35,793 nt of DNA from Paludibacteraceae bacterium (GTDB lineage: Bacteria; Bacteroidota; Bacteroidia; Bacteroidales; Paludibacteraceae). The position numbers and the translations under genes are program-made. Positions 1 to 35,793 of this stretch are shown here, piece after piece. The stretch's first letter is position 1. Each line of letters starts with the position of its first letter. A model generated the notes under the pieces. The model searched no databases. It was not told where the DNA came from and was given only the letters and a program-made list of their open reading frames with translations. The stretch is from NCBI GenBank assembly GCA_024401565.1, contig JAKSKU010000023.1, positions 1-35,793 of the forward strand, read 5' to 3'.

Positions 1-54
1 TAGAGCAAAGGACTGAAAATCCTTGTGTCCCCGGTTCGATTCCTGGTGGTACCA
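1..54 (+). tRNA. tRNA-Phe (GAA), 5' end cut by the window
   Basis: The 3' part of a tRNA is visible. The anticodon arm has stem AAGGA (8-12), loop CTGAAAA (13-19) and stem TCCTT (20-24). The anticodon GAA at 15-17 gives Phe. The T arm is 30-46 with loop TTCGATT; its middle pair is a C-T mismatch. The acceptor 3' strand TGGTACC (47-53) and discriminator A54 follow. The CCA end is not fully encoded. The D arm is only partly present and the 5' acceptor strand lies before the window. Confidence 0.93.
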
Positions 55-57
55 CAC

Positions 58-98
58 AAAGCAGATTCATTCAATAATGAGTCTGCTTTTGTTTTTTT
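58..98 (+). terminator. Rho-independent terminator of the tRNA-Phe transcript
   Basis: A 14-bp hairpin pairs 58-71 with 76-89 around the loop CAAT, with a single G-U pair. It is followed by a T-rich run to 98. It sits directly after the tRNA. Confidence 0.8.
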
Positions 99-326
99 GC
101 TATGTCCTAAACAATAACTTTTAAGATACGATGAAATTATAATAGGATCTGTGGTCATTGCTGTGGTGGCGTACCTGTGCCGCCCGATAAATGATAAGAT
201 AGGCACATGCTATGTGACCGTTGCTACCCAAGTCTCTGTGTCCGTCCAGTCACAGAATGAAATGATGATCAAAAAAGAGAATGATTAAGACTGGTAGGCC
301 GGGAGGGCCTTTTACGCATTTATTTA

Positions 327-334
327 TATATTTG
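327..334 (+). promoter_or_regulatory. Putative -7 promoter element of the first DUF285 gene
   Basis: TATATTTG matches the Bacteroidota -7 consensus TAnnTTTG. It lies 19 bases before the ATG at 354, so the leader would be very short. No clear -33 TTTG is visible. The same element at the same distance precedes the second copy (1412-1419), so the promoter was copied with the gene. Confidence 0.5.
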
Positions 335-353
335 CCATTGTAATTGAATCAGT

Positions 354-1256
354 ATGGAATATACATATCATCCTAAGACTAAAGAAGAGTTATTGAAAGC
401 AATAAAAAAAGAAATTATATTGCAAGGTAACGGTACAGATCTAAACTGTATTGATACCTCTGCTATTACTGACATGTCGACTATATTTAATAATAGCCAA
501 TTCAACGGCGACATATCCCAATGGGATGTGAGCAACGTCAGGGATATGTCGAGAATGTTTGAGCATAGCGAGTTCAATGGCGATATCTCTAAGTGGAATG
601 TATCAAAGGTCACTAATATGTCGTATATGTTTGCGGAAAGCAAGTTCAACGGCGATATCTCCAAGTGGGATGTGAGCAACGTCACTGATATGGGGAGTAT
701 GTTCGCTTTCAGCCAGTTCAACGGAGATATCTCCAAGTGGAACGTATCAAAGGTAACCGATATGTTTAGTATGTTCAGTAGTAGTCAGTTCAACGACGAC
801 ATATCCAAGTGGAATATGAGCAACGTCAAGGATATGTCGTATATGTTTTGCATCAGTAGATTCAACAGAGATATCTCTAATTGGGATGTGAGTAAAGTCA
901 AGGATATGTCGTATATGTTCAGTAGTAGCCAGTTCAACGGAGACATATCCAAGTGGGATGTGAGCAATGTCAAAAAGATGATAAATATATTTCTTGATAG
1001 TAAGTTTGATGGCGACATAAGCAAATGGAACATTGACAATGTCGAAGATGACAGATCTTCTGTATTGGAATATGGCATTTTCAGAGAGAATTCCGACAGC
1101 AAGGAGAATTCAGATGAGAAAGGATTGACATATAGCGACAGAGGAGAATCGTCTTTGGTATGTTATGACGAGGATTCCAAGCCGGGAAAGAAAGATGAAG
1201 AGAATACCTCTGTCTTTGATAAACTGAAAAATGCATTCGGAAAGATATTCGGATAG
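354..1256 (+). CDS. BspA-family (DUF285) repeat protein, copy 1
   Basis: This 300-residue protein is built from eight 24-residue repeats of the type FNGDISKWDVSNVxDMSxMF, starting at about residue 50. That pattern is the DUF285 / BspA-like leucine-rich repeat family, best known from mycoplasmas and Bacteroidota. A capping segment at about 1-49 (NCIDTSAITDMSTIF) precedes the repeats. A charged Ser/Asp/Glu/Lys linker (about 225-275) and an amphipathic tail (FDKLKNAFGKIFG) follow. No signal peptide, lipobox or membrane span is visible, so export is uncertain. Homologues are usually linked to binding or adhesion; the function here is unknown. A -7 promoter element lies just upstream and a paralogue directly downstream. 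Confidence 0.85.
   Translation: MEYTYHPKTKEELLKAIKKEIILQGNGTDLNCIDTSAITDMSTIFNNSQFNGDISQWDVSNVRDMSRMFEHSEFNGDISKWNVSKVTNMSYMFAESKFNGDISKWDVSNVTDMGSMFAFSQFNGDISKWNVSKVTDMFSMFSSSQFNDDISKWNMSNVKDMSYMFCISRFNRDISNWDVSKVKDMSYMFSSSQFNGDISKWDVSNVKKMINIFLDSKFDGDISKWNIDNVEDDRSSVLEYGIFRENSDSKENSDEKGLTYSDRGESSLVCYDEDSKPGKKDEENTSVFDKLKNAFGKIFG
501..1076 (+). repeat. Eight 72-bp coding repeats
   Basis: Successive TTC(A/G)A(C/T)GGCGA-like repeat starts fall 72 bases apart, beginning at 501, 573 and so on, with the last at 1005. Each unit encodes one 24-residue DUF285 repeat. High DNA identity between units makes the array prone to unequal recombination, which fits the shorter array of four units in the second copy. 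Confidence 0.8.
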
Positions 1257-1280
1257 GATTTTGCGGACCATTTTACCGTA

Positions 1281-1350
1281 AACGGTTATTATTGGCAATC
1301 GTCGCATGACGATTGGCTACCATGGCCTGGTTTAATAACCGTTCCACGGT
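1281..1350 (+). repeat. Nested inverted repeat after DUF285 copy 1
   Basis: AACGGTTATTA (1281-1291) pairs perfectly with TAATAACCGTT (1333-1343). Inside it, CAATCGTC (1296-1303) pairs with GACGATTG (1308-1315) around GCAT. The result is a two-level stem in a three-way-junction-like layout. A related version follows the second gene copy. It has no U-run, so it is not a classical terminator; it could be a 3' UTR structure or a small intergenic repeat. Confidence 0.65.
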
Positions 1351-1367
1351 AGATGAGTGAGCCATCT

Positions 1368-1384
1368 CCTCCCTTTAAGGGAGG
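1368..1384. repeat. Perfect 8-1-8 inverted repeat
   Basis: CCTCCCTT, T, AAGGGAGG form a perfect palindrome between the two DUF285 copies. The following GTCGGGAGGGTC resembles the sequence before copy 1 (GCCGGGAGGGCC at 299-310), so this marks the edge of the duplicated unit. It may be an intergenic repeat element or a weak hairpin. Confidence 0.55.
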
Positions 1385-1411
1385 TCGGGAGGGTCTTTAC
1401 GCATTTATTTA

Positions 1412-1419
1412 TATATTTG
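1412..1419 (+). promoter_or_regulatory. Putative -7 promoter element of the second DUF285 gene
   Basis: TATATTTG lies 19 bases before the ATG at 1439, identical in sequence and position to the element before copy 1. The second gene therefore probably keeps its own promoter. Confidence 0.5.
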
Positions 1420-1438
1420 CCATTGTAATTGAATCAGT

Positions 1439-1975
1439 ATGGAATATAAATATCATCCTAAGACTAAAGAAGAGTTATTGAAAGCAATAAAAAAAGAAAT
1501 TATATTGCAAGGTAACGGTACAGATCTAAACTGTATTGATACCTCTGCTATTACTGACATGTCGACTATATTTAATAATAGCCAATTCAACGGCGACATA
1601 TCCCAATGGGATGTGAGCAACGTCAGGGATATGTCGAGAATGTTTGAGCATAGCGAGTTCAATGGCGATATCTCTAAGTGGAATGTATCAAAGGTCACTA
1701 ATATGTCGTATATGTTTGCGGAAAGCAAGTTCAACGGCGATATCTCCAAGTGGGATGTGAGCAACGTCACTGATATGGGGAGTATGTTCGCTTTCAGCCA
1801 GTTCAACGGAGATATCTCCAAGTGGAATGTGAGCAATGTAGAGAGTATGAGTAATATGTTTATGAATACGTCTCTGGTATGTTATGACGAGGATTCCAAG
1901 CCGGGAAAGAAAGATGAAGAGAATACCTCTGTCTTTGATAAACTGAAAAATGCATTTGGAAAGATATTCGGATAG
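1439..1975 (+). CDS. BspA-family (DUF285) repeat protein, contracted copy 2
   Basis: This 178-residue protein is nearly identical to copy 1 over residues 1-140 (Tyr4 is replaced by Lys). It then passes through a unique junction, NVESMSNMFMNT, into the shared tail starting SLVCYDEDSKPGKK and ending in KIFG. It has four 24-residue DUF285 repeats where copy 1 has eight, and it lacks the Ser/Asp/Glu linker. Both reading frames are intact and the promoter is kept, so this looks like a functional shorter paralogue. No signal peptide is visible. The role is unknown. Confidence 0.8.
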   Translation: MEYKYHPKTKEELLKAIKKEIILQGNGTDLNCIDTSAITDMSTIFNNSQFNGDISQWDVSNVRDMSRMFEHSEFNGDISKWNVSKVTNMSYMFAESKFNGDISKWDVSNVTDMGSMFAFSQFNGDISKWNVSNVESMSNMFMNTSLVCYDEDSKPGKKDEENTSVFDKLKNAFGKIFG

Positions 1976-1999
1976 GATTTTGCGGACCATTTTACTGTA

Positions 2000-2118
2000 A
2001 ACGGTTATTATTGGCAATCGTCGCATGACGATTGGCTACCGTGGCCGAATAATTTTCAGCCCACGGTAGCGTCTCGTTTGTTAATGAGCCGCAACCATTG
2101 GCTATTTTGATAACCGTT
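2000..2118 (+). repeat. Extended structured element after DUF285 copy 2
   Basis: AACGGTTAT (2000-2008) pairs with ATAACCGTT (2110-2118). Within it lie CAATCGTC/GACGATTG (2015-2022 and 2027-2034) and a further perfect stem GCTACCGTGG/CCACGGTAGC (2035-2044 and 2061-2070). Copy 1 keeps the first two stems. Its third stem is degenerate (CTACCATGG against CCACGGTAG). The layout suggests a folded RNA or a small repeat element. Confidence 0.6.
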
Positions 2119-2155
2119 CCACGGTTTGACTTCAAATATACTAGAATTGGGCATT

Positions 2156-2608
2156 TCACCCGACTTCTATTATTTCATCAAATTCATCTGGCTGAATCTC
2201 CTCAAACGAATCAGACAGATACTGCATCGAATCACTGTTAATCTGACCTTGACGTCTCTCCACACACGTCTCTAAAGGTGTGTTGATCTTGATACAAATA
2301 ATCTTTATTGACGGGAAGACGCGGATAATATCCAATATTGCCTTGCGGTAGACGTAACGGTTGTTCATATCGTCGACCACAAAACTCTGATCATTTTCAC
2401 AGAAGTATCGTACCGTCTCCCTTTCCACCTGGCTTACATACTCCTCTTCCCTCGGTTTGAGCACACGTTTCTGATCAACAGACTTGGTGAATCCCAACTC
2501 CGCACGTATGATGTCTCTGCTCACTATAGGCAGAGACGGTAAGTTATTCTTGATATACGTCGATTTACCAGACCCTGGCAACCCAACCATGAAATATACT
2601 TTTGTCAT
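2156..2608 (-). CDS. P-loop kinase of the T4 polynucleotide kinase / AAA_33 type
   Basis: The 150-residue protein starts with a Walker A loop GLPGSGKST (9-17). It continues with SRDIIRAELG (30-39), which matches the NRDDYR region of T4 polynucleotide 5'-kinase, and VVDDMNNRYVYRKAI (about 77-91), which matches ISDTNLNPERR. The C-terminal ETCVERRQGQ provides the lid arginines. The length equals a stand-alone kinase domain. Likely substrates are a nucleic acid 5'-OH, a nucleotide or a small metabolite; the sequence does not decide. A zeta-toxin-like role is possible, but no antitoxin is adjacent. It follows the lipoprotein gene by 14 bases and is probably the last gene of the TamB operon. Confidence 0.75.
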   Translation of the reverse strand: MTKVYFMVGLPGSGKSTYIKNNLPSLPIVSRDIIRAELGFTKSVDQKRVLKPREEEYVSQVERETVRYFCENDQSFVVDDMNNRYVYRKAILDIIRVFPSIKIICIKINTPLETCVERRQGQINSDSMQYLSDSFEEIQPDEFDEIIEVG

Positions 2609-2622
2609 ACGTCAACATGAAA

Positions 2623-3486
2623 CTACCTAATCCTCTTCACCTCCTTGATCATTCCTTTATTTAGAAAATTCAGCATTGGTTTCAATTCACTCGCCACAGC
2701 TGGCATAGGATTATCGCCATCTTTATCCACCAATTTGTAGACTTCCTTATACGTTTTGAATTCTTCATCACACCCTACAAACAAAGTATCGTTAGAGACT
2801 TTAGAATAGACATCACCGTCGCTTACCTTCTGCTTTACAAGAAAATAATTTAACACTCCTATTTCATCCGGATCTTCACTGACTTTTCTGCTCTTTGCCA
2901 ATATGCTCACCGTCAAATTGCCATTACGATTGTAAATATTATCCTTTATTTTTTCAGAATCACCTTCAATTGCCGATTCTGTTTTCCTATAGACACGACC
3001 ATCCAAATAGTAATATTTTTTTGTAATCGCAAAATACCAGGCATCTCCATTTACACCATCAATAGTATACACAAGTGTTCCATTGCGGAAACATTTTGTA
3101 TTCCACTTAACACTGGTCTCTCCAAGGGTTGTGCTCACTGTCACCTCCTCATATTTAGCATTAGGATCATTCTTGATATTGTTGATTCCGCATACCAAAC
3201 TTTCAAGTTCATCCCTCTCTATTCCTTCCAACACCTTCTTTTCGGTTGTGCTTGGCCCCTCTTCACCCGAAAGCTCATTTTCTTGTGAACCGGACAAGTC
3301 CTGTAGAAACTCATCCCATCCATAAGACAACAAATCATTTTTGAGTTCAACCATTTCTTCATTTTCAGCAAAGGTCTGCCCTATCTGCTCAGATACTTCA
3401 TACGCTCCTTTTGCATACTTAATCACATCGGAGCATGAAGATAAAGCCCCAAGAGCCAATGCGGAAATAATAAACATTCTTTTCAT
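2623..3486 (-). CDS. Lipoprotein of unknown function
   Basis: The 287-residue product begins with a lipoprotein signal, MKRMFIISALALGALSSC, with the lipidated Cys at 18. Residues 30-85 are acidic and probably helical (NELSGEEGPSTTEKK). The rest has short alternating strands around TLVYTIDGVNGDAWYFAITKKYYYLDGRVYRK (about 135-170). No known domain was recognised. It lies 32 bases after the end of the TamB gene on the same strand, so co-transcription with TamB is likely and an envelope role is plausible. Confidence 0.75.
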   Translation of the reverse strand: MKRMFIISALALGALSSCSDVIKYAKGAYEVSEQIGQTFAENEEMVELKNDLLSYGWDEFLQDLSGSQENELSGEEGPSTTEKKVLEGIERDELESLVCGINNIKNDPNAKYEEVTVSTTLGETSVKWNTKCFRNGTLVYTIDGVNGDAWYFAITKKYYYLDGRVYRKTESAIEGDSEKIKDNIYNRNGNLTVSILAKSRKVSEDPDEIGVLNYFLVKQKVSDGDVYSKVSNDTLFVGCDEEFKTYKEVYKLVDKDGDNPMPAVASELKPMLNFLNKGMIKEVKRIR

Positions 3487-3518
3487 TCTATCAATTTTTC
3501 AACTATTATACTTAACTG

Positions 3519-6500
3519 TCATTTCTGTTTCTTGATTCTCAACAAATCTCTAAAAGTGTCTGATTCTTTAGTTATTATGAAGCCCAAACCTTCAGTGCTT
3601 GTTCCAGAACGATAGAAATCGGTGTTGGTGTGGCTGTATCCTTTCAAACGCAAACTGCCACTTTTGTTGAGCTTATACTCAAGATCAAAATTCTTTGTGA
3701 ATTCTTCTTCCGTTGCCGTATTGTTCTGATAACCCAAATCAGTGCTGAACACCAAACGGTTGTTGAAGAATGAACGCGAAAGGGAAAGACTCATCTCCAT
3801 ATCACTGCCGTCTGCCTGCGACGACGACATATCCGCACCAATCGTCCAACTGCTTCCTAGCACGTCGCCAAAGAGTGTGTTCATTCCATTTGATATGCTC
3901 GACGATACAATCGATGTGAGCATACTTGTGCCGACGTTACTTGTCTGCGATTGTGATATCGGATAGAAGGTGCCAAATCCAAGTATGTAGGCAAACTCTT
4001 TAATTCTCAGGTCGTCAGTGTTGATGATTCCATGTAGACGCTGGTTCAAATCATCTCCTGCATTCGGCAACATGACGTCGTAGGTAAGATTAAACTTATC
4101 CATCGAGCCATTAATGCCTAGTCGGGCACCTACTGTCTGACGTGTATTCGTCAACGTTGGATCATTAGCAAACGACTCATCCAATGTGGTAAGGTCGGCT
4201 CTTGTGGTGTAGAGCGCGGACAAGTCAAACTTGAGTGTCTCCAGTTTTCCTCCAACTTTGACCGTACCGTCTTTCTCTATCGCAAACGTCTTCTGCGGAA
4301 GACTTGATATCTTCATCTTAAGTTGTCCTTCATTGACCACATAGTCGCCATACAATTTGAACTCGTCAGAAGTAGTGGTGTATTCGACACGGATATCTCC
4401 GCCTCCCTTCAACGTACATTTATCGCCAGAAGTACGCGAAAGGATCACTGTCATCTCTGTGTTGTCCGTAATCTTTAGATCAACACTCGCGTCAATATTA
4501 AACTTTGTATCGTCGTAAACTTTCGTCTCCACCGTATCCTCATGCGACACAAATACTATTGTAGAATACTCCGATGCTGATGAAGCGCTTTCCGGCAAAA
4601 CTACCGTCATCACGGCACTCTCCCCCGTCGACACATTTCCTCGTATAGAGGCTCCATCCATATCTCCGGCCACACGCATACGTCCATCCGCTGTCAACTT
4701 TCCATACACCATCTCCTCCCTGTCCTTGGGATTATTAAGCAATAGGAAATCGTTGAGCGACAAAGTGGCCTGATACTTTATATTATGGAAATTATTATGC
4801 TGGATATTGCAGTCTAGATTAGCCACACGCCCATAGTCGTCTATGATCTTAGCGTTTTTTACCGCCATACTTGTAGGCGTGAATAAAATACTGTCAGTCA
4901 ATCTGTAAGACGCGTTGTTAGCCTTTACCTTTGCCAACACTTTATCCAGATAGATGTATCCTTTCACCTCTGGCTCCTCTATTTTTCCGTTGACATTGAT
5001 ATTTGCCGAAACCGTTCCCGTCAGTTTGTCAAGATATTCATCAATAGCTATTTGGGCTGTGGCCAACGGGTATTCATTCACCTTGATCCTCAATCTCAAT
5101 GAGTCGCTTCCAAACGACATATATCCCATCGCCGACGCCACATCCATTGTGTCCCTATAAACGGAGACTCGCGTCATTACAGCCTTCTTCTCCGGACTCC
5201 AACCACATCGCACATTCAAATCGCCCACCCAAATAGAGTCGATCGACAGCGAGTCTACACGAAGATTTTTCGTTCCGACATGAGGCATATCTCCCATCAC
5301 TCCACTTGCCTTCACATCTCCTGTGACGAATCCGGACAGAGGGAAGCCCACACGCAATTTGGATATCACGCTCGATATCGACATGCTGTCGAATGATATC
5401 GTCAGCGAATCATCTACACTCTTGCCGACAATACCGTCGACAAACAGAATCTTACGCTCATCCTCAAGCAATCCGAAATGCTCTATCTTCGTTTGGCCAT
5501 CTTGTCTTGTGGTGATCACCGACGGTTCGAAACCGATCAACAAATCACGAAGCAGAAGATCACTCGGCATAAAGAATGTTTTAAGCAATAGCTCTTTTGT
5601 CACCGAATCCCTTGGGAATGTCAACAAGGCTTTGATGTCGCCCTCTATCTTCTCCTCCTCATCGAAATTGTCGTAAACGAATTTGGTCAAAGCGACGTCA
5701 TTCTCCAACTCAGTTGAGAGTCCAAACTTTATCGGATTCATCTCCTTTGCATATACGATTGTCTGAATATCACCGACATACATGTCTTCTTTCTGCTTGA
5801 AGGAGAAATCTATATCTTTGGCAACGATTCCATTGTAGACGACACTGTCGGCATTTACAAACGCTCCCATTCTGCCCAAGGAGTCTGAAATATTAAAGGT
5901 CATTTTCATTCCAGTCACCGTCAATGGGACATCAAAGAAATCGCAGATCGGAGCCACATCCTTCACTTCCGCCTGCAGACGGAATGCGTTGTTGGCTATC
6001 GTGGTGTCGATACCTTCCTGAATCCTATAATTGAAAAATGTGGGCAGATATGGATGAAGTATATTCACCACACTCGACTCTATCGCATTAATGTTATATC
6101 GTCCACCCAAAGTGGCGTCAAGCAGACGAGACCTCAACTGGATCTGTCGACGCAGATCTCTGTCGTCCGCAGAAAATGATATCTTTCCAACGTCAAGTGT
6201 CTTTTTGCCTTTTGTTATAATCAGAGAATCAATATCCGATTGTCCCACTGCATCGTTGAGCGACGACATTATGATACGGCCGTCTAAATTGAGAGAGACG
6301 GAGAAGTCATTCCATGTGGAATCCATAACTCCCAGTTTATATGGTGAGAAATCTTTCACGCCTCCATTCACCATATAGATACTCTTTTCGGCCGGCACGT
6401 ATGAAGCCGACAAGACAGCCGAACCAAACGGCTCTTCAAACGAGATATCAGCTGTGGCTGATTCAGAGGAATAAGACGCATCGGAAATCTTTAGAGTCGT

Positions 6501-7964
6501 AGCGACTATATTGTCGTAAGCAAAGTATGGCACCACACCGTTTGCTCGCACCACGAGGCCAGCGGAGTCGGCAACACACAAAGTAGCGTCAACATCCAGT
6601 TTGGCCATCATACGAGTGGTGTCGCCAATCAGTCTGGCAATATCAGCGGTATCAGTGGCAAGTGATGCCGCCATATTCAAGACGTCTTTCTTCTTGTCAT
6701 AAACAAGAGTACCGTCTCCTTTAAGTCGGACAACAGGAGTGTTCGCGCCCAAATCAAACGTCAGATTAGTGGCATTACCTTTTGCTTTCAGATTAGTGGC
6801 AAAAGGGAATAGACGGTTGACTATCTCATTGTGTTGCAATGAAGTGTCCACAACAGACAAGAAATCTCCATTATCTGCAGAGACAAGAATATCTGCATTA
6901 TAATTGGAGCTTTTATAATCATAGCAGTCGCTCATTGTAGCCACCGCATGAATCGACGCGTCCTCGTAATCAACCTGTAGCACATCCACGTTGACTTTAG
7001 GAAGTGTGCCCGCAAACGACGCATAAAGGGAAACAGGAGTATGATAGTCGGCCAACGCAGGCACAAATGGAGCTATTTCAGTAAGGACGATGGTAGACGG
7101 TGCTATTTCCACATTGTATTCTCCCTTATGGAGAGCATTATCTATATTGTCGAGAATGGCAGGATATTTCCATTCCACATCATTGATTCTCAAAGAAGAT
7201 TTAGGCATCACCAACGAAATCTGTTTCGAATAGAATCCATCCGTCAGCATAGCGAAATCAAGGATTTTCAAGTCGTTGATTCTGACGTTGGAAAGGTCAT
7301 CCGTCGCAGAAAGATGTGTGATTTCAGCACGCAGATTGTCGGTGTGTATCGATTTTAGGCTACCGGCAATCTCCACATCAGACAAATGTATATGATTGTA
7401 GTCGAACACCGGCTGTAGGGGCTTGCCCGTCTCGGCCTCATGGTTGCCGACGTACGACGAATCTATTATATCATATTTAAGCACACCTCTATTGAGGTAA
7501 ATGTCAGACAATTCCAAGTCGAATTTCGACGGAGTTGTGTCGACATCAGTGGTATCAGACGACGAGAAAGCGTCGATCAGATAATCGAAATTATAAACGT
7601 CTTCTTTGCTGGAGACGTAGATTTTGAAACTGTCGAGAGTCACTTTCGACAATGTCAGTTTGGAATCAGACCAGACATTCACCGGATTGCATCCAGCTTC
7701 CAGTCTTTGTATATAGGCCAATGTGTCGTTATTGCAGTCGGGAAGATAGAGTTCCTCCAGCACCACATTGCCCCTGAAATTAATGCCTACATACCCGACA
7801 GAGATGTCGACGCCGAAACGTGATTTGATTTCATCAGTCACTCTATGGGTAAGAGCGGTCTGAACAGACGGAAGAGTGAGCAGCCCACATAACAACAAAA
7901 GCAACAGCAGGATGACTCCTACCGTTGCTATCATTATCTTTAATATTTTTCCAGCCACTCTCAT
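3519..7964 (-). CDS. tamB: TamB-like translocation and assembly module / AsmA-like protein
   Basis: The 1481-residue protein has one N-terminal membrane anchor (about residues 8-30, IMIATVGVILLLLLLLCGLLTL). A very long beta-rich periplasmic body follows. The C-terminal DUF490/TamB region includes GFGTFYPISQSQ near residue 1320 and alternating strands ending SFFNNRLVFSTDLGYQ. TamB-type proteins bridge the inner and outer membranes and are linked to outer-membrane protein assembly and phospholipid transport. Bacteroidota proteins of this family are often 1400-1700 residues, so the length is normal. It lies 15 bases after the rhodanese lipoprotein gene and is probably driven by the promoter at 8519-8548. 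Confidence 0.88.
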   Translation of the reverse strand: MRVAGKILKIMIATVGVILLLLLLLCGLLTLPSVQTALTHRVTDEIKSRFGVDISVGYVGINFRGNVVLEELYLPDCNNDTLAYIQRLEAGCNPVNVWSDSKLTLSKVTLDSFKIYVSSKEDVYNFDYLIDAFSSSDTTDVDTTPSKFDLELSDIYLNRGVLKYDIIDSSYVGNHEAETGKPLQPVFDYNHIHLSDVEIAGSLKSIHTDNLRAEITHLSATDDLSNVRINDLKILDFAMLTDGFYSKQISLVMPKSSLRINDVEWKYPAILDNIDNALHKGEYNVEIAPSTIVLTEIAPFVPALADYHTPVSLYASFAGTLPKVNVDVLQVDYEDASIHAVATMSDCYDYKSSNYNADILVSADNGDFLSVVDTSLQHNEIVNRLFPFATNLKAKGNATNLTFDLGANTPVVRLKGDGTLVYDKKKDVLNMAASLATDTADIARLIGDTTRMMAKLDVDATLCVADSAGLVVRANGVVPYFAYDNIVATTLKISDASYSSESATADISFEEPFGSAVLSASYVPAEKSIYMVNGGVKDFSPYKLGVMDSTWNDFSVSLNLDGRIIMSSLNDAVGQSDIDSLIITKGKKTLDVGKISFSADDRDLRRQIQLRSRLLDATLGGRYNINAIESSVVNILHPYLPTFFNYRIQEGIDTTIANNAFRLQAEVKDVAPICDFFDVPLTVTGMKMTFNISDSLGRMGAFVNADSVVYNGIVAKDIDFSFKQKEDMYVGDIQTIVYAKEMNPIKFGLSTELENDVALTKFVYDNFDEEEKIEGDIKALLTFPRDSVTKELLLKTFFMPSDLLLRDLLIGFEPSVITTRQDGQTKIEHFGLLEDERKILFVDGIVGKSVDDSLTISFDSMSISSVISKLRVGFPLSGFVTGDVKASGVMGDMPHVGTKNLRVDSLSIDSIWVGDLNVRCGWSPEKKAVMTRVSVYRDTMDVASAMGYMSFGSDSLRLRIKVNEYPLATAQIAIDEYLDKLTGTVSANINVNGKIEEPEVKGYIYLDKVLAKVKANNASYRLTDSILFTPTSMAVKNAKIIDDYGRVANLDCNIQHNNFHNIKYQATLSLNDFLLLNNPKDREEMVYGKLTADGRMRVAGDMDGASIRGNVSTGESAVMTVVLPESASSASEYSTIVFVSHEDTVETKVYDDTKFNIDASVDLKITDNTEMTVILSRTSGDKCTLKGGGDIRVEYTTTSDEFKLYGDYVVNEGQLKMKISSLPQKTFAIEKDGTVKVGGKLETLKFDLSALYTTRADLTTLDESFANDPTLTNTRQTVGARLGINGSMDKFNLTYDVMLPNAGDDLNQRLHGIINTDDLRIKEFAYILGFGTFYPISQSQTSNVGTSMLTSIVSSSISNGMNTLFGDVLGSSWTIGADMSSSQADGSDMEMSLSLSRSFFNNRLVFSTDLGYQNNTATEEEFTKNFDLEYKLNKSGSLRLKGYSHTNTDFYRSGTSTEGLGFIITKESDTFRDLLRIKKQK

Positions 7965-7979
7965 AAGTGTCTGTACGTT

Positions 7980-8495
7980 TTATTCCTTCGCATCAGGGTA
8001 CTGCTTCAAGAAATCTGCAGTCTTATCCATCAAAAGATAAATCTTAGTTTTACCCCATCCCATTGCTGATAGTCTACCCGCTACGTGAAGCATCATCTGT
8101 GAAGCTCCGTTATCTGTCAAAAGGATAAACTTCTCATGATTTGGATCAAGAGACTCTATTCTTGAATAGATTGGATCATCATCATAGTAGAAAGCATCAT
8201 CGTTGTCAAGCGGCATAGAAATTGCATTCTTAACATGACCTGCAGCATACTCTTTTGCAGAACGAGTGTCAACAACGATAGTCGACTCTTTTGTATTATT
8301 AGTCAAGCCATTGTAGAAAGCTTTCATGTCAGCTCCTGTCGACTCTCCAACAGCGGCACCATGTGGACGTGACTCGTCGAACACGAACTTGTTGTTGCTG
8401 TTATTGTCATCATCGTCATCCTTACAAGACGAAATTGAAACTGTTGCAAATGTAGCGGCGGCAACAAACGCCAAAGTCCTAAAAAATCTTTTCAT
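7980..8495 (-). CDS. Rhodanese-fold lipoprotein without the catalytic cysteine
   Basis: The 171-residue protein has a lipoprotein signal ending SISSC (Cys24) and an Asp/Asn-rich spacer (KDDDDDNNSNN). A rhodanese-like domain spans about 50-165: VVDTRSAKEYAAGHVKNAISMPL matches the CH2A region of rhodaneses (D-R-x-x-E-Y-x-x-GH-I-x-x-A). At the active-site loop, normally C-x-x-G-x-R, it reads LLTDNGASQM with no Cys. Sulfurtransferase activity is therefore unlikely; a binding or structural role is more probable. It is first in the operon with TamB. Confidence 0.8.
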   Translation of the reverse strand: MKRFFRTLAFVAAATFATVSISSCKDDDDDNNSNNKFVFDESRPHGAAVGESTGADMKAFYNGLTNNTKESTIVVDTRSAKEYAAGHVKNAISMPLDNDDAFYYDDDPIYSRIESLDPNHEKFILLTDNGASQMMLHVAGRLSAMGWGKTKIYLLMDKTADFLKQYPDAKE

Positions 8496-8518
8496 GATAT
8501 TTACGATTAAATTCCTTA

Positions 8519-8548
8519 CAAATTTAGTGCATATAATGTCATTTCAAA
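8519..8548 (-). promoter_or_regulatory. Promoter of the rhodanese lipoprotein-TamB operon
   Basis: On the minus strand TTTG (8548-8545), 18 bases and TAAATTTG (8526-8519) match the Bacteroidota sigma factor consensus. The predicted start near 8512 leaves a leader of about 17 bases before the ATG at 8495. Confidence 0.65.
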
Positions 8549-8600
8549 ATTTATATCACAATAATTTTGTGGTACATGTTTAATGACACATTAGTACACA

Positions 8601-9599
8601 TTATTCATAGAATGTCTTTGTAAACGGCACATATTTTTTCTGTCCCAACACCTTCTTCTTCCAGAACGCAGTGAGGAATCCACATCCGTAGCCAAACAGC
8701 TGGATGAAACTTGTGCCGATGCTCAACACTGCAACGTGAAGCGACTTTGTCGTCATCAGCGAGTGAAGGAAAATCAACGACAGATAACACGGCACCACAA
8801 GAGCGAAGCCCCACCAAACGAATATGCCTAGCAGAATGCTGAACGGAACGGCCAAAGTGAAAGCGGCAGGAAGCATGTGGACTAGCTTCATGGCTCCTTT
8901 GTGTCGTTCAGAAAGTGCTATACGTGCTGTGCCGGAACAGAACACCTGCTTGAAGAACGACTTGAATGTGTTGCGGCGCTTGTGGAACACATATGCGTCT
9001 GGCACCAAACCGACGGTGCATCCGCTCTCCACCACCCTCATGCTGAAATCCACGTCTTCACCATATCGCATGTCGGCATAACCATTGATATTATCAAAGA
9101 CGCTGCGGCGTACACCAAGGTTGAAACTGCGTGGATAAAACTTATCCATCTTCTTCTTGCCTCCGCGTATACCTCCCGTCGTCAGAATGGATGTCATGGA
9201 ATATGATATAGCCTTCTGAATCGGAGAGAAATCAGCATGTTCGCGGTCTGGTCCGCCAAAACAGTCAAGTGGTTCTTTCTCCAAATGGGCAATCAGACTC
9301 TCGAAATAAGTGTCGGGAAGGATTGCGTCAGAATCAAAGAAAACCAAGTATTCGCCTGTAGCAAGTCTGGCACCAGTGTTGCGGGCACCACCAGGACCAG
9401 TGTTGTCCTGATAATGATAGACAATGTTTAGCCTGTCTGCAAACACACTCACCTCTTTCTGACAGCTCTTTTTTGAACCGTCTTCCACTATTATCACCTC
9501 GATATCACAGTGAGCAGTCTGCCTTGTGAGCGACTCCAACAATTCAACCACCTCTTCAGGGCGATTGTAGACAGGTATTATGACTGAAAATTTACTCAT
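8601..9599 (-). CDS. Family 2 glycosyltransferase with C-terminal membrane segments
   Basis: The 332-residue protein has a GT-A fold start, FSVIIPVYNRPEEVVELLESL, then EDGS (39-42), the metal-binding FFDSD (D89-S-D91) and YGEDVDFSMRV, the general-base region. Residues about 240-315 form two to three hydrophobic segments, so the enzyme is probably at the inner membrane. GT2 enzymes transfer sugars from nucleotide sugars to lipids, polysaccharides or proteins; the acceptor is unknown. The ATG at 9599 is chosen over an upstream TTG because the TAATTTTG element at 9624-9631 would start transcription downstream of that TTG. It stands alone, with no other polysaccharide genes nearby. Confidence 0.87.
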   Translation of the reverse strand: MSKFSVIIPVYNRPEEVVELLESLTRQTAHCDIEVIIVEDGSKKSCQKEVSVFADRLNIVYHYQDNTGPGGARNTGARLATGEYLVFFDSDAILPDTYFESLIAHLEKEPLDCFGGPDREHADFSPIQKAISYSMTSILTTGGIRGGKKKMDKFYPRSFNLGVRRSVFDNINGYADMRYGEDVDFSMRVVESGCTVGLVPDAYVFHKRRNTFKSFFKQVFCSGTARIALSERHKGAMKLVHMLPAAFTLAVPFSILLGIFVWWGFALVVPCYLSLIFLHSLMTTKSLHVAVLSIGTSFIQLFGYGCGFLTAFWKKKVLGQKKYVPFTKTFYE

Positions 9600-9623
9600 T
9601 ACTCTGCTTTGTATTCGTAGGTG

Positions 9624-9631
9624 CAAAATTA
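9624..9631 (-). promoter_or_regulatory. Putative -7 element for the glycosyltransferase
   Basis: TAATTTTG on the minus strand matches TAnnTTTG. It lies 24 bases before the ATG at 9599, implying a very short leader. No good -33 box is visible. Confidence 0.5.
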
Positions 9632-9767
9632 CGATTTTTTATTGAAGGATAATGAATCATAAATACTAAGATTATTGAGACACCCGAAATACAAGAACAA
9701 AAGTATTTTTTCAGCAGAAAATAGGACAAAAAGTACGATATATTTTAGAATTACGAATTGATTTCTA

Positions 9768-9775
9768 TATATTTG
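9768..9775 (+). promoter_or_regulatory. Putative -7 element for the secreted helical protein
   Basis: TATATTTG matches TAnnTTTG and lies 30 bases before the ATG at 9806. No -33 element is convincing. With the oppositely directed element at 9624-9631 it marks a divergent promoter region, 9600-9805, that holds no gene. Confidence 0.45.
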
Positions 9776-9805
9776 AAACTGAATACATTTATAAGGCGTA
9801 CGATA

Positions 9806-10408
9806 ATGTCAAAAAAAATACTATTTATATTTGGTATCCTTTGCAGTCAGATCAGTTTCGCTGCAACAACAGAGAGCTCCGCTCCACAGGCTAAAGAACA
9901 GAGCGTCAGTGAAAAATTCTCAGCCACATTTGGAGAAGACACCATCTTTTTCAGCAATAGATCCGCGCAGGAACAGTTTGTCAAGATGACAAAAAAGCAT
10001 AGAGCATATCAGCAATATGCGGAAATGATTTCTATCAATCTGATGGAGACACTGAAAGAGACGCGTAATGAACTTGGAAAGATCAGAGACGCAGCCACTA
10101 ACGACAAAGTATGCGACACAAAGAGGGCCGCTTCATATCTTACTAAGCTAAAGAATCAGATGGAGGATATGTTTGAAGCGTCTGCAAATATGCGTAAGGC
10201 TTACAATCACGTTTCTCAGGTGGAGATCGCGGTAAGCGGCATGAGTCTTTCCAGCGACGACAACGGTGAACGCAGCCGCTATTGGGAAGAGTGTAAGGAT
10301 GCTTTCAACAACTGTATTGATGCGATCAAGGATGCTCGCAACGACGTTGAGCAGAAAAGAGACGAATACTTCACTCAAATCACAAACATAGTGGAGATTA
10401 AGAAATAA
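9806..10408 (+). CDS. Secreted helical protein of unknown function
   Basis: The 200-residue protein begins with a cleavable signal peptide, MSKKILFIFGILCSQISFA, and the predicted mature end is ATTESS. The rest is almost wholly helical and rich in Lys, Glu, Asn and Met, with probable coiled-coil stretches (about 70-110, and 150-195: DAFNNCIDAIKDARNDVEQK). No family was recognised. The ATG at 9806 is preferred to an upstream TTG because the signal peptide starts there. It is transcribed alone and closed by the terminator at 10443. Confidence 0.7.
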   Translation: MSKKILFIFGILCSQISFAATTESSAPQAKEQSVSEKFSATFGEDTIFFSNRSAQEQFVKMTKKHRAYQQYAEMISINLMETLKETRNELGKIRDAATNDKVCDTKRAASYLTKLKNQMEDMFEASANMRKAYNHVSQVEIAVSGMSLSSDDNGERSRYWEECKDAFNNCIDAIKDARNDVEQKRDEYFTQITNIVEIKK

Positions 10409-10442
10409 ATTGACGAAGACTATTTTTTTGAAGAAAACCAAA

Positions 10443-10483
10443 GAGGGTGAACCAAATTATGTTTTGGTTCACCCTCCTCTTTT
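10443..10483. terminator. Bidirectional terminator
   Basis: GAGGGTGAACCAAA (10443-10456) pairs perfectly with TTTGGTTCACCCTC (10463-10476) around TTATGT, and CTCTTTT follows on the plus strand. It lies between two convergent genes and can serve both the secreted protein and the beta-galactosidase. Confidence 0.85.
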
Positions 10484-10508
10484 ATAATATTGCTTGGACA
10501 TCTTCTGT

Positions 10509-13500
10509 TTATTCCAGACATACTTTGTATGTTGATGCCGTATCTACTGATTTCAACAGGCATACTCCCTTGCCAACAAAACCTACAACCTCAGCTGGAA
10601 GACGTCCGTTTGTGACTTCAACTGCAGCCAACATGCGTCCTGCGATATCATACAACTGATATTTGCCGCTTGGAATCACGTCGCCACTTGTGATTGTGAT
10701 CACGTCGGTATGCGTCGTCGACTTGAATTTAATCCAGTCGATATTGACGTATGAGCCTTCAATCAACAGTCTCAAGATATGCTTGCCTTTTGTGATTTCG
10801 CTTGTCGACGCGGTGATTGTCTGGTATGTCTCCCAATCCTTACCCTGTGGCACTTCAATCTTGTCTGTGACTGCCTTGCCATCAATCAGTAATGAGAAAC
10901 CGGAACCTTCCAAACCAGACGCCACTCTCAACTCCAAATCGTAAGTGTCTGTATATTCAACATCCACTGTGTACTCAAGCCACTCTCCTTTGACTGTCCA
11001 GCCTACAGCATAGCCTCCGTCGTTGATTTCTGTGATATCCACGTCGTCTTTACGATATACTCCACCTTGATTTGCGGCGTCGTTATCCATAAACGCAAGT
11101 CCGGCTCCTCCTTCATCATAGTTTTCAGCCTCCAATATTCCAGGAATTGCAATTGGTCCGTCGAATGGTTTCTGCTCTGGCAATTCAAAATTGATTCCTG
11201 GATAGTCGATTACCTTGTCGCTTGTAGAGAGGTTCTTGAATCCAAGTTTTGCCACTTCCGACAGATTATCCACCTTACCTTTCAATGGACAGATTCTAAA
11301 CTTATGGCTGTAGTCCTTCTTAGGAAGCATCATCTGATCTCCCTGTGGCTTGGCTCCCCAAGAGTTTACGCCTCCAAGTCCCTGTTGCTGAAGGTCGACG
11401 CGAAGAGTGATATCGGCATTGTTCTTCAAATCCCAAGGATAAACAGTCTTCTCCAAATCCTCTGGAGTGTGATGCTGAGCGTTGACCTCCATAAATGGCG
11501 AACCGACCACCATCAATCCTACTCCCACTGAGTTGGTAAGTGCGGCCCAACGAACATTTGTACGCTGACCAGTCTCACCAATCTTCATATATTTAATAGT
11601 GGTAGAGTCGACTAGAGTATTATATAAACCTTCGAATGCACTCGCGTTTCTACCGAAGTAGTTCTCGTGAGGTCCACGGCCCAAATATGTGAATCTCTCG
11701 AATCCACCAGGCACAGTGAATAGCGTTCCGATGTTTGGAATCTCATCCTGACTGCCGTCCGGACTCAATGTGTATTCCACGATGATATCGCCGCTTCCGT
11801 AGATTGTGTAGCTCATGTTCATCGCTGACGATCCGGCTTCTGGCAATGAGATCTTGAAGTCGACGCGAGTCTCTTGATCAGAAACCTTAGTCACATTAGA
11901 TGAGTTGACAACTCGTTTGCTACCTGCGTATCTCCACTCCTTACAACGGTCGCCCATCTTGTTACCACGGTCGTTATCCGTAGTGGCACGCCAGAAGTTT
12001 GGCACAGGGCCATCCTTGATCAGCTGAATGCCGTTGCTTGTGTAGTTGGTGATTGTGGCAGTCTTAGTGTTGATCTCAACAGAGAAATCCTCACCCATCA
12101 CTTTTAGCACACCATTGGATTCGTTTGCTATCTGCTTAGGAAGAGATGAGATGTTGATCTTCGGTGAGTTGCCCTGACCTAAGTTGAGACTGATCTGATC
12201 GTGTGCGATACTGTGCCCGGCTTTAGCCCAATTCTGATTGTTCTTCAAACGGAAATCAAAATCAAGCACGTATGATGAACCAGCCTTCACGTTGCTTGGC
12301 TTCTTGTAATCCAAAGTGATTTCCTTTGATGAAAGTGGATTAATATTTGTAGACGACGCGTCAATAGTTCCACTTGCGATTTCAATTCCGTCTTCCTTCA
12401 AGCTCCAAACTCCTTCCGCGATATCGTTGATATTTGTGAAGTCAAAACGGTTTGTGATAGTGAACTTGCCAGCCGCAGCGTCTTTAGCCTTCACCCAAAT
12501 ATTCTGATATGCGTGTTTTACCTCCCATATTTCTGGTTGCAACTCACGGTCAGGGAATACAAGTCCGTTGGCACAGAAGTTGTCATCGTTTGGCTTGTCT
12601 CCCCACAATCCACCATAGTTAAAATACTGGGAATCCCCACGTCGCAAACCTTGATCAATGAAATCCCAGATGAATCCACCGAATGTGCGAGGATTGCCAT
12701 ACCATGCATCCACATATTTTTGAATCTCACCTACACTGTTTCCCATCGCATGCTCATACTCGCATAGCATGAATGGCTTGTTATTGTTGTTGTATGTCTG
12801 CACTCCCCATGGATCACAATACATACAGCTCTGCACGTCGGCATTGTTGTTGTCGCCCTCATAATGCACTGGGCGAGTGTTGTCGGCCTGATGTGCATAA
12901 TCCTTCATAGATTTGAAGACGTCGCCCCAACCAGCCTCGTTACCAAGTGACCAGATGATCACACAAGGGTGATTCTTATCACGTTGGATCATTGCAGACA
13001 TACGTTCCAAACAAGCTGGACGCCAGTTGTCGTCACTCTTTGGAAGTTTGTCGTTTGCTCCGTGCGACTCCACATTACACTCGTCGATCACGTAGATTCC
13101 CAAGCTGTCGCAGATATCGTACATTCGTGGATCGTTAGGATAATGGGACATACGCAATCCGTTGATGTTGAATTTCTTCATCAAAATAACGTCGTCGACC
13201 ATAAGCTTATCCGACATCACACGACCATTATCCGGATCAATCTCGTGGCGGTCCACTCCACGCAAGATGACTGGTGAGTTGTTGACATAGAAACGAGTGA
13301 TTCCGTTGGCATCTTTCTTTAGCTCCACCTTACGGAATCCCACTTTTGCACTCTCCACGTTGACTGTCTTTCCACTTGCGTCCTTCAACGAGATCACAGC
13401 GGAGTATAGATCTGGATGTTCAGCCGACCACAGTTTTGGAGCCGACACATTGATTTGAAAATCAACTCTTGCCTCTCTGCCTGGCTCAATAGAAGAGATA

Positions 13501-14447
13501 GGCTTGCTTTGTGGAGCAAACACCTCTTTGCCGGATTTATCGTAAAGGCCAAGCTCAACAGTGAGAGACGACTCTGTTGAATTGTCGAAATTGTCCACCC
13601 AGACAGTTGTGTTCAACACACCGTCTTTATAATTAGACGCAAGAGTGGCGTTGATTTGGAAATCCTGGATATGAGTCTTAGGAGTGGCGTAAAGATAGAC
13701 GTCGCGCATGATTCCTGCAAGACGGATGAAATCCTGGTCCTCAAGCCAAGAACCGTCGCACCAACGGAACACCTGCACAGCGATCTCGTTATCTCCAGAC
13801 GCATTTAATTTGTCTGTCACATCAAACTCGTGGTCAGTGAATGAGTTTTCGCTATAACCGACGTATTTGCCGTTTACCCAAACATAATATGCCGACTCCA
13901 CACCTTCGAAGTGCAGACGGATACGTTTGCCATTCCAGTTTGCTGGAATATTGAATTTGCGTTTGTAATGGCCTACAGGATTAAAATTCTTTGGAGCGGC
14001 TGGTGGACTTATCATCCAGTCTGCACCGTTCCAAGGATAGATCACATTTGAATAGATAGGATGGTCGTAGCCAAGCACCTGCCAAGAGCTTGGTACAGGG
14101 ATCTCATCCCAACCAGTAAGGTCGTAACCAACTTTGAAAAACTGATCGTTGCGCTGAGAAGGCTTGTCGACGTGGAAGAACTTCCATGTGCCAGCCAACG
14201 TCTGATACCACTGCGACGCTTTTCTCTTGCCTTTGATAGCCTCTTCCACAGAAGAGTAAGGCATCGACGTCGCATGAGGCTTCAACGTATTCACGCCATA
14301 AGTTTTTGGGTTGCCATCCCATTCAGTCCAAGATTGGCCAAACGATAAAGTTGGCAATCCTGAAGGCAAGAGCAAAGCAGAAACTACGGCTGCTTTGGAA
14401 AGTGAATGCAGAGATTTGCACATTCTTTTTGTGTACTTGTTTTTCAT
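10509..14447 (-). CDS. Secreted GH2 beta-galactosidase with C-terminal CBM6
   Basis: The 1312-residue protein has a signal peptide (about 1-38, ending LSFGQ). The GH2 sugar-binding domain (about 60-235), an Ig-like domain and the TIM barrel follow. The barrel carries the acid/base Glu504 in WSLGNEAGWG and the nucleophile Glu563 in CEYEHAMGNS, both as in E. coli LacZ. A beta-galactosidase small-chain domain lies at about 790-1070, then a CBM6-type carbohydrate-binding module (about 1097-1240, from ILEAENYDEGG to NIDWIKF). The last 70 residues (YQLYDIAGRMLAA...GVCLLK) resemble the conserved core of type IX secretion sorting tails, though the end KVCLE is atypical. Likely substrates are plant or host beta-galactosides. 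ATG 14447 is chosen for the signal peptide and promoter. Confidence 0.9.
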   Translation of the reverse strand: MKNKYTKRMCKSLHSLSKAAVVSALLLPSGLPTLSFGQSWTEWDGNPKTYGVNTLKPHATSMPYSSVEEAIKGKRKASQWYQTLAGTWKFFHVDKPSQRNDQFFKVGYDLTGWDEIPVPSSWQVLGYDHPIYSNVIYPWNGADWMISPPAAPKNFNPVGHYKRKFNIPANWNGKRIRLHFEGVESAYYVWVNGKYVGYSENSFTDHEFDVTDKLNASGDNEIAVQVFRWCDGSWLEDQDFIRLAGIMRDVYLYATPKTHIQDFQINATLASNYKDGVLNTTVWVDNFDNSTESSLTVELGLYDKSGKEVFAPQSKPISSIEPGREARVDFQINVSAPKLWSAEHPDLYSAVISLKDASGKTVNVESAKVGFRKVELKKDANGITRFYVNNSPVILRGVDRHEIDPDNGRVMSDKLMVDDVILMKKFNINGLRMSHYPNDPRMYDICDSLGIYVIDECNVESHGANDKLPKSDDNWRPACLERMSAMIQRDKNHPCVIIWSLGNEAGWGDVFKSMKDYAHQADNTRPVHYEGDNNNADVQSCMYCDPWGVQTYNNNNKPFMLCEYEHAMGNSVGEIQKYVDAWYGNPRTFGGFIWDFIDQGLRRGDSQYFNYGGLWGDKPNDDNFCANGLVFPDRELQPEIWEVKHAYQNIWVKAKDAAAGKFTITNRFDFTNINDIAEGVWSLKEDGIEIASGTIDASSTNINPLSSKEITLDYKKPSNVKAGSSYVLDFDFRLKNNQNWAKAGHSIAHDQISLNLGQGNSPKINISSLPKQIANESNGVLKVMGEDFSVEINTKTATITNYTSNGIQLIKDGPVPNFWRATTDNDRGNKMGDRCKEWRYAGSKRVVNSSNVTKVSDQETRVDFKISLPEAGSSAMNMSYTIYGSGDIIVEYTLSPDGSQDEIPNIGTLFTVPGGFERFTYLGRGPHENYFGRNASAFEGLYNTLVDSTTIKYMKIGETGQRTNVRWAALTNSVGVGLMVVGSPFMEVNAQHHTPEDLEKTVYPWDLKNNADITLRVDLQQQGLGGVNSWGAKPQGDQMMLPKKDYSHKFRICPLKGKVDNLSEVAKLGFKNLSTSDKVIDYPGINFELPEQKPFDGPIAIPGILEAENYDEGGAGLAFMDNDAANQGGVYRKDDVDITEINDGGYAVGWTVKGEWLEYTVDVEYTDTYDLELRVASGLEGSGFSLLIDGKAVTDKIEVPQGKDWETYQTITASTSEITKGKHILRLLIEGSYVNIDWIKFKSTTHTDVITITSGDVIPSGKYQLYDIAGRMLAAVEVTNGRLPAEVVGFVGKGVCLLKSVDTASTYKVCLE

Positions 14448-14484
14448 GTAGATATGGTTATGGTTTGTGTAATATATGATGTGG

Positions 14485-14515
14485 CAAACGTAAAGATTTG
14501 GAACATAAAAAACAA
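14485..14515 (-). promoter_or_regulatory. Promoter of the beta-galactosidase gene
   Basis: On the minus strand TTG (14515-14513), about 20 bases and TACGTTTG (14492-14485) fit the Bacteroidota consensus. The rest of the divergent intergenic region to 14740 is AT-rich. It holds TATTTTAG near 14682, a weak candidate -7 for the plus-strand esterase, and no gene. Confidence 0.6.
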
Positions 14516-14740
14516 CTAGAAAAGTACGTGAAATAGTGGGCAAAAATAAATGTGAAATACTTTAGTAATAATGTTAAGGCAGATGTTACAAATGCATATG
14601 TCAATTGGGAAAGACGCATCGCATATAAAAGTAGAGGATAAATGTTTTTATCATGTTCTTTTCTCTATTTATTTAAATTACTATTTTAGCGGAATAAATC
14701 AGGATTTAAAAAAGAGGATTGAACTAAAAGAAACAAGATC

Positions 14741-15928
14741 ATGAAGAAAAACCTAATATTAGCTTTATGTTTATCAATCATTAATACGATCAGTGCGCAA
14801 ACGCATGTCTTTCTTATTGGAGATAGTACAACTACTAACCTTTGGATTTGGGATTGGTATCCTCGCATGGGTTGGGGAGCAGTGCTTAACCATTTTTTTG
14901 ATAGTGAAAAAGTGATAGTTGATAATAGAGCGGTAGGAGGAACCACAACAAAAAGCTACTTCAATGAATATTGGGAAGAAGTGATAGCAGACATTCAAAG
15001 TGGCGATTACCTATTCATCTCATTTGGAGCAAACGACTCCAACAAGGCAGCCACATATTGCACAACAACAGATGAATTCATCGATTATATTGGAATATTC
15101 TGTAATGCCGCAAGAGAAAAAGGAGCTACTCCTGTGTTATTGTCTACTGTAAATCAAAACTGTTGGACACCAAGTAACGTATTGGAATCTTCTTATGGAA
15201 ATCATCCTCAGGCGATGAAAGATGCAGCGACTAAATATGACACACCTTTCTTTGACTTATACACCTTTGGATTCAATCTTTCCAAAGAAGTTGGACGAGA
15301 ATACAACACATACTACCGTCACAACAATTATAAGCCAGGCGACTATGACAACTATCCTGACGGAAATGAAGACAACGTACATCTTCAAGAAACAGGAGCC
15401 ACAGACTACGCTAGATTTATAGTGGAAGAAATAGAAAAGTCATCAGACGAAAGACTTAAACAGCTTGCTGATGCCACAAAACCACGATACAACGTTGTAT
15501 TTGACACAGATGATAATTATACGGTTTCTTCTATTTCACGTTCAGCCACTTTCCCCGAAGGAATCAACGTTACTCTTAAATGCTACAGCGTTGACGAAAA
15601 CAAGAAATGCTGTTGGATAAATGAAACAGGCGACACTATTTCTTATGACAATCCTTGCGTTTATGTTATGCAGAACCATGACGAACACTTCACAGCGACA
15701 TACTACAATACTACATCTGCCATACTAACTCTTGCAGACGACATTAGGGTATTGCCTAATAAGATTTTGTTCACAGACCATAAAAACCACACTATCAATA
15801 TATATTCCATGAATGGTAATAAAATCACAGCAGCATCTACAACCAACGAGTTTCCTTTAGATCTACCTACAGGAACATATGTTCTTACTATTGATGGAAT
15901 AAAAAGCACAAAGGTTTTGATCAAATAA
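14741..15928 (+). CDS. Secreted SGNH esterase, rhamnogalacturonan acetylesterase-like
   Basis: The 395-residue product has a signal peptide (1-19, ending TISA). An SGNH hydrolase domain runs to about residue 230. Block I is GDSTT with nucleophile Ser29; GGTT gives the oxyanion Gly; GAND gives the Asn near 98; and D211-N-V-H214 gives the catalytic Asp-His. This arrangement is typical of the CE12 / rhamnogalacturonan acetylesterase group, which removes acetyl groups from pectin. Residues about 245-325 form a small beta domain. The end (INIYSMNGNKITAA...LPTGTYVLTIDG...KVLIK) looks like a type IX secretion type A sorting domain. It is divergent from the beta-galactosidase, suggesting joint glycan use, though no SusC/SusD pair is present. 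Confidence 0.85.
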   Translation: MKKNLILALCLSIINTISAQTHVFLIGDSTTTNLWIWDWYPRMGWGAVLNHFFDSEKVIVDNRAVGGTTTKSYFNEYWEEVIADIQSGDYLFISFGANDSNKAATYCTTTDEFIDYIGIFCNAAREKGATPVLLSTVNQNCWTPSNVLESSYGNHPQAMKDAATKYDTPFFDLYTFGFNLSKEVGREYNTYYRHNNYKPGDYDNYPDGNEDNVHLQETGATDYARFIVEEIEKSSDERLKQLADATKPRYNVVFDTDDNYTVSSISRSATFPEGINVTLKCYSVDENKKCCWINETGDTISYDNPCVYVMQNHDEHFTATYYNTTSAILTLADDIRVLPNKILFTDHKNHTINIYSMNGNKITAASTTNEFPLDLPTGTYVLTIDGIKSTKVLIK

Positions 15929-15976
15929 AAGGCCTCAAAAAGAGAATTTGGATTTTCGCGCAATATTGGGCAATTT

Positions 15977-16012
15977 AAAAATCCCGACTGCACAATTGCA
16001 ATCGGGATTTTT
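15977..16012. terminator. Bidirectional terminator between the esterase and the vWA operon
   Basis: AAAAATCCCGA (15977-15987) pairs with TCGGGATTTTT (16002-16012). An inner TGCA/TGCA extends the stem past one mismatch. A-tract and T-tract on the two sides allow termination in both directions. Confidence 0.8.
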
Positions 16013-16030
16013 AGTATTCTGACTTCGCTT

Positions 16031-16117
16031 TTACTTGCCGTAATAGCCAAAGATTGTTAAGCCTTCCCCAACATCAGAAGAAAATCTGCATACGACATGA
16101 TTTTGACATATTACCAT
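16031..16117 (-). CDS. Possible 28-codon gene at the end of the vWA operon
   Basis: An ATG overlaps the stop of the vWA gene (TGGTAA holds both ATG and TAA). It opens a 28-codon frame, MVICQNHVVCRF followed by SSDVGEGLTIFGYYGK, that ends just before the terminator at 15977-16012. The overlap would allow translational coupling. The peptide is not recognised and could also be chance or the remnant of a longer gene. Confidence 0.25.
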   Translation of the reverse strand: MVICQNHVVCRFSSDVGEGLTIFGYYGK

Positions 16118-17298
16118 TGTTTTGGAGCAAGTCCATTAGTTAAATCATCTTTCTTCAAAGCACGTTCCAACAACTCCGGAAGTTTGTCTGGCGGACAAGC
16201 AAAACATGGAATTCCAAGAGACGCTATTCTTCTTGCATTATTCTCGTTGTAGAACGCGCGACCTCCGTCTGCAATAGCAAGCAGCACAATTACCGTCGCC
16301 CCACTATCTTTCAACTCCTGCAAACGATTGATAAAGTCTTTTCCTCCGTATTCATCCAAATCTGAGATTAGGAAAAACAATGTGTTTTGAGGGTCTGTCA
16401 TCAATGTCTGGCAGTACGCTATAGATTTGTCGATGTTTGTTCCGCCTCCCATCTGAAAACCATATAGCAAATCTACAGGATCTTCACACATCGACGTCAA
16501 ATCCATTATTTCAGTATCGAAAGCCACCACATTAGTCTGGACAGACGACATGGAGGCAAGAATACACGACATGATGGAAGAATAAATGATCGACTCTCCC
16601 ATTGATCCTGATTGGTCGATATCAAGGATAATGTTCCATTTATTGACGGAATTTTTCCTGTCGAAAAACCAAACCTTCTCCGGAATAATAGTTTTAAGAC
16701 CCTGATTGTAGTTTTTCAGATTGCGTCTGATCGTATATTTGAAGTCGATCGCGCTTGCAGACGGTATTGCTGAATGCTCACGTTTGTTGACAGCAGCCGT
16801 CACACTTGACCGTATGTCGTTTTCCAGCATTTTGTTGATCTGCTCCACCAATCGTTTGATGAACTCTCTAGCCGCAGACTTCGACTTTTGTGGGATCTGG
16901 TCCTTGAGCATCAACAGCGCAGACACCATTTGCACGTCTGGTTCCAGATCGTTTAGAATCTCAGACTCCATAAGAAGCTCCTTCAGATTCTTTCGTTCGA
17001 TCGCATCGTTCTGTATGATCTTTATGGTCTCCTTATCAAACAGTTTTCGGATGTCACCCAACCATTTTGAGATGACAGGTGAAGACTTAGCGTTGCCTGC
17101 TTTCTTGTTTGAGCCTCCATCAAAGCTGCCTTCTCCTGTGCCGTATATGGCTTGTAGCGCACTGTCGAGCATAATGTCAGCCGGGCTCATAACACTTTGT
17201 GTCCCTATGCCTCCTGCCATCTGGCCCAACATGTCGTCACTCTCTTTTCCTAGAATCAGTCTCCAACGCTTTAAATTCTGGGTTTCTTTATCTGTCAT
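16111..17298 (-). CDS. vWA-domain protein (CoxE-like) of a MoxR-DUF5682 module
   Basis: The 395-residue protein has a helical N-terminal half (1-210). A von Willebrand A domain (about 220-390) follows, with an intact MIDAS start D228-Q-S-G-S232 and a second metal-binding loop in MGGGTNID. CoxE/ViaA-type vWA proteins work with MoxR AAA+ ATPases as substrate- or metal-dependent adaptors (RavA-ViaA, CbbQ-CbbO, NorQ-NorD). Here the MoxR gene lies two genes upstream. No signal peptide is seen, so it should be cytoplasmic. It starts 14 bases after the DUF5682 gene. The target is unknown. Confidence 0.87.
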   Translation of the reverse strand: MTDKETQNLKRWRLILGKESDDMLGQMAGGIGTQSVMSPADIMLDSALQAIYGTGEGSFDGGSNKKAGNAKSSPVISKWLGDIRKLFDKETIKIIQNDAIERKNLKELLMESEILNDLEPDVQMVSALLMLKDQIPQKSKSAAREFIKRLVEQINKMLENDIRSSVTAAVNKREHSAIPSASAIDFKYTIRRNLKNYNQGLKTIIPEKVWFFDRKNSVNKWNIILDIDQSGSMGESIIYSSIMSCILASMSSVQTNVVAFDTEIMDLTSMCEDPVDLLYGFQMGGGTNIDKSIAYCQTLMTDPQNTLFFLISDLDEYGGKDFINRLQELKDSGATVIVLLAIADGGRAFYNENNARRIASLGIPCFACPPDKLPELLERALKKDDLTNGLAPKQW

Positions 17299-17312
17299 AA
17301 CTGTTCTTCAAT

Positions 17313-19610
17313 TTAAATGTCGTCAAAGTCAAACTCATCAAGTTCATCGCTCATTTTCTTGGTCTGCTCAGCTATCGCTGTCTGCTCCTCTTCTGTAAGT
17401 GTTCTGACGATGGCAGTGGCCGCCTGTTGCTTGTTAAGGCCCCAGATCTCACCTAGGTTTTCAGCAATTTCAGACTTCTCACCGGCAGTGAAATCACACA
17501 ACGCTCTACGCAAACATACGACAGCACGCATGAACTCCTCTTCGTCAAGATTCTCAACATAGTCCGACATGCATCGCCAAATGGCAAGACGCGTGATTAG
17601 CGAATATCTGTTTTTGCTGGCAAGACCTTCAAACCATGCTGAACCCAGATCAACTGGCATTCCAGGAGAAAGTCGTCTAGACAATTCTGTAAGCAGCAAC
17701 GTCTCATCAGCCTCTCCACGTTCCACAAGCAAAGCCATGGCATATCCCGAACATTTAGGATGCAAATCGTCTCTTGTGGATATTCTAGACATAAGTTTCA
17801 CAAATGTGTCTCCCTGCTCCGCCAAAGAATCGATAGAGAGCTGAACATTGCTCATGATGTTCATAGAATTCACCACCTGTCCTACACCATCGTCGCTGCA
17901 AACGCAAGCACCTTCCAAAGTCAGTATGTAGCGTAGATAGAGCTTCTCCAACAATGGAATAAGTATGGAGCTATCGTATTTTCTGACAGAACCGAACTTT
18001 ATAATTGTCGAAAGTATATCCGCAGTATTCGCGATGGAACTGATAGCAGCACCGTCTACAGCAATATTGCTCAACGCATTCAACGCATATACGCTGGTCT
18101 CAGGAATACCACACATGAAAGCCAAATGGAACACACGAGCAGCCTCATCGATGCTGACCGCGGCGTCCGCCATCTCTCTAAGTTTGTTAGACGTTGCAGA
18201 CAAGATAGAGTCGCCTAACAATGACGATTCTATTATCTCTATTTCAACATTTGTAGTCCACTGGAGAGACCAACGCTCCGACCAGCCCTTCATATGTGTA
18301 GAACCATTGAGAGCAGTCTGCAGCGGTTTGGCGAAATGGATTCCCAATACATACAGGCGGCACAGGAAGAAGGACCGTCTAAGGTCGATCAAGGCCTTTT
18401 CCTCATCCTTGACAGTGTTCTTTTCACGAAGGTCGAGAGCCAACTCCTCTGCCACCTCGTTTCTATATTTATCAAGACGCAGCAGTTCCAACTGATTATT
18501 GAAATCCTCCTGAACGGATGTTGTCCCCATGCCTTCAGGCACACTTCCGATGTGGTCACCCTTAACCTCTATTCTAAGGAACGACTCAACCAACTCAGAC
18601 TCATTGCCATGACCCATTGCGGAGATAGCAGCGTCGTGCATGTCTGTTAGCGACGGAATCCTGTTTGCACGGAAACTTGCCAGCGTCTTGGCCAACAAGT
18701 CAGCATCAATGACCTCTGCCGACGACACAATATGGCCAGACTTTCTTTGCTCATCAGCCACAGCCACCAAGTATCTCTCAGTGAAATTCTCATTCAGTGT
18801 GTTGTCGTTCAACGCTTGCCAAAGCATATCGTAGTAGCCGGGAGCCTTGTTGCCAGCGCCGTAACCCGACAGACGCGACAAGCGATAGTAAGTGTATGGC
18901 ATCAGTGTGGACGACGACTCCAGACGAGGCAGTTTGTTCACCTCATCGTCCGTCATCGGCTCATTAGTCTCCAATCCGCTCACATGGTACGCACCGCAGA
19001 CACAGAACACTTTTTTGTCTTCCGTCGTCTTGCAGAGAATCACACGTTTCATGTATGCTTCACGTATGAGATTTCTAGAAAATGAATAGGTGTCATTTTC
19101 CTCAAGAAGACGCAACTCTTTTCCCAATACTTTAATAGCCTCCTGATACTTTCCTGTCCCTGCTATTGTCTCAAAATTACGGTCCCAGTAATCTTCATAC
19201 TTCTCCCCCGACACCTTTTCCAACTCTTTATAGACATCAAATCGAGACTCTTGGCCATCTTGGTCATAAATTCGGTTGTTGTCAAAAGCCAAAAAGACAG
19301 ATGTCGGCAGATCCATGAAAGCGCACTCCTTATTGTTTTTGTGAGCCCACAGAATAGCCTGCACTTCAGGAGAATAGCTGGCAAACGGATACAATATAGA
19401 CTGTACAGGTTGCGTCTGGGTATAGGACATTAGTGCAATAGGGAAACGGATATCCTTATTGCACAGCCATTTCATCATATTTGTAAGATCTTCAGGCCCC
19501 TCCACAAGAACCACATCCGGGTTCACCTCATCCAGACGGCGCAACAATTCGAACGCACCTGTCGGAGAATGATGGGCAATACCGAAGATTTCCACGTTTG
19601 ACATATTCAT
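17313..19610 (-). CDS. DUF5682-family protein, TIKI/TraB-like putative metalloenzyme
   Basis: The 765-residue protein begins EIFGIAHHSPTGAFELL with His13 and His14, then VVLVEGP with Glu37, and has a second motif VCGAYHVSGL (His209). A GxxH near the start, a following Glu and a later G-A-x-H-x-x-G recall the TIKI/TraB and EreA/ChaN metal-dependent hydrolases; this is inference from motifs. Residues about 300-740 are helical and probably repeat-like. It starts 2 bases after the MoxR stop, a tight coupling. I recall DUF5682 genes occurring with MoxR, vWA and SWIM genes in many bacteria. Substrate and process are unknown. A second in-frame ATG at residue 3 is an alternative start. Confidence 0.8.
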   Translation of the reverse strand: MNMSNVEIFGIAHHSPTGAFELLRRLDEVNPDVVLVEGPEDLTNMMKWLCNKDIRFPIALMSYTQTQPVQSILYPFASYSPEVQAILWAHKNNKECAFMDLPTSVFLAFDNNRIYDQDGQESRFDVYKELEKVSGEKYEDYWDRNFETIAGTGKYQEAIKVLGKELRLLEENDTYSFSRNLIREAYMKRVILCKTTEDKKVFCVCGAYHVSGLETNEPMTDDEVNKLPRLESSSTLMPYTYYRLSRLSGYGAGNKAPGYYDMLWQALNDNTLNENFTERYLVAVADEQRKSGHIVSSAEVIDADLLAKTLASFRANRIPSLTDMHDAAISAMGHGNESELVESFLRIEVKGDHIGSVPEGMGTTSVQEDFNNQLELLRLDKYRNEVAEELALDLREKNTVKDEEKALIDLRRSFFLCRLYVLGIHFAKPLQTALNGSTHMKGWSERWSLQWTTNVEIEIIESSLLGDSILSATSNKLREMADAAVSIDEAARVFHLAFMCGIPETSVYALNALSNIAVDGAAISSIANTADILSTIIKFGSVRKYDSSILIPLLEKLYLRYILTLEGACVCSDDGVGQVVNSMNIMSNVQLSIDSLAEQGDTFVKLMSRISTRDDLHPKCSGYAMALLVERGEADETLLLTELSRRLSPGMPVDLGSAWFEGLASKNRYSLITRLAIWRCMSDYVENLDEEEFMRAVVCLRRALCDFTAGEKSEIAENLGEIWGLNKQQAATAIVRTLTEEEQTAIAEQTKKMSDELDEFDFDDI

Positions 19611-19612
19611 GA

Positions 19613-20701
19613 TTAATCATTCAACGCCTTGCATGCCTTGTAGAGCGGCATCCATTCAGAGCCACGCTTCTTCATGACATTTTCCAAGTACTCTGTCCAG
19701 CTAACAGCATCCTTCTCCTCATCTTTAACGATGGCACCCTGCAAAGAAGCAGCCAAGTCATCAGCTGATATCTCTCCGTTTCCAAAACTTCCGGCCAACG
19801 CCATTGAGTTGGACAACAACGAGATAGCCTCTGCAGTAGATAGGACACCAGATGTCTGCTTAATCTTCATTGTTCCGTCCTCTGTCACTCCGTTTCGGAT
19901 CTCACGGAAGATAGTAGCCACCTTTTCTATGATGTCCGCGTTAGGAATAGACGCATTGACTGTATTAAGAGCAGAAAGCTGAGTGACACGTTTCTTGATG
20001 ATCTCCATCTCTGTGCTCTTATCGTTAGGTGTAGGCAAAACGATGATGTTGAAACGACGTTTCAAAGCGGCAGACATTGCATTTACACCCTTGTCTCTGG
20101 TGTTGGCAGTAGCGATAATGTTGAATCCCCTTTGAGCAGGCACCTCAATATTGAGTTCAGGCACCGCGATTCTCTTCTCCGACAAAATAGAGATCAAGGC
20201 ATCCTGCACTTCGCTGGCGCATCTTGATATCTCCTCAAAACGAGCGATTGTGCCGCTCTCCATTGCTCTGTAGATAGGGCTCTTCACCATAGCGTCAGCA
20301 GACGGACCCTGCGCGATCAACATTGCGTAGTTCCAAGAATAACGTATCTGCTCCTCAGATGTGCCGGCAGTACCCTGCACCACCTTTGTTGAATCACCGT
20401 TGATAGCTGCGGAAAGGTGTTCTGAAAGCCACGATTTAGCAGTTCCCGGCTCACCAATAAGCAGCAAAGCTCTGTCTGTTAGCAAAGTGGCGATGGCAAC
20501 CTCCACAATACGTTTGTTGCCGATGTATTTTGGTGTTATCTCCGTCTTTCCTGATTTACCACCTATGATATAAGTCAACACTGATTTAGGAGACATCTTC
20601 CAACCAGCTGGAATAGGATCCTTCTCGTTCTTAATCAATGTGTCAATCTCTTCCTGGAAAAGCAACTCCGCTGATTTCCTAAGTATGTTTTCTGAACTCA
20701 T
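19613..20701 (-). CDS. MoxR-family AAA+ ATPase
   Basis: The 362-residue protein has Walker A GEPGTAKS (83-90), a Walker B-like ARFEEI (153-158; the usual Asp-Glu is Glu-Glu), sensor 1 in ATAN (197-200) and an arginine-finger region LKRRF (213-217). A helical lid (about 230-340) follows. MoxR ATPases form hexamers that remodel or activate proteins with a vWA partner. It is the motor of this operon: SWIM and helical protein upstream, DUF5682 and vWA downstream. The 109-base gap before it contains a hairpin. No membrane segment is present. Confidence 0.9.
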   Translation of the reverse strand: MSSENILRKSAELLFQEEIDTLIKNEKDPIPAGWKMSPKSVLTYIIGGKSGKTEITPKYIGNKRIVEVAIATLLTDRALLLIGEPGTAKSWLSEHLSAAINGDSTKVVQGTAGTSEEQIRYSWNYAMLIAQGPSADAMVKSPIYRAMESGTIARFEEISRCASEVQDALISILSEKRIAVPELNIEVPAQRGFNIIATANTRDKGVNAMSAALKRRFNIIVLPTPNDKSTEMEIIKKRVTQLSALNTVNASIPNADIIEKVATIFREIRNGVTEDGTMKIKQTSGVLSTAEAISLLSNSMALAGSFGNGEISADDLAASLQGAIVKDEEKDAVSWTEYLENVMKKRGSEWMPLYKACKALND

Positions 20702-20754
20702 AATTTATGTCTTATCCTTTATTTTAGAGCAGTTGCCCTAAATGAGGATTGTTA

Positions 20755-20783
20755 AAGGCCCATGTCTGATTTATTTGGGCCTT
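20755..20783 (-). other. Hairpin inside the SWIM-MoxR operon
   Basis: AAGGCCCA (20755-20762) pairs with TGGGCCTT (20776-20783) around a 13-base loop. It lies in the 109-base gap before the MoxR gene. On the transcript it is followed by TAACAATCC and not by a U-run, so it is more likely a processing or stability element, or a weak attenuator, than a terminator. Confidence 0.4.
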
Positions 20784-20810
20784 AACCCCTCCAACTTGTA
20801 TATAATTACC

Positions 20811-21692
20811 TTATTTTTTAGACTCACTATTCATAAACGTAATGATAGTGTCTGTCTCCCAGTTCTGACTCTCAAAGAAATTCAAAACTTCCTGTATTTC
20901 AGGACATCCGGGATGCTTTGAAATCAAAGCCTTTGCGATTCTGATGTTGTCTTTGATATCTTTCGACTTTTTAGCGGTGATAAACTTGACATACAACCAT
21001 GCAGGGACATCCTTTTTTTGAAAATATAGATATGTAGCGTCATTCGGCTTGAATTTAGTGATGTTTTCCGCATACCATTTGGCACCAGCATGATCCCCTA
21101 AAGCGTCTAGCAACTCCACAGAATAGATATTTGTCGACTCTTTGACAATATCTATATATTTACCAGTTTTATCATTTTGGATAGCATTAACAAGAATATC
21201 AAGGAAGCCTCCATTTGATCCGTGATATACCATGCTATGTCTGTAAAATTCCAATGTCTTTTTGAACATATTTGTGCTCAATAAAGCCATCGGATTTGCA
21301 ATCAAGAATGTTCGCAAAGGAGCATAATTCTCAGTTGTCACATCACACATGACAGACAAGATAGATTTAGGGATATTTACATGAGGACGTTCAGATGTCA
21401 CAACCTCTTCGTAGCCATCCAACTCTTTTGTGCCAATAGTACCCTGAGTCTTGATCACAGCATATACTGTTCCAAGAACAGTCAGGATCTGCTTGTTGCG
21501 CTTCTCTTTCTCTGTTGTGAAAATAGCGTTGGCGGCCGACTGTATCTTACCAAATACAGGGTTTACCGCAGCTAACGACGACATATCCTCAATAGCTTTC
21601 TTCAACTTGAAATCGTCGTCGATAAGATTGGTTCCAGCAATAACGATATGGTCCAATCTCTCTTTAAGATTATATAATGGTTCTAGATTCAT
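20811..21692 (-). CDS. Helical protein of unknown function in the MoxR module
   Basis: The 293-residue protein is predicted mostly alpha-helical, with no signal peptide or membrane span. Repeated helix pairs (LDALGDHAGAKWYAENI; PGCPEIQEVLNFF) suggest a TPR- or HEAT-like solenoid in the C-terminal half, as expected for an adaptor. No family was recognised with confidence. It lies 36 bases after the SWIM gene and 109 bases before MoxR on the same strand, so it is probably a component of the same module. Confidence 0.65.
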   Translation of the reverse strand: MNLEPLYNLKERLDHIVIAGTNLIDDDFKLKKAIEDMSSLAAVNPVFGKIQSAANAIFTTEKEKRNKQILTVLGTVYAVIKTQGTIGTKELDGYEEVVTSERPHVNIPKSILSVMCDVTTENYAPLRTFLIANPMALLSTNMFKKTLEFYRHSMVYHGSNGGFLDILVNAIQNDKTGKYIDIVKESTNIYSVELLDALGDHAGAKWYAENITKFKPNDATYLYFQKKDVPAWLYVKFITAKKSKDIKDNIRIAKALISKHPGCPEIQEVLNFFESQNWETDTIITFMNSESKK

Positions 21693-21728
21693 CTTTTATG
21701 ATTCTTATAATGGTATCAATAAACTTCC

Positions 21729-23168
21729 TTAGGCGATTCTTATTATTTTCTCCTCGTTGATGTAAGAGAATGGCAAAAGATAGATACTGCCGTCCTTATA
21801 AAACATCTCACCGAAGATAGCATCACCAGGTTTGATTTCAACAGGCAAATCCTTGATCTGCTCGGATGGCTTCATGTAGACGCTGCCCCTTAGGATGATA
21901 TTGTTGCCTGCTTTATCGACAATTACCATATGATTCTCATTCGCAAGGACTTTCTCGATAGTGAATAAGACTGGGTATTCGTTGTTTGCCATCGTATTCT
22001 TGATGACATTCTTCACTTTTTTCGCAGCGGTCGGGATATCCGGATCAGCGACACTCAAGATACGAGCGCAATCGTCAGCAGTGACTGGAGATGTACGCGG
22101 TTGCTCCCAACGGATTCTTCTGCAGCCGATACCTGGATATTTCACCATGACAGACGCGCTGGTCTTCTCGAAATTGGAATCCTCTTGCGGCAGATTGGAA
22201 GAGTAAGGACGGATATTGACAGAACAATATAGTTCACCAGTTTTAAGTTCAATATAATACGAGATGTCTCTTGACTCTTGTTTGACGTTATCCCATTCAG
22301 TATACATACCAAGCTGAATCAACTGGACATCCTTTTCAAAACTGTTGATGCCGATAAGAGAGTCGAACTTCCAGATACCACCCAATGCCTCGAAAAGATA
22401 TCCGTTGTCTTCCGAAATGTTATCCATCTCAATATTAGACTGCAGATAATCTCTACCCTTTTGAATGATAGTGTTGATACACAGTATCTTCTCTATTGTC
22501 TGTTGATATAACAAGTTTATAGTTTCCTCGTCGGAATGCTTCATTCTATCGATATAATTAGCAATCTGCATGAATGCAGCCTGAAGTCCAGGAATATAGT
22601 ATGTTCCTAAATCATTAGCGACATCGACGAATTTTTTAGCAGATTGTCCGGAAAGAGTGGCCACACCTGATGAAAGCAATTCATCGACGATCTTTTCAGC
22701 AACGTCTAATCCCTCCAATTGTTGAGCCATCTTCTTCTTGCTGGCAGCCGCGCTTGATTTTGATTTAGCCTTTGGAGCTCCAGCATTATCGATAGCCTCC
22801 TGTATTTTTGCCTCTTTCTTTGCTTCCGCAGCTTCTTTCTTAGCTTTCTTAGCCGCTAGATCCTCAGGTATCGCACTGTCAGAGAAAGCCTTTCCCGAAA
22901 TGATTTCATACATCAAGCCTATACCATGCTTACATGGGAACTGTCGGCTAGGGCAAGAACATCTGCACACAGGGTCCTGACTACCATCACCAAAGTCAAC
23001 TGATGTGTTATAAAAGCCGCTGCTTCCTGCGCATTCCGCCCAATACACTGTTGATTCCGCATCTTTGCACAAATTTTTAAAACTGCCTTTCTGACTTAGT
23101 TTCTTACCATTTGATACTGCACTCGCATTGGCAGCAATTCGCATAATCGTTGCTTCCGTCAAATCCAT
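21729..23168 (-). CDS. SWIM zinc-finger protein, first gene of the MoxR-vWA module
   Basis: The 479-residue protein has a SWIM motif C70-x-C72-x6-C79-x-H81 (CSCPSRQFPCKH). SWIM fingers bind zinc and mediate DNA or protein contacts. A Lys/Ala/Glu-rich helical linker (about 105-150) follows, then a domain of about 320 residues with mixed strands and helices that was not recognised. No nuclease or helicase motif is visible. As first gene it may supply target recognition. The upstream 300 bases hold no gene. Confidence 0.82.
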   Translation of the reverse strand: MDLTEATIMRIAANASAVSNGKKLSQKGSFKNLCKDAESTVYWAECAGSSGFYNTSVDFGDGSQDPVCRCSCPSRQFPCKHGIGLMYEIISGKAFSDSAIPEDLAAKKAKKEAAEAKKEAKIQEAIDNAGAPKAKSKSSAAASKKKMAQQLEGLDVAEKIVDELLSSGVATLSGQSAKKFVDVANDLGTYYIPGLQAAFMQIANYIDRMKHSDEETINLLYQQTIEKILCINTIIQKGRDYLQSNIEMDNISEDNGYLFEALGGIWKFDSLIGINSFEKDVQLIQLGMYTEWDNVKQESRDISYYIELKTGELYCSVNIRPYSSNLPQEDSNFEKTSASVMVKYPGIGCRRIRWEQPRTSPVTADDCARILSVADPDIPTAAKKVKNVIKNTMANNEYPVLFTIEKVLANENHMVIVDKAGNNIILRGSVYMKPSEQIKDLPVEIKPGDAIFGEMFYKDGSIYLLPFSYINEEKIIRIA

Positions 23169-23471
23169 ATGTATAATTCTATAAGTTTCTTTAATTTAAT
23201 CACTTTTTCATATAAGTTCACATTCCACTTAAAACCGACATTTACTGCCTAAACAATTCTGTTTTCCGTCATCAGTCAAGTGGGAGACAACCATAAATTT
23301 TCATAAAAGTACAAAAAAAGAGTTTCGAAATTTTCGTTCGCAATATTTTTTCATGTTGTTTTATTATTTTTTAACATCTGGTCAAATCAATCTTATTCTG
23401 AACCTAAGACAATATCCATCATACCACATGAAGTAAAAAAAGAGGTCATTTCAAAAAAAAACTATCAAATG
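23169..23471. other. Divergent intergenic region
   Basis: About 300 AT-rich bases separate the start of the SWIM gene (minus) from the promoter of the aromatic operon (plus). No ORF with coding character, tRNA or clear hairpin is visible. No good TAnnTTTG on the minus strand was found here; the only good match is at 23516-23509, within the inverted repeat next to the plus promoter. Confidence 0.5.
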
Positions 23472-23502
23472 TTGTGTAAAAGCGATTTAATATGTAATTT
23501 TG
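23472..23502 (+). promoter_or_regulatory. Promoter of the aromatic amino acid operon
   Basis: TTG (23472-23474), 20 bases and TAATTTTG (23495-23502) match the Bacteroidota promoter. Transcription would start near 23509, about 20 bases before the leader peptide ATG at 23528. Confidence 0.65.
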
Positions 23503-23516
23503 CAGTCACAAAATTA
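23495..23516. repeat. 8-6-8 inverted repeat made of two -7 elements
   Basis: TAATTTTG (23495-23502), six bases, then CAAAATTA (23509-23516) form a perfect dyad. The left arm is the -7 element of the aromatic operon; the right arm read on the minus strand is also TAATTTTG. It could be a face-to-face promoter pair or a repressor operator over the promoter. Confidence 0.5.
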
Positions 23517-23527
23517 TTGTAGACACA

Positions 23528-23584
23528 ATGCAACAACGATATTTCGCATATTATTACTTTTTTTACTTTTACTTTAGAAGGTAA
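23528..23584 (+). CDS. pheL: Phe/Tyr attenuation leader peptide
   Basis: The 18-codon frame encodes MQQRYFAYYYFFYFYFRR: 6 Tyr and 5 Phe, 10 of them within residues 6-16. It stops 2 bases before the antiterminator strand at 23587. No normal protein has this composition at this place. It is the sensing element of a ribosome-mediated attenuator. Scarce charged tRNA-Phe or tRNA-Tyr would stall the ribosome in the codon run and leave 23587-23594 free. The gene is shorter than usual ORF cut-offs. The symbol pheL is used by analogy; the peptide senses both amino acids. Confidence 0.88.
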   Translation: MQQRYFAYYYFFYFYFRR

Positions 23585-23586
23585 GA

Positions 23587-23661
23587 GCGGGATTTTGTTG
23601 TGTATAAAATAACTTATCAAAAAGATATAATCCCGCATTCATCTGAATGTGGGATTTTTTT
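23587..23661 (+). promoter_or_regulatory. Transcription attenuator (antiterminator and terminator)
   Basis: Strand 2, GCGGGATT (23587-23594), is perfectly complementary to AATCCCGC (23629-23636), which is also the 5' half of the terminator. The terminator pairs 23629-23640 with 23645-23656, 12 bp with one G-U and loop ATCT, and runs into seven T (23655-23661). A ribosome at the leader stop covers strand 2, so the terminator forms. A ribosome stalled at the Phe/Tyr codons leaves strand 2 free, so the antiterminator forms and the genes are read. Confidence 0.87.
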
Positions 23662-23670
23662 GTAATAGAG

Positions 23671-24510
23671 ATGAAACGAGTAGCAATCCAAGGAGTGAAA
23701 GGCTGTTTCCATGAGATAGCAGCACGTGAATTCTTCCAGGGAGAAGAGATTGACGCTGTAGAGTGCGAGACATTCGAGGAACTTTTCGAGACAGTCAAGA
23801 GAGAGGGCATCATCGCCACTCTTGCTATTGAGAACACGATAGCAGGAAGCCTTCTTCAGAATCATATTCTGCTTAAGGAGAGCGGATTGAAAATTGCTGG
23901 AGAACAGAAGATTCGTATCCGCCACAACCTTGTTGCCATGCCTGGCCAAGAGTTGGAATCAATCAAAGAGGTATATTCGCATCCTATCGCGTTGATGCAG
24001 ATCCGCAACTTCCTCGACGACCATAAGTTCCTTAAGGCTGTTGAGTGGGACGACACAGCATCGTCGGCAAAAATGATCGCTCGTGAGCAGTGTATGGGTA
24101 AGGCTGGAGTATGTAGCGAGTGGGCAGCCGAAATCTACGGTCTTGAGATCCTTGCCAAAGGCATTGAGACAAACAAGCGTAACTTCACTCGTTTCTTGGT
24201 GATCTCTGATCCATGGACTGTGGATGAGATCAAGAAAGACCAGACTCCTAACAAAGCGTCTCTTGTGTTCCGTCTACCTCATGAAGAGGGCAGTTTGGCA
24301 AAAATCCTTTCAATCATGTCGTATTATGGCATGAACCTTACTAAGATCCAGTCTATGCCAATCATCGGACGTGAATGGGAGTATGAGTTCTATGTCGACT
24401 TGCGCTTTGAAGACTATTTGAAATACAAGCAGAGTCTTGAGGCTTTCCAACCATTGACTAAAGATTTGGTCATCCTTGGAGAATACCGCGAAGGTAGACA
24501 AACTATTTAA
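23671..24510 (+). CDS. pheA: Prephenate dehydratase
   Basis: The 279-residue enzyme converts prephenate to phenylpyruvate. Residues 1-180 form the catalytic dehydratase domain with VAIQGVKGCFHEIAA at the start, ATLAIENTIAGS, and the family signature T173-R174-F175 (NFTRFLVI). Residues about 195-270 form an ACT domain (SLVFRLPHEEGSLAKILSIM), which usually binds Phe for feedback inhibition. No chorismate mutase is fused here; that domain sits in the third gene. ATG 23671 follows the attenuator by 9 bases. An upstream in-frame start at 23647 lies inside the terminator stem and is unlikely. Confidence 0.92.
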   Translation: MKRVAIQGVKGCFHEIAAREFFQGEEIDAVECETFEELFETVKREGIIATLAIENTIAGSLLQNHILLKESGLKIAGEQKIRIRHNLVAMPGQELESIKEVYSHPIALMQIRNFLDDHKFLKAVEWDDTASSAKMIAREQCMGKAGVCSEWAAEIYGLEILAKGIETNKRNFTRFLVISDPWTVDEIKKDQTPNKASLVFRLPHEEGSLAKILSIMSYYGMNLTKIQSMPIIGREWEYEFYVDLRFEDYLKYKQSLEAFQPLTKDLVILGEYREGRQTI

Positions 24511-24539
24511 TTAATAGTTATTAGTTAATGATTAATAGT

Positions 24540-24559
24540 TGACGTGACAATCCACGTCA
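24540..24559 (+). other. Small hairpin between pheA and the aminotransferase
   Basis: TGACGTG (24540-24546) pairs with CACGTCA (24553-24559) around ACAATC. It follows AT-rich direct repeats of ATTAATAGTTA type (24511-24539). No U-run follows, so read-through is expected; a role in mRNA stability or differential expression is possible. Confidence 0.4.
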
Positions 24560-24589
24560 TTATAAACGAAACAAAGAAACAAAAACAAT

Positions 24590-25756
24590 ATGAATATCAC
24601 ACCGGCTGATAGAGTATTAGAGATTCAGGAATACTACTTCTCAAAGAAACTCAGAGAGGTGGCTGAATTGAACGCACAAGGAAAAGATATTATTAGTTTG
24701 GGTATCGGTAGCCCCGACAGAATGCCGTCGGAAGAGGCTCTTAACACCCTTAATGAGGTGGCTCACCAGCCAAACGCTCACGGATACCAGTCGTATCAGG
24801 GAATTCCTGAACTACGCAAAGCATTTTCAGATTTCTATAAGCGCTGGTATAATGTCGACCTTGATCCCAACAAGGAGATTCTGCCTTTGATCGGTTCGAA
24901 AGAGGGAGTCTTTTTCTTGTCGTTGACATTTATCAATCCAGGCGATGGTGTGCTTGTGCCAAACCCAGGTTATCCTACCTACACTTCTGCTTCCAAGATT
25001 ATCGGAGCAAGAATGATCAATTATGACTTGAGCGAGGAGAACGGTTGGCAGCCAGATTTCGAGAAACTTGAGAAGATGGATTTGACAGGCGTGAAGATGA
25101 TGTGGTGCAACTATCCTAACATGCCCACTGGCGGAAACGCACGCCGTGAGACATTTGAGAAGCTTGTCGACTTCGGTCTTCGCCACAATATCATCATCGT
25201 CAACGATAATCCATACAGCTTTATCTTGAATGATAATCCGATGAGTATTCTTTCTGTGCCACGCGCAAAAGAGTGCTGTTTCGAGTTGAATTCAACTAGT
25301 AAGGCTCTTAACATGCCTGGCTGGCGTATCGGTATGCTTGCAGGTAATCCAGAACTTATCTCATACGTGTTGAAGGCTAAAAGCAACGTCGACTCGGGAA
25401 TGTTCAAGCCAATGCAGATGGCTGCGGCTAAGGCTTTGGCTGCTGGCAAAGAGTGGTACGACAGCATCAACACCGTCTACAGAGCTAGAAGAAAATACGC
25501 TGAAGCTATTTTGGAATACCTAGGATGCACTTACGACAAGACACAGGTGGGTATGTTCATGTGGGGAAAGATTCCTGCTTCTTGCAAAAGCTGTGAGGAG
25601 TTGGCTGACAAGATTCTTTACGATTGCCGTGTGTTCGTGACTCCAGGATTCATCTTCGGCAGCAACGGCGACAGATACATTCGTCTTTCTCTATGTGCGA
25701 CAGAGGAGAAACTTGCTGAGGCACTTCAGAGAATCAAGGACAATTTGAAAATGTAA
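24590..25756 (+). CDS. PLP-dependent class I/II aminotransferase, probably aromatic
   Basis: The 388-residue protein is a fold-type I aminotransferase. It has SLGIGSPDRMPS at the start, NPGYPTY, WCNYPNMPTGG (cofactor and substrate contacts), VNDNPYSF, and the cofactor lysine K238 in STSKALNMPGWRIG. The C-terminal RLSLCATEEKL supplies the carboxylate-binding Arg. The sequence resembles the LL-diaminopimelate / aromatic aminotransferase group. Its place between prephenate dehydratase and DAHP synthase indicates the last step, transamination of phenylpyruvate and 4-hydroxyphenylpyruvate to Phe and Tyr. Substrate specificity is inferred from context. Confidence 0.87.
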   Translation: MNITPADRVLEIQEYYFSKKLREVAELNAQGKDIISLGIGSPDRMPSEEALNTLNEVAHQPNAHGYQSYQGIPELRKAFSDFYKRWYNVDLDPNKEILPLIGSKEGVFFLSLTFINPGDGVLVPNPGYPTYTSASKIIGARMINYDLSEENGWQPDFEKLEKMDLTGVKMMWCNYPNMPTGGNARRETFEKLVDFGLRHNIIIVNDNPYSFILNDNPMSILSVPRAKECCFELNSTSKALNMPGWRIGMLAGNPELISYVLKAKSNVDSGMFKPMQMAAAKALAAGKEWYDSINTVYRARRKYAEAILEYLGCTYDKTQVGMFMWGKIPASCKSCEELADKILYDCRVFVTPGFIFGSNGDRYIRLSLCATEEKLAEALQRIKDNLKM

Positions 25757-25773
25757 AAGGGAGGATTATAAAT

Positions 25774-26835
25774 ATGGAACTTAAAAAAATAAATCTTGCA
25801 GGTGCATGTGACAGCCGTCCGATGGTGATCGCAGGTCCATGTAGTGCAGAGACAGAGGAACAGACTCTTAATACAGCCCGTCAGCTACACGCTCAGGGCA
25901 TCAAGATATTCCGCGCTGGAATCTGGAAACCACGTACAAAACCAGGTGGCTTCGAAGGAAACGGAGAACCAGCATTGGAGTGGATGAAAGAGGTTAAGAA
26001 GGAGACAGGAATGTACGTCTCTACAGAGGTTGCTACAGCAAAACATGTGGAGTTGGCATTGAAGTATGGTGTTGACCTTCTTTGGGTAGGTGCACGTACG
26101 ACAGCCGATCCATTCGCAGTGCAGGAGATCGCCGACACATTGAAGGGAGTTGATATCCCAGTGTTGGTGAAGAATCCAGTCAACCCGGATTTGGAGTTGT
26201 GGATCGGAGCATTGGAGAGATTGAACAACGCTGGCATCACTCAGCTTGGCGCAATCCACCGTGGATTCAGCTCATACGACAAGAAACTTTACCGTAACCT
26301 TCCACAGTGGCATATTCCAATCGAGTTGCACCGTCGTCTTCCTGAATTGCCAATCATCTGTGATCCAAGCCATATCTCAGGCCGACGCGACCTTATCGCT
26401 CCACTTTGCCAGCAGGCTATGGACCTTCAGTTCGACGGACTAATCGTAGAGAGTCACTGTGATCCAGACAAGGCATGGTCCGACGCTTCACAGCAGGTCA
26501 CTCCAGATGTTCTTTCATTGATTCTTGACAGCCTTGTAGTCCGCACTACAAACGCCTCTACAGAGAATATCAACGCACTTCGTAAGCAGATCGATGAGAT
26601 CGATATGTCTATCCTTGAGATCTTGGCTAAAAGAATGCGTATCTCACGTGAGATCGGCCAGTACAAGAAGGAGCATGACATGCCAATTCTTCAGAGCCAG
26701 CGTTACGATGAGATTATATCAAAGAGAGTTGCCGACGGTAAGTCAATGTCGATGGGTGAAGAATTCTTGAACACTGTGTTCGAGGCAATCCACGAAGAGT
26801 CTGTACGTCAGCAGGCAGAGATTATGAATAAGTAA
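25774..26835 (+). CDS. Bifunctional DAHP synthase / chorismate mutase
   Basis: The 353-residue fusion has an N-terminal class I-beta DAHP synthase (about 1-255; VIAGPCSAE, KPRTKPGGFEGNG, VGARTTADPF, AIHRGFSS, ICDPSHISGRRD). It makes DAHP from phosphoenolpyruvate and erythrose 4-phosphate. An AroQ-type chorismate mutase follows (about 268-350; LRKQIDEIDMSILEILAKR, typical helix 1, and the conserved Arg/Lys set). In related fusions the mutase also acts as an allosteric sensor of prephenate or chorismate. The protein thus covers both the entry step of the shikimate pathway and the branch-point step. It starts 17 bases after the aminotransferase. Confidence 0.93.
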   Translation: MELKKINLAGACDSRPMVIAGPCSAETEEQTLNTARQLHAQGIKIFRAGIWKPRTKPGGFEGNGEPALEWMKEVKKETGMYVSTEVATAKHVELALKYGVDLLWVGARTTADPFAVQEIADTLKGVDIPVLVKNPVNPDLELWIGALERLNNAGITQLGAIHRGFSSYDKKLYRNLPQWHIPIELHRRLPELPIICDPSHISGRRDLIAPLCQQAMDLQFDGLIVESHCDPDKAWSDASQQVTPDVLSLILDSLVVRTTNASTENINALRKQIDEIDMSILEILAKRMRISREIGQYKKEHDMPILQSQRYDEIISKRVADGKSMSMGEEFLNTVFEAIHEESVRQQAEIMNK

Positions 26836-26924
26836 TTAATAATTAATGGTGAATAGTTAATAGTTGCCAACAATGAAAAACAATTAATTATTAACCATTA
26901 ACTCTTAACTATTAACTAAAAAAG
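26836..26924 (+). repeat. AT-rich repeat spacer
   Basis: The 89 bases between the fusion gene and tyrA consist of variants of TTAATAGTTAATAGTT and its complement, for example AATAGTTAATAGTT and AACTATTAACTAA, giving an imperfect inverted repeat. The same word family fills the gap at 24511-24540. It looks like an intergenic repeat typical of AT-rich Bacteroidota spacers. Confidence 0.45.
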
Positions 26925-27698
26925 ATGCGTATTTTAATTCTAGGTGCAGGCAAGATGGGTACATTCCTAACAGATGTACTTTGCATGAAGCACGACGTCG
27001 CGCTATACGATAAAGATCCAAAAAGATTGCGTTTTGTGTTCAACACACAGCGTATGACTTCGCTTGAGGAGGTGAGAGACTTCAAACCAGAACTTCTTAT
27101 CAACGCAGTGACAGTGAAGTATACACTCCAGGCGTTTGAGGAGGTTATGCCTTATTTGCCAAAAGACTGTATCATTTCCGATATCTCGTCAGTGAAGACG
27201 ACGTTGCCTAAGTTCTATGCTAACTGTGGATTCCGTTTCGTCTCAACACACCCGATGTTTGGACCAACGTTCGCAAGTCTTTCTGATCTACGCACACAGA
27301 ACGCCATCATCATTGCAGAGGGTGACTGTTTGGGCAAAGCGTTCTTCAGAGAGTTGTACGCGTCATTGCACTTGAACATCTTCGAATATACATTTGAGGA
27401 GCACGACGAGACAATGGCATACTGCTTGTCGATTCCATTTGCGTCGACGCTAGCATTCGCATCTGTGATGAAGCATCAGGACGCCCCTGGCACTACATTC
27501 AAGCGCCACATGGCAATTGCTGAGGGAGTGTTGTCGGAGGACAATTTCTTGATTTCAGAAATCTTGTTTAATCCTAATTCCTCAAAACAACTCGCTCTAA
27601 TCCAGGAGCAACTTGCTGAGCTACAGAAGATTGTTGAGAGCAAAGACTACGACAGAATGTTGAAGTATTTGAACCAGGCTCGCGAGAATATCAAATAA
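26925..27698 (+). CDS. tyrA: Prephenate dehydrogenase
   Basis: The 257-residue enzyme oxidises prephenate to 4-hydroxyphenylpyruvate with NAD(P). It opens with a Rossmann nucleotide loop G7-A-G-K-M-G12, then has ISDISSVKTT (about 88-97) and the substrate-site signature STHPMFGPTF. It is shorter than classical TyrA and has no ACT or chorismate mutase domain, which is normal in Bacteroidota. It is the last gene of the operon, followed by a strong terminator. Together with the dehydratase it opens both branches, so one attenuator controls Phe and Tyr formation. Confidence 0.9.
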   Translation: MRILILGAGKMGTFLTDVLCMKHDVALYDKDPKRLRFVFNTQRMTSLEEVRDFKPELLINAVTVKYTLQAFEEVMPYLPKDCIISDISSVKTTLPKFYANCGFRFVSTHPMFGPTFASLSDLRTQNAIIIAEGDCLGKAFFRELYASLHLNIFEYTFEEHDETMAYCLSIPFASTLAFASVMKHQDAPGTTFKRHMAIAEGVLSEDNFLISEILFNPNSSKQLALIQEQLAELQKIVESKDYDRMLKYLNQARENIK

Positions 27699-27720
27699 AG
27701 AATCTGTTTTATATATTTAT

Positions 27721-27758
27721 AAAAATCCCGTCTTTTATTGGAAAAGACGGGATTTTTT
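27721..27758 (+). terminator. Terminator of the aromatic amino acid operon
   Basis: AAAAATCCCGTCTTTT (27721-27736) pairs perfectly over 16 bp with AAAAGACGGGATTTTT (27742-27757) around ATTGG, ending in a T-run. Confidence 0.9.
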
Positions 27759-27857
27759 GTTTATCATTTCCCATAATTTCACCCAAACCTACATATATGA
27801 TAATCAAAAGGTTAAACAACTTTTTGGATTTATTTATGTATTTTTCACACGAAATAT

Positions 27858-27888
27858 TTTGCAGATATCAAACCTTCTTATATTTTTG
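27858..27888 (+). promoter_or_regulatory. Promoter of the vWA/PurA-like cassette
   Basis: TTTG (27858-27861), exactly 19 bases and TATTTTTG (27881-27888) match the Bacteroidota consensus fully. Transcription would begin near 27895, giving a 25-base leader before the ATG at 27920. Confidence 0.7.
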
Positions 27889-27919
27889 CGTAAAAATAAC
27901 ATAAATAAAATATATAGAT

Positions 27920-28516
27920 ATGGAAACAGGAAATCTAAACGGTCTGTTCGGCAAAGTTGCCGCAGGGTTGTGCCGAATAACTATCAATGGCAATATCGCC
28001 ATCAAAACAGGGAATGGATATAAAACGTATAATGTCGAGAAACAGGAGATGACAAACGTCAATAATTTCTGCTTCGATTTCGGAGGCAACTTCTTCTTCA
28101 TTATGCCGACGACTAAAGTCAACGTCGGAGACATAATCCTGATCGACAGAAAACCCAAATGCGTGATTGAGGTCGGCCCCAAAATAATCACCGTCATCGA
28201 TTATGAGACATCAGAAGTGAGACAGATTCTCCCCGAAAGACATGTGTTTATGGGCAACACTTATTTCTATGGCAAACTGGTATCTATGTTTGGCAACATC
28301 CGCAAGAAAGGTGGAGCGAAGAATATGATCAAAATGATGATGGCAGCTCAAATGATGGGTAATAACAACACCGACAATAATGCGGGACTCGGACAGATGA
28401 TGGCAATGTCGATGCTTATGGGCAAGGACGGCAATCTATTCGACGATATGTTCGATAATGATGACGACAATGAAAATGAAAACAATATGTTAAACGAATT
28501 AATTAAGGAGGATTGA
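27920..28516 (+). CDS. Unknown protein, first gene of the vWA/PurA-like cassette
   Basis: The 198-residue protein has a beta-rich N-terminal domain (about 1-115: GLFGKVAAGLCRITINGNIAIKT, VGDIILIDRKPKCVIEVG), perhaps an SH3- or OB-like barrel. A Met-rich helical region (about 133-172: MIKMMMAAQMMG, GQMMAMSMLMG) and an acidic Asp/Asn/Glu tail follow. There is no signal peptide or membrane helix. The family was not recognised. Its stop lies 2 bases before the ATG of the vWA gene, so the two are translationally linked. Confidence 0.7.
   Translation: METGNLNGLFGKVAAGLCRITINGNIAIKTGNGYKTYNVEKQEMTNVNNFCFDFGGNFFFIMPTTKVNVGDIILIDRKPKCVIEVGPKIITVIDYETSEVRQILPERHVFMGNTYFYGKLVSMFGNIRKKGGAKNMIKMMMAAQMMGNNNTDNNAGLGQMMAMSMLMGKDGNLFDDMFDNDDDNENENNMLNELIKED
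28505..28511 (+). promoter_or_regulatory. Full Shine-Dalgarno sequence of the vWA gene
   Basis: AAGGAGG, 7 bases before ATG 28519, is a perfect match to the 16S rRNA 3' end. Such strong sites are rare in Bacteroidota and mostly absent in this window. It decides the ATG at 28519 over the in-frame TTG at 28513. Confidence 0.65.
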
Positions 28517-28518
28517 TT

Positions 28519-29451
28519 ATGGGAGCAGGACGATGGGATAACGAAGATTTTACTCGTTATGCAACAGCAAGTGGCAAGAGTTATGACGCCAAGACCAAAC
28601 GTGTGAATGGGCAGACATATAGAAGCACTCATCTTGATAAAGATATGGATCCTAAAGGTGTGATTCGCGAGTGTGTCAACACTGCAGAACACCCCAACAC
28701 GATTCCAATCATACTGGCTTTGGATGTCACAGGAAGTATGGGAAGCGCATGTATAGAGACAGCACAAAGTTTGGCAGTCATTATGGAAGACCTATACAAG
28801 AAATACGCAGACATTGAGTTTATGGTGATGGGTATAGGCGACCTCGACTATGATAACGCGCCGATCCAGGCATCTCAGTTCGAAAGTGACGTGAGAATCG
28901 CAAAATGGCTCGACAAAATCTATATGGAGCACGGTGGAGGCGGTAATAAATTCGAGTCTTACACCGCAGCATGGTACTTCGGTCTGTACCACACCAAACT
29001 AGACGCTTTCGACAAGCAGGGTCGCAAAGGTATCATCATCACAATGGGAGACGAGGGACTAAACCCATATCTGCCTAAAGAGAGACTTAACAATGTGACG
29101 GGAGATAAAAACCAAGCCGACATAGAGACTAAAGACTTGTATAAGGCAGCAATAGAAAAGTTTGATATCTTCCATATTGCGGTAGACGCCACTGACAGCA
29201 GCTATAACTACCACAAAGAAAATATCGAAAATTCGTTTGGCAAACTTCTAGGCGACAGATATAAGGTTGCCACAATCAATGGATTATCAAATGCAATAAC
29301 AGAATGTATCAACGATAGCCAGAAAAACAATGAGATCACGTTTGATACAACAGGAGACGACACTGGCAGATTTGATATTCTTAAGATGTTCGGTATAGAC
29401 AATAAAAACAACGACGTGAAGGCTAACAACCTGAACGAGATAACATGGTAG
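28519..29451 (+). CDS. vWA-domain protein of the PurA-like cassette
   Basis: The 310-residue protein has an unusual N-terminus (MGAGRWDNEDFTRYATASGKSY). A von Willebrand A domain (about 60-270) follows, with MIDAS D69-V-T-G-S73 and HGGGGNKFES as the second metal loop. A short polar tail (about 275-310) ends the protein. It is cytoplasmic by sequence and clearly different from the CoxE-like vWA protein at 16111-17298. It overlaps closely with the upstream unknown gene and ends 4 bases before the PurA-like gene, so the three form a unit. No AAA+ ATPase is present in this cassette. The function is unknown. Confidence 0.85.
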   Translation: MGAGRWDNEDFTRYATASGKSYDAKTKRVNGQTYRSTHLDKDMDPKGVIRECVNTAEHPNTIPIILALDVTGSMGSACIETAQSLAVIMEDLYKKYADIEFMVMGIGDLDYDNAPIQASQFESDVRIAKWLDKIYMEHGGGGNKFESYTAAWYFGLYHTKLDAFDKQGRKGIIITMGDEGLNPYLPKERLNNVTGDKNQADIETKDLYKAAIEKFDIFHIAVDATDSSYNYHKENIENSFGKLLGDRYKVATINGLSNAITECINDSQKNNEITFDTTGDDTGRFDILKMFGIDNKNNDVKANNLNEITW

Positions 29452-29455
29452 TATT

Positions 29456-30562
29456 ATGAAAGCAAGGGTAATTATCGGTGCCAATTATGGCGATGAAGGC
29501 AAAGGCACAGTTACGGCGACATACACCAAATACGCCACAGGAAAGGTGTTGAACGTGCTGACTAACGGTGGTGCTCAAAGAGGTCACTCTATCCTGACTG
29601 AAGACGGTAGCTTCACATTCCAGCACTTCGGTTCTGGCACCTGTTTTGGCGCTGATAATTACTACCCTGCCTTCTATATATTGAATCCAATGCAGTTTGT
29701 GGATGAGTATGACGATCTGTTTGAAAGAGGCGTCATACAGAAGGTAAAACTCTTCAGAGACAAACAATGCCGTTGGAGCACACCATACGACATGATGGCC
29801 AACCAAATTCTTGAACACAAACGAGACAAAAACAAACACGGAAGCTGCGGAATGGGTATATGGGAGACGATACTTCGATATCAATGCACTGTGACGATGG
29901 ATATCGACCAGTTTTGCGCACTAGACACCGTCGACCAAAAGAATTATCTGAAAACCATCCGCGACTATTTCGAAAAAAGAATAGGCACCATTCCGGCCGA
30001 ATATAAGATGGCGTGGTATGACGAGCACACAATGGACCATTTCATTCGTGATTGCGGCTTTTTAAGAGCAAAAACAAACACTTTATTTGACGTTGCCAAC
30101 TATGATGAGATAATTTTTGAAAATGGACAGGGGCTATTGCTAAACGACACAGGATTTGACGTTGCTGGCACCACTCCGTCAAAGACAGGTGTGGACTATG
30201 CGCTGCAGCTGATGAAAACGTTTGGATGCGACGATGTTGAGCTCCACTACGTCACCCGACCATACATGACCAAACATGGCAGAGGCGGATTTGAGCTTGA
30301 AGCAGAGAGACGCGTGGTTTCTACCTACGTCAACGAAGACAGGACAAACCACTACAACCGTTTTCAGGAGAATTTCAGATACGGTATGCTAGACATAGAA
30401 GATCTGCATGACAGAATACAGGATGATGCCAAAAAACTGGATAATCAGCTACGGTATACTTACAAACTTGAGGTGACGCATTGCGATGAGATGGACAGAC
30501 TTGCAGAATTTGGCAAACATTTCCAAAACATCAACAGCTACGATTGCGCATTGATAAAGTAG
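29456..30562 (+). CDS. Adenylosuccinate synthetase-like protein (divergent PurA paralogue)
   Basis: The 368-residue protein keeps the PurA start IGANYGDEGKG with catalytic Asp13, and GGAQRGHS with His44 for the catalytic His41 of E. coli PurA. In the same motif the IMP-binding GGNNAGHT is changed. VTRPYMTKHGRGGFE matches the AYTTRVGxGPF block, and HGSCGMGIWE takes the place of TGRGIGPAYED. It is about 60 residues shorter than normal PurA (about 420-430). It probably joins Asp or another amine to a purine-type substrate with GTP, but the substrate cannot be set. Housekeeping purA is expected elsewhere. It is the last gene of the vWA cassette, 4 bases after the vWA stop. Confidence 0.82.
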   Translation: MKARVIIGANYGDEGKGTVTATYTKYATGKVLNVLTNGGAQRGHSILTEDGSFTFQHFGSGTCFGADNYYPAFYILNPMQFVDEYDDLFERGVIQKVKLFRDKQCRWSTPYDMMANQILEHKRDKNKHGSCGMGIWETILRYQCTVTMDIDQFCALDTVDQKNYLKTIRDYFEKRIGTIPAEYKMAWYDEHTMDHFIRDCGFLRAKTNTLFDVANYDEIIFENGQGLLLNDTGFDVAGTTPSKTGVDYALQLMKTFGCDDVELHYVTRPYMTKHGRGGFELEAERRVVSTYVNEDRTNHYNRFQENFRYGMLDIEDLHDRIQDDAKKLDNQLRYTYKLEVTHCDEMDRLAEFGKHFQNINSYDCALIK

Positions 30563-30576
30563 AGACCGACATATAT

Positions 30577-30609
30577 TTGTAGAGACGCCGAATTGTGACG
30601 TCTCTACAA
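30577..30609 (+). terminator. Inverted repeat, probable terminator of the vWA/PurA-like cassette
   Basis: TTGTAGAGACG (30577-30587) pairs perfectly with CGTCTCTACAA (30599-30609), followed by TTTATG. A close relative with the same arms, TAGAGACG and CGTCTCTA, lies at 33657-33683. This is a mobile-looking small intergenic repeat placed after genes. Confidence 0.6.
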
Positions 30610-30668
30610 TTTATGACATCAAGAAATGTCTTTGCAATATTTTTCTTTAATATATAATAAATTTTATC

Positions 30669-30676
30669 TATTTTTG
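30669..30676 (+). promoter_or_regulatory. Putative -7 element of the LRR_5 gene
   Basis: TATTTTTG matches TAnnTTTG and lies 24 bases before the ATG at 30701. No good -33 box is visible at the expected spacing. Confidence 0.5.
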
Positions 30677-30700
30677 AGCGATAGGACTAATTTGTTAAAA

Positions 30701-31942
30701 ATGGAAAAATTTATAATATCAGCTGCGACTGTTTTAATGTCGCTTTCATCATTTGCACAGACACCAGCAGAGCAGACAGGTTTAGGTTTTAAATACGACG
30801 ACTATTCTAAGACAGCAAAAGTATATAAATGGTCTGGGAATAAAAGTGAAATCACTATTCCGTCAGTTGTAGTCAAAGACGGGAAAGAGTATACAGTGAC
30901 GTCGATCGGCATGTCCTCGTTTGAAATGAGCAAAGTCAAGAAAATAGTGCTACCGTCGACAATAAAAAATATAGAGGAATCCGCATTTAACGGTTGCAGA
31001 AATCTGCAGAGCATCAATTTGCCAAAAGATCTCACAGAAATTAAAGACTATTCTTTCCACGAATGTGTCAGCCTAACGTCAATCACGATTCCCAATACAG
31101 TGACGGCTATCGGAGAGGAAGCATTCTCCGGCTGTGAGAATTTGCAGAATATAGCGTTGTCCAACGCAGTGAAATCGATCGGAAAAAGAGCTTTTGCGGC
31201 TTGTGCAAGCTTTACCAAGATCACGATCCCTGAAAGCGTAAGTGTCATTCCTGCCAGCACATTTGCAGGATGTTTCCATGTCACTACCATCACCATCCCC
31301 AAATCGGTCACAAAGATTCATGAATCCGCTTTCTATAATTGTCAGTTGCTACAGGGATTTAGCGTAGACAAAGAAAACCCCGACTACACTTCAAAAGATG
31401 GCGTGCTATACGACAAGAAATTAACCAAACTTGTAGCATTCCCTAGTCAAAAGCAAAACATAACAATACCAACTTCCGTCACATCAATCGGCGACTATGC
31501 TTTTGGATGCTGTCAGGGGTTGACAAGAATCATGATCCCAGACAATGTCAAGAAGATTGGAAGAGGTGCATTTATGAACTGCAGCAATCTGTACACGGTG
31601 GCTCTACCAAATGATATCACAAAGATCCAATCAGCCACATTCTACAACTGCGAAAGTATCGAGAACATTGTGATTCCCGCGTCGGTAGAGACATTGGAGG
31701 CAACTGCCTTTTATGGATGTTCAAAACTTGGCGTAGTCAGGATTCCAGACGGTGCGTTGAAAACAATAGAGAAAAATGTCTTCATGAATTGTGAAAGTTT
31801 GGCGTCTATCAGAATTCCGCAGAATGTCACTAAGTGCGACGACAAGTTTGAGAATTGTATCAGTTTGAAAAAGATAAATGCTCCAACAGGATTACAAATT
31901 CCAGACAACAACAGTTACGACAGAAGCGTCGTTTACTATTAA
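30701..31942 (+). CDS. Secreted BspA-like leucine-rich repeat (LRR_5) protein
   Basis: The 413-residue protein has a signal peptide MEKFIISAATVLMSLSSFA (mature from QTPAEQ). From about residue 60 it consists of roughly a dozen 23-residue repeats of the type LTSITIPNTVTAIGEEAFSGCENLQ, the LRR_5 / BspA family. A short break near 225-245 (ENPDYTSKDGVLYDKK) is typical of these proteins. Related proteins bind host or bacterial surface ligands. No lipobox or C-terminal sorting domain is seen. ATG 30701 is chosen because the signal peptide begins there. It is unrelated in detail to the DUF285 pair at the other end of the window. Confidence 0.87.
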   Translation: MEKFIISAATVLMSLSSFAQTPAEQTGLGFKYDDYSKTAKVYKWSGNKSEITIPSVVVKDGKEYTVTSIGMSSFEMSKVKKIVLPSTIKNIEESAFNGCRNLQSINLPKDLTEIKDYSFHECVSLTSITIPNTVTAIGEEAFSGCENLQNIALSNAVKSIGKRAFAACASFTKITIPESVSVIPASTFAGCFHVTTITIPKSVTKIHESAFYNCQLLQGFSVDKENPDYTSKDGVLYDKKLTKLVAFPSQKQNITIPTSVTSIGDYAFGCCQGLTRIMIPDNVKKIGRGAFMNCSNLYTVALPNDITKIQSATFYNCESIENIVIPASVETLEATAFYGCSKLGVVRIPDGALKTIEKNVFMNCESLASIRIPQNVTKCDDKFENCISLKKINAPTGLQIPDNNSYDRSVVYY

Positions 31943-31965
31943 ATGATTAATCTTTACCATACAAC

Positions 31966-31996
31966 AAAGGGAAGGCTCATCGGTCTTCCCTTTTTT
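31966..31996. terminator. Terminator between convergent genes
   Basis: AAAGGGAAG (31966-31974) pairs with CTTCCCTTT (31985-31993), with T-run 31991-31996 on the plus strand. It closes the LRR_5 gene and may also slow transcription of the DUF4143 gene from the other side. Confidence 0.8.
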
Positions 31997-32012
31997 CGTT
32001 AATGGAGTATGT

Positions 32013-33392
32013 TTACAAAATGGGAGGGTCCAATACTGGAATAATTAAATTATCGGTATCTATTATGTTTTGATTAAAAAACATAATATAATAGATAGGC
32101 ATATAAGTGATCCCATTTTCATTGTAAACTTCGCGTTCATTGCTTAATACTACAGCACGATGGATATTGTATAATGGAGTTGAAAGGAAATTGTCTAGTG
32201 CACTATGTATTTTATAGTCTTTACCTGATTTGATTTCGAGAGGCAATGCCATTAGATTATCGAAATCATCGATAAGAAAATCTACCTCTCCTTTTTTCTT
32301 GTTATCGTAATAGTGCAAAGTATATCCATGTGCATGAAGTTCTTGAGCCACTACCGATTCATAAACAGTTCCAAGATTGACGCTACGCTCGTCATTAAGT
32401 ACAGCATTGATATTGTTGTCGTATAATAAGCTTGTAAGTAGTCCCACATCGTTAAGATAGAGCTTCAAAAGATTTTTTTGTTCAGATTCTGCAAGAGGAA
32501 AATGAGGATTACTTATGGCATTAACGGAAAGAGCTATTCCAGAATTAACAAGGTATTCAAATTCATCAGCATAATCAGTAAACTGTTTATGACTTTTTGT
32601 TTCTTCGATCTTGTTAACCACAACACGTTTCTTTTTGTTCTCAAGGTTAGACGGAATCATATCATAAATGCGACGAATGACTAATTTATGCTGTTCGTCG
32701 TATTGTGATGCATCTATGCGATATAGATTATGAATGTCTTTTTGTATTTTCCGGACTTCTACTATATTTCGAGTCTCAATGAATTTATTGATGACTTCGG
32801 GTAAGCCTCCAATAAGAAGATATATTTTGAACTGACGAAGCATATAGTCGTGTAATGATTCAGAAAGAGATTCTCCTTCACGAAATTTCATTTTCATTAC
32901 GTCTATAACATCGTTTCCACAATTCATAGCTAAAAGAAACTCTTCAAAATCGAGAGGATACATTTCTTCTATTGCAATACTACCCAATGGGACTGATGGT
33001 GTTTGTGAAAGAGCGACTCCAAGCTGAGAACCGCTTGCAATATATGTATAACGCCCTTCTTCATTTAGAAATTTCAACATAGTAAGTAAAGATGGATAAC
33101 TTTGTATCTCATCTAAAAATACAAGTGTATTCTCCTTCTTATCTAGATGTTTGCCCGCAATAGCACTTATTTGAAGATAAAAATCATTTGTGCTTCGGAC
33201 ATTCTCAAATATTTTATCTCCCTCTTTATCTGCTTTCAAATTGATCTCTACATAATTCTTAAAGAGATGTTTGCCGACATGTCGTATGATATACGATTTG
33301 CCTATTTGTCGAGCTCCGTTAACTAATAGGATTTTCCCCTGTTGTGTACTCAAAAATTCTTCTATTCTTTTTGCATATTTTCTATACAACAT
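32013..33392 (-). CDS. AAA_14 / DUF4143 ATPase
   Basis: The 459-residue protein has an N-terminal P-loop ATPase with Walker A GARQIGKS (26-33), Walker B TLVFLDEIQSY and sensor motif IASGSQLG (about 117-124). A winged-helix-like segment (about 200-280) follows. The C-terminal DUF4143 domain ends in GEVDFLI...LEIKSG, a PD-(D/E)xK-like Asp/Glu/Lys set. This family is common and variable in Bacteroidota and archaea. Its role is not established; links to mobile or conflict systems are often suggested. It lies alone. Upstream is a degraded gene fragment, which suggests a variable spot. Confidence 0.85.
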   Translation of the reverse strand: MLYRKYAKRIEEFLSTQQGKILLVNGARQIGKSYIIRHVGKHLFKNYVEINLKADKEGDKIFENVRSTNDFYLQISAIAGKHLDKKENTLVFLDEIQSYPSLLTMLKFLNEEGRYTYIASGSQLGVALSQTPSVPLGSIAIEEMYPLDFEEFLLAMNCGNDVIDVMKMKFREGESLSESLHDYMLRQFKIYLLIGGLPEVINKFIETRNIVEVRKIQKDIHNLYRIDASQYDEQHKLVIRRIYDMIPSNLENKKKRVVVNKIEETKSHKQFTDYADEFEYLVNSGIALSVNAISNPHFPLAESEQKNLLKLYLNDVGLLTSLLYDNNINAVLNDERSVNLGTVYESVVAQELHAHGYTLHYYDNKKKGEVDFLIDDFDNLMALPLEIKSGKDYKIHSALDNFLSTPLYNIHRAVVLSNEREVYNENGITYMPIYYIMFFNQNIIDTDNLIIPVLDPPIL

Positions 33393-33423
33393 AAATTCTC
33401 TGATTTATAGTAATTTAGTATAG

Positions 33424-33452
33424 CAAATTTAACACAAAAATTGATAGCCAAA
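33424..33452 (-). promoter_or_regulatory. Putative promoter of the DUF4143 gene
   Basis: On the minus strand TTTG (33452-33449), 17 bases and TAAATTTG (33431-33424) resemble the Bacteroidota consensus; the spacer is slightly short. The start would be near 33417, about 25 bases before the ATG at 33392. Confidence 0.5.
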
Positions 33453-33460
33453 AAAACAAA

Positions 33461-33539
33461 TAGGGAAAAATTCCATATTTTGGTCCTTGTTTTTAGGGAA
33501 AAATTCCACAATATTGATATGAATTTAGGGAAAATTTCC
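33461..33539. repeat. Three spaced TAGGGAAAAATTCC repeats
   Basis: TAGGGAAAAATTCC occurs at 33461 and 33494, and a variant TAGGGAAAATTTCC at 33526. The 33- and 32-base steps are about three helical turns. Each has a GGAAnnnTTCC dyad. They lie directly upstream of the DUF4143 promoter and could be operators. Read on the plus strand the first two encode REKF in frame, so they may instead be coding repeats of the adjacent gene remnant. Confidence 0.6.
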
Positions 33540-33648
33540 GATTTTAAAATTTCACATCATTAATGTTCATCTCCACACTCTTGTCTCCAAAGGTATCATC
33601 ACCCGCGTCGGAGCAGATAAGAATGGATATTGGAAGGTGAATCTATAA
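33461..33648 (+). pseudogene. Frameshifted 3' remnant of a winged-helix regulator gene
   Basis: One frame gives two REKF repeats (33462, 33495) and GKISDFK and stops at about 33560. A second gives HTLVSKGII up to about 33601; a third gives RVGADKNGYWKVNL and a stop at 33646-33648. Joined across a one-base shift, LVSKGII/TRVGADKNGYWKVNL matches the typical end of the winged helix of AlbA_2 / RecG-like ATP-binding regulators, which often also carry REKF/GEKF-type repeats. The 5' part of the gene is missing. This is family recognition by eye. Confidence 0.5.
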
Positions 33649-33656
33649 CAAACAAA

Positions 33657-33683
33657 TAGAGACGCCACAATGTGACGTCTCTA
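33657..33683. terminator. Inverted repeat, probable purL terminator
   Basis: TAGAGACG (33657-33664) pairs with CGTCTCTA (33676-33683), and an inner CAC/GTG (33666-33668, 33672-33674) extends the stem past one mismatch. On the minus strand it is followed by TTTGTTTG, after the purL stop. It is the same element as at 30577-30609. Confidence 0.6.
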
Positions 33684-33706
33684 CTATGTTATATTACAGA
33701 ATGAAA

Positions 33707-35793
33707 TTACTTCTTATTCTGCTCGATCCACTTTCTAGCATTAACGAATGCCTCAATCCATGGAGTAACCTCATCAGTTGACTTTCTGTTCAATGGGTAG
33801 TGTGCCCACTGCCATGGGAAGATTGCACGCTCCAAGTGTGGCATCATTGCCAAGTGGCGTCCGTCTGCAGATGCGATAGCTGCTGTAGCGTACTTAGATC
33901 CGTTAGGGTTAGCTGGATAACCGTCGTAAACATACTTACCAACGATCTTGTACTCGCTCTCTGCGTATGGAAGGTCGAACTTTCCTTCACCGTGAGCCAC
34001 CCAGATTCCTAGGTTAGATCCAGAAAGTGACTTGAACATCACTGACTCATTCTGAGGAATAGTCAACGCCACGAATGATGACTCAAACTTGTGAGAGTCG
34101 TTGTGAAGCATACGTGGCTTCTGCTCGTGGTTAGGATAAACAAGTCCTAGCTCAACCATTAGCTGACATCCGTTGCAGACACCTAGTGAAAGTGTGTCAG
34201 GACGCGCATAATAACGGTCTAGAGCTGCCTTTGCCTTCTCGTTGTATAGGAATCCACCTGCCCAACCCTTAGCTGAACCAAGGACGTCTGAGTTAGAGAA
34301 TCCACCACAGAAGACGATCAAGTTGACGTCATCCAATGTCTCACGGCCTGAAGCCAAGTCTGTCATGTGGACATCCTTAACATCGAATCCTGCCAAATAC
34401 ATTGAGTATGCCATCTCACGGTCTCCGTTTGTACCCTTCTCACGGATGATAGCAGCCTTGATGCCTGATGGAGCTGTACGGTCGGCTGTGATGCCAAGCT
34501 TAGAAAGCTTACCTGAGAAGTCAGCATTGAACTTGAATCTCAATGGCTGGTTCTTGTAGTTCTCGTAACGCTTCTTAGCGCAGATCTCACCGCTCTGCTT
34601 TCTATCCAATAGGTAAGACGACTTGTACCATACGTCGCGAAGCTGATCGATCTGGAAGTCGTGCTTGAACTTATCCTGAGCAACTCTTACTACTCTGTCT
34701 TCGATTGGAGTGGCGATCTTAGCGAAGCCTACACCAGCCTCCTTCATCATCTTCTCTGCCAAAGCGCAGTCTGAAACCTGTACCAAAACTCCTGGGTTCT
34801 CAGCGAACAATACCTTCAAGATATCATCGCCAACACCGTTCAAATCGACGTTCAAACCACCCTCTGAGTTAGCAAAACACATCTCAAGAAGTGCAGTCAG
34901 CATACCACCTTCTGAAATATCGTGTCCGGCAAGAACGATACCTGCCTTTAGCATATCCTGTACTGTGTTGAATGCATCCATGAAGTACTCCGTGTCTGTG
35001 ACACATGGAACCTCTGAACCGATCTTGTTCAATGATGCGTACAACGCTGAACCTCCAAGCTTCAAGCTGTCGAATGAGAAGTCGATGTAGTAAACTGCCG
35101 AACCTGGTACGTTAGCGATAACTGGAGTAACGATGCCCTTAACATCAGAAACCTCTGCACCAGCAGAAATAATCACTGTACCTGGAGAGTATACTTTCTC
35201 ATTGCCATACTTCTGAGTCATTGACAATGAGTCTTTTCCTGTAGGGATATTGATACCTAGTGAACAAGCGAATTCACTTGCTGCGTTGACTGCCTTATAC
35301 AATCTTGCATCCTCACCAGGATTCTTACATGGCCACATCCAGTTAGCCGACAACGATACGCTATCCAATCCCTCTGCGAGTGGAGCGAACACGATGTTTG
35401 TCAATGCCTCTGCGATTGCAAGCACTGAGCCAGCCTCTGGATCAGCAAGAGCTGCAGCAGGAGCGTGTCCGATAGACGTTGCGATACCAGCCTTTCCTCT
35501 GTAATCCAAAGCTACAGCACCAAGGTCTGCCAATGGCAACTGCATCTCACCACATGTCTGCTGACGTGCCACCTTACCTGTAACGGAACGGTCAACCTTG
35601 TTTGTCAACCAATCCTTACATGCTACGCTCTCAAGCTGAAGTACGTTGTTGATGTACTCGTCTACCTTGCTTACGTTGATTGTAGCGTCAGTATAGTGCT
35701 CTTCTACTGTATTATCTGTGATGACTGTGCGTGGAGGGTTACCGATCATATCCTTCATCTCCAAGTCGATTGGTGTCTCACCGTTCTTCTTCT
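33707..35793 (-). CDS. purL: Phosphoribosylformylglycinamidine synthase, C-terminal part
   Basis: About 695 codons are visible and the frame stays open to the window edge (upstream codons read GETPIDLEMKDMIG), so the 5' part is missing. The full large-type PurL is about 1230-1300 residues. Visible are the second half of the synthase core (RQQTCGEMQLPLADLGAVAL, GINIPTGKDSLSM, AGHDISEGGMLTALLEM) and the C-terminal glutamine amidotransferase domain: nucleophile Cys in LGVCNGCQLM and the His/Glu in MMPHLERAIFP. It turns FGAR, glutamine and ATP into FGAM in purine synthesis. The gene ends at 33707, followed by the inverted repeat terminator. Confidence 0.95.
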   Translation of the reverse strand, partial: KKNGETPIDLEMKDMIGNPPRTVITDNTVEEHYTDATINVSKVDEYINNVLQLESVACKDWLTNKVDRSVTGKVARQQTCGEMQLPLADLGAVALDYRGKAGIATSIGHAPAAALADPEAGSVLAIAEALTNIVFAPLAEGLDSVSLSANWMWPCKNPGEDARLYKAVNAASEFACSLGINIPTGKDSLSMTQKYGNEKVYSPGTVIISAGAEVSDVKGIVTPVIANVPGSAVYYIDFSFDSLKLGGSALYASLNKIGSEVPCVTDTEYFMDAFNTVQDMLKAGIVLAGHDISEGGMLTALLEMCFANSEGGLNVDLNGVGDDILKVLFAENPGVLVQVSDCALAEKMMKEAGVGFAKIATPIEDRVVRVAQDKFKHDFQIDQLRDVWYKSSYLLDRKQSGEICAKKRYENYKNQPLRFKFNADFSGKLSKLGITADRTAPSGIKAAIIREKGTNGDREMAYSMYLAGFDVKDVHMTDLASGRETLDDVNLIVFCGGFSNSDVLGSAKGWAGGFLYNEKAKAALDRYYARPDTLSLGVCNGCQLMVELGLVYPNHEQKPRMLHNDSHKFESSFVALTIPQNESVMFKSLSGSNLGIWVAHGEGKFDLPYAESEYKIVGKYVYDGYPANPNGSKYATAAIASADGRHLAMMPHLERAIFPWQWAHYPLNRKSTDEVTPWIEAFVNARKWIEQNKK

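Follow-up and report, generated by a model that had tools for sequence, protein, structure and literature searches.

A predicted ribosome-mediated Phe/Tyr attenuator upstream of pheA in the class Bacteroidia

In enterobacteria, pheA is preceded by the leader peptide gene pheL, followed by competing hairpins and an intrinsic terminator, and the pheL peptide is rich in Phe without a run of Tyr. Scored against the corresponding Rfam model (RF01859, Phe_leader), the pheA upstream region of a Paludibacteraceae bacterium described here reaches 19.0 bits, compared with a gathering score of 55, and so does not fall within that family. The region lies at nt 23528–23661 of the window, by which is meant the whole 35,793 nt stretch of DNA analysed (contig JAKSKU010000023.1). 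The Bacteroid-trp RNA is a Trp attenuator, and its model (RF01692) was absent among the 38 weak Rfam matches over nt 23480–23690. It is given as a Bacteroidetes RNA motif among 104 candidates in PMC2864571. Leader-peptide attenuation in this class is stated in general terms in a Flavobacterium psychrophilum paper (PMC9723704), in a passage that names no operon and offers no class-wide analysis; phenylalanine is not mentioned in the main text of that paper, and its supplements may list a pheA case. A map of B. thetaiotaomicron (PMC7366714) notes short ORFs that resemble leader peptide genes. In Salmonella, a single leader of mgtCBR, a virulence and Mg2+ transporter operon, contains two short ORFs together with attenuator structures (PMC3641672); in the tandem cases reported below, by contrast, Phe and Tyr codons are present in both attenuators, the operon behind them is biosynthetic, and the arrangement is found repeatedly, in several families. 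In the literature searched there was no earlier description of a Phe/Tyr attenuator before Bacteroidia pheA, which Lopatovskaya et al. 2010 (Mol Biol 44:128) or supplementary files may predict. The class of mechanism is old; what appears to be new is the predicted joint sensing of Phe and Tyr in most of the class loci examined, its probable re-specialisation where operons have split, and its occasional doubling.

The leader of the window and its operon

The features of the locus are as follows; the gene assignments are based on Pfam.

23472..23502, + strand: probable promoter, TTG (23472) and TAATTTTG (23495–23502)
23528..23584, + strand: leader peptide ORF MQQRYFAYYYFFYFYFRR, ATG at 23528, stop codon TAA at 23582–23584
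23528..23547, + strand: strand 1 (protector), leader codons 1–7, pairs with strand 2
23587..23606, + strand: strand 2, of which 23587–23594 (GCGGGATT) pairs with strand 3 and a longer stretch with strand 1
23629..23636, + strand: strand 3 (AATCCCGC), antiterminator partner, also part of the terminator 5' arm
23629..23661, + strand: intrinsic terminator, 12-bp hairpin 23629–23656 and T7 at 23655–23661
23671..24510, + strand: pheA, prephenate dehydratase (PF00800)
24590..25756, + strand: class I/II aminotransferase (PF00155)
25774..26835, + strand: DAHP synthase–chorismate mutase fusion (PF00793 and PF01817)
26925..27698, + strand: tyrA, prephenate dehydrogenase (PF02153)
27721..27757, + strand: terminator-like hairpin of 16 pairs, 3' of tyrA

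The leader has 18 codons, six for Tyr and five for Phe, and stands before a four-gene operon for both amino acids, a combination that sets it apart from pheL. The antiterminator segment of strand 2 begins two bases 3' of the leader stop. The terminator hairpin has a folding energy of -16.8 kcal/mol; the helix between strands 1 and 2, which in the minimum-energy fold joins 23528–23547 with about 23587–23605, has -19.6 kcal/mol. Folding z-scores are -5.93 for the terminator, -4.04 for the antiterminator region and -6.25 for the whole leader. An earlier note on this DNA had given the 18-codon leader, strand 2 two bases past its stop, strand 3, the 12-bp terminator and the seven T, all of which proved correct to the base. 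Its further statement, that all parts of an attenuator are present in the right order with no spare parts, holds for parts and order but overlooked strand 1. Judged from this arrangement and its relatives, the element is very probably a classical ribosome-mediated transcription attenuator that would sense the charging of both Phe- and Tyr-tRNA.

The sequence TAATTTTG fits the -7 box consensus of Bacteroidia, TAnnTTTG, and with a promoter there the leader would lie close to the transcript's 5' end. Of 93 unique leaders, 69 have this box 8–75 nt 5' of their start, compared with 5.3% of mononucleotide shuffles, at a median of 23 nt from the leader ATG. From this box we infer a transcript start shortly 5' of the ATG.

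Membership of a known Rfam family was considered and rejected. Across the whole window the only match at gathering score is a tRNA (RF00005) at 1–54 (+), truncated by the start of the window, none in Rfam 15 covers 23528–23661, and none was found in the loci of 10 relatives. Over 23480–23690, BTnc005 matches weakly (28.6 vs 174.8 bits, E 5.4e-05); a literature search under that name found nothing. The element is thus unrecognised by Rfam 15, and its leader gene is so short that annotation can miss it.

Given its operon context the aminotransferase is presumably aromatic. The hairpin at 27721–27757 is the probable operon end; the terminator scan behind it found 4 such sites, with 3.8 expected in shuffles. 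The gene 5' of the leader is divergent, on the opposite strand. The divergent cluster (16111–23168, -) encodes a VWA_CoxE protein (PF05762), a DUF5682 protein (PF18934), a MoxR-like AAA_5 ATPase (PF07728), a 293-aa protein and a SWIM zinc-finger protein (PF04434), and resembles MoxR-vWA ternary systems. Downstream of the operon, a 368-aa protein (29456–30562, +) partly matches adenylosuccinate synthetase (PF00709, 81 bits); the two genes beside it, of 198 and 312 aa, match nothing in Pfam. The genome that contains the window is 78% complete. By PheA, the titled genomes closest to it are that of Candidatus Scybalocola fimicaballi (97%) and those of further Paludibacteraceae or of unplaced Bacteroidales.

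Occurrence in the class Bacteroidia

Regions upstream of pheA were searched with a fixed criterion, in which the ORF part was an ATG start, at most 45 codons and at least six F/Y in ten, and the RNA part a terminator of -9 kcal/mol or lower with a T-run, together with a 2:3 helix of at least 5 bp. The full element was found 5' of pheA in 98 of 109 class Bacteroidia loci (79 of 87 Bacteroidales, 19 of 22 from other orders), and the same code found it in 72 of 80 further Bacteroidales loci; many of these loci come from close relatives, and the counts are taken as they stand, uncorrected for kinship. The 87 Bacteroidales loci are the 100 of the order less 12 duplicates and one without upstream sequence, the 22 loci of other orders were read from 24 matching genomes (G226 and G230 left out), and the further 80 are new genomes among 136 matching. 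The full element was absent from all controls (1090 dinucleotide shuffles, 109 reverse strands and 318 upstream regions of other genes), while the F/Y ORF alone was found in 104 of the 109 pheA upstream regions as against 16/1090 shuffles, 1/109 reverse strands and 1/318 other upstream regions. In the rest of the phylum, 28 loci were read among the matches outside this class, and none contained an F/Y leader ORF. Two isolates, L042 (Bacteroides sp. ET71) and L054 (Mediterranea sp. An20), are among the carriers of the element. The element is a probable means of controlling Phe and Tyr synthesis in this large class, whose members live in the gut and in the environment. One window alone could have revealed neither the spread through the class nor the tandem copies described below.

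Chance or plain T-richness was rejected as an explanation, in view of the absence of any full element from the shuffles, reverse strands and other upstream regions, and of a codon pattern specific to frame 0. A search of 21 genomes for seven consecutive TTY/TAY codons returned, in the genome of the window, the pheA leader (three overlapping matches) and an AT-rich site (C35:4007) only; since the backward pattern matches about as often, this pattern alone is not specific.

The 11 misses among the 109 loci are L010, L053, L056, L058, L059, L076, L087, L098, L112, L143 and L148. By eye, the leader of L010 starts with GTG and its T-run is broken, the T-runs of L058, L059 and L087 are broken or short, L076 is a weaker match and the run of L098 is short. 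The same inspection showed that in L112, L143 and L148 different sequence, which looks like a gene, reaches up to pheA. Of the eight misses in the second set (L294, L296, L300, L304, L325, L328, L340 and L343), three (L328, L340 and L343) have the parts of the element with a GTG-start leader, again by eye. In L053 and L056, which are Bacteroides-lineage contigs, the leader peptide is present letter for letter and the 5' arm of the terminator is truncated or lost; this damage may be a true loss of control or an assembly error.

Sensing codons and operon composition

Across the 93 unique leaders, 821 of 952 core codons are TTY or TAY, the other two frames reading mostly L, F, T, I and S. Phe codons outnumber Tyr codons in the cores (472 vs 349) and occur in every leader; the cores of four lack Tyr. 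The Phe/Tyr codons are kept while their order drifts, even within a genus (compare MQQRYFAYYYFFYFYFRR and MQQRFFAYYYFLFFYFRR), and across the class the residues on either side are for the most part variable. The earlier note had looked to relatives for conserved codons, and had named a conserved stem with codons that are not conserved as the pattern that would refute it; codons were kept in the relatives, which do not display that pattern.

An arrest peptide, in which the F/Y-rich nascent chain would halt the ribosome on a signal from free aromatic amino acids or some other small molecule and not for lack of charged tRNA, would account for the strong hydrophobicity and like composition of the leader peptides, many of which have similar ends (RR, KR, SR) or contain SHKVERE. 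Arrest peptides usually need exact residues, however, and the drift in F/Y order and the variable flanks argue against such a need here; the loss of Tyr in most operons of pheA alone, described next, also fits codon sensing. We regard an arrest peptide as very unlikely and favour the sensing of codons by the translating ribosome.

Operon splits provide a natural experiment on leader sensing. In three genomes (G090, G100 and G110) pheA lies away from the three genes that otherwise follow it and has a leader with a Phe-only core, and tyrA lies elsewhere behind a Tyr/Phe leader of its own with hairpins (MNNTFGYYAFYYYFFYNN, MIKNISVFAYFYYYFYFSKK and MAPVHTYYAWSFFFFYFQNKRGHAV); in G090 and G100 the separate tyrA sits with the DAHP synthase–chorismate mutase gene. 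The 151 loci of the order with the element comprise 138 with DAHP synthase downstream, seven with pheA alone (at least 3 kb seen) and six that could not be classed. Cores without Tyr were found in 6 of the 7 pheA-alone loci and 1 of the 138 with DAHP synthase downstream (Fisher p 4e-9, uncorrected for relatedness). On the PheA tree there are three independent contrasts, all in the expected direction and too few for significance, a sign test needing at least six; further cases without Tyr in the new set (L289, L330 and L334) come from two of the same genera. Codon identity thus tends to follow the regulated pathway, on few independent contrasts. The joint sensing of Phe and Tyr that the earlier note had matched to the four downstream genes is borne out to this extent, Tyr being lost in most pheA-alone leaders, in few independent cases.

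The predominance of Phe in the cores, and its presence in all unique leaders, might also be read as sensing of Phe only, with the Tyr codons as filler that keeps the RNA T-rich and unpaired. Against this, 137 of 138 cores contain Tyr where DAHP synthase follows and just 1 of 7 where pheA is alone, a comparison in which independent contrasts are few, and the separate tyrA operons of the three split genomes have Tyr/Phe leaders. Sensing of Phe alone is accordingly considered most improbable, and joint sensing is retained as the preferred reading.

The tendency has exceptions. The leader of L026 (G065) has no Tyr codon, yet its operon runs pheA–aminotransferase–DAHP synthase. There is no tyrA match in this 95% complete assembly and the contig ends 20 nt past the DAHP synthase stop, and tyrA may lie in the contig gap, its usual place. 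Two further exceptions, L317 and L325, have pheA alone with one Tyr codon each in the F/Y run (L325 by eye and below the criterion), and G118 has no tyrA match, yet two Tyr codons (by eye). In nine genomes with tyrA apart and DAHP synthase beside pheA, the Tyr codons stay in the pheA leaders, and no F/Y leader was found within about 1.4 kb 5' of the separate tyrA. The strict element is absent from four of 11 pheA-alone loci (L294, L296, L300 and L325), and the lone pheA of L294, L296 and L300 has no leader at all 5' of it. Two of these leaderless loci, L296 and L300, are from the genus of G100, in which L070 and L289 have a Phe-only leader; a loss of the attenuator in L296 and L300 is possible.

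A different operon is seen in L100 (G047), where an apparent chorismate mutase–prephenate dehydratase fusion (by eye), 29–30% identical to the PheA of the window, stands behind a mixed Y/F/W leader (MNLSFAKYYYYWFRFNSQIGQW), with apparent shikimate-pathway genes, a DAHP synthase among them, on its 3' side.

Helices, ribosome spacing and attenuators in series

Covariation was counted in 35 aligned leaders, chosen before counting from 41 candidate rows (left out were two second tandem copies, L088, L090, L092 and L096). Helix 2:3 is 90.9% paired with 21 double-change cells, and helix 3:4 is 97.6% paired with 33; with the register slid, pairing falls to 31–50%. The number of further pair types in 2:3 was not above its shuffles (305 of 500). 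The compensatory stem changes among relatives that the earlier note had proposed looking for are therefore present in both helices. In 89 of the 93 unique leaders the 2:3 pairing of a leader's own strands beats the mean of swapped partners. For helix 1:2 this is so in 64 of 93, strongly in the genus of the window and weakly in others, and for 29 of 93 the majority of swapped partners pair equally well; the protector helix is lineage-dependent across the class.

Strand 2 starts at a median of 11 nt from the last F/Y codon, with a standard deviation of 2.2 (median 11.5 in the 80-locus set), compared with a standard deviation of 11.8 for the distance from the stop codon to strand 2. It seems, then, that the constant quantity is the spacing between the last F/Y codon and strand 2 and not the position of the stop. 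According to PMC4833913, the ribosome footprint covers about 12 nt 3' of the codon being translated, so that a ribosome halted at the last sensing codon would reach about to the start of strand 2. The steady 11-nt spacing provides a figure for the required position of the stalled ribosome. In Bacteroides-type leaders the ORF ends 27 nt beyond the start of strand 2, and masking at the stop codon can therefore not be the whole story. Masking of strand 2 by a ribosome at the stop codon was rejected as a general rule, as many leaders end 10–33 nt past the strand 2 start.

A plain constitutive terminator or pause, beside which the short ORF would be incidental or would only aid translation of pheA, might explain why the ORF is kept in L053 and L056 although these loci lack a good terminator. 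It is hardly credible: the full combination occurs in 0/1090 shuffles and 0/318 other upstream regions, the competing 2:3 helix covaries, and a plain terminator gives no reason for the steady spacing of the F/Y run.

From the anatomy, conservation, covariation, spacing and codon–gene tendency observed, attenuation would involve stalling, read-through and a response to tRNA charging in the following way. RNA polymerase would start shortly 5' of the leader ATG, and a ribosome would translate the leader behind it; Bacteroidia genes generally lack Shine-Dalgarno sequences. With Phe- or Tyr-tRNA uncharged, the ribosome would stall on the F/Y codons with its front edge just short of strand 2, the 2:3 antiterminator would form in place of the terminator, and pheA and the genes for the aminotransferase, DAHP synthase/chorismate mutase and tyrA would be transcribed. 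With both tRNAs charged, the ribosome would run on and either cover strand 2 or be released, allowing 1:2 to pair again, and 3:4 would end transcription. If the leader were not translated at all, 1:2 and 3:4 would form and termination would be expected too. Attenuation of this type requires the coupling of transcription and translation, which becomes testable in Bacteroidia.

Two complete attenuators in a row were found in 20 of the 151 loci of the order with the element and in 2 of 19 from other orders, i.e. about one locus in eight. On the FastTree PheA tree the tandem label changes at least 11 times, gain and loss not being separable there. In the first eight found of these 22 tandem loci, to which the promoter count is confined, the TAnnTTTG box stands before the first leader in six and before the second in none, so the second attenuator is probably reached by transcripts that read through the first. 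Polymerase would then need to pass two checks in series, and if this is true repression should be sharper and deeper. Tandem attenuators before one biosynthetic operon are a simple circuit and directly testable.

Taken together, we lean towards the view that the Phe/Tyr attenuator is ancestral to the class Bacteroidia and serves as its default control of aromatic amino acid synthesis. The codon list would be an evolvable sensor, altered as operons split, to Phe-only before pheA and to Tyr/Phe before the tyrA–DAHP synthase branch, and perhaps also when tyrA is lost; the attenuator would have been doubled repeatedly in series on one promoter, its timing governed by how far strand 2 lies from the last sensing codon and not by the stop codon.

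Among the tandem loci, the second leaders of L018, L274, L280, L282 and L283 have a common YFM motif that ends the F/Y run, which suggests one old tandem lineage besides others that are apparently independent.
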